From: Rathayibacter sp. SD072
Lineage (GTDB): Bacteria > Actinomycetota > Actinomycetes > Actinomycetales > Microbacteriaceae
Reading direction: 5' to 3'
DNA length: 64,000 nt
NCBI RefSeq assembly: GCF_017355185.1
Contig: NZ_JADILJ010000004.1
Span: forward strand, 1 to 64,000
Position 1 is the first letter of the stretch. Every line of letters starts with the position of its first letter. Below are positions 1-64,000 of the stretch, one piece after another. The translations under genes were made by a program, and so were the position numbers. Under the pieces are notes generated by a model. That model was not told the DNA's origin, searched no databases, and saw nothing but the letters and a program-made list of their open reading frames with translations.

Positions 1-20
1 GCCGGCGGGCGGGGCGGTGC

Positions 21-1037
21 TCAGAGCGCGCGCAGTCGCGGCGCGAGGTCGCGCTCGAACGCGTCGAAGAAGCGCTGCTGGTCGTCGCCGGGGGCGTGGA
101 AGACGAGGTGCGTGAAGCCCGCGTCGACGTAGGGCGTGATCTGCGCCACCGTCTCGTCGGGGTCGGAGCCCACGATCCAGCGCTTGGCCACCTGCTCGAT
201 CGGCAGCTCGTCGGCGGCCCGCTCCATGTCGACCGGGTCGGTCAGCGAGTGCTTCTGCTCGGGAGTGAGCGACAGCGGCGCCCAGAAGCGCGTGTTCTCG
301 AGTGCGAGCGCCGGGTCGGGGTCGTACGAGAGCTTGATCTCGATCATCCGGTCCAGCGTCGAGGAGTCGCGTCCGCCGGCCGCGGCACCCTCCTCGACCG
401 CGGGGAGCAGCTTCTCGGTGTAGAGCTCCATGCCCTTGCCCGAGGTGCAGATGAAGCCGTCGCCGGCGCGACCGGCGTACTTCGCCACGACCGGACCGCC
501 CGCGGCGATGTAGACGGGCACGCCGCTCTCGGGCTTGTCGTAGATCGACGCCTCGTGGGTGGAGTAGTACTCGCCGTCGAACGAGACGCGGTCGCCCGCC
601 CAGAGCGCGCGCATCAGGCGCACGGCCTCGCGGAGGCGCGCGAAGCGCTCCTTGAAGTCGGGCCAGGTCTGCTCGCCCGCGCCCTGGTAGCCGGTCGCGA
701 TCTCGTTGAGCGCCTCGCCCGTGCCGACGCCGAGCATGATGCGGTCCGGGTAGAGGACGCCGAGGGTGCCGAACGCCTGCGCGATCACGGCGGGGTTGTA
801 GCGGTAGTGCGGCGTCATGACGGAGGTGCCGAGCCGGATGGTCGAGGTGCGCTCGCCGGCTGCGGCGAGCCACGCGAGCGAGAACGGGGCGTGGCCGCCG
901 GTGTGGCGCCAGGGCTGGAAGTGGTCCGAGACCACCGCGCTCTCGAATCCGTGCCGCTCGGCTGCGACGGCGAGCTCGACGAGCTCCCGTGCACCGAACT
1001 GCTCCGCCGACGCCTTGTACCCGAGCGTGATCGTCAT
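21..1037 (-). CDS. fgd: F420-dependent glucose-6-phosphate dehydrogenase
   Basis: This protein of 338 aa is a luciferase-like TIM-barrel enzyme. It oxidises glucose-6-phosphate to 6-phosphogluconolactone and reduces the deazaflavin cofactor F420, supplying F420H2 in the cytosol. The length matches mycobacterial FGD1 (336 aa). The FGD1 active-site set D39/H40/W44/E109 is seen here, shifted by one, as D38, H39 and W43 (SDHFQPW) and E108 ([10 protein letters not shown]). The gene stands alone. No F420 biosynthesis gene is in view, but two more F420-type enzymes lie at 24.3 and 31.5 kb. The ATG start follows an AAGG at a sensible distance. I am confident of the family and fairly confident of the substrate. 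Confidence 0.9.
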
Positions 1038-1129
1038 CTGCAGCCTTCGTCAGTAGGGAGGGTGACCGCTCGCGACCGACGCCGCGCGGTCCCTCCATTC
1101 TGCGCCTGCGTGGAGGCCGATCGGGACGA

Positions 1130-1546
1130 TCAGTCGGATGCGGGCGAGATGTTGACCATCCACTCGACGCCGTACCGGTCGACGAGCATGCCGAAGCGGT
1201 CGCCCCAGGGCGACTCGGTGAGCGGCATCGGGGTCTCCCCGCCCTCGGCGAGCGCCGCGAACCAGCCGCTGAGCTCGGCGTCGTCGTCGCCGAAGAGCGC
1301 GATCTGGATCCGGGCGCCCTCGGACGCCGGCATCGCGCTCGGGCTGTCGGACCCCATCAGCAGCAGCCCGTTCGGCAGCGTCAGCTGCGAGTGCATGAGG
1401 CGGTCCTGATCGGCGGGGTCCTCGCTCGCCTGGAAGTCGGCGTACGTGCTCGCCTGGAGCTCGCCCCCGAACACCGAGCGGTAGAACTCCATCGCCTCGC
1501 GGGCGTTGCCGGCGAAGCCGATGTAGGGGCTGAGACTCGTGGGCAC
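1130..1546 (-). CDS. VOC family protein (PhnB/glyoxalase-like)
   Basis: This 138-aa protein has the betaalphabetabetabeta vicinal-oxygen-chelate fold. Its N-terminus (PYIGFAGNAREAMEFYRSVFGG) and C-terminus (DRFGMLVDRYGVEWMVNI) are typical of the PhnB / 3-demethylubiquinone methyltransferase-like subfamily. Such proteins are common in actinobacteria and mostly have no assigned substrate. A distant paralogue lies at 30270-30743. The gene is monocistronic on the minus strand, 92 nt from the fgd start. The family is clear. No reaction can be assigned from the sequence. Confidence 0.8.
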   Translation of the reverse strand: MPTSLSPYIGFAGNAREAMEFYRSVFGGELQASTYADFQASEDPADQDRLMHSQLTLPNGLLLMGSDSPSAMPASEGARIQIALFGDDDAELSGWFAALAEGGETPMPLTESPWGDRFGMLVDRYGVEWMVNISPASD

Positions 1547-1622
1547 GGCGGGCCTTCTTCCTGACGGGGGACTGCGATCGCGATCAGTATCGACCCGGAG
1601 GCGGGCGCGGGCAACGGCCTGC

Positions 1623-2138
1623 TCACACCAGCCCGATGCGGTCCGGGACGCTGAAGCGCACGTCGGGGAGCCACGACGCGGGATCGGGGAACGGCCGCCC
1701 CTGCGGCAGGCGGGACAGGAGCCTGCGCACGGCCCCGGCGTCGGAGGCGCTCGGCAGCACCCGCGCGGGCGCCGCGTGCGGGAGCACCCCCAGCCACCAG
1801 TGCTTCCAGTTCACCGGCGCCGACTCCGGCTCCAGCACGACGTAGTAGTCGGGCAGGGACGCCTCGCCGCGGCGGAAGACGCCGAGCGCGGTCTCGATCT
1901 CGACGTCGAGCGCGCCGTGCGTCGCCCGGTCCTCGAAGAACTCGATCCAGGCGTTCGCCACGTGCTCGAGCGGATCCGCGTCGTGCAGCAGGTAGGTGGA
2001 GGCTGACGGATGCATGCCCGGACCGGTGCCCGGTCGGGCATCCACGTTGGGCAGTGCGTCGAGGTCGCGCAGCAGGCCGTCGGTCCCCGGACCGACGAGC
2101 AGGACGACCGTGGCGGTGGAGCTCGGTGCTGTTCCCAT
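1623..2138 (-). CDS. Hypothetical protein, 171 aa
   Basis: I do not recognise this family. The product has no signal peptide, no membrane segment and no cysteine cluster. It is acidic and rich in Pro and Trp, with an N-terminal beta strand (TATVVLLVGPG) and a central region (NAWIEFFEDRATHGALDVEIETALGVFRRG). Codon use matches the neighbours: strong G/C in third positions in this frame, and the overlapping frames read as low-complexity Arg/Ala. It is therefore very probably a real gene. It lies 76 nt upstream of the VOC gene on the same strand and could be cotranscribed with it. Confidence 0.6.
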   Translation of the reverse strand: MGTAPSSTATVVLLVGPGTDGLLRDLDALPNVDARPGTGPGMHPSASTYLLHDADPLEHVANAWIEFFEDRATHGALDVEIETALGVFRRGEASLPDYYVVLEPESAPVNWKHWWLGVLPHAAPARVLPSASDAGAVRRLLSRLPQGRPFPDPASWLPDVRFSVPDRIGLV

Positions 2139-2243
2139 GCTCGAGTCTCGGACGACCTGGAGGCCGAGCGGAAGTCCCCGCGTGTGACGAGCCCGTGACG
2201 ATCACCGGCAGCCCTCACCGGGAGCGCCTGCTGCCGGGAGCGC

Positions 2244-3167
2244 CTACTCCGGGAGGGACGCCTCGGCGCGCGTCGGCGGGTTCGCACCCGCGCGCGAGGT
2301 CGTGATGCCCGCGACCCGGGCGGCCCAGCGTCCGATCGCCCGCAGCGACGGCTCGTCGAGCAGCATCCCGTTCGGCGCGCCGAGCCCCTGGCGGAGCGCC
2401 TCGTCGAGGATCGCGCCCATCGCCGAGTCGCCCGCTCCGATGGTGTCGGCCACGACGATCCGCGCGGCGGGCACCGTCGCCCGCGCCACGGCCGACGCGA
2501 GCAGCAGGCCCTCGCCGCCGCGGGTGATCACGGCGAGCTGCGCGCCGAGCCCGAGGATCCGGGTGAGCACCTCGTCGAGCTGGACGGTGGGGTAGAGCCA
2601 CTCCGCGTCCTCGTCGCTGAGCTTGACGATCTCGCACGCCGCCGCGACGTGCTCGAAGCGCGCGAGCGCCTGGGCGTGCCCTCCGACGAGCGCCGGTCGG
2701 ATGTTCGCGTCGACGCTCGCGGTCGTGCCGGCCGGCAGCGCCTCGAGCAGCTCGAGCACCGCGGAGCCGCCGGGCTCGAGGTAGACGGCGATGGAGCCGG
2801 TGTGCACGTGGCCGAACTCGGTCGGGTCCGCCGCCGGCGGGTTCCACGACAGGTCGAAGTCGTACTCGGCCGAGCCGTCGGGCTGGATGCGCGCCTTCGC
2901 GGTCGAGGTGCGCGCGGCGTCGCCGTGCACGACCTCCACTCCCGAGGCGCCGAGGTGCTCGGCGATGCGACGACCGCGCTCGTCAGCGGCGATGTCGGTG
3001 ACGAGGGTCGCCTCGCGTCCGAGGCGGGCGAGTGTGAGCGCGACGTTGGCGGGGGAGCCGCCGACGTGCTCGCTGCTCGCTCCGTCGCGCTCGACGATGT
3101 CGATCAGCGCTTCGCCGACGACGAGGATCCGGGGTGCTGCCGTCTCGCGGCCGTCCGTGCTGGGCAT
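2244..3167 (-). CDS. PfkB/ribokinase-family carbohydrate kinase
   Basis: This kinase of 307 aa starts at the ATG at 3167 (MPSTDGRE). It carries the PfkB N-terminal strand (RILVVGEALIDIVERDG), the substrate-side GGSPANVALTLARLG motif and the C-terminal signature DTIGAGDSAMG with the catalytic Asp. It phosphorylates a sugar or nucleoside hydroxyl using ATP. The sequence is fructokinase-like, but the substrate is not certain. It is the third gene of a minus-strand operon behind an NCS1 permease and an isochorismatase-fold hydrolase, 47 nt after the latter. That context would fit nucleoside or nucleobase salvage as well as sugar use. A CATGAT hexamer 6 nt before the ATG could be a secondary leaderless promoter. 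Confidence 0.85.
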   Translation of the reverse strand: MPSTDGRETAAPRILVVGEALIDIVERDGASSEHVGGSPANVALTLARLGREATLVTDIAADERGRRIAEHLGASGVEVVHGDAARTSTAKARIQPDGSAEYDFDLSWNPPAADPTEFGHVHTGSIAVYLEPGGSAVLELLEALPAGTTASVDANIRPALVGGHAQALARFEHVAAACEIVKLSDEDAEWLYPTVQLDEVLTRILGLGAQLAVITRGGEGLLLASAVARATVPAARIVVADTIGAGDSAMGAILDEALRQGLGAPNGMLLDEPSLRAIGRWAARVAGITTSRAGANPPTRAEASLPE

Positions 3168-3214
3168 CAGACCATCATGCCGGTCGGCGCCCACGGCCGC
3201 ACGGCCCGGACCCG

Positions 3215-3751
3215 TCAGCGGTCCTGCTCTAGCACCTCGTCCACGCTCGTCAGCTCGATCAGCGGCGCGTAGAGCGCCATCGCGTCCAGCGCCCGCCGGT
3301 GATCGGCCTCGGAGGCGCCCGCGCAGGCGTCCTGCACGACCCGCACCCGCACTCCCGCATCGGCCGCCGCCAGCGCGGTCGACAGTACGCAGCAGTCGGT
3401 CGAGACCCCGGTCAGCACGATCTCGCGCGACTCGTCGAGCAGCGCCTCGAGCTCGGGCCCCCACTTGCCGAACGTCGTCGCGGTGAGCACGCGGTGCCCC
3501 TCGAAGCCGGGCATCAGGGCGTAGAGCGGGTCCTCGTCCGGCACGAGGGCGAAGGGCCACTCGCGGTAGTACGGCACCCAGGCGCCCTGAGGCTCGGCGG
3601 GTGCCACGAAGCGCGTGGTCACCACTTGCCGGCCGAACGCCGGGATCAGCCGCGCGGTGCCGGCGGCCGCCCGCTCGAACTCCGCCGAGCCCCAGGGCGA
3701 ATCGGCGTCGGCGAAGACGTGCTGCAGATCGATCGCGACGAGCAGGCTCAC
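3215..3751 (-). CDS. Isochorismatase-family cysteine hydrolase
   Basis: This protein of 178 aa starts at a GTG (VSLLVAIDLQ). It shows the cysteine-hydrolase triad of the isochorismatase/nicotinamidase superfamily: Asp in AIDLQ, Lys in TTFGKWG and Cys in GVSTDCCV. Relatives hydrolyse amide or ureido bonds (nicotinamide, ureidoacrylate, N-carbamoylsarcosine). The start codon overlaps the stop of the upstream permease in a GTGA (3748-3751), so the two are translationally coupled. That makes it likely that the hydrolase acts on the imported compound. The exact substrate cannot be read from the sequence. Confidence 0.85.
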   Translation of the reverse strand: MSLLVAIDLQHVFADADSPWGSAEFERAAAGTARLIPAFGRQVVTTRFVAPAEPQGAWVPYYREWPFALVPDEDPLYALMPGFEGHRVLTATTFGKWGPELEALLDESREIVLTGVSTDCCVLSTALAAADAGVRVRVVQDACAGASEADHRRALDAMALYAPLIELTSVDEVLEQDR

Positions 3752-5196
3752 GCGCGCGACTCCTGGCGGCGCACGCTCGCCGAGGACGTGACGAGGGCGC
3801 CGACGAACCCGATCAGGAGCGCGGCGAGGACGCCCAGGTTCGCGTAGGCCCACTCGCCCTCGCGACCGCCGATCGGTGCGAGCAGGTAGCCCTCCCAGCC
3901 GAAGCCGGGCGTGGTGTTCACCACGAGGCCCCAGCCGATCACCGACCCGACGACGACGAGCACCACCGGCGCGATCGACACGCTGCCGTAGCGTCCGCGC
4001 GCGTCGTAGAGGGCCTCCTGGTCGTAGTCGCGGCGGCGCAGGAGCAGGTCGGCCAGGAACACGCCGAGCCACGCCGCGATCGGCACGCCGAGCGTGATCA
4101 GGAACGCCTGGAACGGGCCGAGGAAGTCGCCCGCGAGGAACACGACGTAGATCGCCCCGAGCACCATCAGCACGCCGTCGATGCCCGCGGCGACCGGCCG
4201 CGAGACCTTGAGGCCCGTGCTCAGCAGAGCCAACCCCGAGGAGTAGATGTCCATCACCGCGCCGCCGATGAGCCCGAGCAGAGCCACGACGATGAACGGC
4301 AGGAGGAACCAGGTCGGCAGGATCGACGCGAGCGCGCCGATCGGGTCGGCCGCGATGGCGTCCGACAGCTCCTGCGACGATCCGGCGAGCAGGAGCCCGA
4401 CGACCACCAGGACGACCGGCGCCACCGCTCCGCCGATCGTCGTCCAGGCGATCACGCCTCCGGTGCCCGCCGTCCGGGGGAGGTACCGGGAGTAGTCGGC
4501 CGCGGCGTTCACCCAGCCCAGCCCGAAGCCGGTCATCATGAAGACCAGACCGCCGATCACGGCCCCCGCCGATCCGGAGGGGAGGCTCGCGACGGCTCCC
4601 AGGTCGATGTCGTCGAGCACGAGCGCGACGTAGACCACCGTGAGCACACCGGTGGCGATCGTGATCGCGAGCTGCAGGCGCATGATCAGCCGGAAGCCGA
4701 CGACGCCGGCGATCACGATCAGCGCCGCCACGACGATGAGCGCCACGACCTTCGTCAGCACACCGCCGTCCCAGCCGAACTCCTCGAAGACGGTCGCGGT
4801 GGCCAGTACGGCGAGGGAGGCGAGAACCGTCTCCCAGCCCACGGTGAGCAGCCACGAGATGACCGAGACGAGGCGGTTGCCGTTCACACCGAAGGCCGCC
4901 CGGCTCAGCACCATCGTCGGCGCCGATCCGCGCTTGCCCGCCACGGCGACGAAGCCGCAGAAGAGGAAGGACACGACGATGCCGATGACGGCGACAGCGG
5001 TGGCCTGCGCGAAGGAGAGGCCGAATCCGAGCAGGAACGAGCCGTAGCTCAGGCCCAGCACCGAGACGTTGGCCGCGAACCACGGCCAGAACAAGTCGCG
5101 CGGGCGGCCGTGCCGCTCCGACTCCTGGATCGTGTCGAGGCCGTTGAGCTCGATGCCGCCGACGGGGCGGACGGGGGTCTGGTCGGGAGAGGTCAT
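3748..5196 (-). CDS. NCS1-family purine/cytosine-type permease
   Basis: This integral membrane protein of 482 aa has about 12 hydrophobic helices and belongs to the nucleobase:cation symporter-1 family (cytosine, purine, allantoin, hydantoin or vitamin transporters). The amphipathic N-terminus leads into the conserved first helix (WPWFAANVSVLGLSYG). A later segment (GFGLGWVNAAADYSRYLPR) is typical of the cytosine-permease (CodB) branch. It is the first gene of a three-gene operon with a cysteine hydrolase (GTGA overlap) and a PfkB kinase. Import followed by hydrolysis and phosphorylation is the natural reading. The substrate is unknown. Confidence 0.88.
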   Translation of the reverse strand: MTSPDQTPVRPVGGIELNGLDTIQESERHGRPRDLFWPWFAANVSVLGLSYGSFLLGFGLSFAQATAVAVIGIVVSFLFCGFVAVAGKRGSAPTMVLSRAAFGVNGNRLVSVISWLLTVGWETVLASLAVLATATVFEEFGWDGGVLTKVVALIVVAALIVIAGVVGFRLIMRLQLAITIATGVLTVVYVALVLDDIDLGAVASLPSGSAGAVIGGLVFMMTGFGLGWVNAAADYSRYLPRTAGTGGVIAWTTIGGAVAPVVLVVVGLLLAGSSQELSDAIAADPIGALASILPTWFLLPFIVVALLGLIGGAVMDIYSSGLALLSTGLKVSRPVAAGIDGVLMVLGAIYVVFLAGDFLGPFQAFLITLGVPIAAWLGVFLADLLLRRRDYDQEALYDARGRYGSVSIAPVVLVVVGSVIGWGLVVNTTPGFGWEGYLLAPIGGREGEWAYANLGVLAALLIGFVGALVTSSASVRRQESRA

Positions 5197-5259
5197 GGCG
5201 TCCCTCGTTCTCGCGCGGGCGACCGGCGCTCGCCGGGCTGCAACGAATCTAGCGGCCGC

Positions 5260-5667
5260 TCAGCCCTCCGGGCGCTCCAGCAGCCCGCGCAGGGTCTCGA
5301 GGTCGGTGGCGACGCGTCCGCAGTCGTCGTCCCACTGGTCGAGCGTCATCCCCTCCTGCCGGCGGACGGTGAAGGCCACCTCGGCCCCGTCGCCGTTCGC
5401 GAGCACCCGGAGGGGGTTGTCGAAGACACGCCCCTCGGCCGTGATCACCCGGTGGTCGGCGACGAGGAAGGGGTTCCTCGGAGCGAAGACCACCTCGACC
5501 CGCCCCATCGGCGAGTCCGCGAACCAGTGCCCGTCCACCTCCTCCACGCGGGACTCGGCGAGTCCGGCGGCCCAGAGCGGCAGGTTCGACGGGTCGACGA
5601 TGAACGAGTAGACCTCGTCGGCGGGCGCGTCGATGACGATCCCGACCGGTCGTGATTCGTGCAGCAC
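5260..5667 (-). CDS. SRPBCC family protein
   Basis: This 135-aa START/SRPBCC-fold protein begins with the usual edge strand and helix of polyketide-cyclase/dehydrase-like members (GIVIDAPADEVYSFIVDPSNLPLWA). Such proteins bind hydrophobic ligands, and most lack a known role. The GTG at 5667 lies only 2 nt after the stop of the upstream M20 peptidase, so the two are coupled. An in-frame extension further upstream would overlap the whole peptidase gene and is rejected. The pairing with a peptidase suggests but does not prove a common pathway. Confidence 0.75.
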   Translation of the reverse strand: MLHESRPVGIVIDAPADEVYSFIVDPSNLPLWAAGLAESRVEEVDGHWFADSPMGRVEVVFAPRNPFLVADHRVITAEGRVFDNPLRVLANGDGAEVAFTVRRQEGMTLDQWDDDCGRVATDLETLRGLLERPEG

Positions 5668-5669
5668 GG

Positions 5670-6866
5670 TCAGTCCCCTTCCGCGGCGAAGCTCGCCACG
5701 AGCAGTGCGGCGAGGGTGGTGCGGTCGAGGATCCCCTCGACGCTCACCGACTCCCCGCGTGCGTGCGCTCCCGCTCCGGGAGCGCCGAGGCCGTCGAGCA
5801 CCGGGATGCCGAGGGCCGCGATCAGGTTGCCGTCGCTCGCGCCGCCGACGGCGGTCTCGGTGAGCGGCAGGTCCATGGTGCGGGCGACGCGCTCCGCACG
5901 CCGGTAGAGGGCGCCGACCGCCGGGGTCCGCTCGAAGACCGGGCGCTGCCACGACCCGCGGACCTCGATCCGGATCCGCTCGTCCGAGGCCTGCAGCGCG
6001 TTCATCTCGGCCTCGACCCGGGCCGCCTCGGCGGAGTTCCGGATGCGCGCCTCGAGCTCCAGCCGCACGCGCGCGGTGGTCACGTTGACCCGGCTGCCGC
6101 CGCCGACCAGGCCGATGTTCACGGTGGTCCCCGCCTCCGGCCGGGCGATGCCGAGGATCCGGGGGATCAGCACGCCGAGCTCGTGGATAGCGCTCGCGCC
6201 CTTCTCGGGCTCCACCCCCGCGTGCGCCTCGACGCCGACGACGTCGACGACGAAGTTGCCGATGCCCTTGCGGGCCGTCTTGACCGCGTCGCCGATCGCA
6301 CCCTCGAAGACGAGCGCCGCCTCCGCCCCCCGGCTCTGGTGCTCGAGGAACGAGCGGGAGGTGAGACTGCCGACCTCCTCGTCGCCGTTCATCACGAGGC
6401 GGACGGCCGGGTGCGCGAGTCGAGCGTGGCGCAGCGCCGCGACGACCCACACCATCTGCACCAGCCCGACCTTCATGTCGTAGGTGCCCGGTCCGCTCAG
6501 CCGGTCGCCGTCGAGCGAGAACGGCCAGGAGCGCGTCGTGCCCAGCGGCCAGACGGTGTCGTAGTGGCCGAGCAGGGCGACGAAGGAGCGCGAGCCGCGA
6601 GGGCCCCGCCCGGGCGCGCTGCCCGCGAAGGTCCAGCTCGAGGCGCCCGGGGCGTCCTGCTCGCGCCGGTGCTCGATCTCGACGGCGTGCCCGAGGCGCT
6701 CGCCGACCCAGTGCACGAGATAGGCGTGCAGCTCTCCGAGCGCCTCGAGCGAGTCGCTCGGGCTCTCGATCATCACGAGGTGGCGGACGTCGGCGAGGAT
6801 CTGCTCGCGGTTCTCGCGCAGGAACACGCGCACGCGGGCGGCGTCGGCGGCGTCGGGGAAGGTCAC
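5670..6866 (-). CDS. M20 family metallopeptidase (carboxypeptidase G2-like)
   Basis: This 398-aa di-zinc exopeptidase has the M20 metal motifs in order: GHYDTVWP (His plus Asp), GTYDMKVG (bridging Asp), NGDEEVGS (Glu-Glu, base and ligand), and a late GGASDGN block. The dimerisation domain carries VEAHAGVEPEKGASAI. The spacing is closest to carboxypeptidase G2/glutamate carboxypeptidase, which release C-terminal glutamate from folates and similar conjugates. There is no signal peptide, so it is cytosolic. The start is GTG at 6866, head to head with the sigma-factor gene across 96 bp. It is cotranscribed with the SRPBCC gene (2-nt gap). Confidence 0.87.
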   Translation of the reverse strand: MTFPDAADAARVRVFLRENREQILADVRHLVMIESPSDSLEALGELHAYLVHWVGERLGHAVEIEHRREQDAPGASSWTFAGSAPGRGPRGSRSFVALLGHYDTVWPLGTTRSWPFSLDGDRLSGPGTYDMKVGLVQMVWVVAALRHARLAHPAVRLVMNGDEEVGSLTSRSFLEHQSRGAEAALVFEGAIGDAVKTARKGIGNFVVDVVGVEAHAGVEPEKGASAIHELGVLIPRILGIARPEAGTTVNIGLVGGGSRVNVTTARVRLELEARIRNSAEAARVEAEMNALQASDERIRIEVRGSWQRPVFERTPAVGALYRRAERVARTMDLPLTETAVGGASDGNLIAALGIPVLDGLGAPGAGAHARGESVSVEGILDRTTLAALLVASFAAEGD

Positions 6867-6916
6867 CGTACCCGGAGTACCAGAGTGCGGGCGGCGAAGC
6901 GAACCCGCGCCTGTGG

Positions 6917-6942
6917 TGAACCGGACAGGGGGTGCTTACGTT
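6917..6942 (+). promoter_or_regulatory. Candidate ECF-sigma autoregulatory promoter
   Basis: TGAACC (6917-6922) and CGTTGG (6939-6944) are separated by 16 nt, just upstream of the sigma-factor gene. An AAC-containing -35 with a CGT-type -10 is the usual form of ECF-sigma promoters, which often drive their own sigma gene. This is inferred by pattern only. Confidence 0.4.
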
Positions 6943-6962
6943 GGAGTGAGCAGAGGTGGTGC

Positions 6963-7472
6963 ATGTCCGAGGAACAGGCCGAGCTGCTGCGTGCACTGCA
7001 CGACGAGCACTCGGCGGCGCTGTGGAGGTTCGTCCTCCGGCTCACGGGCGACCGCCAGATGGCGGAGGACGTGGTGCAGGAGGCGCTGCTGCGCGCGTGG
7101 AAGCACCCCGAGATCCTCGCCCAGGGCGAGGGCGCCGCCCGCTCCTGGCTCTACACCGTGGCCCGCAACCTCGTCATCGACGACCGCCGCAGCGCCCGGT
7201 ACGCCCGCGAGATCGGCACCGACGAGGTGCCGGAGCGCCCCTCCGCCGACCGCACCGACCAGGTGCTCGACGCCTGGCTGCTCTCGGACGCGCTGAGCGG
7301 CATCAGCCACGACCACCGCGCCGTGATCGTGCACGCCTACTACGGCGGCCGGTCCGTGGCCGAGATCGCCGACCTGCTGGGCATCGCGCCCGGCACCGTG
7401 AAGTCGCGGATGCACTACGGCATGCGAGCCCTGAAGCTCGCTCTGCAGGAGAGGGGAGTGACGGAGCTGTGA
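6963..7472 (+). CDS. RNA polymerase ECF sigma factor
   Basis: This sigma-70 factor of 169 aa has only regions 2 and 4. Region 2 contains DRQMAEDVVQEALLRAW and SWLYTVARNLVIDDRR. Region 4 contains the helix-turn-helix VAEIADLLGIAPGTVKSRMHYGMRALK. It redirects RNA polymerase to a small regulon under stress. It closely resembles SigL/SigK-type actinobacterial ECFs, but the subgroup is uncertain. The stop overlaps the start of the next gene in a GTGA (7469-7472), coupling it to its anti-sigma factor. A candidate ECF promoter sits at 6917-6942, which would give autoregulation. The ATG at 6963 was chosen because region 2 begins right after it. Confidence 0.92.
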   Translation: MSEEQAELLRALHDEHSAALWRFVLRLTGDRQMAEDVVQEALLRAWKHPEILAQGEGAARSWLYTVARNLVIDDRRSARYAREIGTDEVPERPSADRTDQVLDAWLLSDALSGISHDHRAVIVHAYYGGRSVAEIADLLGIAPGTVKSRMHYGMRALKLALQERGVTEL

Positions 7473-8206
7473 GCACCGCACCCTACGACGACCGGGCCGA
7501 GGGCGACGCCTTCCGCGACTGGGACGCCGCCTACCTCCTCGGGTCGCTGTCGAGCGCCGACCGCCGCGCCTATGAGCTGCACCTGCGCGGCTGCCCGGGC
7601 TGCCGCGAGGCGCTCGGCGAGTTCGTGCCGCTGCCGGGGCTCCTCTCGCACCTCGGCGCCGAGGAGGCGCTGCGCCTGCTCGATTCCCCCGAGCAGGCCC
7701 CGGCCCCCGCCGCGCCGCCCGCGCTCCTGTCGCGCCTGGCGGCGGCCACCGATTCCGTCCGCCGCCGCACCCGGCTGCGGATCGCCGGCCTCGTGCTGGC
7801 GGCCGCCGGGGTGTCGGCCGCCGCGGCGATCGCCCTGCCCGTGATCGTCGGCGACGCGCTGCCCCCGGTCCAGACCACCGGCTACACCGTGTCGCTCGCG
7901 AGCGAGCCCGGCGTCCCGGTCGAGGCGACCGTCCAGTTCGTCGCCGAGGACTGGGGCACCCGGATCGACATGGCCTGCAGCTGGGGAGAGAGCGCCGAGG
8001 GGTCCTCGCCGGCCGCCCGCTCCGTCGGCTACGTCATGTACGTGATCGACCGCTCCGGGAGCGCCGAGCCGATCGGGTCGTGGACGAGCACCCCGGGGAG
8101 CTCGATGCACCCGACGCTCGCGACGGGCGTCCCGCTCTCGGACATCGCGTCGGTCGAGGTGCGCCTGCAGGACTCCGACGCCGTCGTGCTCACGGGCGCG
8201 CCCTGA
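7469..8206 (+). CDS. Membrane anti-sigma factor with zinc-finger (ZAS-like) domain
   Basis: This 245-aa protein starts at the GTG that overlaps the sigma-factor stop. The N-terminal cytoplasmic part holds the anti-sigma signature HLRGCPGCREAL (H-x3-C-x2-C), which binds the sigma factor with or without zinc. One transmembrane helix follows at about residues 110-130 (AGLVLAAAGVSAAAAIALPVIV). The extracytoplasmic C-terminal domain of about 110 aa has no signature I know. It should hold the partner sigma factor at the membrane until a signal releases it. The gene order and GTGA overlap make the partnership very likely. Confidence 0.87.
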   Translation: MSTAPYDDRAEGDAFRDWDAAYLLGSLSSADRRAYELHLRGCPGCREALGEFVPLPGLLSHLGAEEALRLLDSPEQAPAPAAPPALLSRLAAATDSVRRRTRLRIAGLVLAAAGVSAAAAIALPVIVGDALPPVQTTGYTVSLASEPGVPVEATVQFVAEDWGTRIDMACSWGESAEGSSPAARSVGYVMYVIDRSGSAEPIGSWTSTPGSSMHPTLATGVPLSDIASVEVRLQDSDAVVLTGAP

Positions 8207-8272
8207 GCGGGCGCCCGTCCACGCCGCCGGATTCCCAGGTGAACGGCTCCGGCACTGAGTAGCTTCTCAGTC

Positions 8273-8974
8273 ATGACGATCGCGACCCTCGCCCTCGCCC
8301 CGGCCTCCGCGGCCACCGCCTCCTCCTCCGACAGCATCGACCAGCTCTCCGGGCTGGTCGGCGTCGCTGCGCGGGTGATCGCCGCGCTCGGCGAAGCGGG
8401 GGTGGGCCTGCTGACGCTGATCGAGACGGTGTTCCCGCCGATCCCCAGCGAGCTCGTTCTGCCGCTGGCGGGCTTCCTGGCGCAGCAGGGCCGGATGAAC
8501 CTGGTGCTCGTCGTGATCACCGCGACGCTGGGCGCGTACCTCGGCGGTCTCGTCCTCTACTGGCTCGGCTACCGCATCGGCACCGAGCGCTCCATCCGCC
8601 TGCTGTCGAAGCTGCCCCTGGTCGACCGCGAGGACTTCGAGAAGGCGGTCGGCTGGTTCCGCCGCCACGGCACGTGGGCCGTGCTGTTCGGCCGCCTGAT
8701 CCCCGGCGTCCGGAGCCTCATCTCGCTCCCGGCCGGCGCCGAGCGGATGAACCTCCTGCTGTTCTCGGGCCTCACCATCCTGGGCTCCGGCGTCTGGAAC
8801 GGCCTGCTGATCGGCCTCGGCGCCGCGCTCGGCACGCAGTACGAGCTCGTCGACCGGTACGCGGGCGTGCTCGACGCGATCATCTACGGCGCCGTCGGAG
8901 TGGTCGTGCTGCTCCTGATCGTGCGGAGCATCCGCCGGCACCGCGCCGCGCGGGGCACGGGCCGACGGCACTGA
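8273..8974 (+). CDS. DedA family membrane protein
   Basis: This 233-aa SNARE-associated/VTT-domain protein has four to five hydrophobic segments. It carries the family motifs ETVFPPIPSELVLPLAGFLA near residue 55 and GRLIPGVRSLISLPAGAERM near residue 145. DedA proteins are proposed to move or flip phospholipid carriers (undecaprenyl phosphate, PE) and support envelope integrity. A long N-terminus (about 35 aa) precedes the core. A TAGCTT hexamer (8260-8265) lies 7 nt before the ATG and no ribosome binding site is visible, so the transcript is probably leaderless. It stands alone between the anti-sigma gene and the copper ATPase. Confidence 0.9.
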   Translation: MTIATLALAPASAATASSSDSIDQLSGLVGVAARVIAALGEAGVGLLTLIETVFPPIPSELVLPLAGFLAQQGRMNLVLVVITATLGAYLGGLVLYWLGYRIGTERSIRLLSKLPLVDREDFEKAVGWFRRHGTWAVLFGRLIPGVRSLISLPAGAERMNLLLFSGLTILGSGVWNGLLIGLGAALGTQYELVDRYAGVLDAIIYGAVGVVVLLLIVRSIRRHRAARGTGRRH

Positions 8975-9045
8975 CCGCGGGCGGCACCGTCCGTTTCGGC
9001 GGCTGTCCGCAGGGCGGGCGGGAATAGCCGGCGACATCTCGTGTT

Positions 9046-9064
9046 AATACCCCCCGGGGGTATT
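9046..9064. promoter_or_regulatory. CsoR-like copper operator
   Basis: AATACCCCC-C-GGGGGTATT is a perfect palindrome around one central base, 14 nt before the start codon of the CopB-type ATPase. It matches the ATACCCC/GGGGTAT type of operator bound by the copper sensor CsoR (DUF156 family). Binding there would block transcription until Cu(I) is present. No csoR gene is in this window. Confidence 0.8.
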
Positions 9065-9078
9065 GGAAGGAGATGCGC

Positions 9079-11187
9079 ATGACGCACGACACGACGTCCG
9101 AACGGACAGGGCACGGCCGCGGGACGCGCGGCGACGATCACGCCGGGGACGATCACGCCGCGCACGGGCACGCCGGGCACGACCACGCCGCGCGCGGGCA
9201 CGACGGGCACGACGGGCACGACCACGACGGTCACCACGACCACGGAGGCGGTCACGCCGGCCACCACTCCGCGCACGTCGCGATGTTCCGTCGGCTGTTC
9301 TGGTCGATGCTGGTCCTCGCCGTGCCGACGGTCCTCCTGAGCCCGATGTTCGCCGACCTCGTCGGCTACGGACTCCCGGACGCGGCCTGGGTCGGCTGGG
9401 CCCCGCCGGTCCTCGGAAGCGTGCTCTTCGTGGTCGGCGGACGCCCGTTCCTGTCGGGGGCGGCCGACGAGATCCGCTCGCGCGCTCCCGGCATGATGCT
9501 GCTGATCGCCCTCGCGATCTCGGTCGCGTTCCTGTCCTCGCTCGGCGCGAGCACCGGCCTCCTGCCGCACGAGCTCGACTTCTGGTGGGAGCTCGCGCTG
9601 CTCGTCGTGATCATGCTCCTCGGGCACTGGATCGAGATGCGCTCGCTCGCCCAGGCGTCCAGCGCTCTCGACTCGCTCGCGGCGCTGCTGCCCGACGAGG
9701 CCGAGCGCGAGACGGCCGACGGCCTCGAGCGCGTCCGGCCCGACGAGCTCTCGGTGGGCGATGTGGTGCTGGTGCGCCCCGGATCGCGCGTCCCCGCTGA
9801 CGGCGAGATCGTCGAGGGCGCCGCCGAGGTCGACGAGTCGGTCCTGACGGGGGAATCGCGGACCGTCGCGCGCACGGTGGGCGACCGGCTCGTCGCCGGC
9901 AGCGTCGCCACGGACGCCCGGCTCCGGGTCCGCGTCGACGCGGTCGGCGACGACACCGCCCTCGCGGGCATCCGCCGCCTGGTCGCCGAGGCGCAGTCGT
10001 CCTCGTCCCGCGCGCAGATCCTCGCCGACCGGTTCGCGGGACTGCTGTTCTGGTTCGCACTCGGAGCGGCGGTCGTCACCGCGATCGTCTGGCTGGCGCT
10101 CGGAATGCCCGGCACCGCGCTCGTCCGCGTCATCAGCGTGCTCGTCATCGCCTGCCCGCACGCCCTCGGCCTCGCGATCCCGCTCGTGGTGTCGATCGCG
10201 ACCGAGAAGGCGGCCCGCGCCGGCATCCTCGTCACCGATCGCGCCGCTCTCGAGGCGATGCGCTCCGTCGACACCGTGCTCTTCGACAAGACCGGCACGC
10301 TGACGCTCGGCCGTCCCGAGGTGGTCGAGGTCCTCGGCGGGGCCGAGACGCTCGCCCTGGCCGCCGCCGTCGAGCGCGAGAGCGAGCACCCGCTCGCCGT
10401 CGCGATCGTCCGGGCTGCGGGGGAGTCGGAGCTGCGCGCCGAGGCCTTCGAGACCCGGGGCGGCATCGGAGTCGCGGCGACCGTCCGCGGCGACCGCGTG
10501 GCCGTGGGCGGCCCGGCGCTGCTCGCCGAGCTCGGCCTCGAGCCGCTCCCCGAGAGCGCCGAGGCGTCCGAGCGCGGCGCGACCGTCCTGCACGTGCTCC
10601 GCGACGACGCGATCCTCGGCGCCCTCGTGCTCGAGGACGCCGTGCGCCCGGAGTCGGCGGAGGCGATCGCCGCACTGCAGCGCGAGGGCGTCCGGGTGGC
10701 GCTGGTCACCGGCGACGCCGAGCCGGTCGCCCGCCGCGTCGCCCGGGAGCTCGGGATCGACGAGGTGATCGCCGGAGTCCTCCCCGGAGGCAAGAGCGAC
10801 GTCGTCGCGCGGCTCAGGGCCGAGGGCCGTCGCGTCGCGATGGTCGGCGACGGAGTGAACGACGCCCCGGCGCTCGCCGGAGCCGACGTCGGCATCGCGA
10901 TCGGCGCCGGCACCGACGTGGCGATCGCCTCGGCCGGGCTGGTGCTCGCCTCCGACGACCCGCGGGCGGTGGCGCGCGTCCTCGCCCTCTCGAAGGCCTC
11001 GGCCGCGAAGATGCGCCAGAACCTCGCGTGGGGCGCCGGCTACAACGTGGTCGCCGTCCCGCTCGCGGCGGGCGTGCTCGCTCCGCTCGGGTTCGTCCTG
11101 CCGATGGAGGTCGGCGCTCTGCTGATGAGTGCGAGCACCGTGGTCGTCGCTGCCAACGCGCAGCTGCTGCGCCGGATCCGCCTCTGA
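9079..11187 (+). CDS. copB: Copper-translocating P-type ATPase, CopB-like (P1B-3)
   Basis: This 702-aa heavy-metal pump has the P-type motifs TGES (257-260), DKTGT with phospho-Asp 403, the HP pair in SEHPLA, and GDGVNDAP (from 590). The metal-site motif is CPH (359-361) instead of CPC. Helix 8 ends in MSASTVVVAANAQLL. CPH plus MSxST is the P1B-3/CopB signature (Cu or Ag export). The first 70 residues are extremely rich in His-Asp-Gly and probably bind metal in place of a CXXC domain. The ATG at 9079 is preferred over 9073 because GGAAGGAG ends 6 nt before it. The CsoR-like operator at 9046-9064 supports copper-inducible expression. Confidence 0.9.
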   Translation: MTHDTTSERTGHGRGTRGDDHAGDDHAAHGHAGHDHAARGHDGHDGHDHDGHHDHGGGHAGHHSAHVAMFRRLFWSMLVLAVPTVLLSPMFADLVGYGLPDAAWVGWAPPVLGSVLFVVGGRPFLSGAADEIRSRAPGMMLLIALAISVAFLSSLGASTGLLPHELDFWWELALLVVIMLLGHWIEMRSLAQASSALDSLAALLPDEAERETADGLERVRPDELSVGDVVLVRPGSRVPADGEIVEGAAEVDESVLTGESRTVARTVGDRLVAGSVATDARLRVRVDAVGDDTALAGIRRLVAEAQSSSSRAQILADRFAGLLFWFALGAAVVTAIVWLALGMPGTALVRVISVLVIACPHALGLAIPLVVSIATEKAARAGILVTDRAALEAMRSVDTVLFDKTGTLTLGRPEVVEVLGGAETLALAAAVERESEHPLAVAIVRAAGESELRAEAFETRGGIGVAATVRGDRVAVGGPALLAELGLEPLPESAEASERGATVLHVLRDDAILGALVLEDAVRPESAEAIAALQREGVRVALVTGDAEPVARRVARELGIDEVIAGVLPGGKSDVVARLRAEGRRVAMVGDGVNDAPALAGADVGIAIGAGTDVAIASAGLVLASDDPRAVARVLALSKASAAKMRQNLAWGAGYNVVAVPLAAGVLAPLGFVLPMEVGALLMSASTVVVAANAQLLRRIRL

Positions 11188-11275
11188 CAGTCCCGGGGCG
11201 CGGGCGCAAGGCCGTGTGCGCCGCGTTCCGGGTGCCCTAGCGTTCGAGGGTCAGCCCCCGACGCGAAGGAACGCC

Positions 11276-11836
11276 ATGTCCGAGAACGCCGCTCCCACCC
11301 TGTCCCGCACCGCCGTCGAGCGGAGCTGGATCATCGGCGTCTCGCTGATCGCGATCGCCCTCGGGGTGATCGCCGTGCTGATCCCGGGCCCGACGCTCCT
11401 GACCGTCGCGATCGTCTTCGGCATCCACTTGATCGCGGCGGGCGTGTTCCGCCTGCTGCTCGCCTTCACCGCGTCCCGTCTCGAGGCGCGGGTGCGCTGG
11501 CTGGCGGGTCTGCTCGGCGCGCTCATCCTGGTCGCCGGCATCCTCTGCCTCTCGAACCCGTTCGAGTCGCTCACCGTCCTCGGACTGGTGATCGGCCTGG
11601 GCTGGATCCTCGACGGCGTCTCGAGCATCACGAGCGGCCGCACCGTCTCGGGGCCGGCCTGGCTGCCGATCGCAGCGGGCATCGCCTCCGTCATCGCCGG
11701 CGTCCTGACGATCATCATGCCCGTGCTCGCGCTGGCCTCCTTCGTGACGGTCGTCGCGATCCTGCTGATCGTGGTCGGCGTCTCAGGTCTGCTGATGCTC
11801 CCCGGTCGCACGAAGGCGCCGGAACAGGCGAGCTGA
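11276..11836 (+). CDS. HdeD family membrane protein (DUF308)
   Basis: This 186-aa protein has six hydrophobic helices arranged as three DUF308 hairpins. It contains the repeated short motif of HdeD-like proteins (GLGWILDGVSSITSGR; GIHLIAAGVFRLLLAF). HdeD is known from acid-stress islands in Escherichia coli, while actinobacterial homologues are uncharacterised. The ATG at 11276 has a GAAGGA 5 nt upstream. An in-frame extension to 11129 would overlap the ATPase gene and is rejected. It lies 88 nt after the copper pump and may be read with it, though a TAGCGT hexamer upstream could be its own -10. Confidence 0.82.
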   Translation: MSENAAPTLSRTAVERSWIIGVSLIAIALGVIAVLIPGPTLLTVAIVFGIHLIAAGVFRLLLAFTASRLEARVRWLAGLLGALILVAGILCLSNPFESLTVLGLVIGLGWILDGVSSITSGRTVSGPAWLPIAAGIASVIAGVLTIIMPVLALASFVTVVAILLIVVGVSGLLMLPGRTKAPEQAS

Positions 11837-11933
11837 CCACTCCCGGCCTCGACCACCGCAGCCGCGTCCTCCGACCCTCGGACAGCGGCACGTCGACGAC
11901 GCCCGCGAGCGTCGCTCGTGCCGGGCCCGGTCG

Positions 11934-12560
11934 TCAGAATCCGAGCAGGCCGTCGCCCGAGAGCACTGCCGCGGGGATCGCGAAGGCGAACCACGACAGC
12001 GGAGCCAGCACCCAGTTCGCGAGGATCGGACCGCGACCGGGAGCGTGAGCGCGCACCGCCTCGACCTCGGCGAGGGCGACCCGGGGCGAGTAGAGAAGCC
12101 GCGCGTTCGCCGCGATCGAGATCAGCGCTCCGGCGGCCAGCGGACCGCCGAGCAGCACGATCGGCGAGCCGGCGGCCGCGATCCAGCACGCGGCGATCAC
12201 GACCCAGAGGACGAGCAGCCACACGGCCACCGCGAAGCTGATGCGCTGGGCGGGACTCCTCCCCGAGGCGTACAGGTCGTCGGCCTGCTCGTCGATCGGG
12301 CGGCGGAGCACGCGGAGTCGGAGGACCGCCGCGACCAGGAGCGCCACGACCGCGTAGGGCAGTCCCGCGACGATCAGGATCCGGATCGGCAGGAAGTCGA
12401 GCTGCACGAGCGCGAGCACCCCGATGCCGCCGAGGACCGCCATGCCGACCGGGACGAGCAGCAGCGCCGAGAGGGGGAACGCGGGCGGCGCCTGCCGCAG
12501 CGGCCACAGGTCCTGCTCCTCGGGCGCGGGATCCCGGGGGTCGCGGTCGTGAGCGTCCAT
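11934..12560 (-). CDS. Hypothetical four-helix membrane protein
   Basis: This 208-aa protein opens with a charged, proline-rich cytoplasmic N-terminus of about 30 aa (DAHDRDPRDPAPEEQDLWPL). Two hydrophobic helices, a polar linker (PIDEQADDLYASGR), two more helices and a short C-terminal hydrophobic segment follow. No family is recognised. A TAGGGT hexamer sits 6 nt before the ATG (on + strand 12567-12572), consistent with a leaderless message. It converges on the HdeD gene. The short gap between them holds an imperfect GC-rich inverted repeat that may terminate both. Confidence 0.6.
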   Translation of the reverse strand: MDAHDRDPRDPAPEEQDLWPLRQAPPAFPLSALLLVPVGMAVLGGIGVLALVQLDFLPIRILIVAGLPYAVVALLVAAVLRLRVLRRPIDEQADDLYASGRSPAQRISFAVAVWLLVLWVVIAACWIAAAGSPIVLLGGPLAAGALISIAANARLLYSPRVALAEVEAVRAHAPGRGPILANWVLAPLSWFAFAIPAAVLSGDGLLGF

Positions 12561-12618
12561 CCCGGCACCCTACCCAGCGGTCGTGAGCCGCTCCGCGCGC
12601 CCATGCCACGATGAGAGC

Positions 12619-13047
12619 GTGAGCGCGGACGACCCCGACCTGGTGCCCGAGCTGCTCGTCGAGGATCTCGAGCGCAGCCTCGCGTTCTGGTGCGGTCCCT
12701 GCGGCTTCGCCCTCCGCTACTCCCGCCCGGAGGAGGGTTTCGCGTATCTCGTGCGCGGCGGCGCGCACGTGATGCTCGACACCGTCGGCCTCGGCCGCGA
12801 CTGGATCACCGCGCCGCTCGAGCGGCCGCTCGGCCGTGGCGCGAACCTGCAGATCCGCGTCGACGACGCCGACGCGGTCGGCGAGGCGCTGCGCCGAGCA
12901 GGCGTCGTGCTCTTCGGGGAGCCCGAGACGCGCTGGTACCGCACGGGCGGGCGCGAGTCGGGGGTCAGGCAGGTCCTGGTCACCGATCCCGACGGCTACC
13001 TCCTCCGCTTCCAGTCCTCGCTCGGATCGCGTCCGTCCGAGCGCTGA
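12619..13047 (+). CDS. VOC family, bleomycin-resistance-like protein
   Basis: This 142-aa vicinal-oxygen-chelate protein has the arrangement PELLVEDLERSLAFWCGPCGF, then EGFAYLVRGGAHVMLD, and ends VLVTDPDGYLLRFQ. It is closest to the bleomycin-binding subfamily, which sequesters glycopeptide drugs rather than cleaving them, although most chromosomal members have no tested ligand. The GTG at 12619 is chosen because a CACGAT hexamer (12607-12612) ends 6 nt before it, the leaderless arrangement seen at many genes here. The gene is divergent from the membrane-protein gene at 12560. Confidence 0.78.
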   Translation: MSADDPDLVPELLVEDLERSLAFWCGPCGFALRYSRPEEGFAYLVRGGAHVMLDTVGLGRDWITAPLERPLGRGANLQIRVDDADAVGEALRRAGVVLFGEPETRWYRTGGRESGVRQVLVTDPDGYLLRFQSSLGSRPSER

Positions 13048-13123
13048 GGACCAGCCCCGCGGATCGCGACATCATGCTTCGGGACGATGACGCGGTGCCC
13101 GCATCCCTGGTCTGATCGATCCC

Positions 13124-13444
13124 ATGCCCGACCCCACCCTCACCGGACTCGTCAGCACGATCACGAGCGACGCCGCTCCGGACGATCCCGACGCGGCCCT
13201 GCCTCGTCGCGGCATCGTGCGCCCCGCCGACCTCGTCGCAGGCCTCACGGGAGTCGCCCTCGGCTTCTTCTCCCTCTTCGTCTACGCCATCGCGGAGTGG
13301 CAGTACCTCGGCCCCGACGTCGAGGGGGTCAGCGTGCTCGGCTGGCTCGCTCCGGCGGTCGCGGGCGCCCTCTGCCTGCTCGTCTCGATCGTCCCCGTCG
13401 TGGCGCGCGCGATCCGCCGTCGCACCCCGGAGGCGTCGGCGTGA
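13124..13444 (+). CDS. Small two-helix membrane protein, hypothetical
   Basis: This 106-aa product has a polar N-terminus of about 35 aa and two hydrophobic helices (LVAGLTGVALGFFSLFVYAI and GWLAPAVAGALCLLVSIVPV), ending in a basic tail. It is not recognised. Its stop overlaps the GTG of the next gene (GTGA at 13441-13444), so the two small proteins are translationally coupled and probably act together. Confidence 0.6.
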   Translation: MPDPTLTGLVSTITSDAAPDDPDAALPRRGIVRPADLVAGLTGVALGFFSLFVYAIAEWQYLGPDVEGVSVLGWLAPAVAGALCLLVSIVPVVARAIRRRTPEASA

Positions 13445-13824
13445 GCCGCCTGCCCGCCGGTCCGTCGGTGCGCCTCGCGGAGGAGCTGCTCGCGCGAGCG
13501 GGCTGCGCCGGCTCCGCGCGCCCCTGGGTGCTGCGCACGCGAGCCGGCGAGCACCCGTCCATCGACTTCGGCGCCCTCGAGCGCCACGTGCACCGGCTCG
13601 ACCTGTCCGAGGAGGCCGTCGCGCGCGTCGCGCTCTCGCTGGCCACCGGGCTGCCGATCGATCTCCGCGCCGCACTGGGATACCTCACCCGCGACCACGC
13701 GGCGCTCGTGATGACCGCGGTCGCCTGCGCCGGCGGGCACGACCGCATCGGCAGCCGCATCCGCGTCACCGACGACGAGCGCCGAGTCGAGACCGCCCCG
13801 CCGCTGGGCTCCTGGACCTCCTGA
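13441..13824 (+). CDS. Hypothetical protein coupled to the preceding membrane protein
   Basis: This soluble protein of 127 aa starts at a GTG that overlaps the upstream stop. It is rich in Arg and Ala, with predicted helices (RLAEELLARAGCAGSARPWV; SEEAVARVALSLATGLPI) and a conserved-looking centre (TRAGEHPSIDFGALERHVHRLD). There is no signal peptide and no known domain. Codon usage is normal for the region. The function is unknown. The coupling to a small membrane protein is the only clue. Confidence 0.55.
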   Translation: MSRLPAGPSVRLAEELLARAGCAGSARPWVLRTRAGEHPSIDFGALERHVHRLDLSEEAVARVALSLATGLPIDLRAALGYLTRDHAALVMTAVACAGGHDRIGSRIRVTDDERRVETAPPLGSWTS

Positions 13825-13912
13825 TCCGGACCCCGCGACGTCACGGTCGCCCCGTCAGAGCGTCGTCCGCGTCGCTACGGGCTTTCGCATGTACCCGGTT
13901 TAGGGTGTCCGT

Positions 13913-16900
13913 GTGCAACGTGTCGACGATTTCCCAGGAGCCGGACCGGTGGCGACCTCACCCGAATCCGGTGACCCCCGGGAGGCGTCCGCTCTCCGGC
14001 TCCCCTCCGCCACCGCTTCGCCCGGACAGGTGACCAGCGGGGAGGCGGGCTACCGCAGCGGCAACGTCGCGGATCCGGTGTGGCAGTCGTGGCGTGACGA
14101 GCTCGCGAAGGTGGGCGGCCCCTCGCCGCTCCTGCACTTCGTCGACTCGCCCCGTACGCGGATCGAGCTGTCGACCACCCATCCCGGCGGCCTTCCCCCC
14201 TTCATCTCGGGCAAGACCACCCTGCTCTCCTCGCTCATCCGCGACGAGCTCGCCCTGCGCACCGCCAAGAACGCGGCCGCGGCGATCACCGACAAGGGGA
14301 TCGAGCTGCGCTCGGTCCGCGGCATCGAGGGTGTCCACCTCGCGATCGGGCTGGCGCAGTGGCGCGCCGGCGAGACGGAGTTCACCGCTCCCGTCCTGCT
14401 GCGCCCGCTCGCCATCCGCCGCTACGGCCGCGACTTCGAGCTCAAGCTCAAGGGCCAGCCGTACTTCAACCCGCAGCTCGCGCGCGCCCTCAAGCAGCAG
14501 TTCGGGATCACCATCGACCCCGAGCAGTTCGTCGAGCTCGCCGTGCAGAGCGGTGTCTTCAAGCCGCAGCCGGTCATCGACCAGCTCCGCGGCCTGACCT
14601 CGCACCTGCCGTGGTTCGCCGTGCACCCGCGGCTCGTGGTGTCGAGCTTCGCCGACGTGGCGGGCGACATGCTCCGCGACGCGCGCATGCTCGAGCACCC
14701 CGTGCTCGACGCGGTGGCGGGCAACCCGGCCGCGAAGCGCTCGCTCCAGCAGTCGCAGAAGGTGGCGTCGATCATCCCGCAGGACGAGCGTCCGCCGGCG
14801 ACCGACAACCTCCTGCTCGACGCCGACGCCGAGCAGGAGCAGGTCATCGCGAACATCGCGGCGGGCAACTCCCTCGTCGTGAAGACCCTGCCGGGCACCG
14901 GCGGGACGCAGACCATCGTGAACGCGATCGGGGCGCTCGCCGCCCAGCACAAGCGCGTCCTCGTGGTCGGCGCGCGCCGCTCGAGCCTCGACAGCATCCA
15001 CCAGCGCCTCGTCTCGGCGGGCCTCGGCGGCATCGCCGTCGGCCCCCGGACGCTCCGCCGCGATCTGATCCAGTCGATCGGCCGCAACGAGAAGGCCGCG
15101 CGGCCCTCCGTCAGCGAGATCGACGACGCCCTGCTGCGCCTGCGCAAGGTGCTCCTCGACTACCGCGGTGCCCTCTCCCGCCGCGACGACAGCTTCGGGG
15201 TCTCGGCCCTGCAGGCCCTCGAGGAGCTCGCGCGCCTCTCGCAGCTGCGCACGCCCCCGTCGACCACCGCGAGGCTCGACCGCCGCGCCGTCACCGCGCT
15301 GGCGCACAGCCGACCGCAGGCGACGCAGATGCTGATCGAGTCGGCCCGCCTGGGCGAGTTCCGCTACGGCCCCGGCGACTCGCCCTGGTACGGCGCGCAC
15401 TTCCAGTCGACCAGCGAGGCCGAGGCGGCGCACGAGCTGGCCAAGCGACTGCACCTGCGCGACCTCCCGCGCCTGCTCGACCGCGCGCAGGACGTCATCG
15501 GCCAGACCCGGATGCGCCCGTTCGAGTCGGTCGCCGAGCTCGGCATCTACCTGCGCCTGCTCCAGGACGTCCGCGAGACGCTCGACAAGTTCCAGCCCGC
15601 CGTCTTCGACCGCTCGATCCAGGACCTCATCGTCGCGACGTCGCCGCGCCGCGACGCCGCCGAGATGTCCTCGACCAACCGCCGCCGCCTGAAGAAGCTC
15701 GCCCGCGAGTACATGCGCCCCGGCGCGCACGTCACCGACCTCAACGCGTCGCTGCGCCGCGTGCAGCAGCAGCGGACGCTGTGGCAGCGCTACGCGGTGG
15801 CCGGCACGGTGCCGGAGGTGCCGGTCGGCGTCGCCGACGTGCAGGTCGCGTACCAGCAGGTCGCCGACGACCTCGGCCGCCTCGACGAGCCGCTGGGCCG
15901 CCTCGGCTCGACCACGCAGCTCGCCTCGCTCCCGCTGGCCGAGCTGACCTCGATGGTCTCCGGGCTCGCCGAGGACAGCGAGGTGCTCGCGAACCTGCAG
16001 GAGCGCACGACGCTGCTCTCGACCCTGCGCGAGTGGGGCCTGGACCCGCTGCTCACCGACCTCTCGCGCCGCCACGTGCCGGCCGAGGTGGTCGCCATCG
16101 AGCTCGACCTCGCCTGGTGGCGCTCGGCGCTCGAGATCATGCTGACCGACGAGCGCGCGCTGCTCGGCGGCAACACGAGCGTGCTCGACCGGCTCGAGGC
16201 CGACTTCAAGCTGGTCGACGAGGCGCACGCCGCCTCGAGTGCCGAGCTGCTGGCCTGGAAGCTCTCCGAGACCTGGAAGATCGGGCTCGTGGACTGGCCG
16301 CAGGAGCGCGACGCGCTGCGGGCCCTGCTGCGCACCGAGGCGGCGACCACGCCGCAGGAGCTGCAGAAGGCCGCTCCGCACCTGTCGCGCGTCCTCGCTC
16401 CGGCCTGGCTCGCCTCGCCCTACGAGGTGCACCGGATCGGCACCGAGACCACGTTCGACGCCGTCTTCCTGGTCGACGCCGGCGCCACGACGCTCGCCGA
16501 GAACGTCGGAGCGATCCGCCGCGCCAAGCAGGTCGTCGCGTTCGGCGACCCGGTCACCCAGACGCCCACCCCGTTCGGCCTGCGGGTCGACGAGAGCGTC
16601 GAGTTCGGCAGCTCCGCCACGCGGACCGACGTCGAGGCCCTGCACGCGCAGTCCGCCCTGGCGCGCCTCGGCGAGCTGCTCAACACCGTCACGCTCACGC
16701 GCAGCTACCGCGCGGGCGGCGAGGACCTCGCCGAGCTCGTCAACCGCCGCTTCTACGGCGGACGGATCGACTCCCTCCCGTGGGCGGGCTCGTTCCTCGG
16801 CCACGACTCGCTCCGCTTCCACTACATCGCGAGCGGCCACGGCATGCCCGAGAACGACTCCGGAGCGGTCGAGTCCGTCGACGCCGAGGTCGCGAAGGTC

Positions 16901-17767
16901 GTCGAGCTCGTGCTCGAGCACGCGGTCATCCGCCCGCGCGAGTCGCTCATGGTCATCACCGCGAGCCCGCGTCACGCCGTGCGCGTGCAGCAGGCCGTGC
17001 TCACCGCGTTCGCCAAGCGCGCCGACCTGAACGACTTCATCCTGGGCGACCGCCCGGAGCCGTTCGCGGTCGTCACGCTCGAGCAGTCCGTCGCGCAGAG
17101 CCGCGACCGGGTGATCTTCTCGATCGGATACGGTCGCACGCCCCACGGGCGCCTGCTGTCGAACTTCGGCGCGCTGGCCGAGGCCGGTGGCGAGCGGCTG
17201 CTCGCGGTCGGGATGACCCGCGCCCGCCGGTCGATGGACATCGTGTCGTGCTTCCGTCCGGGCGACATCGACGAGTCGCGCATGCGCCACGGCATGGTCG
17301 CGCTGGCGCAGGTGCTGCAGGAGGCCGAGGACCGCGTCCAGCCCAGCGACCGCGACGACTACTCCGAGCCGATGCTGGTCGACCTGGCCGCGCGTCTCGA
17401 GCGCCGCGGGCTCCGGGTCAACATCGGGCACAAGGGCAAGCTCGCCCTCGTCGCGGCGCACGGCACCCGTGCCGTCGTCGTCGAGACGGATCGCGACGTC
17501 AGCACGCAGAGCCTCCGGGTGTCGCTGCGACTGCGTCCGGAGCTGCTGCGCCGTCTCGGCTGGCACTACCTCCGCGTGCACAACTTCGAGCTGTTCGCCG
17601 ACCCCGAGGCCGTGGCCGCGCGGGTCGCCGGACTGATCGGCGCGCCGGCCGACGAGGCGCCCAGCGCTCCGTCCGAGGCGGCGGCCCCGGTGATCGTGGC
17701 GAGGGCGGCGCAGGCTCCCGTCTCCAGCGAGACCCAGCCGATCGAGATCCAGTCGCACGACGGGTGA
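13913..17767 (+). CDS. DUF4011-SF1 helicase-nuclease (MTES_1575-like), degenerate motifs
   Basis: This protein of 1284 aa is an uninterrupted single frame. Residues about 45-270 look like DUF4011 (SPRTRIELSTTHPGG; APVLLRPLAIRRYG). From about 300 there is a superfamily 1 helicase core, and the last 110 aa resemble the Vsr/MTES_1575 PD-(D/E)XK nuclease (LGWHYLRVHNFELF). Key residues look altered. The P-loop reads PGTGGTQT (327-334) without the Lys. The Walker B Glu is Ala856 (VDAGA). The nuclease 'iD' Asp position is Ala1178 (GKLALVA), while ETD (1191-1193) remains. The helicase SYR motif and the MTRAR arginine finger are kept. The GTG at 13913 is supported by TAGGGT 6 nt upstream. Relatives are linked to nucleic-acid processing or defence; here a regulatory or scaffold role is possible. 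Confidence 0.8.
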   Translation: MQRVDDFPGAGPVATSPESGDPREASALRLPSATASPGQVTSGEAGYRSGNVADPVWQSWRDELAKVGGPSPLLHFVDSPRTRIELSTTHPGGLPPFISGKTTLLSSLIRDELALRTAKNAAAAITDKGIELRSVRGIEGVHLAIGLAQWRAGETEFTAPVLLRPLAIRRYGRDFELKLKGQPYFNPQLARALKQQFGITIDPEQFVELAVQSGVFKPQPVIDQLRGLTSHLPWFAVHPRLVVSSFADVAGDMLRDARMLEHPVLDAVAGNPAAKRSLQQSQKVASIIPQDERPPATDNLLLDADAEQEQVIANIAAGNSLVVKTLPGTGGTQTIVNAIGALAAQHKRVLVVGARRSSLDSIHQRLVSAGLGGIAVGPRTLRRDLIQSIGRNEKAARPSVSEIDDALLRLRKVLLDYRGALSRRDDSFGVSALQALEELARLSQLRTPPSTTARLDRRAVTALAHSRPQATQMLIESARLGEFRYGPGDSPWYGAHFQSTSEAEAAHELAKRLHLRDLPRLLDRAQDVIGQTRMRPFESVAELGIYLRLLQDVRETLDKFQPAVFDRSIQDLIVATSPRRDAAEMSSTNRRRLKKLAREYMRPGAHVTDLNASLRRVQQQRTLWQRYAVAGTVPEVPVGVADVQVAYQQVADDLGRLDEPLGRLGSTTQLASLPLAELTSMVSGLAEDSEVLANLQERTTLLSTLREWGLDPLLTDLSRRHVPAEVVAIELDLAWWRSALEIMLTDERALLGGNTSVLDRLEADFKLVDEAHAASSAELLAWKLSETWKIGLVDWPQERDALRALLRTEAATTPQELQKAAPHLSRVLAPAWLASPYEVHRIGTETTFDAVFLVDAGATTLAENVGAIRRAKQVVAFGDPVTQTPTPFGLRVDESVEFGSSATRTDVEALHAQSALARLGELLNTVTLTRSYRAGGEDLAELVNRRFYGGRIDSLPWAGSFLGHDSLRFHYIASGHGMPENDSGAVESVDAEVAKVVELVLEHAVIRPRESLMVITASPRHAVRVQQAVLTAFAKRADLNDFILGDRPEPFAVVTLEQSVAQSRDRVIFSIGYGRTPHGRLLSNFGALAEAGGERLLAVGMTRARRSMDIVSCFRPGDIDESRMRHGMVALAQVLQEAEDRVQPSDRDDYSEPMLVDLAARLERRGLRVNIGHKGKLALVAAHGTRAVVVETDRDVSTQSLRVSLRLRPELLRRLGWHYLRVHNFELFADPEAVAARVAGLIGAPADEAPSAPSEAAAPVIVARAAQAPVSSETQPIEIQSHDG

Positions 17768-17976
17768 GCGACGACCTGCCGACCGCCGCGCCCGCCGGAG
17801 CGGATCGACCGCTCCGGCGCTCGCGCGGCGGCCGTCGGGCGTCCCTGCCGGCGAAGCCCGGCACCGACCCGTCGCCCCACGACCCGCCCGTCGCGGACCC
17901 GGAGGCTCCGTCGCCCCGCCCGGACACCGGGCCGAACGACTCCCGCCTCCGCCAGGACGTCCCGCCCCACTACTGA
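17764..17976 (+). CDS. Small Pro/Arg-rich hypothetical protein
   Basis: This product is 70 aa. Its GTG start overlaps the stop of the helicase-nuclease gene in a GTGA (17764-17767). It has a basic, disordered N-terminal half (RPLRRSRGGRRASLPAKPGT), an acidic Pro-rich middle, and an ending NDSRLRQDVPPHY. A C-terminal D-x-x-L-x-x-D-x-PPHW/Y motif is one I associate with small conserved actinobacterial proteins, but I cannot verify that here. Translational coupling suggests it works with, or is dosed to, the large protein upstream. Confidence 0.55.
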   Translation: MSDDLPTAAPAGADRPLRRSRGGRRASLPAKPGTDPSPHDPPVADPEAPSPRPDTGPNDSRLRQDVPPHY

Positions 17977-18050
17977 CGGATCGGCGCAATATCCTGCTGG
18001 TGAAGCGCGGCGGTCGTGCGTCGGCGGACCCCTTCGCAGGTCGCGCAGGG

Positions 18051-18098
18051 GGCGGATCGAGATCCCCGACTCCGCACCAGGCGGGTCTCGATCCGCCG
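18051..18098. repeat. Inverted repeat, 15-bp arms
   Basis: Arms GGCGGATCGAGATCCC (18051-18066) and GGGTCTCGATCCGCC (18084-18098) pair almost perfectly around about 17 nt. They share the TCGAGATCC edge of the 33-35 bp palindromic family, a copy of which follows at 18167-18200. It may be a rearranged copy. Confidence 0.6.
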
Positions 18099-18166
18099 CC
18101 TGCGACGCCTACTCGCCCAGCAGGGTGGGTGCGACGCTCTCTCTACCGCGACGAGCCTTCTCGCTG

Positions 18167-18200
18167 ATCGAGTAGCCCGTGCAGCGGGCGTATCGAGATC
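18167..18200 (+). repeat. Palindromic repeat family 2, copy A
   Basis: The element begins GATCGAGTAGCCCG and ends CGGGCGTATCGAGATC. Inner arms GCCCG/CGGGC and outer arms GATC/GATC pair, separated by an unpaired GTA/GTA. Two more copies (35125-35157, 46785-46817) keep the same plan with compensating base changes. Confidence 0.85.
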
Positions 18201-18283
18201 CACGTCCACAGGACCCGTGATCCGTGCTCGACGAGCCCGGATGACGGATGGACGATCAGACGGGCGACCTCCCGAGGGTGCAG

Positions 18284-18398
18284 GCGTCGTGCGAAACGCG
18301 TACCAGCGTTTCGCACGCACCGTTCGCACAACGCTCTCAGGAACGCGCCCACCTCGGAGAGCCGACCGCGGTTCTTCCTCGCCTCGGCGAGGAAGAAC
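18284..18398 (+). repeat. Three-stem repeat family 1, single copy (R6)
   Basis: Stem 1 is CGTGCGAAACGC/GCGTTTCGCACG (18288-18317) with loop GTACCA. Stem 2 is GCTCTC/GAGAGC (18333-18338 and 18357-18362). Stem 3 is GTTCTTCCTCGCC/GGCGAGGAAGAAC (18371-18398). The plan is the same as in the tandem array at 49.8 kb, but the sequences of stems 1 and 3 are quite different. Stem 3 ends 8 nt from the mscL stop and may also serve as its terminator. The rest of the 430-bp gap (17977-18406) holds no gene I can support. Confidence 0.8.
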
Positions 18399-18406
18399 AA
18401 GATGGA

Positions 18407-18859
18407 TCAGTCGACGTGCTTGCCCGAGTTGGCCGTCGTGGCGGTGCCGCCGTTGGCGAGCAGGTCGCGGATGTCGGCGAGCAGCTCGAGCTCGGTCGGC
18501 GCCTTGTCCTCGGCGGCGGGAGCGTCGTCCATCTTCTTCGCGAACGCCGCGTTCTTGAGGTGGTTGATCGGCAGCACGAACGCGAAGTAGAGCACGAACG
18601 CGACGATCACGAACTGGATGAGGGCCGAGAGGACCGCTCCGTACGCGATGACCGTGTCGTCCTCGCCGCCCACGCCCTCGCGGATCGTCCAGCCGAGCGC
18701 CTGCAGCGACGACGCATCGAAGATCACTCCGACGATGGGGTTGAAGATGCCCGTGACGAGCGCGTTGACGATCGTCGTGAAGGCCGCGCCGATGACCACG
18801 GCGACAGCCAGGTCGATGACGTTGCCGCGGAGGATGAACTCCTTGAAGCCGTTGATCAT
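18407..18859 (-). CDS. mscL: Large-conductance mechanosensitive channel MscL
   Basis: This 150-aa homopentameric membrane channel opens under membrane tension to release solutes during hypo-osmotic shock. The N-terminal amphipathic helix and first transmembrane helix are typical (FKEFILRGNVIDLAVAVVIG, then AAFTTIVNALVTGIFNPIVG). The second helix (IQFVIVAFVLYFAFVLPIN) and a C-terminal helical bundle (LELLADIRDLLA) follow. The length is that of actinobacterial MscL. It lies 37 nt downstream of the FmdB gene on the same strand, in the order 5-FCL, FmdB, MscL often found in this phylum. Confidence 0.95.
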   Translation of the reverse strand: MINGFKEFILRGNVIDLAVAVVIGAAFTTIVNALVTGIFNPIVGVIFDASSLQALGWTIREGVGGEDDTVIAYGAVLSALIQFVIVAFVLYFAFVLPINHLKNAAFAKKMDDAPAAEDKAPTELELLADIRDLLANGGTATTANSGKHVD

Positions 18860-18896
18860 GGTCTGTTCCGTTTCTGCCGGCGGGCGGTGGACCGGG

Positions 18897-19295
18897 TCAG
18901 CTCCCGGAGGACGAGGACCCGGAGGAGGAGGACGAAGAGGATCCCGACGAGGACGACGAGGATCCGCCGGAGGACGATCCGCCGGAGGACGATCCGCCGC
19001 TCGAGGACGATCCGCCGGAACCGCCGGTCGAGGCGGGCGCAGCCGACGAGCTCCCCGACGACGAGTCGCCCGAGCCCGAGCCCGACCCCGACCCCGACGA
19101 CGAGCTCTTGGAGCCGGATGCGCGCGAGTCGGTCCGGTAGAACCCGGAGCCGTTGAACGTGACTCCGACCGCGCTGAAGACCTTGCGCAGCGCGCCCTGG
19201 CAGCTCGGGCACTCCGTGAGGGTGTCGTCGGTGAACTTCTGCTGGATGTCGAAGGCGTTGCCGCACTGCGTGCAGCGGTAGGAGTAGGTGGGCAC
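18897..19295 (-). CDS. FmdB family zinc-ribbon protein with long Ser/Gly tail
   Basis: This protein of 132 aa starts with the FmdB zinc ribbon: PTYSYRCTQCGNAFDIQQ and ECPSCQGALRKVF place two CXXC pairs at about residues 8-11 and 29-32. Typical actinobacterial members stop at 60-110 aa. Here the last 80 residues are almost only Ser and Gly with a few Ala, Thr and Pro, encoded by short GA-rich tandem runs on the plus strand (18900-19100). Such tails are length-variable. The role of FmdB is unsettled (regulatory protein of amidase genes in name). It neighbours 5-FCL and mscL. Confidence 0.85.
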   Translation of the reverse strand: MPTYSYRCTQCGNAFDIQQKFTDDTLTECPSCQGALRKVFSAVGVTFNGSGFYRTDSRASGSKSSSSGSGSGSGSGDSSSGSSSAAPASTGGSGGSSSSGGSSSGGSSSGGSSSSSSGSSSSSSSGSSSSGS

Positions 19296-19340
19296 GGGTG
19301 CTCCTGAGAAGAGGGGGAGTGGAAGAGGGGAGAGGAGGGC

Positions 19341-19925
19341 TCAGCGCTGCACGTCGAGGACGCCGGAGGGGGTCACGACGCCGTCGACCGGCTGGTCGTG
19401 CACCTCGCTCGGCACGTGGTCGACGAGCTCGCTGTCGAAGACGACCGCGTAGACGGGCGGGCACTTCTCCATCGAGCCGAGGGTCTTGTCGAAGTAGCCG
19501 CGGCCCCAGCCCATCCGCATCCCGGTCCGGTCGACGGTGGCCGCGGGCACGATGATGAGGTCGACGTCGTTGATCGCGATGGGCCCCAGCAGCGCTCCGA
19601 CGGGCTCGGGCATGCCGAACAGGCCCTGCGTCTCGGTGTGGCCGTCGCCGACCGCCCAGTCGAGCAGGCCGTCCTGCCGCGAGATGGGGAAGAGCACGCG
19701 GATGCCGTGGCTCTCGGCCCAGCCGAGGAACGGTCGGGTGCTCGGCTCGTCGGGTGCCGACAGGTAGCACGCGATCGACCTGGCCCCGTAGCGGGTGACC
19801 AGGTCGACGAGGTGCTCGGTGATGCGGGCCGTCGCCTGCTCGCGGGCCGTGGTCGTCTGCGTGCGTCGGCGCTCGCGCAGCTCGGCGCGCAGCGCCCGCT
19901 TCTCGTGAGTGATGTCGGCTGGCAT
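19341..19925 (-). CDS. 5-formyltetrahydrofolate cyclo-ligase
   Basis: This 194-aa cytosolic enzyme converts 5-formyl-THF to 5,10-methenyl-THF with ATP, salvaging folinic acid. The family signature GMRMGWGRGYFDKTLG lies at about residue 135. The N-terminal basic helix (KRALRAELRERRR) is typical, and ARSIACYLSAPDEPSTRPFL contributes to the folate site. TAGACT lies 6 nt before the ATG (on + strand 19932-19937), so the message is probably leaderless. It is divergent from galU and upstream of FmdB and mscL. Confidence 0.92.
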   Translation of the reverse strand: MPADITHEKRALRAELRERRRTQTTTAREQATARITEHLVDLVTRYGARSIACYLSAPDEPSTRPFLGWAESHGIRVLFPISRQDGLLDWAVGDGHTETQGLFGMPEPVGALLGPIAINDVDLIIVPAATVDRTGMRMGWGRGYFDKTLGSMEKCPPVYAVVFDSELVDHVPSEVHDQPVDGVVTPSGVLDVQR

Positions 19926-20062
19926 GCGCTCAGTCTAGATCGGGGCCCGCGTGCGGGATCGGCGCGGCCCTCGCTCTGCTGAGGCGCGCTCACTGCAACC
20001 TGTCCCACAAGAGGGGCCGCTCGCGGAGCGTCCTCGGAAACATCCCCGACCACCGCCGCCGA

Positions 20063-20076
20063 TATAGTGACGCCCC
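20063..20076 (+). promoter_or_regulatory. Leaderless-type -10 element of galU
   Basis: TATAGT (20063-20068) ends 8 nt before the galU ATG, with no Shine-Dalgarno between. Transcription would start at or next to the start codon. Confidence 0.55.
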
Positions 20077-20967
20077 ATGGGCACTCGAATCCGCAAAGCC
20101 GTCATCCCCGCCGCAGGTCTCGGCACCCGCTTCCTGCCGGCGACCAAGGCGATCCCGAAGGAGATGCTCCCGGTCGTCGACAAGCCGGCCATCCAGTACG
20201 TCGTGGAGGAGGCGGCGGACGCGGGTCTGCAGGACGTCCTCGTCATCATCGGGCGCAACAAGAACGCCCTCGCCAACCACTTCGACTCGGTGCCCGAGCT
20301 CGAGCTGAACCTGAGCAAGAAGGCCGACGACGCGAAGCTCGCGCACGTCAAGTACGCGAGCGACCTCGCCGACGTGCACTTCGTCCGCCAGGGAGAGCCC
20401 AAGGGCCTCGGTCACGCGGTCTCCCGCGCCCAGCGCCACGTGGGCGACGAGCCCTTCGCGGTCCTGCTCGGCGACGACCTCATCGACGCCCGCGACCCGC
20501 TCCTCACGCGCATGATCGACGTCGCCGAGAAGCGCGACACCACCGTGGTCGCCCTGCTCGAGGTCGACCCCGACCAGATCCACCTCTACGGCTGCGCCGC
20601 GGTCGAGACCACCGACGAGGACGACGTCGTCCGGATCACGGGCCTCGTCGAGAAGCCGTCGAAGGAGGACGCTCCGTCGAACCTCGCCATCATCGGCCGC
20701 TACGTCCTCAAGCCCGACGTGTTCGGCGTGCTCGAGGACACCCCGCCCGGCAAGGGCGGCGAGATCCAGCTGACCGACGCGCTCGAGCGCATGGCTCAGG
20801 ACCCGGCCGAGTTCGGCGGCGTCTACGGCGTCGTCTTCCGCGGCCGCCGCTACGACACCGGCGACAAGCTCGACTACATCAAGGCGATCGTGCAGCTCGC
20901 CTCCGACCGCGACGACCTCGGCAAGGACCTCAAGCCCTGGCTCAAGGACTTCGTCGAGACCCTCTGA
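20077..20967 (+). CDS. galU: UTP--glucose-1-phosphate uridylyltransferase
   Basis: This 296-aa nucleotidyltransferase makes UDP-glucose for envelope glycans and storage sugars. The nucleotide-binding start (AVIPAAGLGTRFLPATKAIP followed by KEMLPVVDKP) is the GalU signature. GDDLID and LVEKPSKEDAPSNLAI, plus GRRYDTGDKLDYI near the end, complete the active site. In many actinobacteria galU is followed by glp/moeA, an acetyltransferase and a SepX/GlpR-type protein. Here the last two follow but glp/moeA does not. The message is probably leaderless, and a strong hairpin terminator follows. Confidence 0.96.
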   Translation: MGTRIRKAVIPAAGLGTRFLPATKAIPKEMLPVVDKPAIQYVVEEAADAGLQDVLVIIGRNKNALANHFDSVPELELNLSKKADDAKLAHVKYASDLADVHFVRQGEPKGLGHAVSRAQRHVGDEPFAVLLGDDLIDARDPLLTRMIDVAEKRDTTVVALLEVDPDQIHLYGCAAVETTDEDDVVRITGLVEKPSKEDAPSNLAIIGRYVLKPDVFGVLEDTPPGKGGEIQLTDALERMAQDPAEFGGVYGVVFRGRRYDTGDKLDYIKAIVQLASDRDDLGKDLKPWLKDFVETL

Positions 20968-20998
20968 CCCGGAGCCTCCCCGAGGCCCTCCCGATCGT

Positions 20999-21028
20999 CG
21001 AGATCCCCCGCCGCCGCGGGGGATCTCG
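20999..21028 (+). terminator. Hairpin terminator after galU
   Basis: Perfect 13-bp arms CGAGATCCCCCGC and GCGGGGGATCTCG surround a CGCC loop, 31 nt after the galU stop. There is no U tract, as is common in very GC-rich genomes. Confidence 0.75.
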
Positions 21029-21125
21029 TGCGTGAGGGGACCGAGCGGCACGGCGCATCCGTCTCCGATCCCGACCGCCCGGTCCACCCCCTTCGACGAC
21101 CTCGTGCGCGCAGTACAGTCGGGAC

Positions 21126-21851
21126 ATGCCGCTGCCGATCCCGACGCTCTCCGAGGGTCGAGTCACCATCCGCCCCATCCGGGTGCGCGACGCCCGCCCG
21201 CTCGAGCGCGAGCTGATCGCCAATCGGGCGTGGCTGCGGCAGTGGGAGGCGTCGGACCCCCGCGGCGGTGCCGCCTTCGACGTCCGCGCGAGCATCCGCT
21301 CCCTGCAGCAGAACGCGCGGGCCGGGGGAGGGGTGCCGTTCCTCATCGAGTGGGACGGCGAACTCGCCGGGCAGCTGAACATCTCGAACATCGGCTACGG
21401 CTCGCTCTCCTCGGCGTCGATCGGCTACTGGGTGGCCGAGCGGTTCGCGGGCCGCAGCATCACTCCGATCGCCGTCGCGCTCGCCACCGATCACGCCTTC
21501 CTCGATCTGGGGCTGCACCGGATGGAGATCTGCATCCGACCCGAGAACCGGCCGAGCCTGCGGGTGGTCGAGAAGCTCGGCTACCGCTACGAGGGACTGC
21601 GCCGCCGGTTCATCCACATCAACGGCGACTGGCGCGACCACTTCTGCTTCGCCCTGGTGGCGGAGGAGGTGCCGCGCGGAGTCCTGCGCCGCTATCTCGA
21701 CGGCCAGGTGCCGCACGACGTCGGCACACCCAGCGAGGCCGACCAGCGGGCATCGCACCGTTCCGGGCTCTCGGGGCCGCCGGACGGGGCGGGCATCCCC
21801 CGGACGGGGAGCCGACTCATCGGCGATCCGCGCGGACACACCTACCCGTAA
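21126..21851 (+). CDS. GNAT N-acetyltransferase, RimJ-like
   Basis: This protein of 241 aa has the GNAT fold: GRVTIRPIRVRDARPLEREL at the start, GSLSSASIGYWVAERFAGR and the acetyl-CoA strand LGLHRMEICIRPENRPSLRV, then VEKLGYRYEGLRRRFIHING. It belongs to the RimJ/RimL type that acetylates protein N-termini or small amines. A disordered tail of about 50 aa follows residue 190. TACAGT ends 6 nt before the ATG (leaderless). Its place between galU and a SepX/GlpR-like gene matches the actinobacterial galU-glp-rimJ-glpR cluster, with glp missing. Confidence 0.88.
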   Translation: MPLPIPTLSEGRVTIRPIRVRDARPLERELIANRAWLRQWEASDPRGGAAFDVRASIRSLQQNARAGGGVPFLIEWDGELAGQLNISNIGYGSLSSASIGYWVAERFAGRSITPIAVALATDHAFLDLGLHRMEICIRPENRPSLRVVEKLGYRYEGLRRRFIHINGDWRDHFCFALVAEEVPRGVLRRYLDGQVPHDVGTPSEADQRASHRSGLSGPPDGAGIPRTGSRLIGDPRGHTYP

Positions 21852-21890
21852 TGACGGACGGGAGCACCTCCGACTCCTAGCGTGGGTCGC

Positions 21891-22856
21891 ATGAGTAGCG
21901 ACTGGCTGGGTGGGGGCGTCGTCTGGGCGCTCGCCGCCGTTCTGTGGGTCGCCTACCTCATCCCCACGTGGATGCGCCGCCGGTCGTACAACGCGACCGA
22001 GCGCAACGCGGTGAGGCTGCAGCAGACGCTGCGGATCCTCGCCGAGACCGCGGAAGTACCCGAGCACGTGCGTGCGGAGGCGACGGCCCGCGAGGTCGCG
22101 CTCCAGCAGCGCACCCTCCGGGCGACCGAGACACGACGACGAGCCGAAGAGAAGGCACAGGCGATGGAGCTGGCACAGGCGGAGAAGGCGGCGCGCGAAG
22201 CGCTGCGACGGGCGGCCGCGACCACGAAGCAGAGCACTCGCACGGAGCCCGGCGTTCTGCGCTGGCGGCAGACCGCCGCCTTCGCGGTGCTGGTCGGCCT
22301 CGTCGCGGCCCTGGTCGGGCTCGTGATGCTGCCGTTCGGCGGCAACGGCGTGGTGCCGACCGTCGGCGGGTTGCTGGTCGCGGCCGGACTCGGCACGCTG
22401 CTGGTGCTCGCTCCGGGTCGGCGCCGCGCGGCCGCTCCCGCGTCGACGTCCGCGACGACCGTCGCGGCGTCGCGCCGCCCGGCCGAGGTCTTCGAGGCCG
22501 AGCTGGCCGAGGACGCGCCCGCGGAGGCGGAGGCCCCCGCCGCGGAGGCCGTGAGCTGGACGCCGAAGCCGCTCCCGAAGCCGCTCTACCTCTCGCGCGG
22601 AACCGTGGCCGCCAGCGCCATGGCCTCCATCGACGCCGTCGAGCGCCTGCGCGCTGCGGCGGCGGAGGCGGAGCTCGCGCAGCGCGCGGCCGCGTCGGCC
22701 CCCGAGGTCGCGCCGATCCGCACCCCCCGCGCCACGGCTCCCGTGCCGGTCCCCGAGGCTCCCCGTCCGTCCTCGCGCTTCGCCTCGATGGGCGTCGTCG
22801 AGGGCGTCGACGCGATCGACCTCGACCAGGCGCTGCAGCGCCGCCGCGGGGCCTGA
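21891..22856 (+). CDS. Membrane protein of SepX/GlpR type (divisome-linked), tentative
   Basis: This 321-aa protein has one N-terminal membrane helix (GVVWALAAVLWVAYLIPTW) and a basic stop. A long coiled coil rich in Arg, Ala, Glu and Gln follows (about 45-115), then two further helices (about 130-185) and a Pro/Ala-rich cytoplasmic tail of about 130 aa. The topology and the place behind galU and the RimJ-like gene match SepX of Streptomyces and GlpR of Corynebacterium, which bind division proteins and the gephyrin-like Glp. Similarity is by topology and synteny only. The ATG at 21891 is used because TAGCGT (21878-21883) precedes it by 7 nt. A GTG at 21882 would fall within that hexamer. Confidence 0.65.
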   Translation: MSSDWLGGGVVWALAAVLWVAYLIPTWMRRRSYNATERNAVRLQQTLRILAETAEVPEHVRAEATAREVALQQRTLRATETRRRAEEKAQAMELAQAEKAAREALRRAAATTKQSTRTEPGVLRWRQTAAFAVLVGLVAALVGLVMLPFGGNGVVPTVGGLLVAAGLGTLLVLAPGRRRAAAPASTSATTVAASRRPAEVFEAELAEDAPAEAEAPAAEAVSWTPKPLPKPLYLSRGTVAASAMASIDAVERLRAAAAEAELAQRAAASAPEVAPIRTPRATAPVPVPEAPRPSSRFASMGVVEGVDAIDLDQALQRRRGA

Positions 22857-22940
22857 CGCCTCCACTCGTCGATTCGGAGCCCGCCCCCCGGCGTGCTAGT
22901 GTGGACGAGTTGTTCGGGCCGGAGACGGCTCGGAAGGCAC

Positions 22941-23013
22941 GGGTCCGTGGCGCAGTTGGTAGCGCGCTTCGTTCGCAATGAAGAGGTCAGGGGTTCGAAT
23001 CCCCTCGGATCCA
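22941..23013 (+). tRNA. tRNA-Ala, anticodon CGC
   Basis: All four arms pair over 73 nt. The acceptor is GGGTCCG/CGGATCC with the alanine identity wobble G3:U70, and the discriminator base is A. The anticodon stem is CTTCG/TGAAG with loop TTCGCAA, giving anticodon CGC, which reads GCG. The T arm is AGGGG-TTCGAAT-CCCCT. The CCA end is not encoded. Confidence 0.97.
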
Positions 23014-23022
23014 CCGCACGAT

Positions 23023-23054
23023 CAGAAGGCCCGCTCGAGAGAGCGGGCCTTCTG
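23023..23054 (+). terminator. Terminator of tRNA-Ala
   Basis: Arms CAGAAGGCCCGCTC and GAGCGGGCCTTCTG are perfect 14-bp complements with a GAGA loop, 10 nt after the tRNA. Confidence 0.85.
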
Positions 23055-23364
23055 TGTTCATGAAGGTCCCGCTCGCGGGTGAGCCTTCTGGGTTCGTGGG
23101 GGCCGGGCCTGCTCAGGGAGCGTGTCCTCGGGGCTCATGGGGTCGGGTCCGCTTGCCGGGGTCAACCGGGGAACGGTCTCCTGCGCTCCGCTCCGGGTCG
23201 GCGCGAAGAGGGTCTCGGGGGACGCTCCGGGCCCGCTTCGGGGCGATTCGGAAAGGCGCTCGATCGCGAGTGAACGCCGAGTGGCCCCTGCCGGCCGGGC
23301 GAGGCCCGTCCCCGGGCGGCCCTCTGTCGCCGCCGGAAGGGGCGCAGCCGGCGCCGGCCGGGCG
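23055..23364. other. Non-coding gap, 310 bp
   Basis: This is GC-rich sequence between the tRNA terminator and the 3' end of the next minus-strand gene. I see short G-rich direct repeats (TCGGGTCCGC / CGGGCCCGC types) but no gene, no RNA fold that persuades me, and no second copy of the tRNA 3' end that would mark an integration site. Confidence 0.5.
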
Positions 23365-24252
23365 TCAGCGCAGCGACGGGTCCATATCCGCCCAGTTCTC
23401 GACGGTCTGCAGCACCCAGAAGACGGTGAAGAGGGCGAGCGCCAGCGCCTCGACCAGCAGCAGCCACTGCTCCCCGAGCAGCGCCTCCCCGCGGCCGGTC
23501 AGCACCAGTGCGACCAGCGCGAGGTCGGTCGCGGCGAGCAGCACCGCGAGCACGGCGTACGCGATCGAGTAGCCGCGCGGCGAGCCGGGGCCGCGCACCC
23601 CCTCCGATCGCACCGCGTGCGCGTGCACGCCCGCGACCGCGGCCATCAGGAGGAAGAAGACGGCGGCGGCCGCGTAGTGACCGGTCACCGCGAAGGCCGG
23701 AGTCGCGGACGCGGCGGCGAGGGCGACGAGCAGCACCGCCGCGACGGCGATCCGCACCAGAGCGATCCTGTCCAGCCGGCGATCGAGGGCCAGCAGTGCG
23801 ACGGAGGCGACGAGGACCGCCGCAGCGACGAGGAGGTAGGCGAGCATCCCGACCGCGAGCTCCTCGGTCGCGCTCGCCGGAAGGCAGCGCGCGACGCCGG
23901 CGGGGCAGCCCGTGCCCGTCAGCATCGCGAGCTCGTCCGACCGGAGCGGCACGGGGACGAGCGCGATGAGCGGCGCCGTCATCCCGCCGAGCAGCAGGAG
24001 GTAGCGGCGCAGACTCCGCCCGGCGAGGACGACCAGCGCGACGGACACCGCGAACAGCGCACCGACGAGGACCGAGCGCGCGGGCGTGTAGTAGGCGGCG
24101 CTGATCGAGCGGAGCGGGCCGACCGCGACCAGGTGCCGGCCGACTCCGGCGGCGAGCAGGAGGACCGCAGCGCAGAGCGACAGCCGCACGTAGCGGTGCG
24201 TGCGCAGCGACGAGACGGAGCCGTCGGCGCGCAGAGCGTCGGTCGGGCGCAC
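23365..24252 (-). CDS. Multi-pass membrane protein, DUF998-like
   Basis: This 295-aa protein has about seven hydrophobic helices. The layout (RSISAAYYTPARSVLVGALF; HYAAAAVFFLLMAAVAGVHA; RGYSIAYAVLAVL) resembles the DUF998/DUF7103 group of actinobacterial membrane proteins of unknown function. A small loop with two Cys (TGCPAGVARCLP) between helices 3 and 4 is probably extracytoplasmic and could form a disulfide. It begins 5 nt after the stop of the PPOX gene on the same strand, so the two are likely cotranscribed. Confidence 0.65.
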   Translation of the reverse strand: MRPTDALRADGSVSSLRTHRYVRLSLCAAVLLLAAGVGRHLVAVGPLRSISAAYYTPARSVLVGALFAVSVALVVLAGRSLRRYLLLLGGMTAPLIALVPVPLRSDELAMLTGTGCPAGVARCLPASATEELAVGMLAYLLVAAAVLVASVALLALDRRLDRIALVRIAVAAVLLVALAAASATPAFAVTGHYAAAAVFFLLMAAVAGVHAHAVRSEGVRGPGSPRGYSIAYAVLAVLLAATDLALVALVLTGRGEALLGEQWLLLVEALALALFTVFWVLQTVENWADMDPSLR

Positions 24253-24257
24253 GCCGG

Positions 24258-24644
24258 CTACTCCGCGCGCAGACCCGCCGAGCCGAGGGCGAAGTCGACG
24301 TCGATGCGGATCGCCACCCGGAGCGGGTTCTCGCGGGGGACACGGTAGCGGCGCGAGTAGAGGTCGACGGCGTGCGCGACGGCCTCGGGCTCCTCCTCGA
24401 TCGAGGCGGGACCGCCCAGGCTCAACCAGCGGACGCCGTCGACCTGGCCGACGGTCGCGGTGCCACCGCGGCGCACGTTGAGCACCTTCTGGCTCTCGCG
24501 CGAGGTGATGACGCGCACGACGCCGTCCTCATAGGTGAAGCCCACGGCGACGACGTGCAGACGTCCGCCGCGGCCCGGGGTGGAGAGGGTGGCCAGGTGC
24601 CGCTCGGTCACGAACTCGAGGCCGTCGGGGCTGAGGATGCTCAT
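24258..24644 (-). CDS. PPOX-class F420-dependent oxidoreductase
   Basis: This 128-aa split-barrel protein of the pyridoxamine-5'-phosphate oxidase superfamily carries FVTERHLATLSTPGRGGRLH, then VITSRESQKVLNVRRGGTAT and VRWLSLGGPASIEEEPEAVA. This pattern marks the short F420-dependent group (TIGR03618-like), which includes biliverdin reductase of mycobacteria. It likely reduces an unknown substrate with F420H2. TACGCT is 6 nt before the ATG, so the message is probably leaderless. It is the second of three F420-type proteins in this window. Confidence 0.82.
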   Translation of the reverse strand: MSILSPDGLEFVTERHLATLSTPGRGGRLHVVAVGFTYEDGVVRVITSRESQKVLNVRRGGTATVGQVDGVRWLSLGGPASIEEEPEAVAHAVDLYSRRYRVPRENPLRVAIRIDVDFALGSAGLRAE

Positions 24645-24705
24645 GCCGCGAGCGTAGCCGGAGGGTCTGACGGGACGCCGGGCCCCCCGACCACGATCCG
24701 GCGCC

Positions 24706-24766
24706 CGCGAGAGGCCGGTCCGGTACGCGGCGCGCCGCGCGGGGCGTACCGGAGTGGCGTCTCGCG
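24706..24766 (+). repeat. Repeat family 3, copy 1 (61-bp imperfect palindrome)
   Basis: Arm 1 starts CGCGAGAGGCCGGTCCGGTA and arm 2 is the near-complement ending TGGCGTCTCGCG, with 19 of 23 positions paired around a GC-rich centre. It lies 7 nt from the 3' end of the thiolase gene. The second copy is at 41068-41122, also directly at a gene 3' end. Confidence 0.75.
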
Positions 24767-24773
24767 TAAGGCG

Positions 24774-25964
24774 TCAGACCTGCAACAGCAGGGCCTCGCC
24801 CTGCCCGCCGCCGCCGCAGAGGGCGGCGACTCCGAGGCCGCCCCCGCGCCGCCGCAGGGCGAGCGCGAGGTGCAGGGCCAGCCGCGCACCCGAGGCGCCG
24901 ACCGGATGGCCGAGCGCGATCGCTCCGCCGTCGAGGTTGACCGACTCGGGGGCCAGGCCCAGGTCGTCGGCCGACTGCAGGACCACCGAGGCGAAGGCCT
25001 CGTTGATCTCGATCAGATCGAGATCGGCGACGGCCGACCCACGGCGGGCGAGCGCACGGAGGATCGCGGCCGACGGCTGCGAGTGCAGCGAGTTGTCGGG
25101 CCCGGCGACCTGCCCGTGCTCGGCGATCTCGGCGATCCAGGAGAGCGCGCGGGCGCGAGCCCATCCGCGGCCCGCCACGACGAGTGCCGCGGCGCCGTCG
25201 GTGAGGGGAGAGGAGCTGCCGGCCGTGATGGTCCCCTCCGGAGTGAAGGCGGGCGTCAGGCCCGCGAGGACCTCGACGGTCGTGTCGGGCCGGATGCCGT
25301 CGTCCTCGGACACGAGCACGTCGGCTCCGCGGCGCTGGGGAACGGCCACGGGCACGATCTCCTCGGCGAGGGTCCCCGACTCCCGAGCGGCGGCCGCGCG
25401 CTGGTGCGAGAGCGCCGCATAGGCGTCCTGGCGCTCGCGCCGGATCCCGCGCTCCGCGTTGCCGTCGTCGGTCACCCGGCCCATGATGCGGTGGTCGAAG
25501 GGATCGAGCAGGCCGTCGTGCAGCAGGGCGTCCTCGAGCGGTCTCGCGCCGACTCCGACGCCGTCGCGAGCGCCGAGGAGCAGGTGAGGGGTCCGAGTCA
25601 TCGACTCCTGGCCGCCGGCCACGACGACCGATGCCTCGCCGGTCCGGACGAGCCGGGCGGCGTCGATCACCGCCGTGAGCCCCGAGAGGCAGAGCTTGTT
25701 GATCGTCACGGTCGGCACGTCCCAGCCCAGCCCCGCGAGGATCGCGGTCTGGCGCCCGGGACCCTGCCCGGCACCGGCCTGGATCACCTGGCCGAGGACC
25801 ACCGCGTCGACGTCGGCCGCCTCCACTCCGGAGCGCTCGAGGGCCGCGCGGACCGCGTGAGCGCCGAGCTCCGTGGCAGCCAAGGTGGCGAAGCTGCCGC
25901 CGAAGCGGGCGAAAGGGGTGCGCGCACCCCCGAGGATCACGGGGACGAGGTCCTCTGCGGTCAT
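24774..25964 (-). CDS. Acetyl-CoA acetyltransferase (thiolase)
   Basis: This 396-aa thiolase condenses two acetyl-CoA to acetoacetyl-CoA or cleaves 3-ketoacyl-CoA. The nucleophile Cys is in NKLCLSGL (about residue 92). The NEAF motif is in LIEINEAFASVV. The catalytic His is in GGAIALGHPVGASGAR and the second Cys in ALCGGGGQGEAL. The length fits the biosynthetic tetrameric type. It is the third gene of a minus-strand operon behind an acyl-CoA ligase and an enoyl-reductase-like dehydrogenase, which points to fatty-acid activation and turnover. Confidence 0.93.
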   Translation of the reverse strand: MTAEDLVPVILGGARTPFARFGGSFATLAATELGAHAVRAALERSGVEAADVDAVVLGQVIQAGAGQGPGRQTAILAGLGWDVPTVTINKLCLSGLTAVIDAARLVRTGEASVVVAGGQESMTRTPHLLLGARDGVGVGARPLEDALLHDGLLDPFDHRIMGRVTDDGNAERGIRRERQDAYAALSHQRAAAARESGTLAEEIVPVAVPQRRGADVLVSEDDGIRPDTTVEVLAGLTPAFTPEGTITAGSSSPLTDGAAALVVAGRGWARARALSWIAEIAEHGQVAGPDNSLHSQPSAAILRALARRGSAVADLDLIEINEAFASVVLQSADDLGLAPESVNLDGGAIALGHPVGASGARLALHLALALRRRGGGLGVAALCGGGGQGEALLLQV

Positions 25965-26007
25965 GGCCAGACTCCTTCTCGACGGTGAGAGCGGGCGGAG
26001 GCGCCGG

Positions 26008-26952
26008 TCAGGGCACCAGGAGGATCTTGCCCCGGACGTGGCCGTCCTCGCTCGCGCGGTGGGCCTCGACGACGTCCTCGAGCGCGAAGCGGGGCCCGAG
26101 CTCGACGCGGAAGCGGCCCTCCGCGAGCAGTCGTGCGGCGAGCGGCACCGCCTCGCGGCGCAGGCGCAGCTCCTCCGGGGTCATCGGCACGGGGTTGCCG
26201 CCCGACCAGGCCCGGATGCCGAGCGAGGCGGCGCGAGCGCCCACGACGACGGTGCCGACGTGCTGCGGATCCGTGACCAGGGAGAGGGAGGCCTCGATCG
26301 CCTCGTCGGTGCCCGCGGCGTCGAGCACGCGGTCGACACCGTCTGCAGCGGCCTCCTGCAGGCGCGCGAGCAGCCCGGGCCCGTACGCGACGGGCTCCGC
26401 CCCGAGCTCGCGGAGGAGCTGGTGGTTCGCGGGGCTCGCCGTGGCGATCACCCGGGCGCCGCGATCACGGGCGAACTGGATCGCGGCCTGCCCGACGGCT
26501 CCGGCGCCCGCGTGCACGAGGAAGGTCGACCCCTCCGCGACCCCGAGCGAGGCGACGGCCTGGTAGGCCGTGCCGATCGGGATGCCGAGTGCCGCCGCCT
26601 GCTCGAAGGACACACCGGCGGGCTTGGCGTCGAGGCTCTCCGGGCGCACGACGACCGCCGAGGCGTAGGTGCCTGTCGCGCCCTGCACGATCACTTCGTC
26701 GCCGACGCTCCAGCCCTCGACTCCCGAGCCGATCGCGGTCACGACGCCCGCGCCGTCGGAGCCCAGGCGGCGCGGCTCCGTCAGCGGCGGGCTCGGCCGC
26801 CCACCCGACCGGATCTTCCACTCGATCGGGTTCACCCCCGCGGCGCGGACCGCGACCACGAGACCGCCCGCCGGCGCCTCGGATTCGGGGGCGTCGACCA
26901 CCTCGAGCACCTCGGGTCCGCCGATCCGGCGGTACTGCACGATCCTGGCCAC
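26008..26952 (-). CDS. NADP-dependent quinone oxidoreductase-like MDR protein
   Basis: This 314-aa medium-chain dehydrogenase/reductase has no zinc ligands. It has the N-terminal GroES-like domain (VVDAPESEAPAGGLVVAVRA; GVNPIEWKIRSG) and the Rossmann motif VHAGAGAVGQAAIQFARDRG at about residue 155, ending HVRGKILLV. It belongs to the zeta-crystallin/QOR branch, which reduces quinones or enoyl compounds with NADPH. The GTG at 26952 follows a GAGGAGG at good spacing. It starts 14 nt after the ligase stop, so it is cotranscribed. The substrate is unknown. Confidence 0.88.
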   Translation of the reverse strand: MARIVQYRRIGGPEVLEVVDAPESEAPAGGLVVAVRAAGVNPIEWKIRSGGRPSPPLTEPRRLGSDGAGVVTAIGSGVEGWSVGDEVIVQGATGTYASAVVVRPESLDAKPAGVSFEQAAALGIPIGTAYQAVASLGVAEGSTFLVHAGAGAVGQAAIQFARDRGARVIATASPANHQLLRELGAEPVAYGPGLLARLQEAAADGVDRVLDAAGTDEAIEASLSLVTDPQHVGTVVVGARAASLGIRAWSGGNPVPMTPEELRLRREAVPLAARLLAEGRFRVELGPRFALEDVVEAHRASEDGHVRGKILLVP

Positions 26953-26966
26953 GTCGTCCTCCTCCC

Positions 26967-28667
26967 TCAGCCCAGGAGCCTGTCGCGCACCTCGCGGCGC
27001 AGCACCTTGCCGATGAGCGAGGTGGGCAGCTCGTCGACCGGCACCACGCGCTTGGGCACCTTGTAGGGGGTGAGGTGCAGGCGGCAGAAGTCGCGTAGCG
27101 CCTCGGGGTCGACGGCCGCGCCGGCGCGCAGGACGACCGCTGCTGCGACGCTCTCGCCGCCGTCCGGGCGGGGCAGCCCCACCACGGCGGCCCGCGACAC
27201 GTCGGGGTGGGACTCGAGCACTCCCTCGACCTCTGACGGCGAGACGTTGAAGCCGCCCGTGATGATCAGCTCCTTCGCCCGGTCGACGATCGTGACGAAG
27301 CCGTCGGCCGAGACCGTGGCGATGTCGCCCGTGCGGAGCCAGCCGTCGGCCAGCAGCGTCGCTCCGGTCTCGTCGGGGCGCCTCCAGTAGCCCTGGAACA
27401 CCTGCGGGCCGCGCAGGAGCAGCTCGCCCGACTCGCCGGGCCCGCGGTCGACGGAGGGGTCGTCGGGGTCGACGAGGCGGATCTCGGTGCTCGGGAACGG
27501 CACGCCGACGGTGCCGGGGCGGCGTGTCGGTCCGACCGGGTTCCCCACCGCGACGGGCGAGCTCTCGGTCATGCCGTAGCCCTCGACGAGGAGGCCGCGG
27601 CTCGCACGCTCCCAGCGGTCGACGGTCGCGACGGGCAGTCCCATCGCTCCCGAGATGGCGAAGCGGATGCCGCGCAGATCGAGCTCGCCGCGCTCGGAGG
27701 CGCGCGCGAGCGCGTCGTACACGGGCGGCACTGCGGGGAGGAACGTGGGCGGCGAGGACTTGGCCGCGGCCTTCACGAGACCCACGTCGAACGTCGGGAA
27801 CAGCACGACCTTCGCTCCGATGCTGATCGCGAAAGTCAGGCACAGCGTGAGCCCGTAGGCGTGGAAGAGGGGGAGGACCGCGTAGAAGGTCTCGCCGCCC
27901 TCGCGGAGCCCGGGCACCCAGGCCTGACCCTGCATCGCGTTCGCGCGCAGGTTCGCGTGCGAGAGGATCGCCCCCTTCGGGGTGCCGGTCGTACCGCTCG
28001 TGTACTGCAGCAGCGCGGTGTCGCCGAGCGCGGGTCGGGGGTGCGCGCGCGAGAGGCGGCGGTTGCCGACGAGGCGCGAGAAGGGGATGACCGAGCGGGT
28101 GCGCGGCCGACCCGTCAGCTTCGCGCGGGCGGCGCGGACCTTCGGCAGCGGCAGGCGCAGCGCGAGGCGCTTGGCGAGCGGGAACGACTCCGTCAGATCG
28201 ACCGAGACCACGCGCTCGATGCCGAGGTCGGGGGGCATCGTCGCCACGACGTCGGCGACCTTGTCCCAGACCACCGCGACCCGGGCGCCGTGGTCCTCGA
28301 ACTGCCGGCGCAGCTCCCTCGGCGTGTAGAGCGGGTTGTGCTCGACGACGATCGCACCCAACCGCAGCGCTGCGTAGAACGCGATCACGTGCTCGGGGCA
28401 GTTCGGCAGCACCAGCGCGACGCGGTCGCCCGGGCGGACGCCGAGCCGGCGCAGCCCCTCCGCGACGCGGGACACCCTCTCGCCGAGCTCGGCGTAGGTC
28501 GTGCCCGCGCCGAAGAACTCGAGAGCGGTGCCGCGCCGGTAGCGGGCCACCGAGTCCTCGAGGAGGTCGACGAGGGTCTGGGTGGGCGGGTCGATCTCGG
28601 TGGGGACGCCCTCCGCATAGGAGGACAGCCACGGCTTCGTCGCCAGGTACGGGGATCCGGGGGTCAC
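26967..28667 (-). CDS. Long-chain fatty-acid--CoA ligase (AMP-binding)
   Basis: This 566-aa adenylate-forming enzyme activates a fatty acid to its acyl-CoA via acyl-AMP. The AMP-binding motif YTSGTTGTPKGAI lies near residue 225, VEGYGMTESSPVA near 350, and DGWLRTGDIATVSADGF with the hinge RAKELIITGG near 440-460. The catalytic Lys region near the end is KVPKRVVPVDELPTSLIGKV. The GTG at 28667 is preferred to the ATG at 28685 because GATAGT lies 6 nt before it, the leaderless pattern common here. It leads the operon with the MDR reductase and thiolase. Confidence 0.93.
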   Translation of the reverse strand: MTPGSPYLATKPWLSSYAEGVPTEIDPPTQTLVDLLEDSVARYRRGTALEFFGAGTTYAELGERVSRVAEGLRRLGVRPGDRVALVLPNCPEHVIAFYAALRLGAIVVEHNPLYTPRELRRQFEDHGARVAVVWDKVADVVATMPPDLGIERVVSVDLTESFPLAKRLALRLPLPKVRAARAKLTGRPRTRSVIPFSRLVGNRRLSRAHPRPALGDTALLQYTSGTTGTPKGAILSHANLRANAMQGQAWVPGLREGGETFYAVLPLFHAYGLTLCLTFAISIGAKVVLFPTFDVGLVKAAAKSSPPTFLPAVPPVYDALARASERGELDLRGIRFAISGAMGLPVATVDRWERASRGLLVEGYGMTESSPVAVGNPVGPTRRPGTVGVPFPSTEIRLVDPDDPSVDRGPGESGELLLRGPQVFQGYWRRPDETGATLLADGWLRTGDIATVSADGFVTIVDRAKELIITGGFNVSPSEVEGVLESHPDVSRAAVVGLPRPDGGESVAAAVVLRAGAAVDPEALRDFCRLHLTPYKVPKRVVPVDELPTSLIGKVLRREVRDRLLG

Positions 28668-28756
28668 GGAGCAACTATCGGGCATCAGCCTCCGCGGATG
28701 CTCCGAGCAGGGCCGAGGGGGTGACGGCGGCGGCGGGGCGCGAGCAGACTGGTGGG

Positions 28757-29269
28757 ATGAGTGCAGCCATCGACCTCCTCCGCGACGCCTTCGCCCGGGT
28801 GCACGAGAACGTGCACGCCGTCCTGGACGACATCACCCCCGAGCAGCTCGGCTTCCGCGCCGATGCGCAGGCCAACTCGCCGGCCTGGCTGATCTGGCAC
28901 CTGACCCGCGTGCAGGACGACCACCTCGCGCCGCTCGCCGGTCACGAGCAGGTGTGGACCGCCGAGGACTTCCACGGCCGCTCCGCGCTGCCGTTCGCGC
29001 CCGGAGCGAGCGGCTACGGGCAGGACCCGTCCGAGGTCGCGGCGCTCGCCGCCGTGCCGGCGCACCTGCTCGCCGAGTACCACGACGTCGTCCACGAGAG
29101 GACGCTCGCCTACCTCGACACGCTCTCGGACGAGGACCTCGCCGAGGTCGTCGACCGGCAGTGGGACCCGCCGGTGACCCTGGGCGTGCGGCTCGTCTCG
29201 GTCGTCGACGACGATGCCCAGCACGTCGGCCAGGCCGCCTTCGCGAAGGGGCTCGCGGAGCGCTCCTGA
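28757..29269 (+). CDS. DinB-like / DUF664 family protein
   Basis: This 170-aa four-helix-bundle protein has the three His of the metal site in WLIWHLTRVQDDHLAP (His and His about residues 46 and 54) and DDDAQHVGQAAF (His near 155). The DinB/DUF664 group in actinobacteria includes mycothiol-dependent transferases and maleylpyruvate isomerase relatives, so a thiol-transfer role is possible but unproven. CAGACT is 6 nt before the ATG, suggesting a leaderless message. It is divergent from the acyl-CoA ligase operon. Confidence 0.82.
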   Translation: MSAAIDLLRDAFARVHENVHAVLDDITPEQLGFRADAQANSPAWLIWHLTRVQDDHLAPLAGHEQVWTAEDFHGRSALPFAPGASGYGQDPSEVAALAAVPAHLLAEYHDVVHERTLAYLDTLSDEDLAEVVDRQWDPPVTLGVRLVSVVDDDAQHVGQAAFAKGLAERS

Positions 29270-29367
29270 GCGCGGGGCCCGCGGACGATGCCGCTACCCT
29301 GGACGCGGCACCGTCGCTGAGCGGCGGTGTCCGCGGAGCGAGGACCGCGCCACCGAGAGGACACCAC

Positions 29368-30234
29368 GTGCCGTTGCCCACCACCCCCGCCGCCCCCCTG
29401 ATCCGCAAGGGTCGCGACGTCCCGGCCGAGATCGCCCGCTCGTGGCTCCTCGTCAACGCGACCCGGACCGAGACCTTCGACGCCGCGCACGCGTCGCGGG
29501 CCGACCAGATCGTCCTCGACATCGAGGACGCGGTCGACCCGAAGGCCAAGCCGGACGCCCGCGCGGACGTCGTCGAGTGGCTGAAGGGCGACAAGAAGGC
29601 CTGGGTCCGCATCAACGACCACTCCACCCCGTTCTGGTCGGACGACGTCGACGCGCTGAAGGGCCTCCCGGGGCTCGCGGGCGTCATGCTGGCCAAGACG
29701 GAGGCGGCGGAGCACGTCACCGAGACTTTCGACCGCCTCGGCGGCTCGACCCCCGTGCTCGCGCTCGTCGAGTCCGCCCTCGGGATCGAGGAGGCGGTCT
29801 CGATCGCCCGCGCCCGCGGCTGCTTCCGGCTCGCGTTCGGCAGCGGCGACTACCGCCGCGACACCGGCACGAGTTCCGACGACCTGGCCATGGCGTACCC
29901 GCGCTCGCGCCTCGTCGTGGCCAGCCGCATCGGCGACCTGCCCGGCCCGATCGACGGCCCGACCGTGTCGAACAGCCACCCGGTCCTCCGGGAGCAGTCC
30001 GCGCTCACCGTCTCGCTCGGCCTCACCGGCAAGCTCTGCCTCGATCGGGAGCAGCTCGCCGTCATCAACGAGGTCATCAGCCCCACTCCGTCCGACGTGG
30101 CGTGGGCGCGCGACTTCCTCGACGAGTTCGAGGCGCGCGGTCGCGTGATCCGCGACGGCAGCGACCTGCCCCGACTGGGGCGCGCGAAGAAGATCGACAA
30201 GCTGGCGACCGCGTTCGGAGTGAACCCGCTCTGA
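29368..30234 (+). CDS. HpcH/HpaI aldolase/CitE family CoA-ester lyase
   Basis: This 288-aa TIM-barrel protein has the CitE-type motifs: RSWLLVNATRTETFDAAHAS, the Mg-binding DIEDAVDPKAK, VRIND, and LALVESALGIEEAVSIA with the second metal Glu. Members cleave citramalyl-CoA, malyl-CoA or related esters. The GTG at 29368 lies behind GAGAGG at 8 nt. The gene is next to the acyl-CoA operon but in its own transcript. The exact acyl-CoA substrate cannot be told. Confidence 0.88.
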   Translation: MPLPTTPAAPLIRKGRDVPAEIARSWLLVNATRTETFDAAHASRADQIVLDIEDAVDPKAKPDARADVVEWLKGDKKAWVRINDHSTPFWSDDVDALKGLPGLAGVMLAKTEAAEHVTETFDRLGGSTPVLALVESALGIEEAVSIARARGCFRLAFGSGDYRRDTGTSSDDLAMAYPRSRLVVASRIGDLPGPIDGPTVSNSHPVLREQSALTVSLGLTGKLCLDREQLAVINEVISPTPSDVAWARDFLDEFEARGRVIRDGSDLPRLGRAKKIDKLATAFGVNPL

Positions 30235-30269
30235 CCCGAGGTCCCCGGCACGAGCACGAGGAGGCGCGC

Positions 30270-30743
30270 ATGGGCGCGGTCAGCACGTTCCTGTGGTTCG
30301 ACGACGCCGCGGGCGAGGCGGTGGAGTTCTACACGGCGCTCGTGCCGAATTCGCGCATCCTCGACAGCCGGGTGCTGCCCGAGGGCTCGCCGGCTCCGGG
30401 AACCCTGCTCTCGGTCTCGTTCGAGCTCGACGGGCAGCTGTTCCAGGCGATCAACGCCGGTCCGCGGTTCCCGTTCACCGAGGCCGTGTCGATCGTGCTC
30501 ACCGTGCAGACGCAGGAGGAGCTCGACCGGCTCTGGGACGCGCTCGCGTCCGAGGGCGGCGCCGAGGGACGCTGCGGCTGGGTGCGCGACCGCTGGGGGC
30601 TGTGGTGGCAGGTGGTGCCGTCGGTGCTCGCCGATCTGCTCGGCGGGCCGGATCCCGAGGGCGCGACCCGCGCCATGCGGGCGATGCTCACGATGGACCG
30701 GCTCGACATCCGGGCGCTCGAAGAGGCCTATGCCGGCGCGTAG
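30270..30743 (+). CDS. PhnB-like VOC family protein
   Basis: This 157-aa protein begins TFLWFDDAAGEAVEFYTALV and carries ELDGQLFQAINAGPRFPFTEAVSI and GWVRDRWGLWWQVVP. This is the pattern of the 3-demethylubiquinone-9 3-methyltransferase-like (PF06983) proteins, which lack methyltransferase folds and have unknown ligands. It starts 35 nt after the CoA-lyase gene and overlaps the following hydrolase gene by 14 nt, so the three genes likely form one transcript. Confidence 0.83.
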   Translation: MGAVSTFLWFDDAAGEAVEFYTALVPNSRILDSRVLPEGSPAPGTLLSVSFELDGQLFQAINAGPRFPFTEAVSIVLTVQTQEELDRLWDALASEGGAEGRCGWVRDRWGLWWQVVPSVLADLLGGPDPEGATRAMRAMLTMDRLDIRALEEAYAGA

Positions 30744-31434
30744 ATCCGGGAAGGCGCGCCGCTCCGTGTCACTCCGGCGGGCCTACCTCCGCGACTACCG
30801 CTACGCCTACGGATCGCGCTTCGCTCATCTGCGCGACGGCTGGGACGTCTCGCACTACGCCGACGGCGACCGTGCACCGGTGCTGCTCATCCCGGGCGTG
30901 TACGAGACGTGGCAGTTCCTCCGACCGGTTGCGGACCGCCTCAACGGCGCCGGCCATCCGATCCACGTGCTGCCGGCGCTCGGGCACAACACCCGGCCCA
31001 TCGTCGCGTCGGCGGCTCTCGGGCAGGAGTACCTGCGCGAGAACGACCTGCGCGACGTGATCGTCGTCGCGCACAGCAAGGGCGGGCTGATCGGCAAGCA
31101 CATGATGGTCGTCGACGACCTCCACGAGCGGCGCATCGACCGGATGATCGCGGTGTCGACGCCCTTCACCGGCTCGCCGCTCGCGAGGATCGCGCCCGCT
31201 CGCGCACTGCGCGAGTTCCATCCGCACCGCCCGGTCATCCGGACCCTGCTCGCCGAGCGCGACGCCGACTCGCGCATCACGTCGATCTACGGCATGCGCG
31301 ACCAGTACATCCCCGGCGGCAGCCGACTCGTCGGCGCGCGCGAGAACATCGCGGTCTCGGTCGTCGGCCACTTCGCACTGCTGTCGCACCCGAAGGTGCT
31401 CGACCTCATCGCCTCGCGCGTCGATCCGGAGTGA
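30730..31434 (+). CDS. Alpha/beta hydrolase (lipase-like)
   Basis: This 234-aa hydrolase has the strand-turn PVLLIPGVYETWQFLRPVAD (oxyanion region) and the nucleophile elbow VVAHSKGGLIGK, so the Ser is at about residue 116. The acid is probably in MRDQYIPGGSRL, and the His in VVGHFALLSHPKV. No signal peptide is seen. The highly basic N-terminus (PARRSGKARRSVSLRR) may bind acidic surfaces. It overlaps the 3' end of the VOC gene by 14 nt. It is an esterase or lipase of unknown substrate. Confidence 0.85.
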   Translation: MPARRSGKARRSVSLRRAYLRDYRYAYGSRFAHLRDGWDVSHYADGDRAPVLLIPGVYETWQFLRPVADRLNGAGHPIHVLPALGHNTRPIVASAALGQEYLRENDLRDVIVVAHSKGGLIGKHMMVVDDLHERRIDRMIAVSTPFTGSPLARIAPARALREFHPHRPVIRTLLAERDADSRITSIYGMRDQYIPGGSRLVGARENIAVSVVGHFALLSHPKVLDLIASRVDPE

Positions 31435-31473
31435 CGGGGCCGGGGCGCCGGGGCGCGCCCGGCCGGTCCCGGG

Positions 31474-31911
31474 TCAGCTCCAGGGCGTGAGCAGCACGAG
31501 CGGGATCTCGCGCTCGGTCTTCGTCTGGTACTCGGCGTAGTCGGGCCACGCCTGGACGGAGCGCTCCCACCACACCGCGCGCTCGTCGCCCTCGAGGACG
31601 CGCGCCGTGTAGTCCTTCTTGACCGGCCCGTCCTGGAGCTCGACGTGCGGCTCCTTGAGCATGTTGCCGTACCAGACGGGGTGCTCCGGGGCGCCGCCCT
31701 TGGAGGCGACGACCACGTACTCGCCGTCGTGCTCGACCCGCATGAGCGCGGTCTTGCGCAGCTTGCCGCTGCGCGAGCCGACGGTGGTGAGGACGATGAT
31801 GGGCTTGCCGCGCAGGAGGTTGCCCTCGGCACCCCCGGTCGACTCGTAGAGCTCCGCCTGCTCGCGGGCCCAGGCGGACGTGCTCGGTTCGTATTCTCCG
31901 GTGAGAGGCAT
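31474..31911 (-). CDS. F420-dependent nitroreductase-family (DDN-like) protein
   Basis: This 145-aa split-barrel protein has the deazaflavin-dependent nitroreductase pattern: [22 protein letters not shown] with the F420-phosphate-binding Lys/Arg, then [20 protein letters not shown]. The family includes Ddn of Mycobacterium, which reduces quinones and activates nitroimidazoles using F420H2. TACGAT is 6 nt before the ATG, so the message is probably leaderless. It is the third F420-type enzyme here, and fgd at the window start could supply its reduced cofactor. Confidence 0.88.
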
Positions 31912-31950
31912 GCTCCGATCGTAGCCACGGGTGCGCCGAGGATTCGAGCC

Positions 31951-33579
31951 GTGCACGAGGATGGAGCGGTGCAGGCTCCCGACCAGATCGACCGCGCGCT
32001 GATCGCGCGACTCCGCGACGACCTCCTCCGCGCCCGGTACGGCGTGGACGCCGTCCGCGAGCTGTGGGGGGAGGCGGCCGCCGAGGCCCTGCACCGCGGC
32101 GACCGTGTGCCGGCGCGGCGCGCGCTCGCCCGCTCCGCGGCGGGATCCGTTGAGGAGCGGGCCCGCGCCGTGCTCGCGCGGCTGTTCCTCCTGGCCGATC
32201 CCGTCACGGCTGCGGAGGCGGAGGAGGCGCTCCCCGCCCTCGGGCTCGACGGCGCGGTCGAGCTGGAGCTCGTGCGCGCCGAGGCCGGAGCGGTCGTCGT
32301 CGCCGCGCTGGATCTGCGGCCCTACGACCTCGTCGACTCGCGCGGTGCCGCCTCCTGGTGGATCGCCTCCGACCTCGGCGAGCTGGCCCTGGGCCGCGCA
32401 CTGTCCGAGGACCACGTCCTCGGCGTCGGCGGAGCGAGCCTGACCCTGACCGGGCTGATGATCCAGCGTCCGGTCGGCAGGGTCCTCGACCTCGGCACCG
32501 GCTGCGGGATCCAGGCCCTGCACGCCTCCCGGCACGCCGACCGCGTCGTGGCGACCGACATCTCGCACCGCGCCCTCGCGATCGCCGCGTTCAACGCCGA
32601 GCTCAACGGCATCGACTCGATCGAGTTCCGGCACGGCAGCCTCTACGAGCCCGTGGCGGGGGAGCGGTTCGACCACATCGTCACCAATCCGCCGTTCGTG
32701 ATCACCCCGCGCTCGCCCGGGGTGCCCTCCTACGAGTACCGGGACGGCGGACTCGAGGGCGACGAGATCGTGCGCCGAGTGGTGGTGGGCGCCGCGGAGC
32801 ACCTGACCCCCGGCGGCGTCGCGCAGCTGCTCGGCAACTGGGAGTACCGCGAGTCGGCCGACGCCTTCGACCGGGTCCGTGGCTGGCTGGCCGACACCCG
32901 CGGTGCGCTCGAGCAAGCGCTGGAGCCCGGCCGCGCGGGGCTGGACGCCTGGATCGACGGCGCCCGGTCGCCGCTGGACGTGTGGATCGTCGAGCGCGAG
33001 CAGCAGGATCCGGCCGTCTACGCCGAGACCTGGATCCGCGACGGGGGCACGACCCGCGGGGCGGAGTTCGACACCCTGGTCGACGCGTGGCTCGAGGACT
33101 TCGAGCGGCGCGGGGTGACGGGTGTGGGGTTCGGCTACGTGACCCTCCGCCTGCCCGCGCGCCCGAGGCGGCCGTTCGAGCGCCTCGAGCGGATCGACGG
33201 AGTGCTCTCGACCGCGGGGCTCGGCGGCCACCTGGCGCACTGCCTCGACGCCGCCGAGCGGCTCGCCGACCTCGACGACCGCACCCTCGCGGGCCTGTCG
33301 CTCGTCGTGGCGCGCGACGTGACGGAGGAGCGGCACTACTGGCCGGGCAACGACGACCCGACCGTGCTGCGGCTGCGCCAGGGCGGCGGCTTCTCGCGCA
33401 CGGAGGACGTCGACACGGCGCTCGCCGCGGTCGTCGGCGCGTGCGACGGGGAGCTGTCGCTCGCCGCGATCATCGCGGCCGTGGCGTCGCTCCTGCACGT
33501 GGAGGAGGAGGCGGTGAGCGCCTCGGTGCTGCCGGGAGTGCGCGATCTCGTCTCGACGGGGATGCTCGTCCTGCCGTGA
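31951..33579 (+). CDS. SAM-dependent methyltransferase with DUF7059-type N-domain
   Basis: This protein is 542 aa from the GTG at 31951 (536 aa if the GTG at 31969 is used; the start is unsure). The N-terminal 150 aa look like a winged-helix DUF7059-type domain. The methyltransferase core follows: [20 protein letters not shown] binds SAM, and [13 protein letters not shown] is the NPPF motif of N6-adenine or N5-glutamine methyltransferases. A C-terminal domain of about 200 aa is special to this actinobacterial family. It probably modifies rRNA or a release factor, but the target is unknown. It converges on rnhA, with which it overlaps as sequenced. Confidence 0.85.
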
Positions 33580-34124
33580 CGCGCTGCTGCCGATCCCGAC
33601 GCGTCAGAAGAGCGTCGCGGGGCGTCCTCGACGGCGGGAGCCGGGGGAGTCGACGGCGCGGCGTCGGGCCAGCCCGGTCCGGCGTCGACCGGCTGCCGGC
33701 GCTGGTAGGCGGTCGCGGCGGCGCGGGCGCGGACGTCGGCCGCCTCGTTCATCCGGTGGTTCGCGTGCCCCTTCACCCACTCGAAGGTCACCGCGCGCCC
33801 CTGCAGAGCCTCGTCGAGCGCCTTGATGATCTCGACGTTCATCACCGGCTTGCCGTCGGCCTTGCGCCAGCCCTTCCGCTTCCAGCCCGGCAGCCACTCG
33901 GTGCAGGCCTTGATGGCGTACTGGCTGTCGCAGAGGATGTGCAGCGGCTCCTCCTCGTGGGCGGTGGCGCGCAGGAGCTCGAGCACCGCGGTCAGCTCGC
34001 CGATGTTGTTGGTGCCGTGGGACCAGCCGCCGGCGGCCCAGCGCTCGTCGTCGACGTACCAGGCCCAGCCCGCGGGGCCGGGATTGCCCAGGGCGGATCC
34101 GTCTGCGGCGGCGATGATGCTCAC
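33336..34124 (-). CDS. rnhA: Ribonuclease HI, probable 3' frameshift
   Basis: This enzyme degrades the RNA of RNA-DNA hybrids. The catalytic set is intact: Asp in [18 protein letters not shown], Glu in [13 protein letters not shown], Asp in [11 protein letters not shown], and His/Asp in [15 protein letters not shown]. The GTG at 34124 follows CGAGGAG by 6 nt. As sequenced, the frame runs to 33336, giving 262 aa, with a Ser/Arg-rich tail lying antisense to 244 nt of the methyltransferase gene. One extra base in the CCCC run (plus-strand GGGG, 33619-33622) would instead end the protein as VEDAPATLF at the stop at 33604. That looks like the natural end, so the frameshift is either a sequencing error or a recent mutation. 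Confidence 0.85.
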
Positions 34125-34176
34125 GTACTGCTCCTCGTGCGGTCGGCGCACCCGCGCGGGCGCCTTTCGAGGGTAG

Positions 34177-35097
<921 letters not shown>

Positions 35098-35124
35098 TCC
35101 GGGCGGGTCTCGCGTCCTCCTGCC

Positions 35125-35157
35125 GATCGAGTAGCCCCGCAGGGGCGTATCGAGATC
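35125..35157 (+). repeat. Palindromic repeat family 2, copy B
   Basis: The element begins GATCGAGTAGCCCC and ends GGGGCGTATCGAGATC. Inner arms GCCCC/GGGGC replace the GCCCG/CGGGC of copy A and still pair. It lies between the convergent AKR and methyltransferase genes. Confidence 0.85.
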
Positions 35158-35176
35158 CCCGAGCCGAGGGGGTCTG

Positions 35177-35965
35177 TCAGCCCGCGCGCCCCGCGATCGT
35201 CACCCGGGTCGCGTAGGGCATCCCGATGCGCTCGCCCGGCAGGCCGTCCACGTTTCCCGAGACCGCTGCGAGCACCGCGGCCCGCTCCGGCTCCGGCAGG
35301 GCGATGACATAGCTCCGCGACGCGAAGACGTCCTGCAGCGCCTCCCGCGTCATCTCGTGCACCCAGTCGAAGGCCGCGAAGGCCCGGCGCTCGAGCGCGG
35401 CGCCCAGCGGCGGCCGCAGCGTCTCGAAGCGCTCAGCGGGGGAGGAGCCCGCGACCTCCCCGAGGCGCCGCACCCACGGCACGCTCTCGTCGCGGATGTT
35501 CCACACGAGGGCGACGACCCCGCCCGGGACGAGCACCCGCGCCACCTCGGCGCTCGCCCGCTCCGGATCGACCCAGTGCCAGGCCTGCGCCATCGTCACG
35601 AGCTCGACGGACGAGTCCGGAAGCGGGATCTCCTCCGCAGTGCCCGGCAGGGCCCGCACCGAGGGCAGCAGCTCGACGAGCCGCCCCCGCATCGCCTCGT
35701 CCGGCTCCACCGCGGTGACGTCGAGCCCGCGGGCGACGAGGGAGGCGGTGAGCTTCCCGGTCCCGGCGCCCAGATCCAGGACCCGCAATCGATCGGAGGC
35801 GTCCGCTCCCGCGGCCCGCGCGCGTTGCGGCACGTGAGCGGCCGGCGCGCGATCCGGCGCGTGCGACAGGGCCCAGTCCACCGCGTCGTCCGGGTACCCC
35901 GGTCGCCCCCGGTCGTAGGCGTCGACGGCGGTTCCGAAGGAGCGGGCGGGGTCCTGGTGCGTCAT
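35177..35965 (-). CDS. Class I SAM-dependent methyltransferase
   Basis: This 262-aa methyltransferase begins QDPARSFGTAVDAYDRGRPGYPDDAVDW, as in the methyltransf_11 family of small-molecule methylases. The SAM-binding strand is RLRVLDLGAGTGKLTASLVARG, followed by the acidic VEPDEAMRG. MAQAWHWVDPERASAEVARVLVPGG is the usual motif III region. The substrate is unknown. TAGCCT lies 7 nt before the ATG (leaderless), so although it sits 10 nt after aroQ it may have its own promoter. Confidence 0.85.
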   Translation of the reverse strand: MTHQDPARSFGTAVDAYDRGRPGYPDDAVDWALSHAPDRAPAAHVPQRARAAGADASDRLRVLDLGAGTGKLTASLVARGLDVTAVEPDEAMRGRLVELLPSVRALPGTAEEIPLPDSSVELVTMAQAWHWVDPERASAEVARVLVPGGVVALVWNIRDESVPWVRRLGEVAGSSPAERFETLRPPLGAALERRAFAAFDWVHEMTREALQDVFASRSYVIALPEPERAAVLAAVSGNVDGLPGERIGMPYATRVTIAGRAG

Positions 35966-35975
35966 GCCCCCGAGG

Positions 35976-36413
35976 CTACGATGCGCTCGTGCGGTGCAGC
36001 ACGTCGATCGCGTAGCCGTAGCCCGCGATGCCCGCCCCGACGATCACCGCGATCGCGACGTCCGAGAGGTACGAGTGGTGGCGGAACTCCTCGCGCCGGT
36101 GGACATTGCTGATGTGCACCTCGACCATCGGGAGCTCCGTCGCCAGCACGGCGTCGCGGATCGCGATCGACGTGTGGGTGTAGGCGCCCGCGTTCAGGAC
36201 GACTCCGGAGCAGGTGCCGCGCGCCGCGTGCAGGCGGTCGATGATCGCGCCCTCCGAGCTGCTCTGGAAGAACTCGACCTCGAGGCCGAGGCTCCGCGCG
36301 CGGTCGGTCGCCAGCGACTCGACGTCGGCCAGCGTGTCCGAGCCGTACACCTCGGGCTCGCGCGTGCCGAGCAGGTTCAGGTTCGGTCCGTTGACGACGA
36401 GGATCGGGAGCAT
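35976..36413 (-). CDS. aroQ: 3-dehydroquinate dehydratase, type II
   Basis: This 145-aa dodecameric enzyme makes 3-dehydroshikimate, the third step of the shikimate pathway. The catalytic regions are [18 protein letters not shown] (Asn, Arg and active Tyr), [17 protein letters not shown], and [20 protein letters not shown] with the catalytic His. TAGGGT is 6 nt before the ATG (on + strand 36420-36425), so it probably has its own leaderless promoter, although the thioesterase gene ends only 25 nt upstream. No other aro gene is nearby. Confidence 0.96.
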
Positions 36414-36438
36414 CCTCCGACCCTAGCGGGGGCGGTCC

Positions 36439-37401
36439 TCACTCCACCGGAGCGAGCACCGCGAGATCCAGCGGCAGCGGCGGCAGGGCCGCTCGCAGGC
36501 GGATCAGCTCGAGCGCGTGCGCGTCGAGCCGGCGGTCCTCGTCGCTCCGCGGCTCGAGCGCGGGCACCGGCTCTGCGGTGCCGTCGGCGCCGGGCACCAC
36601 GAAGACGCTCATGCACTGGGTCGTCAGCTCGAGTTCGCCGGTGCGCGGGTCCCCCGAGCGCACGTGGATCGCGAGGTGCATGCTCCGGCCGCCGGTGTGG
36701 ATCAGGCGCGCCTCCACCTCGACCAGGTGACCGATGCGGACGGGGCGGTAGAAGTGGATCCCTCCGGAGTAGACCGCGACCGCGTCGCGTCCGCTCCAGC
36801 GCTGGGCGACCGTGTCGGCCGCCTCGTCGATCCAGCGCATCACGATGCCGCCGTGCGCGTTGCCGCCCCAGTTGACATCGCCCGGAGCCGCGAGGAAGCG
36901 GAAGACGATGCGCGGCCCGGTGCCCTCGTCGGTGTACCGCTGCTCGCGCATCACCTCGTGCAGCGCCCGGCGCCCGGCGATGCGGGCGGCGGCGCCCTCG
37001 GCGAGCGCCGAGTCCTCGAGCGAGCGAGGCTGCCACTCCGGCACCGCGCGCGGCCGCTTCTCCGCGTCGACCGCCACGAAGATCAGGAGGCAGTGGGTGG
37101 CGGCCTCGTAGACCCCCGTGCGCGGATCCGCCTGGCCGACCCGGACGAGCACGTGCATGCTGCTGCGACCGGTGTGGATCACCTGGGCGCTCGCCTCGAT
37201 CAGGTTGCCGACGACGATGGGCCGGGTGAAGTGCACGTTGCCGACGTACGCCGTGACGCAGTAGCCGCCGCTCCAGCCCACGGCGCAGGCGTAGCCCGCC
37301 TTGTCGATCCACTCGAGCACGCGCCCCGCCTGGGCGCTGCGGCCGTCGGCGGTGGCGTCCTGGGGAGCCGCGAGGAAGCGGAGGGTGATGCGGTCGGTCA
37401 T
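36439..37401 (-). CDS. Acyl-CoA thioesterase with two hotdog domains
   Basis: This 320-aa protein is built of two hotdog folds of the 4HBT/YciA type. Domain 1 is at residues about 5-125 (GRVLEWIDKAGYACAVGWSG; YVGNVHFTRPIVVGNLIEA). Domain 2 is at about 165-290 (NWGGNAHGGIVMRWIDEAAD; GIHFYRPVRIGHLVEVEARL). Each has the HGG/GR-x2-EWID catalytic helix, with the Asn-His-Gly-Gly form kept best in domain 2. The enzyme hydrolyses acyl-CoA to free acid and CoA in the cytosol. It is first in a minus-strand run with aroQ and a methyltransferase. Confidence 0.9.
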   Translation of the reverse strand: MTDRITLRFLAAPQDATADGRSAQAGRVLEWIDKAGYACAVGWSGGYCVTAYVGNVHFTRPIVVGNLIEASAQVIHTGRSSMHVLVRVGQADPRTGVYEAATHCLLIFVAVDAEKRPRAVPEWQPRSLEDSALAEGAAARIAGRRALHEVMREQRYTDEGTGPRIVFRFLAAPGDVNWGGNAHGGIVMRWIDEAADTVAQRWSGRDAVAVYSGGIHFYRPVRIGHLVEVEARLIHTGGRSMHLAIHVRSGDPRTGELELTTQCMSVFVVPGADGTAEPVPALEPRSDEDRRLDAHALELIRLRAALPPLPLDLAVLAPVE

Positions 37402-37519
37402 GTCGTCCAGTGTTCCGGGTGCGGGAGGCGAGGGGAGTGGACCCGCGGGAGGTGCGAGGAAAGGGGGATGATCCTCCCGCGGGCCACAGGGAGCGCAGGC
37501 GCGGGGCCTGCGAGTCGGG

Positions 37520-39412
37520 TCAGGCCGCGTGCGGCACCGCGAGCTCCTGGGCGAGGAGCCGGAAGCGGAGCGCCGCGAGCTCGGCGGTGAGCTCGGCCGG
37601 GAGGCGCTCGCCGAAGCGGGCGAAGAACTCCTCGGTCAGCGCGCACTCGTCCAGCCACGCGTCCACGGGCACGGAGAACAGCTCGGCCTTCACGGCGTCC
37701 GAGAGGTTCAACCCGTGGGTGTCGATCGCCACGGGGAGATCCCCGAGCGGGCTGCGGCGCGCGTCGGCCGTGCCCTCGAGTCGGCGCACCAGCCACTGGA
37801 TCACCCGGGCGTTCTCGCCGAAGCCGGGCCAGAGGAAGGAGCCGTCGGCGCCCTTGCGGAACCAGTTCACCTGGAAGACCGCGGGAGCCTTCTCGCCGAG
37901 GTCCTCCCCGATCGCGAGCCAGTGCGCGAAGTAGTCGGCCATGTTGTAGCCGCAGAAGGGGAGCATCGCGAACGGGTCGCGGCGGAGCTCGCCGACCGTG
38001 CCCTCCGCTGCGGCGGTCTTCTCGGAGGCGATCGTCGCGCCCAGGAACACTCCGTGCTGCCACGAGGTCGCCTGCGTCACGAGCGGCACGTTGGTCGCCC
38101 GACGCCCGCCGAAGACGATGGCGTCCAGCGGCACGCCCTCGAAGGCGTCCCAGTCGTCCGAGAGCGAGGGGCACTGCAGCGCCGGCGCCGTGAAGCGGGC
38201 GTTCGGATGCGCGGCGGGCGTGCCCGACGCCGGCGTCCACGGCTTCCCGCGCCAGTCGGTGAGGCGCTCGGGGACGTCGTCCGTCAGGCCCTCCCACCAC
38301 ACGTCGCCGTCCTCGCGCAGCGCCACGTTGGTGAAGATCGTGTTGCCCCACAGCGTGTGCACGGCGTTGGGGTTGGAGGTCCGCCCCGTGCCGGGCGCCA
38401 CGCCGAAGAAGCCCGTCTCCGGGTTCATCGCCCAGAGCCGCCCGTCCTCGCCCTTCTTCATCCAGGTGATGTCGTCGCCGAGGGTCTCGACGCGCCAGCC
38501 CGGCAGGGCCGGCTGCATCATCGCGAGGTTCGTCTTGCCGCACGCACTCGGGAACGCCGCGGCCACGTGGTACCGCCGCCCCTCCGGCGAGACGACGCGG
38601 ATGAGGAGCATGTGCTCGGCGAGCCAGCCCTCCTCGCGACCCATCGCCGAGGCGATCCGCAGGGCGAAGCACTTCTTGGCGAGCAGGGCGTTGCCGCCGT
38701 AGCCGGAGCCGAACGACCAGATCTCGCGGGTCTCGGGGAACTGGGTGATGTACTTCGTCTCGTTGCACGGCCAGGAGACGTCGTCGCGGGTGACGCCGTC
38801 GGCGTCGCGCAGCGGGAAGCCGACCGAGTGCACGCCCCGCACGAACGCGGTCTCCTCGGTGAAGGCGGCCAGCGGAGCGGCGCCCACGCGCGCCATGATC
38901 CGCATGTTGAGCACGGCGTAGGCGGAGTCGGTGAGCTGCACGCCGAGCTGCGAGAGCGGGCCGCCGATGGGGCCCATCGAGAACGGCACGACGTACATCG
39001 TGCGCCCGCGCATCGCGCCCTCGAAGTACGGGGCGATCTCCGCCTTCATCGCCGACGCCTCGCGCCAGTTGTTGGTGGGGCCGGCGTCGGCCTCGTCCGT
39101 GGTGCAGATGAAGGTGCGGTCCTCCACTCGGGCGACGTCGTCGGGATCGGTGCGGGCGAGGAACGAGCCGGGGCGCCACTCCGGGTTGAGGGGGAGGAGC
39201 TTGCCCTCCTCGACCATGCGCGCGGTGAGGCGGTACCACTCGGCGGGGGAGCCGTCGCTCCACTCGATCGCGTCGGGCTGGAGGATCGCCGCCGTCTCTC
39301 GGACCCAGCGTCGCAGCGCGAGCGGCGCGGGCGGGACGGCGACCGCGGGAGTCGGGGTGGGGGCGGTCAGGGTGCCCGGCTCGAGCCGCACGGTGTTGGT
39401 GAAGATGCTCAT
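37520..39412 (-). CDS. pckG: Phosphoenolpyruvate carboxykinase (GTP)
   Basis: This gluconeogenic enzyme of 630 aa converts oxaloacetate plus GTP to PEP plus CO2. The P-loop with its reactive Cys is [36 protein letters not shown] is the substrate region, and [31 protein letters not shown] carries the metal-binding Asp. [11 protein letters not shown] and the guanine site [22 protein letters not shown] follow. The ATG at 39412 starts [13 protein letters not shown]. An upstream extension would run into the divergent regulator. It faces ramB across 185 bp, the expected control region for acetate and gluconeogenic genes. Confidence 0.96.
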
Positions 39413-39525
39413 GGTCGCTCCGCTTTCTGGGATGTCGTCGTCGACGGGTGGGGAGTCGGCCTCGATCAGTGCGTCGAGGGGCGTCCGTGTGGCGCCTGCA
39501 GCCAGAATGGAGGAGGATCGGGGTC

Positions 39526-39551
39526 TCTTGACGGTCTGCGGACTGTCAAGA
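39526..39551. promoter_or_regulatory. Inverted repeat between pckG and ramB
   Basis: TCTTGAC (39526-39532) and GTCAAGA (39545-39551) are perfect 7-bp arms 12 nt apart. They lie 114 nt from the pckG start and 46 nt from the ramB start. The site could be an operator for RamB or another regulator. It is not the known Corynebacterium RamB box. Confidence 0.45.
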
Positions 39552-39597
39552 AAGGCTCTTTTCCCGCATTTGTCACAACCGATCGCAGGAGCTCGTC

Positions 39598-41058
39598 GTG
39601 ACCGCATCCAGCGCCACCCCGCCCGGCACCGACGCCGCCCTGCTCGGGCAGCGCATCCGGCACTTCCGCACCCGCCGCGGGCTCACCCTCGGACAGCTCG
39701 CCGAGCGGGTCGGCGTCTCCGGGAGCCAGCTGTCGCTCATCGAGACGGGGCGCCGCGAACCGCGCCTCTCGCTGATGCAGGCGCTGGCCTCAGCGCTCGG
39801 AGTCGAGCTCGCGGCGCTGCTCTCGGACGAGCCGCCGAGCGAGCGCGCCGCACTCGAGATCGAGCTGGCCCGGGTGCAGAAGGGCTCGCTCTACCGCTCT
39901 CTCGGCCTGCCGGAGTTCAAGGCCAACAAGGGCCTCGCGACACCGGTCCTGGAGGCGTTCCTCGGTGTGTACCGCGAACTCGCGCGGCGCAGGAACGAGG
40001 CCAGCGCCACCCCCGAGGAGGCGCGGCGCGCGAACACGGCGCAGCGACTCCAGCTGCGCGAGAGCAACGCGTACCTGCCCGAGATCGAGAGCGTGGCGGG
40101 GGAGATGCTCCGGACGGTCGGGCACCGCGGCGGTGCCCTCACGCACAGCTCGGTCTCTCGGATGGCGAGGCACCTCGGCTTCGAGATCATCCACGTGGGC
40201 GACCTCCCCCACTCCGCCCGCTCGGTGATCGACCTGGCCAACGGGCGGATCTACCTCCCTCCCGCGTCGATCCCCGGGGGCCACGGCCTGCGGGCGCTCG
40301 CCCTGCAGGCGATGGCGCACCGCCTGCTCGGGCACGAGCGCCCCGTGACGTACGCCGACTTCCTCCGTCAGCGCCTCGAGATCAACTACTTCGCCGCCGC
40401 GTGCCTCATGCCGCTGGAGCCGGCGGTCGCGTTCCTGCAGGAGGCGAAGCGCGGCCGCGACATCTCGGTCGAGGACTTCCGGGACGGCTTCGGCGTCACT
40501 CACGAGGCCGCCGCGCTGCGCTTCACGAACCTCCTCACCTCGCACCTCGACATCCGGATGCACTTCCTGCGGGTGCTGGGCGACGGATCGATCCAGAAGG
40601 CCTACGAGAACGACGACCTCCCGCTGCCGACGGACGTGACGGGAGCCGTCGAGGGCCAGGTGGTCTGCCGCTACTGGTCGGCGCGCTCGGCCTTCAGCCG
40701 CACGAACCGCACGACGGAGTACTACCAGTACGTCGACACTCCTGCCGGCACCTTCTGGTCGGCGTCTCAGACCGGCACGACCGCCACGGAGGAGTTCTCG
40801 ATCACGGTAGGGGTCCCCTTCGCCGAGGCGCGCTTCTTCCGTGGACGCGACACCGACCGCCGCGAGCTGTCCCGCTGCCCGGACGAGTCGTGCTGCCGCC
40901 GCGCCCCCGCCGAGCTCGCGGCGCGCTGGGACGGCAACGCCTGGCCCAGCGCCCGTCTGCACGCGCACGTGCTCGCGCCCCTGCCCTCCGGGACCTTCCC
41001 CGGCATCGACGACGCCGAGGTCTACGAGTTCCTCGACGCGCACGCCCGCGAGTCCTGA
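39598..41058 (+). CDS. ramB: RamB-type XRE family regulator of acetate metabolism
   Basis: This 486-aa regulator has an N-terminal helix-turn-helix ([26 protein letters not shown]), a central ImmA/IrrE-like domain ([33 protein letters not shown]) and a C-terminal ScfR-like short-chain fatty acyl domain. This is the architecture of RamB, which controls acetate, glyoxylate-cycle and gluconeogenic genes in Corynebacterium and mycobacteria. The HExxH of active IrrE peptidases is not present in this block, as in other RamB proteins. The GTG at 39598 has CAGGAG upstream. Divergence from pckG suggests pckG is a target. Confidence 0.88.
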
Positions 41059-41067
41059 CGTCCCTTC

Positions 41068-41122
41068 CGCGAGACGCCACTCCGGTACGCCCCGCGTGGC
41101 GTGACCGGACCGGCATCCCGCG
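41068..41122 (-). repeat. Repeat family 3, copy 2
   Basis: Arm 1 begins CGCGAGACGCCACTCCGGTA (the reverse complement of the end of copy 1 at 24706-24766) and arm 2 pairs imperfectly and ends ATCCCGCG. It fills the 70-bp gap between the convergent ramB and SorC-type genes, so it could terminate both. Confidence 0.75.
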
Positions 41123-41128
41123 AGGGCG

Positions 41129-42127
41129 TCAGTCCGAGATCAGCGCCCGAGCGGTGCCCTCGTCGAGGATGACGTCCGTGATGAGCCCGGCGTTCAGCGC
41201 CCCGCGGAGCCCCGGCAGCTTCGACGCCCCCGAGACCACGCAGATCCGCCGCGCCGCCCGCCGCACCGTGGAGAGGTCCGGGCCGCTTGCACGTTCGTTC
41301 ATGGGGATGTCGTCCCAGGTCCCGTCGGCCCGGTAGAACACCGTCGCCACGTCGCCGACGACCCCGGACTCGCTCAGCGAGGTGAAGTCGTCCGGCTCCA
41401 GGTAGCCGCCGATGTAGACCTTCGACGGCACCGCCGCGAACGGCGAGCCGAGGCCGAACAGGGCCACGTCCATCCGCTGCTGCAGCTCGAGCACGCGCTT
41501 GGTCGAGCGCTCGCGCCACACCGCCTGCTTGGTGAGCGGATCGTCGAAGAACGCCTGCACCGGGAACTGCTGCACCTTCGCCGCATAGGCGTCGCCGAAG
41601 CGGCGGAGGATCTCGCTCGAGTAGTTGATGCCCGTGGTCTCGGTGTTTCCCGCGCCGTTCAGCTGCACGATCTGGGTGTTGTGCGTCTCCTTGGCGATGA
41701 GGTGGCGGCTGATCGCGCTCATCGTCGAGCCCCACGCGATGCCGACGATCATGTTGGAGTCGATGAACTGGCCGAGGATCCGCGCAGCCGAGAGGGCGAC
41801 GCGCTCCAGCCGGTCGATCTCGCTGGTGTGATCCGGAACCGGGACGATGTGCGCCGTGATGTCGAAGTGCGCGCGCACCTCCGCCGAGAGCGCGCTCGCG
41901 CGATCGAGCGGGGAGCGGATCTGGATGTCCACGAGGCCCGTCGCGCGGGCGTGCGACAGGAGCCGCGACACGGAGGAGCGCGACGTGTGCAGCTCGTGCG
42001 CGATGGCGTCCATCGTCAGGTCCTGCATGTAGTAGAGCTGTGCCGCGCGGAGCGCGTCGCGGGTCTTGTCGGGATGGGTCGCGTGCGTCGTCTCGTCGAG
42101 TTCGACGACCGGTCGGACAGGGGTCAC
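41129..42127 (-). CDS. SorC/DeoR-type sugar-binding transcriptional regulator
   Basis: This 332-aa regulator has an N-terminal helix-turn-helix (TMDAIAHELHTSRSSVSRLLSHARATGL) and a SorC sugar-phosphate-binding domain (ILGQFIDSNMIVGIAWGSTM; FGLGSPFA; RICVVSGASKLPGLRGALNA). The GTG at 42127 is chosen because AAGGAG (complement 42133-42138) is 5 nt upstream. An upstream GTG at 42142 would include that site. It is divergent from glpD-glpF-glpK, so it most likely senses a glycerol metabolite (glycerol-3-phosphate or a phospho-sugar) and represses or activates that operon. Confidence 0.88.
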   Translation of the reverse strand: MTPVRPVVELDETTHATHPDKTRDALRAAQLYYMQDLTMDAIAHELHTSRSSVSRLLSHARATGLVDIQIRSPLDRASALSAEVRAHFDITAHIVPVPDHTSEIDRLERVALSAARILGQFIDSNMIVGIAWGSTMSAISRHLIAKETHNTQIVQLNGAGNTETTGINYSSEILRRFGDAYAAKVQQFPVQAFFDDPLTKQAVWRERSTKRVLELQQRMDVALFGLGSPFAAVPSKVYIGGYLEPDDFTSLSESGVVGDVATVFYRADGTWDDIPMNERASGPDLSTVRRAARRICVVSGASKLPGLRGALNAGLITDVILDEGTARALISD

Positions 42128-42157
42128 AGATGCTCCTTGCACGTATTTCCACCCGTA

Positions 42158-42182
42158 TTGACCGGATGTGTTCCCGGGTCAA
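42158..42182. promoter_or_regulatory. Candidate operator between regulator and glpD
   Basis: TTGACC (42158-42163) and GGTCAA (42177-42182) are perfect inverted arms in the 156-bp divergent region. The TTGACC may also be the -35 for glpD. It is a plausible site for the SorC-type regulator. Confidence 0.4.
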
Positions 42183-42283
42183 GGATGGCTGTATTCCTCC
42201 GCGAAATCAATCGTCGCCCCCGAGGTGCCGATACTGCCGCGAAGGCCTCGACGAATCACACACGACACGAAGGCGAGTACGAA

Positions 42284-44038
42284 GTGGCACAGTCTGTCGG
42301 AACTCCCGGAACCCCCGCGATCCGCGAGAGCGTCGCCGCCCTGCGGGACACCCCCCGAGCGACCGTCCTCGTCATCGGCGGTGGCATCAACGGCATCGGA
42401 ACCTTCCGCGAGCTCGCGCTGAACGGCGTCGACGTCGCGCTGGTCGAGCGCGGCGATTACGTCTCGGGAGCGTCCAGCGCCTCGAGCCACATGATCCACG
42501 GCGGCATCCGCTACCTCGAGAACGGCGAGTTCCGCCTCGTCAACGAGGGCGTGCACGAGCGCAACGGCCTGCTGAAGATCGCTCCCCATTACGTGAAGCC
42601 GCTGCAGACCACGATCCCGATCTACTCGACGTTCTCGGGCATCCTCGCGGCGCCGATGCGGTTCCTGACGCACAAGTCGGGCAAGCCGCAGGAGCGGGGC
42701 GCTCTGCTGATCAAGGTCGGCCTCACCCTGTACGACTTCTTCTCCCGCGACGGCGGAGTCGTGCCGCGCCACCAGTTCCACGGCCGCAAGCGCTCGCTGA
42801 ACGAACTGCCCAAGCTCGACCCGAAGATCAAGTACACCGCCACCTACTTCGACGCGTCGGTGCACGAGCCCGAGCGCCTGGCGCTCGACGTCCTGCGCGA
42901 CGGACTCGTCGGCGGAGCGAAGGCGCGCGCGGCGAACTACGTCGAGGCCGTCGGAACCTCCGAGGGCGGCGTGCTCCTGCGCGACCGCGAGACCGGCGAG
43001 GAGTTCGCCTTCCAGGCCGACGTCGTCGTCAACGTCTCCGGACCCTGGACCGACTTCACGAACACGGCGCTGGGCACCACGACGAAGTTCATGGGCGGCA
43101 CCAAGGGCTCGCACATCGTGCTCGACAACCCCGAGCTGGTCGAGGCCTGCGAGGGACGCGAGATGTTCTTCGAGCACAGCGACGGCCGCATCGTCCTCAT
43201 CTACCCGCTCAAGGGCCGGGTCATGGTCGGCACGACCGACATCGAGGCCGACCCCAACGAGCCGGCCGTGTGCACGGAGGAGGAGATCGACTACTTCTTC
43301 GAGCTCGTCAGCCACGTGTTCCCCTCCATCCCGGTGAACCGCGACCAGATCGTCTTCAAGTTCTCCGGCATCCGCCCCCTGCCCCGTCACGACGACGAGA
43401 CCCCCGGCTTCGTCTCCCGCGACTACCGCATCGAGCCCTCGACGCTGCCCGGCGGGAAGACCCCCGTCCTGAGCCTGGTCGGCGGCAAGTGGACGACGTT
43501 CCGCGCCCTCTCCGAGCACCTCTCGAACGAGGTCTTCGCGAAGATCGGAGTGACGCGCCGCGTCTCGACCGTGAAGACGGCCATCGGAGGCGGCAAGGGC
43601 TACCCCCGCACCGACGCGTCCCGCGCGCAGTGGATCAGCCAGCACCGCTCCGGCCTGTCCTCCGCCCGCACGGGCCAGCTGCTCGAGCGCTACGGCACCC
43701 GCGCGCAGGAGGTCATCGAGGCCCTCGCCGACGGACACGACGAGGCCCTCGACTTCGACAAGGACTTCACCACCGGTGAGATCCGCTACCTGGCCCGCCA
43801 CGAGAGCGTGGTGCACCTGATCGACCTGGTCATGCGCCGCACGAACCACGCCTTCACCGGCGGACTCAGCCGCGAGCTCCTCGAGGAGCTTGCCGAGCAC
43901 ACCGGGTCGGTCCTGGGCTGGGACGAGGCGACGCGCGCCGACGAGGTCGACGCGACCATCTCGCACCTCAAGCAGTACAACGGCGTGGACGTCGGAGGCA
44001 CCTTCGTCCAGACGCCGACCGCCGTCCCCGCGTCGTAA
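42284..44038 (+). CDS. glpD: Glycerol-3-phosphate dehydrogenase, FAD-dependent
   Basis: This 584-aa membrane-associated flavoenzyme oxidises glycerol-3-phosphate to dihydroxyacetone phosphate and passes electrons to quinone. The FAD-binding motif is TVLVIGGGINGIGTFRELALNG at about residue 30. SSASSHMIHGGIRYLENGEFR is the family signature. GPWTDF, KGSHIV, YPLKGRVMVGTTD and SLVGGKWTTFR form the substrate site. The C-terminal DUF-like helical domain ends with LKQYNGVDVGGTF. The GTG at 42284 has AAGGCGAG 6 nt upstream. It is the first gene of the glycerol cluster and is followed by a strong hairpin. Confidence 0.96.
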   Translation: MAQSVGTPGTPAIRESVAALRDTPRATVLVIGGGINGIGTFRELALNGVDVALVERGDYVSGASSASSHMIHGGIRYLENGEFRLVNEGVHERNGLLKIAPHYVKPLQTTIPIYSTFSGILAAPMRFLTHKSGKPQERGALLIKVGLTLYDFFSRDGGVVPRHQFHGRKRSLNELPKLDPKIKYTATYFDASVHEPERLALDVLRDGLVGGAKARAANYVEAVGTSEGGVLLRDRETGEEFAFQADVVVNVSGPWTDFTNTALGTTTKFMGGTKGSHIVLDNPELVEACEGREMFFEHSDGRIVLIYPLKGRVMVGTTDIEADPNEPAVCTEEEIDYFFELVSHVFPSIPVNRDQIVFKFSGIRPLPRHDDETPGFVSRDYRIEPSTLPGGKTPVLSLVGGKWTTFRALSEHLSNEVFAKIGVTRRVSTVKTAIGGGKGYPRTDASRAQWISQHRSGLSSARTGQLLERYGTRAQEVIEALADGHDEALDFDKDFTTGEIRYLARHESVVHLIDLVMRRTNHAFTGGLSRELLEELAEHTGSVLGWDEATRADEVDATISHLKQYNGVDVGGTFVQTPTAVPAS

Positions 44039-44058
44039 GCGGAGACAGGCGGAAGAAG

Positions 44059-44100
44059 ACGGAAGTCCCGGCGCGATCGTCCTCGCGCCGGGACTTCCGT
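44059..44100 (+). terminator. Terminator hairpin between glpD and glpF
   Basis: Perfect 18-bp arms (44059-44076 and 44083-44100; core GTCCCGGCGCGA/TCGCGCCGGGAC) surround a TCGTCC loop, 20 nt after glpD. glpF and glpK probably have their own promoter or depend on read-through. Confidence 0.8.
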
Positions 44101-44234
44101 CGCTGATACGCACGAACGTGCACGCGTCGCTCCTTGTCGGGGTGTCGGGGCGCGGATAACTTCACACACGTCGGGCATCGATGCCCGCGCCGGACGCCTG
44201 CGTGCGTCCGCTCGAATCGGAGGAAAAGGTCATC

Positions 44235-44993
44235 GTGGACAATCTCGGAGTGGTGTTCCTAGCGGAACTGGTGGGGACGGCGCTGCTCGTCCTCCTGGGC
44301 TGCGGCGTCGTCGCCAACGTGGCGCTGGTGAAGAACAAGGGTTTCAACGGCGGATTCCTGATGGTGACCATCGGGTGGGGCTTCGCGGTCTTCTCCGGTG
44401 TGATCGTCTCGTACAACTCGGGCGCGCACCTCAACCCGGCCGTCACGCTCGGCCTGGTCGCGAGCGGCGCTGAGGAGTTCGGCTCCGGCGTGCCGGTCGA
44501 CATCGTGTCGATCCTGACCTACATCGCGGCGCAGCTGCTCGGTGCGATCCTCGGCGCCGTCTTCTGCTGGCTCGCCTACAAGCAGCACTTCGACGAGGAG
44601 CCCGACCCGGCCAACAAGCTCGGCGTCTTCTCGACCGGCCCGGCCATCCGCTCCTACGGCTGGAACTTCGTCACCGAGGTCATCGGCACCTTCGTCCTCG
44701 TCTTCGTCGTCATCGGCTTCGGCGGCGGACGCCAGGGCGACGGCGGACTCGCCGCGCTCGGTGCGCTCCCCGTCGCGATCCTCGTGATCGCGATCGGCGC
44801 CTCCCTCGGTGGCCCGACCGGCTACGCGATCAACCCCGCCCGTGACCTCGGCCCCCGCATCGCGCACGCCCTCCTGCCGATCAAGGGCAAGGGCTCGAGC
44901 GACTGGTCCTACTCCTGGGTGCCGATCGCCGGCCCGATCGTCGGCGGACTGCTCGCCGGCTGGTCCTCGCTGGTCCTGCTCCCCATCCTCTGA
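44235..44993 (+). CDS. glpF: Glycerol uptake facilitator (MIP/aquaporin family)
   Basis: This 252-aa channel has six membrane helices and two half-helices with the NPA motifs SGAHLNPAVTLG and GYAINPARDLGPR. Asp after the second NPAR is the mark of glycerol-conducting members. It lets glycerol diffuse in, to be trapped by the kinase encoded next. The GTG at 44235 (VDNLGVVFLAELVG) is used because GGAGGAAAAGG precedes it. An ATG at 44181 would add a non-hydrophobic leader. It is 41 nt upstream of glpK. Confidence 0.93.
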   Translation: MDNLGVVFLAELVGTALLVLLGCGVVANVALVKNKGFNGGFLMVTIGWGFAVFSGVIVSYNSGAHLNPAVTLGLVASGAEEFGSGVPVDIVSILTYIAAQLLGAILGAVFCWLAYKQHFDEEPDPANKLGVFSTGPAIRSYGWNFVTEVIGTFVLVFVVIGFGGGRQGDGGLAALGALPVAILVIAIGASLGGPTGYAINPARDLGPRIAHALLPIKGKGSSDWSYSWVPIAGPIVGGLLAGWSSLVLLPIL

Positions 44994-45034
44994 TCCGCGC
45001 TCCACTCATCCCCGTTACGAAGGAGTAATCACTT

Positions 45035-46549
45035 ATGGCTGACTACGTCATTGCTATCGACCAGGGGACGACGTCGTCCCGCGCGATCATCTTCGACAAG
45101 AAGGGATCGATCGTCTCCACCGGCCAGAAGGAGCACGAGCAGATCTTCCCGCGCGCGGGCTGGGTCGAGCACGACCCGATCGAGATCTGGAACAACGTCC
45201 GCGAGGTCATCGGCCAGGCGCTCTCGCGTGCCGACCTGACCCGCCACGACATCGCCTCCGTCGGCATCACCAACCAGCGCGAGACCGCGGTGGTCTGGGA
45301 CAGGACGACCGGCAAGCCGGTCTACAACGCGATCGTCTGGCAGGACACCCGCACGCAGTCGATCGTCGACCGCCTCGCCGGCGACGAGGGTGCGGACCGC
45401 TTCAAGTCGATCGTGGGCCTCCCGCTCGCGACCTACTTCTCGGGCACCAAGATCGTGTGGATCCTCGAGAACGTCGAGGGTGCGCGCGAGAAGGCCGAGG
45501 CGGGCGACCTGATCTTCGGCACGACCGACACCTGGGTCCTGTGGAACCTGACCGGCGGCATCGACGGCGGCGTCCACAAGACCGACGTCACCAACGCGTC
45601 GCGCACGCTCTTCCTCGACCTCGAGACCCTCGAGTGGCGCGACGACATCCTCGAGGCGTTCGGCGTCCCGAAGTCGATGCTCCCCGAGGTCTGCTCCTCC
45701 TCCGAGGTGTACGGCCACGTCGAGTCCTCGTCGCTGCTGCGCGAGGTCCCGATCGCGGGCATCCTGGGCGACCAGCAGGCCGCCACCTTCGGCCAGGCGG
45801 CGTTCGACCCGGGCGAGGCGAAGAACACCTACGGCACCGGAAACTTCCTGATCTTCAACACCGGCACCGAGATCGTCCACTCCAAGAACGGCCTCCTCAC
45901 CACCATCGGCTACAAGCTGGGCGACGGCGAGGTGCACTACGCGCTCGAGGGCTCGATCGCGGTCTCCGGCTCGCTCATCCAGTGGCTGCGCGACAACCTG
46001 GGCCTCATCGGCTCGGCTCCCGAGGTCGAGGCGCTCGCCGCGACCGTCAACGACAACGGCGGCGCGTACTTCGTGCCGGCGTTCTCGGGTCTCTTCGCGC
46101 CGTACTGGCGATCGGATGCGCGCGGCGCGCTCGTCGGACTCACCCGCTACGTGAACAAGGGCCACATCGCCCGCGCAGCGCTCGAGGCGACCGCGTTCCA
46201 GACCCGCGAGGTCCTGGACGCCGTCAACGCCGACTCCGGTGTGCCGCTGCAGGAGCTCAAGGTCGACGGCGGCATGATCGCCAACAACCTGCTCATGCAG
46301 TTCCAGGCCGACATCCTCGGCGTCCCGGTCGTCCGACCGGTGGTCGCCGAAACCACCGCGCTCGGAGCCGCGTACGCCGCGGGCCTCGCGGTCGGCTTCT
46401 GGGAGAACCTCGACGACCTGCGTCAGAACTGGCAGGAGGACTCGCGCTGGACCCCCTCGATGGACCAGGACGAGGCCGCCCGCCAGTACCGCCTCTGGAA
46501 GAAGGCCGTCACGAAGACCTTCGACTGGGTCGACGAAGACGTGTCGTAA
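45035..46549 (+). CDS. glpK: Glycerol kinase
   Basis: This 504-aa FGGY-family kinase phosphorylates glycerol to sn-glycerol-3-phosphate, the substrate of GlpD. The phosphate-1 motif is [45 protein letters not shown] and the catalytic Asp in [11 protein letters not shown] follow. The adenosine region is [20 protein letters not shown] good ribosome site (GAAGGAG) lies upstream of the ATG. It is the last gene of the glycerol cluster. A three-stem repeat (family 1, reversed) starts only 7 nt after the stop. Confidence 0.97.
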
Positions 46550-46555
46550 CCCCTT

Positions 46556-46680
46556 CCGCAGCGGTCCTCGCCCGCTGCGGCGCGGTCGGCTCTCGCAGAC
46601 GGTCGCGATGCGGAGAGCGTCTCGCGTCCGGCTACGACGGAACGCTCGCACGCGTTCCGCCGGTTCGCCTCGCGGAGCGC
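46556..46680 (-). repeat. Three-stem repeat family 1, reversed copy (R5)
   Basis: Read on the minus strand it aligns with the array units at 49.8 kb. Stem 1 is CGGAACGC/GCGTTCCG (loop GTGCGA), stem 2 GCTCTC/GAGAGC, and stem 3 CCGCAGCGG/CCGCTGCGG with a 7-nt loop. The array has CCGCGGCGG/CCGCCGCGG at stem 3, a compensating pair change. Stem 3 directly follows glpK. Confidence 0.82.
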
Positions 46681-46711
46681 GGCGAACGGGAACGCTGATC
46701 TCCGGATCGGT

Positions 46712-46753
46712 GAAGCGCCTCGGCGCGGCCTTCGGGTCGCGCTGAGGCGCTTC
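46712..46753. terminator. Strong hairpin, probable terminator
   Basis: Arms GAAGCGCCTCGGCGCG and CGCGCTGAGGCGCTTC pair over 16 positions with one G-U, around a 10-nt loop. It could end glpK transcription or, read leftwards, the HAD-trpS-xthA transcript. Confidence 0.7.
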
Positions 46754-46784
46754 CTCGTTCCCTGACGGCGCTCTCCCGCATGCT

Positions 46785-46817
46785 GGTCGAGTAGCCGCGC
46801 AGCGGCATATCGAGACC
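46785..46817 (+). repeat. Palindromic repeat family 2, copy C
   Basis: The element begins GGTCGAGTAGCCGC and ends GCGGCATATCGAGACC. Outer arms GGTC/GACC and inner arms GCCGC/GCGGC both differ from copies A and B in a compensating way. It is next to family-1 copy R5, as copy A is next to R6. Confidence 0.85.
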
Positions 46818-46852
46818 CCGCCTCGCCGAGATCGCCCCGCAGGCCGTCCCGC

Positions 46853-47575
46853 TCAGAGCCCGAGCAGCTCCGGCAGCTCGTCGAGGGATCCGATCCGCCG
46901 CACACCCAGTTCCCGGGCGTCCTCCGGGAGCTCGCGTCCGTGCTCCGGTCCGCCCACCCGGTCGAGCCAGACGCCGCGGAGGCCCGCCCGGGCGGCGCCG
47001 ATCGCGTCGGTCCCGAGGCGGTCACCGACGTACAGCGCGTCGGACGGAGCCACTCCGAAACGCTCGCAGGCGACGTGGAAGATGCGCGGATCCGGCTTCG
47101 TCACTCCGACCTCGCCCGACGCGATCAAGTGCTCGACGCGCTCCGAGAGGGCGATCGCGTCCATCTTGCGCGTCTGGAAGTCGAGGTCGCCGTTCGTGAT
47201 CACTCCGATCCGCACGCCCGCCGCCTCGAGCCGGTCGAGTACCCGCAGCGCGTCCTCGTGCAGCGTCCACGCCGCGACGTACTGCTCGAGGTAGGAGGCG
47301 AACCACTCGCTCGCCTCCTCGGGCGTCAGCTCGACGCCCGCGTCCGCCGCGAAGGCGATCGCGCGGGCGCGCCGCTGACCCTCGTAGTCGAGCTCGCCCG
47401 TCAGGTAGCGGTGGTAGTGCTCCTCCTCGAGCTCGTACCAGCGCCGCTGGAGATCGGCCGGCTCACCCGCGTACGCGCTCCCGAGCGCCGCGGCGTGCGC
47501 GACGATGCCCTCCTGCACCGCCCGGGCGTGCCGGAAGAGGGTGTCGTCGAGGTCGAAGAGCGCGAGCGTCAGCAC
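46853..47575 (-). CDS. HAD family hydrolase (YjjG-like)
   Basis: This 240-aa haloacid-dehalogenase phosphatase has motif I LALFDLDDTLFRHA (nucleophile Asp and acid Asp), a helical C1 cap, motif II GVITNGDLDFQ, motif III Lys in GVTKPDPRIFHVACERFGV, and motif IV LYVGDRLGTDAIGA. The subfamily resembles the house-cleaning nucleotidase YjjG, which removes odd pyrimidine nucleotides. Substrate is not certain. It starts 3 nt after the trpS stop, so it is in the same operon. Confidence 0.88.
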   Translation of the reverse strand: MLTLALFDLDDTLFRHARAVQEGIVAHAAALGSAYAGEPADLQRRWYELEEEHYHRYLTGELDYEGQRRARAIAFAADAGVELTPEEASEWFASYLEQYVAAWTLHEDALRVLDRLEAAGVRIGVITNGDLDFQTRKMDAIALSERVEHLIASGEVGVTKPDPRIFHVACERFGVAPSDALYVGDRLGTDAIGAARAGLRGVWLDRVGGPEHGRELPEDARELGVRRIGSLDELPELLGL

Positions 47576-47578
47576 GGG

Positions 47579-48613
<1,035 letters not shown>

Positions 48614-48662
48614 TCAGTAGCGGTGCGGAGGCGCGGTGATCGCGCGGGGGAGGGGATGAAGG

Positions 48663-49499
48663 TCAGAGCTCGTAGTCGACGACGACGGGGGCGTGGTCGG
48701 ACCAGCGGGTGTCCCAGCTGTCGGCGCGATCGATCTCGTAGCTGCGCGCGAGCGCGGCGAGCTCGGGGGTGGCGAGCTGGTAGTCGATGCGCCAGCCCGT
48801 GTCGGTGTCGAAGGCCTGGCCGCGCTGCGACCACCAGGTGTAGGGGCCGGGCACCTCGCCGGCGAAGCGGCGGCCCAGGTCGATCCAGCCGAGGCCGGCT
48901 CCGGCGTTGTAGCCCTCTTCGCCCTCGGCGCCGAGGAAGCGGTCGAAGTAGGCGCGCTCCTCGGGGAGGAAGCCGGCCTTCTTGACGTTGCCCTTCCAGT
49001 TCTTGATGTCGAGGGTCCGGTGGCCGACGTTCAGGTCGCCCATCACGACGGCGAGCGGGTTGTGCGCCTGCAGCTGGGGGAGCCGCTCGGTCATCGCGTC
49101 GAGGAACTTCACCTTCTCGTCCTGCTTCGGGGTGCCGACTCCACCCGAGTGCACGTAGGTCGAGACGACGGTGACCGTGCGGTCGCCGACCTCGTAGTCG
49201 GCCTCGAGCCAGCGCCCGGCGGAGTCGAAGTCGTCCGCTCCGAGCGCTACCCGGTGGATCGTCGCGCGATCGCGGGACGCGAGTGCCACTCCGGCGCGGC
49301 CCTTGGCGGTCGCCTCGTCGTGCAGCACGTCCCACTCGTCGCCGAGCAGCCCGGTGAGGTCGTCGGTGGACGCGCGCACCTCCTGGAGGGCGAGGATGTC
49401 GACGTCGCGCGCGGCGAGCCAGTCGCCCATGCCCTTGCGGAACGCGGCGCGCACTCCGTTGACGTTGACGGAGGCGATGCGGAGGAGCTTCTTGGTCAC
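48663..49499 (-). CDS. xthA: Exodeoxyribonuclease III
   Basis: This 278-aa AP endonuclease and 3'-5' exonuclease works in base-excision repair. The motifs of the EEP fold are clear: IASVNVNGVRAAFRKG, the metal Glu in ILALQEVRA, VSTYVHSGG, VVMGDLNVGHRTLDIKN with Asp and Asn, and WRIDYQLATPEL then WSDHAPVVVDYEL with the catalytic His. The GTG start at 49499 has TAGACT 6 nt upstream (on + strand 49506-49511), hence probably leaderless. It heads the xthA-trpS-HAD run. Confidence 0.94.
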   Translation of the reverse strand: MTKKLLRIASVNVNGVRAAFRKGMGDWLAARDVDILALQEVRASTDDLTGLLGDEWDVLHDEATAKGRAGVALASRDRATIHRVALGADDFDSAGRWLEADYEVGDRTVTVVSTYVHSGGVGTPKQDEKVKFLDAMTERLPQLQAHNPLAVVMGDLNVGHRTLDIKNWKGNVKKAGFLPEERAYFDRFLGAEGEEGYNAGAGLGWIDLGRRFAGEVPGPYTWWSQRGQAFDTDTGWRIDYQLATPELAALARSYEIDRADSWDTRWSDHAPVVVDYEL

Positions 49500-49702
49500 C
49501 GCAGCAGTCTATTCTCGGCCGCCGACACGCCCCTCCCGGCAACCGCGTCTCTTCCCGCTGCGCAGAACGTCAGCGAGGACGGCCGCTCATCCACGATGGC
49601 GGCTGAGCACGCGTCTCAGCTCAGGTTCTGCCCCCGACCCCCGATGGCTGGGCCCTCCGCGGCGCACCCGGTGTCCTCACCTCCGCGCCGGCCCCGGCAT
49701 CA

Positions 49703-49781
49703 CAACCTCAGCTGTGACGTGGGTGAAACCCCTGACAGCCGAATCACCCCTGTCGGAGCTGAGGTTGCGCGTGGCGCAACC
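49703..49781. repeat. Nested inverted repeats at the head of the repeat array
   Basis: CAACCTCAGCT (49703-49713) pairs with AGCTGAGGTTG (49757-49767). Inside it GGGTGA (49721-49726) pairs with TCACCC (49744-49749). A separate GGTTGCGC/GCGCAACC hairpin (49763-49781) shares the outer arm, so two folds compete. No gene covers it. Confidence 0.65.
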
Positions 49782-49795
49782 GCCGCCGCCCGTGT

Positions 49796-50290
49796 TCGAG
49801 GCGAATGGGCGGATCGCGTGCCAGCGATTCGTCGTAGCCGCTCGCAATCCGCTTCTGGGAACGCGCCCCGTCGCGAAGCCACCCGCGCCGCGTCGGGCGG
49901 GGACCGCCGCCCATCGTCGAGGCGAACCGGCGAATCGCGTGCCAGCGATTCGTCGTAGCCGCTCGCAACCCGCTTCTGGGAACGCGCCCCGTCGCGAAGC
50001 CACCCGCGCCGCGGCGGGCGGGGACCGCCGCGGAGATGAGCACAGCCGAACCGGCGAATCGCGTACCAGCGATTCGTCGTAGCCGTCCGCTCCCCGCTCC
50101 CGTGAACGCATCCCCGTCGCGAAGCCACCCGCGCCGCGGCGGGCGGGGACCGCCGCCCATCGTCGAGGCGAACCGGCGAATCGCGTGCCAGCGATTCGTC
50201 GTAGCCGCTCGCAACCCGCTCCCGTGAACGCATCCCGTCGCGGAGCCGACTGCGCCGCGGCGGGCGGGGACCGCCGCGGAGACAGAACAG
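49796..50290 (+). repeat. Tandem array of four three-stem repeat units (R1-R4)
   Basis: Units start at about 49796, 49917, 50041 and 50163 (121-124 bp each). Each has stem 1 CGAATCGC/GCGATTCG with loop GTGCCA or GTACCA (R1 with one G-U), stem 2 GCTTC/GAAGC (R1, R2) or GCTCC/GGAGC (R4), and stem 3 CCGCGGCGG/CCGCCGCGG with a 7-nt loop (R2, R4; shorter in R3, weak in R1). R1-R2 and R3-R4 have alternating junctions, so a dimer was duplicated. The whole gap 49500-50397 has no supportable gene; the frames through the array only repeat the unit. Confidence 0.88.
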
Positions 50291-50397
50291 CCGACGACCC
50301 CCGTCCTGCACCACCTTCCCTCGGAGAAGAAGAAGGCGGCGCAGGCGGGGGCCGTCGGTGGGACCGCTCAGGACGGTCGTTCGGGGGTCGCGGCGGT

Positions 50398-52236
50398 TCA
50401 GACCGCGGCGACGGGGCGAGCCGTGACGGGCTCGGGCACCTCGGCGACCACGGGGGCGCGCTTGATGCTCTTGGCGATGATGACGGCGATCGCGGTGACG
50501 ACCATTCCGACGAGGATCGCGACCAGGTAGAGGATCGGCTGCCCGACGAGACCGGTGACCCAGACTCCGCCGTGCGGGGCGCGCAGCGTCGAGCCGAACA
50601 GGGCGACGAGCGCGCCGGTGACGGCCGAGCCGATCATCGCGGACGGGATCACGCGCAGCGGGTCGACCGCGGCGAACGGGATGGCCCCCTCCGAGATGAA
50701 CGACGCGCCGAGCAGGTAGGCGGCCTTGCCGTTCTGGCGCTCGGCGTCGGTGAAGAGGCGCTTGCGGAGCGTGGTGGCCAGGGCGAGACCCAGCGGCGGC
50801 GTCATGCCGGCGGCCATCACGATCGCCATCACCTTGAACTGCACCGAGTTCGGGTCGCCGTCGGCGGGGACGGAGGCGAGTCCGGTGGTCGCGAAGGCGT
50901 AGGCCACCTTGTTGACCGGGCCGCCCATGTCGAACGCCATCATGAGGCCCAGGATGATCCCGAGCACGATGAGGTTGCCGCCGGTGAGGCCGGAGAGCCA
51001 GGTCGAGAGTCCCTCGCTCAGGGCGCGGAGCGGTGCCCCGAGGACGACGAACATCAGGAAGCCGGTGATGAAGGTCGCGATCAGGGGGATGATCACGACG
51101 GGCATCAGCGACTTGAAGGCCGCGGGCAGCTTGATCCGCGAGATGTAGAGCGCCGCGTAGCCGGCGATGAAGCCCGAGGCGAGTCCGCCGAGGAAGCCGG
51201 CCCCGACGGTCACGGCGACCGCGCCGCCGAGGAATCCGGGAGCGATGCCCGGGCGGTCCGCGATGCCGAAGGCGATGAAGCCCGAGAGTACCGGCACGAG
51301 GAACGCGAAGGTGGCGCCTCCGATGAGGAACATGACGCCGGCCCAGTCGGTGATGTTCACCGGGTTGAAGCCGTTGTCGATGATCTGCTGCGGCGTGAAG
51401 CTGACGATCGTGTAGCCGCCGAACAGGAACGACAGGGCGATCAGCAGACCGCCGGCCGCGACGAACGGGATCATGTACGACACGCCGGTCATCAGGTTCT
51501 GACGGATGCGCGTGCCGACGCCGACCTTCTTCGGGGCGGCGGCGGGCGCGGCGGCCGCCTGCGCACGGGCGGGGGCGTCGGCGGGCCTCGCGCTGCGCAG
51601 GGCCAGCGCCCGATCGAGCACCTCGTCCGGCTTGGCGAGCGCCTCGGCGACTCCGACCTGGAGGATCGGCTTGCCGGCGAAGCGGTCCTTGCCGCGGACC
51701 TCGAGGTCGGCGGCGAGGATGACGACGTCGGCGGCGGCGATGTCGCCCGCGGTCATCTCCTCGGAGCCGGCGGCTCCCTGCGTCTCGACGTGGATCGGGT
51801 AGCCGCGCTTCCTCGCGGCCTGCTCGAGCGCCTCGGCGGCCATGTAGGTGTGCGCGATGCCCGCGATGCAGCTGGTGACGGCCACGAACCGGGGTGTGTC
51901 CGAGGAGGTCCCCGGCGACGCGGACGGCGCGGCCTGGGCGGTCGCGACGGCGCGGTCGATGACCTCGGCGGCCTTCGCGAGCGCCTCCGAGGTGCCGACC
52001 TCGAGGGTCGGCTTCCCGGCGAAGCGCTCCTTGCCGCGGACCTCGAGGTCGGCGGCGAGGATGACGACGTCGGCGTCGGCGATCGTCTGGTCCGACATGG
52101 GGTCGGAGCCCGCGGCGCCCTGGGTCTCGACCTGGATCTCGTACCCCTTCTTCTTCGCGGCCTGCTCGAGGGCCTCGGCGGCCATGTAGGTGTGCGCGAT
52201 GCCGGCGATGCAGCTGGTGACGGCGACGATCCTCAT
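50398..52236 (-). CDS. fruA: Fructose PTS transporter, EIIB-EIIB-EIIC
   Basis: This 612-aa protein imports fructose with phosphorylation to fructose-1-phosphate. Two fructose-type EIIB domains come first (about 1-100 and 115-210), each starting VAVTSCIAGIAHTYMAAEAL with the phospho-Cys. A linker rich in Ala and Pro leads to an EIIC domain of about 350 aa with about nine helices (RIRQNLMTGVSYMIPFVAAG; FDMGGPVNKVAYAF; PFAAVDPLRVIPSAMIGSAV). In Escherichia coli FruA only one of the two B domains is active; here both keep the Cys. The ATG overlaps the EIIA stop (ATGA 52233-52236). Confidence 0.94.
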   Translation of the reverse strand: MRIVAVTSCIAGIAHTYMAAEALEQAAKKKGYEIQVETQGAAGSDPMSDQTIADADVVILAADLEVRGKERFAGKPTLEVGTSEALAKAAEVIDRAVATAQAAPSASPGTSSDTPRFVAVTSCIAGIAHTYMAAEALEQAARKRGYPIHVETQGAAGSEEMTAGDIAAADVVILAADLEVRGKDRFAGKPILQVGVAEALAKPDEVLDRALALRSARPADAPARAQAAAAPAAAPKKVGVGTRIRQNLMTGVSYMIPFVAAGGLLIALSFLFGGYTIVSFTPQQIIDNGFNPVNITDWAGVMFLIGGATFAFLVPVLSGFIAFGIADRPGIAPGFLGGAVAVTVGAGFLGGLASGFIAGYAALYISRIKLPAAFKSLMPVVIIPLIATFITGFLMFVVLGAPLRALSEGLSTWLSGLTGGNLIVLGIILGLMMAFDMGGPVNKVAYAFATTGLASVPADGDPNSVQFKVMAIVMAAGMTPPLGLALATTLRKRLFTDAERQNGKAAYLLGASFISEGAIPFAAVDPLRVIPSAMIGSAVTGALVALFGSTLRAPHGGVWVTGLVGQPILYLVAILVGMVVTAIAVIIAKSIKRAPVVAEVPEPVTARPVAAV

Positions 52237-52685
52237 GAGACGACGACCTCTCGGGCGATGATGTCGGCGACCTCCTGGCCGCTGGACGCGGCGCGGAGGG
52301 ACCCGGTGAAGGACTCGTGGATCAGCTTGCGTGCGAGCTGGGCGAGGATCTTCAGGTGCGCCTGGTCGGCTCCGTCGGGCGCGGCGATCAGGAAGATCAG
52401 GTCGGCCGGTCCGTCGGGGGCGCCGAAGTCGACGCCCTGCTTCGCGATGCCGACGGCGACGCTGGGGGCGACGACGTGCGAGGAGCGGGCGTGGGGGATC
52501 CCGATGCCGCCGGGCATGCCGGTGGCCATCTGGGCCTCGCGGTCGCGGACGTCGGCGAGGAACCCGTCGAGGTCGGTGACGCGGCCCGCGTCGGCCAGCG
52601 TCTTCGCGAGCTGCGCGGTGGCCTCGTCCTTGCTGTTGGCGGTCAGGTCGACGATGACGGTCGAGGCCTCGGTGAGTGCAGTCAT
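52233..52685 (-). CDS. PTS fructose transporter subunit EIIA
   Basis: This 150-aa EIIA of the mannitol/fructose type accepts phosphate from HPr on His in GIGIPHARSSHVVAPSVAVG (about residue 66) and passes it to the EIIB domains of FruA. ALIFLIAAP-like strand LIFLIAAPDGADQAHLKILAQLARKL follows, as usual. Both ends overlap neighbours by ATGA: with fruK at 52682-52685 and with fruA at 52233-52236. It stands as a separate protein rather than fused to HPr (FPr) as in enterobacteria. Confidence 0.93.
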   Translation of the reverse strand: MTALTEASTVIVDLTANSKDEATAQLAKTLADAGRVTDLDGFLADVRDREAQMATGMPGGIGIPHARSSHVVAPSVAVGIAKQGVDFGAPDGPADLIFLIAAPDGADQAHLKILAQLARKLIHESFTGSLRAASSGQEVADIIAREVVVS

Positions 52686-53641
52686 GCGCTCAGTTCTCCA
52701 ATCGGGAGGTGGGGGTCGGGGGACTCGACGACGGTGACGTCGTCGAGCCGGAGGGAGTCGGGCCCCGGGGCTTCGCTGCCCGGGAGCCGGACGGCGGCGG
52801 TGCCCCACGCGACTGCTGTCGCGAGGCGCTCCGCCTCCGTGGCGTCGGTGGCCGAGAGGTAGCCCGCGAGGGTGCTGTCCCCTGCCCCGACGGTGCTGAG
52901 AGGCACGACGGCGGGTGCGCCCGCCCACCACGACGCGTCGGCCGTGACGAGGAGGGCGCCGTGCTCTCCGAGGCTCACGAGCGCTCGCGCGTCCGGGAGG
53001 CGGAGGAGTTCGCGTGCTCCGTCGACGACGTCTCCGACCGTCGGCAGGGAGCGGCCGAGGAGCTCCTCGAGCTCCTCGAGGTTGGGCTTCACCAGTGTCG
53101 CCGTCCCGGCCGCGATGATCGCGGTGAAGGGCGCTCCGGAGGTGTCGACGGCGAGCGGGACGCCGAAGTGCAGGGCGAGTCGACCGAGCGACGCGTAGAA
53201 GTCCGCGCCGAGTCCCGGAGGGACGCTCCCGCACGCGACGAGCCAGCGCGGCGCGGCGACGACGTGGTCGCAGACGAGCTCCGAGAGGGCCTTCGCCTCC
53301 TCGGGGCTGATCGCCGGGCCGGGCTCGTTGATCTTGGTGGTGCGCCCGGTCGCGTCGTCGACGACGGTGATGTTGGTGCGGATCGGCTGCGCGATGGGGG
53401 AGCTGGCCGAGCGGACCCCCGCCGCCTCGAGCATCGACGAGAGATCGAGTCCGGTCGAGGGGTCGGCGGGGTAGACGGCGGTGGCCTCGACTCCGTTGCG
53501 GGCCAGGGCGCGGGCGACGTTGACGCCCTTGCCGGCCGGGTCGCGCCGCACGCCGTGCGCCCGGTTGACCTCGCCGACGGCGAAGCCGCTGGTCGAGAGG
53601 GTGACGTCGATGCTCGGGTTGGCGGTGACGGTGACGATCAT
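52682..53641 (-). CDS. fruK: 1-phosphofructokinase
   Basis: This 319-aa PfkB-family kinase converts fructose-1-phosphate to fructose-1,6-bisphosphate with ATP. The start MIVTVTANPSIDVTLS is typical of the 1-PFK/LacC branch, followed by GKGVNVARALARNGVEA. ACGSVPPGLGADFYA and TLVKPNLEELEELLGR are family blocks, and VPLSTVGAGDSTLAGYL carries the catalytic Asp. It lies between fruR and EIIA with ATGA overlaps on both sides. The product enters glycolysis directly. Confidence 0.94.
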   Translation of the reverse strand: MIVTVTANPSIDVTLSTSGFAVGEVNRAHGVRRDPAGKGVNVARALARNGVEATAVYPADPSTGLDLSSMLEAAGVRSASSPIAQPIRTNITVVDDATGRTTKINEPGPAISPEEAKALSELVCDHVVAAPRWLVACGSVPPGLGADFYASLGRLALHFGVPLAVDTSGAPFTAIIAAGTATLVKPNLEELEELLGRSLPTVGDVVDGARELLRLPDARALVSLGEHGALLVTADASWWAGAPAVVPLSTVGAGDSTLAGYLSATDATEAERLATAVAWGTAAVRLPGSEAPGPDSLRLDDVTVVESPDPHLPIGELSA

Positions 53642-54399
53642 GCGCGGACCACCTCGGGGCCTGCGGACTCGACGTCGTCGGCGAGCTCGTCGTCGATCCC
53701 GCTGTCCGTGATGACGGTGTCGACCGCGGACAGCGGCGCGACGTGGCCGAAGTCCTGGCGGCCGAACTTGGAGTGGTCGGCCAGGACGACGACGCGGCGG
53801 GCCGAGGCGATGAGGGCCGACTTGACGACCGCCTCGTCGAGGTCGGGCGTGGTCAGGCCCCGCTCGCGGCTGATGCCGTTCGTGCCGATGAAGGCGACGT
53901 CGACCGAGACCGAGGCGATCGCCTGGGCGACCCACGGTCCGACGGCCGCCTGCGTCACTCCGCGCAGGTGACCGCCGAGCAGATGCAGGTCGATGTTGGG
54001 CCGGCCGACGAGCGCCATCGCGACGGGGAGGGAGTGGGTGACGACCGTCAGCCGGCGGTCCAGGGGGAGCAGCTCCGCGAGCCGGACGGTGGTGGTCCCG
54101 GCGTCGATGGCGAGGGATCCGCCGTCGGGCACCTCGGCGAGGGCGGCCGTGGCGATCCGGTCCTTCTCACCCGCGAGGTGGCCTTCACGGGCCGCGACCT
54201 CGGGCTCGATGCCCAGCCGCTCCACCGGGATCGCGCCGCCGTGCGCGCGGCGCAGCAGTCCGCGGCGCTCGAGGCTCGTGAGGTCGCGGCGGATGGTCTC
54301 GGGGGTGACCGCGAGGGAGAGGGCGAGATCGCGGACTTCGACGCGACCCTCGGTGCGGGCACGGTCGAGGATCGCCTGGTGGCGCTCCGGTGCGTACAT
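53638..54399 (-). CDS. fruR: DeoR-family regulator of the fructose operon
   Basis: This 253-aa regulator has a DeoR winged helix (RHQAILDRARTEGRVEVRDLAL, then VTPETIRRDLTSLERRGLLRRAHGG) and a sugar-phosphate-sensing domain (DAGTTTVRLAELL; VDVAFIGTNGI; VVVLADHSKFGRQDF). As first gene of the operon it probably represses its own transcription and is released by fructose-1-phosphate. The promoter upstream (54463-54491) is close to consensus and lies beside a GGACATGTCC palindrome. Its stop overlaps the fruK ATG. Confidence 0.92.
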   Translation of the reverse strand: MYAPERHQAILDRARTEGRVEVRDLALSLAVTPETIRRDLTSLERRGLLRRAHGGAIPVERLGIEPEVAAREGHLAGEKDRIATAALAEVPDGGSLAIDAGTTTVRLAELLPLDRRLTVVTHSLPVAMALVGRPNIDLHLLGGHLRGVTQAAVGPWVAQAIASVSVDVAFIGTNGISRERGLTTPDLDEAVVKSALIASARRVVVLADHSKFGRQDFGHVAPLSAVDTVITDSGIDDELADDVESAGPEVVRA

Positions 54400-54462
54400 G
54401 TCGACTCCGTCGTCTCGATCCAGTGGTGCTCGCGTTCCGCGGGGCGGATCTGCGTTTACATC

Positions 54463-54508
54463 TTTTTAGACCCGTTTGCCTGTGGTGTCAACAGAAACGG
54501 ACATGTCC
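54463..54508 (-). promoter_or_regulatory. Promoter and candidate operator of the fru operon
   Basis: Reading leftwards, TTGACA (complement of 54486-54491) and TAAAAA (complement of 54463-54468) are 17 nt apart, the best sigma-70 type promoter in the window. The palindrome GGACATGTCC (54499-54508) lies just upstream of the -35 and could bind FruR or an activator. Confidence 0.75.
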
Positions 54509-54596
54509 GACAGGCGTGGGGCAACGCGCGGCGTCCTGCGGGGGACAGCACGCGGCGACGAGGAGGACCCCGCTCCGTCCTGGTCGAGGGGCCGGA

Positions 54597-55679
54597 TCAG
54601 GCGGAGAGGTCGGCGAGCTCTTCGTCGAGGCGCGCCAGGCTCTTCTCGATCCGCCGGCGCTTGAGCAGGGAGGCGTCGGCGAGGGCGGCCGTGAGGCGCT
54701 GCCGCTCCACCTCGGCGAGCGTCCGGCGCGCGGTGCGCAGCTGCTCCTCCTGCTCCTTCTCGCGCTCCTCGGGCGTGAGCTTCCGCGCCGAGATGCCGGC
54801 GTCGCTCATGCCGATCGAGATCCACGAGGCGACGATCAGGATCACCTGGCAGACGAGGTTGAACCAGATCAGCAGACCGACGAGCACGGCGAAGGAGGCG
54901 AGCAGCGGGTTCCGCGACGCGCCTCCGAGCAGCTGAGTCCCGAGGATCTTCAGCGCGCCGAGCGCGACGCCGCCCATCAGGGCGCCGACCCAGAGGTTCT
55001 TCCAGGGGATGGGGATGCCCGACAGGATCCGGAACGACCCCGCGAGCGTCGCGGTGTCGAGCGCGAGCATGATCAGGAGTCCGACCGCACCACCGGTGAT
55101 GCGCCCGAGCTCCGAGTCGCTGCCGACGCCGAGGAAGTCGAGGGCGACGTCGACGAACGTGGTCGAGAACACCGAGAGGGCAGCGGAGACGAGCAGCACG
55201 GCCCCGAAAACGAGGGCGAGACCGGCGTCCTTGAGCTTGAGCAGGACGAACAGCGTGGTCGGACCGGGGAGGGCGAAGAGGATGCGGACCGCCTGACGCA
55301 GGCTGCCGAGGAAGTTCAGCGCCGTCCAGAGCAGGACCGCGGCGGCGGTGACTCCGGTCCAGCCGAGGATCGACTGGTCCAGCAGCGTGTCGACGGAGAC
55401 GAGGGAGCCCTTGCCGCCGATCAGCCCGGGGATCGAGCGCTGCACGATGCCGATGAGGGAGTCGCGCAGAACGGTGTCCCCGCGGACCCAGAATCCGAAG
55501 ACGGCGAAGAACACGAACAGCGCGCCGAAGACGGCGAACAGCGCCTGGAACGCCAGCCCCGAGGCGAAGAGCGGCCCGCCGGTCTCGGAGTAGTGCAGGA
55601 GGACCCGGAGGGGCCGCGTGCGCAGGACCCGCTCGATCAGCGCCGGGATGCCGCGCGGGGTGTCTGCCGCCTCCGTCAT
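54597..55679 (-). CDS. YihY/BrkB family inner-membrane protein
   Basis: This 360-aa protein has about six membrane helices and the YihY core (HYSETGGPLFASGLAFQALFAV; GSLRQAVRILFALP; GIPIPWKNLWVGALMGGVAL; LLIWFNLVCQVILIVASWI). A charged helical C-terminal tail of about 75 aa is probably a coiled coil (LTPEEREKEQEEQLRTARRT). Once named RNase BN by mistake, the family has no firm function. TACCCT is 6 nt before the ATG. It is downstream of the sdh operon on the same strand but separated by a terminator. Confidence 0.9.
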   Translation of the reverse strand: MTEAADTPRGIPALIERVLRTRPLRVLLHYSETGGPLFASGLAFQALFAVFGALFVFFAVFGFWVRGDTVLRDSLIGIVQRSIPGLIGGKGSLVSVDTLLDQSILGWTGVTAAAVLLWTALNFLGSLRQAVRILFALPGPTTLFVLLKLKDAGLALVFGAVLLVSAALSVFSTTFVDVALDFLGVGSDSELGRITGGAVGLLIMLALDTATLAGSFRILSGIPIPWKNLWVGALMGGVALGALKILGTQLLGGASRNPLLASFAVLVGLLIWFNLVCQVILIVASWISIGMSDAGISARKLTPEEREKEQEEQLRTARRTLAEVERQRLTAALADASLLKRRRIEKSLARLDEELADLSA

Positions 55680-55744
55680 GCCTCCAGGGTAGGGCCGCCG
55701 CCCGCGTCGGCTGTCACGCGAGCGGGGAGGGGACCCGGGAACGA

Positions 55745-55783
55745 CGAACGGCCCGCCGGATCAGGGATCCGAGGGGCCGTTCG
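55745..55783 (-). terminator. Terminator of the sdh operon
   Basis: Arms CGAACGGCCC and GGGCCGTTCG (10 bp, perfect) lie around a 19-nt loop, 11 nt beyond the sdhB stop on the minus strand. Confidence 0.75.
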
Positions 55784-55793
55784 AGGGGTGTGA

Positions 55794-56555
55794 TCAGGCG
55801 CGGCCGCGGATGACCGCCTGCTTGACCTCGGCGATCGCCTGGGTGATCTGGATGCCGCGCGGGCACGCCTCGGTGCAGTTGAAGGTCGTGCGGCAGCGCC
55901 ACACGCCCTCCTTGTCGTTGAGGATGTCGAGGCGCGCTCCGCCCGCGTCGTCGCGCGAGTCGAAGATGAAGCGGTGCGCGTTCACGATCGCAGCCGGGCC
56001 GAAGTACTGGCCGTCAGTCCAGAACACGGGGCACGACGAGGTGCACGCGGCGCAGAGGATGCACTTCGTGGTGTCGTCGAAGCGGGCGCGGTCGGCGACC
56101 GACTGCACGCGCTCCTTGCCCTTGGGGGCCGGGGCGTTCGCGATCAGGAAGGGCTGCACCTCGCGGAACGACGCGAAGAACGGCTCCATGTCGACGACGA
56201 GGTCCTTCTCGAGGGGCAGGCCCTTGATCGCCTCGATGTAGATCGGCTGCGAGATGTCGAGATCCTTGATCAGCGTCTTGCAGGCCAGGCGGTTGCGTCC
56301 GTTGATGCGCATCGCGTCCGAGCCGCAGATGCCGTGCGCGCAGGAGCGGCGGAAGGTCAGCGACCCGTCCTGGTCCCACTTGATGCGGTGCAGCGCGTCG
56401 AGGACGCGGTCGGTCGAGTACATCTCGACGTCGAAGTCCTGCCAGCGCGGCTCGGCGTCCACCTCGGGGTCGAAGCGGCGGATGATGAATGTGACGGTGA
56501 ACGCCTCCGGGGCGGCGGGGGCCGCGGGGGGCTGCTCGAGGGTAGCGGTCGACAT
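55794..56555 (-). CDS. sdhB: Succinate dehydrogenase iron-sulfur subunit
   Basis: This 253-aa subunit carries three clusters. [2Fe-2S] is bound by the Cys in RRSCAHGICGSDAMRING plus LACKT; [4Fe-4S] and [3Fe-4S] by CILCAACTSSCP and CRTTFNCTEACPRGI. It moves electrons from SdhA to the membrane quinone site in complex II. The N-terminus has an Ala/Pro-rich extension (EQPPAAPAAPEAF). It starts 2 nt after the sdhA stop and is the last gene of sdhCDAB. Confidence 0.96.
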   Translation of the reverse strand: MSTATLEQPPAAPAAPEAFTVTFIIRRFDPEVDAEPRWQDFDVEMYSTDRVLDALHRIKWDQDGSLTFRRSCAHGICGSDAMRINGRNRLACKTLIKDLDISQPIYIEAIKGLPLEKDLVVDMEPFFASFREVQPFLIANAPAPKGKERVQSVADRARFDDTTKCILCAACTSSCPVFWTDGQYFGPAAIVNAHRFIFDSRDDAGGARLDILNDKEGVWRCRTTFNCTEACPRGIQITQAIAEVKQAVIRGRA

Positions 56556-56557
56556 GG

Positions 56558-58393
56558 CTAGTACTTCCTCTCCATCGGCTGGTACCGGGTGATCACGACG
56601 GGCTTCCAGTCGAGCCGGATGTGGTCACCGGCATCGGAGGAGTGGGCGTCACCGGAGAGGTACGCCATCGTGTGCTGCATGTAGTTGTCGTCGTCGCGCT
56701 TGGGGAAGTCGTCGCGCATGTGACCGCCCCGGCTCTCCTTGCGGTTGCGCGCCGAGAAGACGACGACCTCGGCGAGGTCCAGGAGGAAGCCGAGCTCGAC
56801 GGCCTCCAGGAGATCGGTGTTGAAGCGCTTGCCCTTGTCCTGGACCGAGATGTTGCGGAACCGGTCGCGCAGGCGCTGGATGGTGCCGGTGACCTGCTCG
56901 AGCGACTCGTCGGTGCGGAACACCTGGGCGTTCTTGTCCATCTCGTCCTGCAGCTCCTTGCGGATCGAGGCGATCCGCTCGGTGCCGGTGGCGTCGCGGA
57001 GCGAGGCGAGCATGTCGCGGATCGCTCCGGCCGGGTCGGCGGGCAGGGGAGTGAAGTCGACGGTCTTGGCGTAGTCGGCGGCGTTGTTGCCGCTGCGCTT
57101 GCCGAAGACGTTGATGTCGAGGAGGGAGTTGGTGCCGAGGCGGTTCGACCCGTGGACCGACACGCAGGCGCACTCGCCGGCGGCGTAGAGGCCGGGGACG
57201 ACCGTGGTGTTGTCCGAGAGGACCTCGGCCTTCACGTTCGTGGGGATGCCGCCCATCGCGTAGTGCGCGGTCGGCATGACCGGAACCGGCTCGACGACCG
57301 GGTCGACACCGAGGTAGGTGCGGGCGAACTCGGTGATGTCCGGGAGCTTGGTCTCGAGGACCTCCGCGCCCAGGTGCGTGCAGTCCAGCAGCACGTAGTC
57401 CTTGTGCGGACCGGCCCCCCGGCCCTCCGCGACCTCCTGGACCATGCAGCGGGCGACGATGTCGCGGGGTGCGAGGTCCTTGATGGTCGGGGCGTAGCGC
57501 TCCATGAAGCGCTCACCCGAGGCGTTGCGCAGGATCGCGCCCTCTCCTCGCGCTCCCTCGGTGAGGAGGATGCCGAGACCGGCGAGGCCGGTCGGGTGGA
57601 ACTGGAAGAACTCCATGTCCTCGAGGGGCAGGCCCTTGCGCCAGATGATGCCGACTCCGTCGCCGGTGAGCGTGTGCGCGTTCGAGGTGGTCTTGTAGAT
57701 CTTGCCGAAGCCGCCGGTCGCGAAGATGATCGCCTTCGCCTGGAACACGTGCAGCTCGCCGGTCGCGAGCTCGTAGGCCACGACTCCGGACGGCTTGTCG
57801 ACGCCGTCGACCTTCGTCATCACGAGGTCGAGGACGTAGAACTCGTTGTAGAAGTTGATGCCCAGGCGGACGCAGTTCTGGAACAGCGTCTGCAGGATCA
57901 TGTGGCCGGTGCGGTCGGCCGCGTAGCAGGCCCGTCGCACGGGCGCCTTGCCGTGGTCGCGGGTGTGACCGCCGAAGCGGCGCTGGTCGATCTTGCCGTC
58001 CTCGGTGCGGTTGAAGGGCAGGCCCATGTTCTCGAGGTCGATGACCGCGTCGATGGCCTCCTTCGCGAGGATCTCGGCCGCGTCCTGGTCGACGAGGTAG
58101 TCGCCGCCCTTGACCGTGTCGAAGGTGTGCCACTCCCAGCTGTCCTCCTCGACGTTCGCGAGCGCGGCGGCCATGCCGCCCTGCGCCGCCCCGGTGTGGG
58201 AGCGCGTCGGGTAGAGCTTCGAGATCACGGCGGTCTTCGCCTTGGGTCCGGCCTCGATGGCCGCCCGCATCCCCGCGCCACCGGCGCCGACGATGACCAC
58301 GTCGAACTGGTGGTAGTGGACGCCGTCGGGTCCGACGGTCTGCGTGAAGGCGCTCTGGTCGCCGCCGGTGTGTACGTGGCCTGCTGTGCTCAC
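56558..58393 (-). CDS. sdhA: Succinate dehydrogenase flavoprotein subunit
   Basis: This subunit of 611 aa oxidises succinate to fumarate in the TCA cycle. The FAD motif is [20 protein letters not shown]. Covalent FAD attaches at the His in [37 protein letters not shown] and [10 protein letters not shown] form the active site, and [18 protein letters not shown] binds FAD again. The GTG at 58393 ([11 protein letters not shown]) is used; a longer in-frame start lacks support. It begins 108 nt after sdhD, and that gap holds a strong hairpin (58447-58484). Confidence 0.96.
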
Positions 58394-58446
58394 TGGGTGG
58401 GTGCTCCGTTGTGCGGGTGAGGAGGACGGGAGGGGGTGCCTGACCC

Positions 58447-58484
58447 GGGAGGAGGCGCCGCGGTGATCCGCAGCGCCTCCTCCC
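58447..58484 (-). promoter_or_regulatory. Intra-operonic hairpin between sdhD and sdhA
   Basis: Arms GGGAGGAGGCGC and GCGCCTCCTCCC are perfect 12-bp complements with a 14-nt loop. The position within sdhCDAB suggests an attenuator, a processing site or a 3' stabiliser for sdhCD. The arm core GGAGGAGGCGC also forms stem 3 of repeat R7 at 62104-62132. Confidence 0.7.
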
Positions 58485-58501
58485 ACATCAGCGGCGGTGC
58501 G

Positions 58502-58945
58502 TCAGGCGCCGCAGAACGACGGCAGGAACTCGGCCGCCGTGTTCGGCGGGCACGGGTCGAACGCGAAGACGACCCAGGTTCCGAGGACGATCAGGGAGAC
58601 GACGGCCACGAGGATCCCGCCCTTGAAGGCGCGGGCCAGCAGGGGCGAGGTCGCGTAGTCGTTGACCAGCGTGCGCATGCCGTTGCCGCCGTGGATGAGG
58701 GCGAGCCACAGCATGAGGACGTCCCACCACTGCCAGAACGGGTTCGCGAGCTTGCCGCCGACGAAGCCGAAGTCGATGGCCTTGATGCCGTCGCCGAGGA
58801 GGAGGTTGTAGATCAGGTGCCCGAAGATCAGGACGATCAGCACGACGCCGGAGGCGCGCATGTAGATCCAGCCCCACTTCTCCCAGTTCGTCCCGGAGGA
58901 GCGGGTCGGGGTGTGCGGCGTGCGGGGGGCGGCGACGGTGCTCAT
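58502..58945 (-). CDS. sdhD: Succinate dehydrogenase membrane anchor subunit SdhD
   Basis: This 147-aa anchor has three membrane helices (ASGVVLIVLIFGHLIYNLLL; FWQWWDVLMLWLALIHGGNG; GGILVAVVSLIVLGTWVVFAF). His in FGHLIYN and in ALIHGGNGMRTLVND are likely heme or quinone-site residues. It anchors SdhAB and forms part of the quinone pocket. The ATG at 58945 overlaps the sdhC stop (ATGA 58942-58945). Confidence 0.9.
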   Translation of the reverse strand: MSTVAAPRTPHTPTRSSGTNWEKWGWIYMRASGVVLIVLIFGHLIYNLLLGDGIKAIDFGFVGGKLANPFWQWWDVLMLWLALIHGGNGMRTLVNDYATSPLLARAFKGGILVAVVSLIVLGTWVVFAFDPCPPNTAAEFLPSFCGA

Positions 58946-59376
58946 TCCCCTCCTCCCTCTCCGAAGACGAACATGAGGTGGCGCGGTGCGAAGCCGAGCA
59001 TCAGCACGACCCAGAGCCCCATGACCACCCAGAACAGCAGGCGCTGGTTGCGCGTCGCCCAGCTCCAGAAGTCGACCAGGATGATGCGCAGGCCGTTCAG
59101 GGCGTGGAACGCGATGGCGCCCACGAGCCCCGTCTCGCCCAGGCCCATGACCGGGTTCTTGTAGGTTCCGATGACCGCGTCGTACGCCTCCGGGCTCACG
59201 GCGATGAGGGCCGAGTCCAGGACGTGGACGAGGAGGAAGAAGAAGATGGCGACACCGGTGATGCGGTGGAGCACCCACGACCACATGCCTTCGCGACCGC
59301 GGTAGAGGGTTCCGGCCGGACGGCGGATCTTCCCCTGCTTCCGGGGTGCGAGGGTCTGAGCAGCTTGAACTGACAC
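58942..59376 (-). CDS. sdhC: Succinate dehydrogenase cytochrome b556 subunit
   Basis: This 144-aa membrane subunit has three helices. LYRGREGMWSWVLHRITGVAIFF with the following LLVHVLDSAL gives the Sdh_cyt signature and the heme His; AIAFHALNGLRIILVDFW is the second signature. The GTG at 59376 is chosen because AGGGAGGG ends 6 nt upstream. It is the first gene of sdhCDAB. A -10-like TAGAAT (complement of 59474-59479) and a palindrome (59502-59519) lie upstream. Confidence 0.93.
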   Translation of the reverse strand: MSVQAAQTLAPRKQGKIRRPAGTLYRGREGMWSWVLHRITGVAIFFFLLVHVLDSALIAVSPEAYDAVIGTYKNPVMGLGETGLVGAIAFHALNGLRIILVDFWSWATRNQRLLFWVVMGLWVVLMLGFAPRHLMFVFGEGGGE

Positions 59377-59501
59377 GGACAACCCTCCCTGGTTGTGCAC
59401 TCCGACGGCCTGACCTGCTCCGCGTCTCGTGGACGTGGACGGGGCGGGGGAGCGACGAGAATATCGCCCTCCGATTCTAAACGGCGATCGGATCAAGCGC
59501 G

Positions 59502-59519
59502 GCTAAGGCGAGCCTTAGC
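59502..59519. promoter_or_regulatory. Palindrome at the -35 region of the sdh promoter
   Basis: GCTAAGGC-GA-GCCTTAGC is a perfect 8-bp inverted repeat. It lies next to where the -35 of a promoter with -10 TAGAAT (59474-59479) would fall, and overlaps the stop codon of the glycosyltransferase. It resembles, but does not match, DtxR/IdeR iron boxes. Confidence 0.5.
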
Positions 59520-60639
59520 TGCGGTGCTCCACCACCGCGGGCACTCCGACGGCGGCGTAGTGCGCGAGCAGCTCGTCGGTGAGCGCGCTCCAGGTGCGGT
59601 GCAGCACGCGACGGCGTCCCGCTTCGCCGAGCCTGGCGCGGAGCGCGGGGTCGCGGGTGAGGCGCTCGACCTGACGGCGCAGATCGGAGTCGCTCTCCGG
59701 CGCGTAGAGCAGACCGTCCACCCCGTGCTCGATCAGGTCCGTCGGCCCGCCCGCGTGCGGGGCGACCACCGCGGTGCCGGACGCCTGCGCCTCCTGCACC
59801 GTCTGGCCGAAGGTCTCCTCGGTGCCGGTGTGCACGAACACGTCGAGGGCGGCGTAGACCGCCGGCAGCCGCTCCCCGTCGAGTCGGCCGAGCATCCGCG
59901 CTCGCGATCCCAGAGCCGAGGCGACCCGGGCGGAGGAGGGACCGTACCCCCCGACGACCAGATCGGTCCTCGGGAGCGAGGTGAGGGCGGCCAGTCGCTC
60001 CACCCTCTTCTCGGGGGAGAGTCGGCCGATGTAGCCGATGAGGGAGTCCCCGGCGCCGAGCCCGGCGCGCACGTCGTGCGCATAGGAGGAGGAGCGCATC
60101 CGCGGGTGGAAGCGATCGCTCTGCACGCCCCGTCCCCAGAGCGCCGTCCGCTCGATGCCCGCCGCGGCCAGGTCGTCGAGGGCGCTGCTCGACGGTGCGA
60201 GCGTGAGATCGGCCCCGGCGTGGATCTGGCGGATCACCTTCCAGGCGAGCGCTCGCGCTCCGCGGATCCCGTAGCGCGCCGCGAAGCGGGCGACGTCGGT
60301 CTGGTAGACGGCCACGCTCGGCACTCCGAGTCTGCCGGCGGAGGCGATGGCGCGCGCCCCCAGGAGGAACGGCGAGGCGACGTGCACGACGTCCGGCGCG
60401 AAGTCGGCCAGCTCGCGGGTCAGGGCGAGCGTCGGGATCCCGACGGGGAACTCGCGGTAGGCGATGGCGGGATGCTCCACCACCCGGTGACCGGCGTAGC
60501 GGGCGGGCGCGCCCGCGGCGGGGCAGACGACCAGGGCCTCGATCCCGCGGGCCGCGAACTCGTCGAGCACCCGCAGGACGCTCGTGGTCACGCCGTTCAA
60601 CGACGGCAGGAAGCTCTCGGTGACGACCGCGACTCTCAC
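59515..60639 (-). CDS. Glycosyltransferase family 4 (mannosyltransferase-like)
   Basis: This 374-aa GT-B enzyme begins VRVAVVTESFLPSLNGVTTSVLR, as in actinobacterial alpha-mannosyltransferases (MgtA/PimB' group). The donor-binding half has YIGRLSPEKRVERL, VVGGYGPS and the E-x7-E motif EETFGQTVQEAQASGTAVVA. It likely adds mannose to a lipid carrier for lipomannan-type glycolipids. The GTG at 60639 is supported by TAGCGT 7 nt upstream. It is divergent from manC, which makes the GDP-mannose such pathways need. Confidence 0.88.
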   Translation of the reverse strand: MRVAVVTESFLPSLNGVTTSVLRVLDEFAARGIEALVVCPAAGAPARYAGHRVVEHPAIAYREFPVGIPTLALTRELADFAPDVVHVASPFLLGARAIASAGRLGVPSVAVYQTDVARFAARYGIRGARALAWKVIRQIHAGADLTLAPSSSALDDLAAAGIERTALWGRGVQSDRFHPRMRSSSYAHDVRAGLGAGDSLIGYIGRLSPEKRVERLAALTSLPRTDLVVGGYGPSSARVASALGSRARMLGRLDGERLPAVYAALDVFVHTGTEETFGQTVQEAQASGTAVVAPHAGGPTDLIEHGVDGLLYAPESDSDLRRQVERLTRDPALRARLGEAGRRRVLHRTWSALTDELLAHYAAVGVPAVVEHRS

Positions 60640-60727
60640 ATCCCGGACGCTACGGCTCCCGCGTGAACGGGGGAGCGCCGCCCGGTGAACGGACGGTCGC
60701 GGCCGGGCGCCCTTGTATCCTGCGGAC

Positions 60728-61861
60728 ATGACATCACCTGAGACCGATGGCCGCGCCCCGCTCGACCGCTTCTACAGCGTGATCCCCGCAGGCGGGATCG
60801 GCTCGAGGCTGTGGCCGCTCTCCCGGGCGGACGCCCCGAAGTTCCTGCACGACCTGACCGGCTCCGGCCAGACCCTGCTGCGCGACACCTGGGACCGGCT
60901 CGCGCCGATCTCGGGAGCCGACCGGATCATGGTGGTCACCGGGCGCGCGCACCGCGCCGCCGTCGAGCGCCAGCTGGAGCGCCTCGAGGACCTCAACGTC
61001 GTCCTCGAGAGCGAGCCTCGCGACTCCTCCGCGGCGATCGGCCTGGCCGCCGCGATCCTCGAGCGCCGCGAGCCCGGAGTGATCATCGGCTCGTTCGCCG
61101 CCGATCACGTCATCAGCGGGCAGCACCTCTTCCACGACGCCGTCGCGGAGGCGGTCATCGCCGCCGACGCCGGCTACATCGCGACGATCGGCATCACGCC
61201 GACCGAGCCGGCGGTGGGCTTCGGCTACATCAAGACGGGTGCCCACCTCGGGATCGACGGCGCCGCGCACACGCTCGCCGTCGACTCCTTCGTCGAGAAG
61301 CCCGATGCCGAGACGGCCCGCCGCTACGTCGGCAGCGGGCAGTACCTCTGGAACGCGGGCATGTTCATCGCGCGCGCCGATCGGCTCCTCGAGGAGCTGG
61401 GCCGCTCCAAGCCGAAGCTGCTCGCCGGGCTGCTCGAGCTCGCCGAGGCGTGGGACACCCCGGAGCGCGGCGCCGTCGTCGACCGCATCTGGCCGGGTCT
61501 GGAGAAGATCGCCATCGACTACTCCGTCGCCGAGCCGGCCGCCGCGGCGGGCAAGCTCGCCGTGATCCCCGGGCACTTCTCGTGGGACGACGTCGGGGAC
61601 TTCGCCTCCATCGCCAAGCTGCACGCGAGCGGTCTGCGCTCGGACCTCGCGATCCTCGGCGAGGACGCCCGCGTCCTGGCGGACTCCGCGACCGGCATCG
61701 TCGTCAGCGGCGGCAACCGCACGATCGCCCTGATCGGAGTGAAGGACATCGTCGTCGTGGACACCCCCGACGCCCTCCTCGTCACCACCACCGAGAACGC
61801 CCAGAAGGTCAAGGGCGTCGTCGACGCCCTCCGTCTCTCGGGCCGCACCGACGTCCTCTAG
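60728..61861 (+). CDS. manC: Mannose-1-phosphate guanylyltransferase
   Basis: This 377-aa nucleotidyltransferase makes GDP-mannose from mannose-1-phosphate and GTP. The start FYSVIPAGGIGSRLWPLSRADAPKF is the GMP-type signature. SFAADHVI, FGYIKTG, FVEKPDAETARRYV and WNAGMFIARAD follow. It lacks the isomerase domain of long bifunctional ManC and is the short type. TATCCT lies 6 nt before the ATG at 60728 (leaderless). It is divergent from the mannosyltransferase and followed by a hairpin. Confidence 0.94.
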   Translation: MTSPETDGRAPLDRFYSVIPAGGIGSRLWPLSRADAPKFLHDLTGSGQTLLRDTWDRLAPISGADRIMVVTGRAHRAAVERQLERLEDLNVVLESEPRDSSAAIGLAAAILERREPGVIIGSFAADHVISGQHLFHDAVAEAVIAADAGYIATIGITPTEPAVGFGYIKTGAHLGIDGAAHTLAVDSFVEKPDAETARRYVGSGQYLWNAGMFIARADRLLEELGRSKPKLLAGLLELAEAWDTPERGAVVDRIWPGLEKIAIDYSVAEPAAAAGKLAVIPGHFSWDDVGDFASIAKLHASGLRSDLAILGEDARVLADSATGIVVSGGNRTIALIGVKDIVVVDTPDALLVTTTENAQKVKGVVDALRLSGRTDVL

Positions 61862-61871
61862 CCCCACCCCC

Positions 61872-61906
61872 CGAAGCGCGGCCTCCCTCCGGAGCGCCGC
61901 GCTTCG
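61872..61906 (+). terminator. Terminator after manC
   Basis: CGAAGCGCGGC and GCCGCGCTTCG are perfect 11-bp arms around a 13-nt loop, 10 nt after the manC stop. Confidence 0.75.
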
Positions 61907-62026
61907 TCGTTCCCACCCCCGGGCCTCGGCAGCGCGACCCTCCCTCTGTCCGCACCCGTCCGCGCGCAGCGCGCAGGGGGCCGAGCAGCTCGGAACCTCG
62001 AGCGAACGGGGGAGGGCCGTGAGCCC

Positions 62027-62132
62027 AGATCGCGTGCCAGCGATGTCCGCCAGCCCGAAGCACCTTGCTCTCGGAAACGCGCCACCTCGGAGAGCCGTCC
62101 GCGGTGGAGGAGGCGCTCAGCGCCTCCTCCAC
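62027..62132 (+). repeat. Three-stem repeat family 1, single copy (R7)
   Basis: Stem 1 is ATCGC/GCGAT with loop GTGCCA (62029-62044). Stem 2 is GCTCTC/GAGAGC (62067-62072 and 62090-62095). Stem 3 is GTGGAGGAGGCGC/GCGCCTCCTCCAC (62104-62132) with a 3-nt loop. Only this element and the manC terminator are recognisable in the 404-bp gap 61862-62265. A short GTAACG direct repeat follows near 62148 and 62200 in the presumed promoter region of the BMP gene. Confidence 0.78.
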
Positions 62133-62265
62133 AAAATCAACACTGTGTAACGACTTCCGAACGCTGTCCCCGGGAGCCGTGAGTGAATCGTCACATTGGG
62201 TAACGTGAGCGGATCGACGCCCTGCTGCGCACGACGCTCGGGCCGAATCCTGGAGGACGAATCTC

Positions 62266-63351
62266 TTGACTATCACCACGCGTAAGGCCGCGTTCGGCGG
62301 TCTGGCCGCACTGGGCGTCACCGCGCTTCTCGCCGGCTGCGCCTCCGCTCCCGAGGAGGGCGACTCGGGCGCCGCCGCGGGCAGCGACTTCCTGCCCTGC
62401 ATGGTCTCCGACGCCGGAGGCTTCGACGACAAGTCCTTCAACGAGCTCGGCTACACGGGTCTCGTCGAGGCCGCGGACGAGCTGGGCGTCGAGCCCATCG
62501 ACGTGACCTCGGAGTCCGAGACGGACTACGCCCCGAACCTGACGAGCCTCGTCGACCAGGGCTGCAACCTGATCATCACCGTCGGCTTCGCTCTCGCGGA
62601 TGCGACCAAGGCCGCGGCCGAGGCGAACACCGACATCGACTTCGCGATCATCGACGACGCCTCGATCGATCTCGAGAACGTCAAGCCGATCACGTTCGAC
62701 ACGTCGCAGTCCGCGTTCCTCGCGGGCTACGCTGCCGCGTCGTACTCGAAGACCGGTGTCGTCGGCACGTACGGCGGACAGCCGTACCCGACCGTCACGA
62801 TCTTCATGGACGGCTACGCCGACGGCGTCGCGTACTACAACGAGCAGAAGGGCGCCGATGTGAAGGTCGTCGGCTGGGACGTCGCGTCGCAGAACGGCTC
62901 CTTCACCGGCGGCTTCGCGCCGGGCGTCGAGGCCAAGTCGGCCGCTCAGTCGCTGATCGACCAGAACGCGGACGTCATCCTCCCCGTCGGCGGTCCGATC
63001 TTCCAGTCCGCGATCGAGGCCATCCGCGACTCCGGCAAGGAGATCGCGATGGTCGGTGTCGACGCCGACCTGTACGAGACGTACCCGGACGGCGGCGACC
63101 TCTACCTGACGTCGATCCTCAAGGGCATCAAGGAGGGCACGTCCGACGTGACCGCTTCGGCCGGCGCCGGCGAGTTCGACGCCACGCCGTACGTCGGCAC
63201 GCTGGAGAACGACGGAGTGGGCATCGCCCCGTTCCACGACTTCGAGTCGAAGGTCTCGCCCGACCTGCAGGGCGAGCTGGACGCGATCACCGAGGGCATC
63301 ATCGACGGATCGATCACCGTCGAGTCGCCGTCGGCGCCCGCCGCCTCCTAG
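62266..63351 (+). CDS. BMP-family ABC transporter substrate-binding lipoprotein
   Basis: This 361-aa lipoprotein has a signal peptide ending in the lipobox VTALLAGC (Cys about 25), so it is anchored outside the membrane. The BmpA/Med domain shows VSDAGGFDDKSFNELGYTGL, ITVGFALADATKAAAEAN, GQPYPTVTIFMDGYADGVAY and DVILPVGGPIFQSA. BMP proteins bind purine nucleosides for import. The start is TTG at 62266, with GGAGG about 10 nt upstream. A strong terminator follows, then the ATPase gene of the same importer. Confidence 0.92.
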   Translation: MTITTRKAAFGGLAALGVTALLAGCASAPEEGDSGAAAGSDFLPCMVSDAGGFDDKSFNELGYTGLVEAADELGVEPIDVTSESETDYAPNLTSLVDQGCNLIITVGFALADATKAAAEANTDIDFAIIDDASIDLENVKPITFDTSQSAFLAGYAAASYSKTGVVGTYGGQPYPTVTIFMDGYADGVAYYNEQKGADVKVVGWDVASQNGSFTGGFAPGVEAKSAAQSLIDQNADVILPVGGPIFQSAIEAIRDSGKEIAMVGVDADLYETYPDGGDLYLTSILKGIKEGTSDVTASAGAGEFDATPYVGTLENDGVGIAPFHDFESKVSPDLQGELDAITEGIIDGSITVESPSAPAAS

Positions 63352-63360
63352 TCGACGGGA

Positions 63361-63410
63361 AGAGGCCGGCCGGCCCCGGGAGTCCTCCCGGAGCCGGCCG
63401 GCCTCTTTTC
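63361..63410 (+). terminator. Intrinsic terminator after the BMP gene
   Basis: AGAGGCCGGCCGGC and GCCGGCCGGCCTCT are perfect 14-bp arms with an 18-nt loop and a TTTTC tail, a rare U-tract terminator for this GC content. Confidence 0.88.
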
Positions 63411-63526
63411 TCTGCCGCTGGGTGATCCCCCGCGGGCACCGCCGGCGCGGCACGCGTCCTCCCTGTCGCTGATCGTCCTCGAGCCCCGCCGACGTCGGGA
63501 GCCTCGCTGAAAGTTAGATTGGTTCC

Positions 63527-64000
63527 ATGAAGCTCGAACTGCGGGGCATCACGAAGCGCTTCGGCGCCCTCGTGGCCAACGACCACATCGATCTCACCGT
63601 CGAACCCGGTGAGATCCACTGCCTCCTGGGCGAGAACGGCGCCGGCAAGTCGACGCTGATGAACGTGCTCTACGGCCTCTACCAGGCCGAGGAGGGCGAG
63701 ATCCTGCTCGACGACGTCGTCCAGCACTTCTCGGGGCCGGGCGACGCCATGAAGGCGGGCATCGGCATGGTGCACCAGCACTTCATGCTGGTGCCGGTCT
63801 TCTCCGTCGCCGAGAACGTGATGCTCGGGCACGAGCAGACGAAGTTCGGCGGCCGCCTCGATCTGGCCGCGGCCCGCACGCGGGTCCGCGAGATCTCGGA
63901 CCGCTTCGGCTTCGACGTCGATCCCGATGCGATCGTCGAGGATCTGCCCGTCGGCGTCCAGCAGCGCGTCGAGATCATCAAGGCGCTCTCGCGCGATGCC
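63527..64000 (+). CDS. ABC transporter ATP-binding protein (nucleoside importer), partial
   Basis: The first 158 codons are in the window and the gene runs off the end. It opens [22 protein letters not shown], with the Walker [19 protein letters not shown] at about residue 37 and the Q-loop [24 protein letters not shown]. The signature motif appears as [20 protein letters not shown] at the very end. Sugar/nucleoside importers of the RbsA/YufO type have two such domains, so about 350 aa more are expected. TAGATT (63515-63520) is 6 nt before the ATG, so despite the operon-like order it may have its own leaderless promoter. Confidence 0.9.

Follow-up and report, generated by a model that had tools for sequence, protein, structure and literature searches.

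A folded, multi-copy element of Rathayibacter with a preferred orientation at the 3' ends of genes

Results

A tandem array behind a fruA-like gene

The DNA analyzed here, which we call the window, comprises positions 1-64,000 of contig NZ_JADILJ010000004.1 from Rathayibacter sp. SD072 (GCF_017355185.1). The gap between an exonuclease III-like gene and a fruA-like gene contains a tandem array (Table 1). Tandem Repeats Finder describes it as 4.1 copies of period 121 with 86% matches at 49783-50277, and a covariance model resolves four units at 49797-50279 (+) whose starts are 121, 124 and 122 bp apart. By eye, a hairpin also lies between the 3' end of the fruA-like gene and the array. An earlier note on this sequence had described four tandem units and three dispersed copies, and both are present in the window. 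Its observation of a structured tandem array is therefore confirmed, and the family turns out to be larger than first described. The note's further proposal, that a dimer had been duplicated, agrees poorly with the unit identities. The highest core identity, 0.96, is between units 1 and 2 (compared to 0.82 for units 1 and 3 and 0.90 for units 2 and 4), which leaves a simple dimer duplication poorly supported. Immediately left of the array, at 49704-49768, we noticed an inverted repeat, AACCTCAGCT ... AGCTGAGGTT, that gives weak matches to microRNA models on both strands.

Read in the orientation of the array, a unit is approximately 116 nt long and consists of a P1 hairpin, a conserved core of approximately 48 nt and a P3 hairpin. 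P1 has about 14 base pairs and a small internal loop. Its outer pairs vary; the tip (CGC, loop, GCG) hardly does, and the loop is exactly GTGCCA in 90 of 149 distinct copies. The letters of the P3 stem differ from locus to locus; its loop often has 7 nt, and sometimes a longer stem carries a loop of 3-4 nt. RNAalifold predicts a short CGC/GCG helix within the core, the letters of which are nearly invariant.

Table 1. Array units, dispersed copies and neighboring genes in the window
Feature	Position	Strand	Details
Array unit 1	49797..49912	+	P1 49800-49839, core, P3 49888-49912; covariance model 102.3 bits
Array unit 2	49918..50033	+	P1 49921-49960, P3 50009-50033; covariance model 116.5 bits
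Array unit 3	50042..50158	+	P1 50045-50084, P3 50134-50158; covariance model 97.8 bits
Array unit 4	50164..50279	+	P1 50167-50206, P3 50255-50279; covariance model 118.5 bits
Exo_endo_phos (exonuclease III-like) gene	48663..49499	-	P1 side of array; gene call and Pfam
PTS IIB/IIC (fruA-like) gene	50398..52236	-	3' end toward array, distance 119 bp
Dispersed copy, glpK-like gene	46556..46672	-	P3 end 7 bp (coordinate difference) from stop codon of FGGY kinase (glpK-like) gene 45035-46549 (+)
Dispersed copy, mscL	18280..18398	+	P3 end 9 bp (coordinate difference) from stop codon of mscL, gene 18407-18859 (-); MscL by Pfam
Dispersed copy, exception to the placement rule	62013..62128	+	P3-side gene 62266-63351 (+), Bmp family, reads away, 138 bp

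Pairing in P1 and P3 is supported by covariation

The covariance model was built from an alignment of 26 of 32 extracted copies; the six omitted comprised near-duplicates from a single array and one aberrant copy. In this alignment 85.3% of base-pair cells hold standard pairs, a value that none of 500 shuffles reaches, and controls with slid partners stay at or below 38.9%. Among 149 distinct copies 90.1% of cells pair, compared to at most 43.2% after sliding, although this larger alignment was fitted to the model and is biased toward it, a bias that the slid and tree controls remove only partly. Covariation was assessed with our own R-scape-like tree null, in which the substitutions of each column are placed again at random on the tree of copies (60 null alignments). 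Eleven of the 29 modeled pairs covary at E<0.05, all of them in stems 1 and 3 (P1 and P3), and a ranking by mutual information, made without any guide to the structure, also puts pairs of P1 and P3 on top. We conclude that these two hairpins are established by covariation.

Stem 2 behaves differently. None of its six pairs is supported by the tree null (E values from about 1228 upward), and pairing fails in 93 of the 149 copies for columns 65-92 and in 57 for columns 66-91. Together with the mutual information, these results rule out stem 2 as a covarying helix, the very stem in which the earlier note had seen covariation. Of the covarying three-stem element proposed there, the structure stands through stems 1 and 3, and stem 2 no longer serves as proof. 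The idea that pairing is kept beyond mere repeat identity holds up, since shuffles, slid controls, tree null and conservation at orthologous loci all agree. The note had named a lack of significant covariation among more homologues as grounds for refutation; the 11 pairs found here with the R-scape-like test leave the proposal unrefuted on that point, and the earlier interpretation as a whole is partly supported.

Single copies fold better than their shuffles (mean z of -2.55 on the array strand and -2.22 on the other, 113 thinned copies), with the lower z on the array strand in 74 of 113 copies (Wilcoxon p=0.001). Taken together, the four units show no such advantage over shuffles (z of -0.82 on the + strand and +1.46 on the - strand), which, along with the high GC content and the ease with which many GC-rich sequences accommodate stems, could invite an explanation by chance, by artefacts of GC-rich repeats or by decayed coding sequence. 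We regard this explanation as vanishingly improbable. Pure chance is refuted by the tree null, the shuffles and the slid controls; genus-wide homologues also speak against it, and the unit spacings and paired stem changes do not resemble what a decaying coding sequence would be expected to show.

The element is confined to Rathayibacter among the genomes examined

A DNA search of the source genome returned 29 matches to the element, and the covariance model found at least 61 at E≤0.01; because 150 of 12172 first-look candidates were scored, this number may be a lower bound. Among 60 chosen relatives the element is present at E≤0.001 in all 15 Rathayibacter genomes and in none of 45 genomes from other genera. 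The 15 genomes carry from 10 to at least 61 copies, and a fuller search of two of them gave 71 and 48. A broader survey of Microbacteriaceae, run under strict filtering with 12 candidates scored in each genome, gave matches in six of 299 genomes (85 genera), all six Rathayibacter, and none in the other 293. Short-pattern matches marked 87 stretches, 58 in Rathayibacter and 29 in other genera. None of the latter had a model match better than E=0.14, so we take them as chance and reject a spread outside Rathayibacter. Within this sampling, then, the family is restricted to one genus.

A search for plasmid relatives gave no match. At the gathering score, Rfam has no match over the array or the other copies in the window. 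At a relaxed E only sub-threshold matches at chance level touch the array, the best being P36 (E=1.1, 16.7 bits compared to the 36 needed), and at six further loci no match overlaps an element. A literature search that covered few subscription papers found no description of the family. Two of the Rathayibacter genomes contain AT-richer copies with a GC content of 0.60-0.65 (L063 in G004; L064 and L078 in G009), and the same two have T-run terminators at the tRNA spacer discussed below (L253, L254), unlike the other 13.

P3 points toward the 3' ends of genes

Counts of position, wobble and covariation rest on 150 of 195 matches, from loci that were fetched for differing reasons and include orthologues. 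Genes were called with our own simple codon-usage caller, which ignores RNA genes. The 150 aligned copies form 114 clusters; on the P3 side, a gene was called for 108 of them and none for the other six. In 93 of the 108 this gene presents its 3' end, a count that includes non-independent clusters from orthologous loci. P3 lies less than 60 bp from the stop codon in 80 of these 93 and exactly 9 bp from it in 18. Genes on the P1 side are distant, with medians of 509 and 358 bp. The remaining 15 of the 108 have no called gene 3' end on the P3 side; at two of them, an opposite-strand ORF of 633 codons ends 9 bp away.

The same polarity is seen at RNA genes. At two loci the element follows tRNA-Ile by 12 nt and precedes tRNA-Ala, and at one it faces the 3' end of rnpB (RNase P RNA) at approximately 70 nt. 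The placement rule is therefore not about translation. We conclude that placement is polar, with P3 toward the 3' end of genes that mostly encode proteins and also include tRNA-Ile and rnpB.

Element sites have convergent neighbors in 53 of 84 cases, compared to 42 of 123 in a background taken from six syntenic regions, made up of gene ends that lack the element and have 150 bp or more of space. Where clusters of opposite orientation lie less than 1.7 kb apart, the order in two genomes is - then + (8 and 4 times) and never + then -. Several such pairs are convergent genes with an element behind each (L166, L168, L170).

The gaps between paired elements also contain a second repeat, GTCGAGTAGCC-hairpin-GGC(G)TATCGAGA, which resembles a GTAG-tagged REP. 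It occurs in many of the 19 gaps compared (L009, L166, L170-L175) and in the window at 46786-46806 and 35126-35146, and it is present although a PF01797 gene was not found in the Rathayibacter genomes searched.

Copies are retained at orthologous gene ends

Across the 81 kb surrounding the array, aligned blocks from five other Rathayibacter genomes are 85.5-89.7% identical to the source. The same gene-end sites are occupied there in six of six cases in the nearest relative and in two to five in the other four genomes. Sequence comparison between species used five of the six loci, omitting fruA, and at the 72-kb locus it omitted two species with tandem or disturbed copies. On this basis, identity is 0.83 in the core, 0.63 in the first 95 bases of the P1-side flank and 0.55 in bases 96-190, the last equal to the 0.55 of random DNA. 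In 45 of 48 comparisons (five loci), identity is higher in the element than in the nearer flank. Paralogous cores within the source genome have a mean identity of 0.67 and a maximum of 0.89. In P3 of the mscL copy, a comparison of two species shows five stem positions changed, each together with its pairing partner. Thus, the element is kept at orthologous gene ends, with compensated changes in its stems.

Sites with and without the element can be compared directly at two loci. The spacer between tRNA-Ile and tRNA-Ala contains it in four of 15 genomes and lacks it in 11. By eye, a hairpin lies about ten bases after tRNA-Ile in all 15: P3 where the element is present and a plain hairpin where it is absent, the latter followed by a T-run in two of the 11 element-free genomes. 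The filled and empty spacers are too diverged to reveal any target-site duplication, which along with terminal inverted repeats would mark a MITE. At the 3' end of glpK, an element follows the orthologous stop codon in seven of 15 genomes, and in the other eight we saw, again by eye, a long unrelated hairpin about 10-17 nt past the stop. Judged in this way, P3 occupies the position of a terminator-like hairpin in element-free relatives. At one glpK locus (L196, genome G001), 16 nt past the stop codon, a different perfect palindrome of approximately 50 bp occupies, by eye, the place that in other species is taken by the element or by a terminator-like hairpin.

Like an intrinsic terminator, the element can supply the first hairpin past a gene, as P3 does at the tRNA-Ile locus. 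Unlike one, it has approximately 80 nt of conserved element behind that hairpin, and P3 is not followed, on average, by a T-run in the sense of the gene (mean of 1.10 T in 10 nt, n=97). P3 is therefore no canonical intrinsic terminator. The few ordinary hairpins counted behind element-free genes are T-poor as well (1.47, n=15), a figure from 15 of 179 gene ends in which only perfect stems of at least 8 bp were counted, too strict a rule for a baseline. Nor is P3 always the first hairpin: of 34 gaps of 20-150 bp between a gene and P3, 11 contain a separate hairpin of at least 8 bp, and fruA also has one.

Wobble pairs give a weak strand preference

A folded RNA should tolerate wobble pairs on its own strand. 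On the array strand, which is antisense to the neighboring gene, P1 has 63 G.U and 23 A.C states. After thinning of near relatives the counts are 18 and 11 at 40 sequences and 8 and 6 at 20. P3 is even (20 G.U and 18 A.C), and 1242 of its 1327 cells are Watson-Crick. Read-through from convergent genes, considered as a source of folded RNA, predicts a larger wobble excess at convergent sites. We found no such difference (22 to 11 at convergent and 21 to 10 at tandem sites, Fisher p=1; 20:2 at the remaining sites), an outcome that counts against the mechanism we prefer. Only at convergent sites is the array strand read by a neighboring gene, so the equal excess speaks against a simple RNA reading. 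The folded form may instead be single-stranded or cruciform DNA.

These data bear on two alternatives. If the element acted in the sense transcript as part of the 3' UTR, P3 and P1 might protect the mRNA from 3' exonucleases or bind a protein. P3 lies directly past stop codons and tRNA-Ile and close to rnpB, which makes transcription of the sense strand likely, and the conservation at orthologous loci would suit such a role. However, the G.T states of P1 become A.C mismatches in the sense strand (63 compared to 23 before thinning), and the predicted folding is slightly better on the other strand. We consider an mRNA element unlikely.

The second alternative is a DNA site for a protein of chromosome organization or topology, similar to BIMEs and gyrase, with hairpins extruded as cruciforms where positive supercoils gather at gene ends. 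The strand-symmetric and overwhelmingly Watson-Crick pairing of P3 would agree with this, as would the enrichment between convergent genes and a mild enrichment away from the origin. On contig C1 of genome G003, which starts at dnaA, clusters are thinned near dnaA and the middle half contains 34 of 52 (p=0.018). The G005 contig begins elsewhere than at dnaA and its origin was not located; there the middle half contains 25 of 39 (p=0.054). Yet a plain double-strand binding site would conserve letters rather than pairing, and we know of no protein for the element. A topology site seems quite unlikely to us.

Relationship to REP-like repeats

RU-1 (127 bp), BOX and RUP are short non-coding repeats that are dispersed in bacterial genomes and presumed to be mobile, and the element resembles them in this general description. 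Its location at gene 3' ends also led us to consider integron attC sites, which have R-box motifs and an IntI integrase.

A closer comparison is with REPs, which PMC3733652 describes as palindromes of 20-40 bp with a GTAG or CGTC tag, the CGTC type having no dedicated transposase. For two REP-rich species, most of the REPs found between convergent ORFs are reported to lie within 20 bp of ORF 3' ends (PMC3733652). By its behavior the element belongs with them, being multi-copy, extragenic and located beside ORF 3' ends. Like GTAG- and CGTC-REPs and BIMEs, it is a short palindromic intergenic repeat with many copies near ORF 3' ends, for the most part where the flanking genes converge or run in the same direction; unlike REPs (PMC3733652), it measures approximately 116 nt, combines two hairpins with a conserved core and lacks a conserved tag. 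It also differs in that its orientation relative to the gene is fixed, its P3 is specific to the locus, and it is conserved at orthologous loci. For the tag, we inspected the consensus of 149 copies (length 116) by eye and found neither GTAG nor CGTC conserved at an end.

REPINs are symmetrical doublets tied to RAYTs, and their hairpins carry compensatory changes (PMC3116915). The element likewise has units built from hairpin-forming parts, compensatory changes and clusters, but it is asymmetric and no PF01797 gene was found with it. The earlier note had raised the prospect of a linked RAYT-like transposase. PF01797, the RAYT-type family, was absent from all 36 genomes searched, the 15 Rathayibacter included, with a search that detected it in five of 14 known genomes used as control. 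We therefore reject RAYT linkage as far as PF01797 is concerned. The element groups with REP/BIME-like repeats by behavior, but not by tags, size or a transposase link.

This kinship gives weight to an explanation as selfish, REP/REPIN-like mobile DNA: the element would be a folded single strand, with P1 and P3 as end hairpins, that is or once was moved in trans by a transposase, and gene ends would merely tolerate it. The 10 to 71 matches per genome, the tandem arrays and the close divergent pairs are what such DNA might leave behind, and the weak preference of wobble pairs for one strand regardless of transcription is a further point in favor. REPs also lie near ORF 3' ends (PMC3733652) and REPIN hairpins are also compensated (PMC3116915), so neither feature alone proves a function for the host. 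Against mobility stand the missing PF01797 gene in 15 Rathayibacter genomes, the age of the copies within a genome (as the paralogue identities indicate), the fixed orientation to the gene and the locus-specific P3. Above all, orthologous copies exceed their flanks in identity between species that are 85.5-89.7% identical. This conservation beside saturated flanks is what tips the balance toward a host function, and purely selfish DNA is to us a minority possibility.

A possible role at transcript ends

Extragenic repeats in bacteria are frequently attributed to selfish DNA of the REP type or go without an explanation. To our knowledge, the ending of transcription by T-poor hairpins in GC-rich Actinobacteria is poorly understood. 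The present family, restricted to a single genus, can be traced from species to species at corresponding gene ends, and it offers occupied and empty sites as well as compensated stems, so the question of whether it is a parasite or a part of transcription ends can be put to a direct test. The polar placement at 3' ends, the conservation at orthologous loci and the restriction to one genus are the most informative features, and none of them is visible from the window alone. Judged from sequence, the element looks like a new kind of gene-end element.

Our preferred explanation, held tentatively and with somewhat less than even confidence, is that a REP/BIME-like repeat spread in an ancestor and is now under selection as a terminator or insulator module at transcript ends; we infer both its role and the strand on which it acts. 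The array would then be a tandem expansion of a folded cis-element that is specific to Rathayibacter and present in many copies. After the ancestral spread, copies would have been retained by selection where transcripts end. P3, usually the first hairpin past the gene, would replace the ordinary terminator-like hairpin of relatives and act as the terminator hairpin. Behind it, the core and P1 may help to stop or insulate transcription by recruiting or blocking something. Insulation would be most useful between convergent genes. A more specific version, which we think rather doubtful, is that the module takes over the terminator position with a conserved core and a hairpin private to each locus, insulates convergent genes by a novel factor-dependent mechanism, and works alike behind protein, tRNA and RNase P RNA genes. 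The tRNA spacer argues against termination there, because the element precedes a second tRNA on the same strand, and full termination would need a second promoter.

Tandem copies are probably gained and lost through unequal exchange. Their number shifts rapidly: behind fruA it is four in the genome studied here, two in one close relative and one in another.
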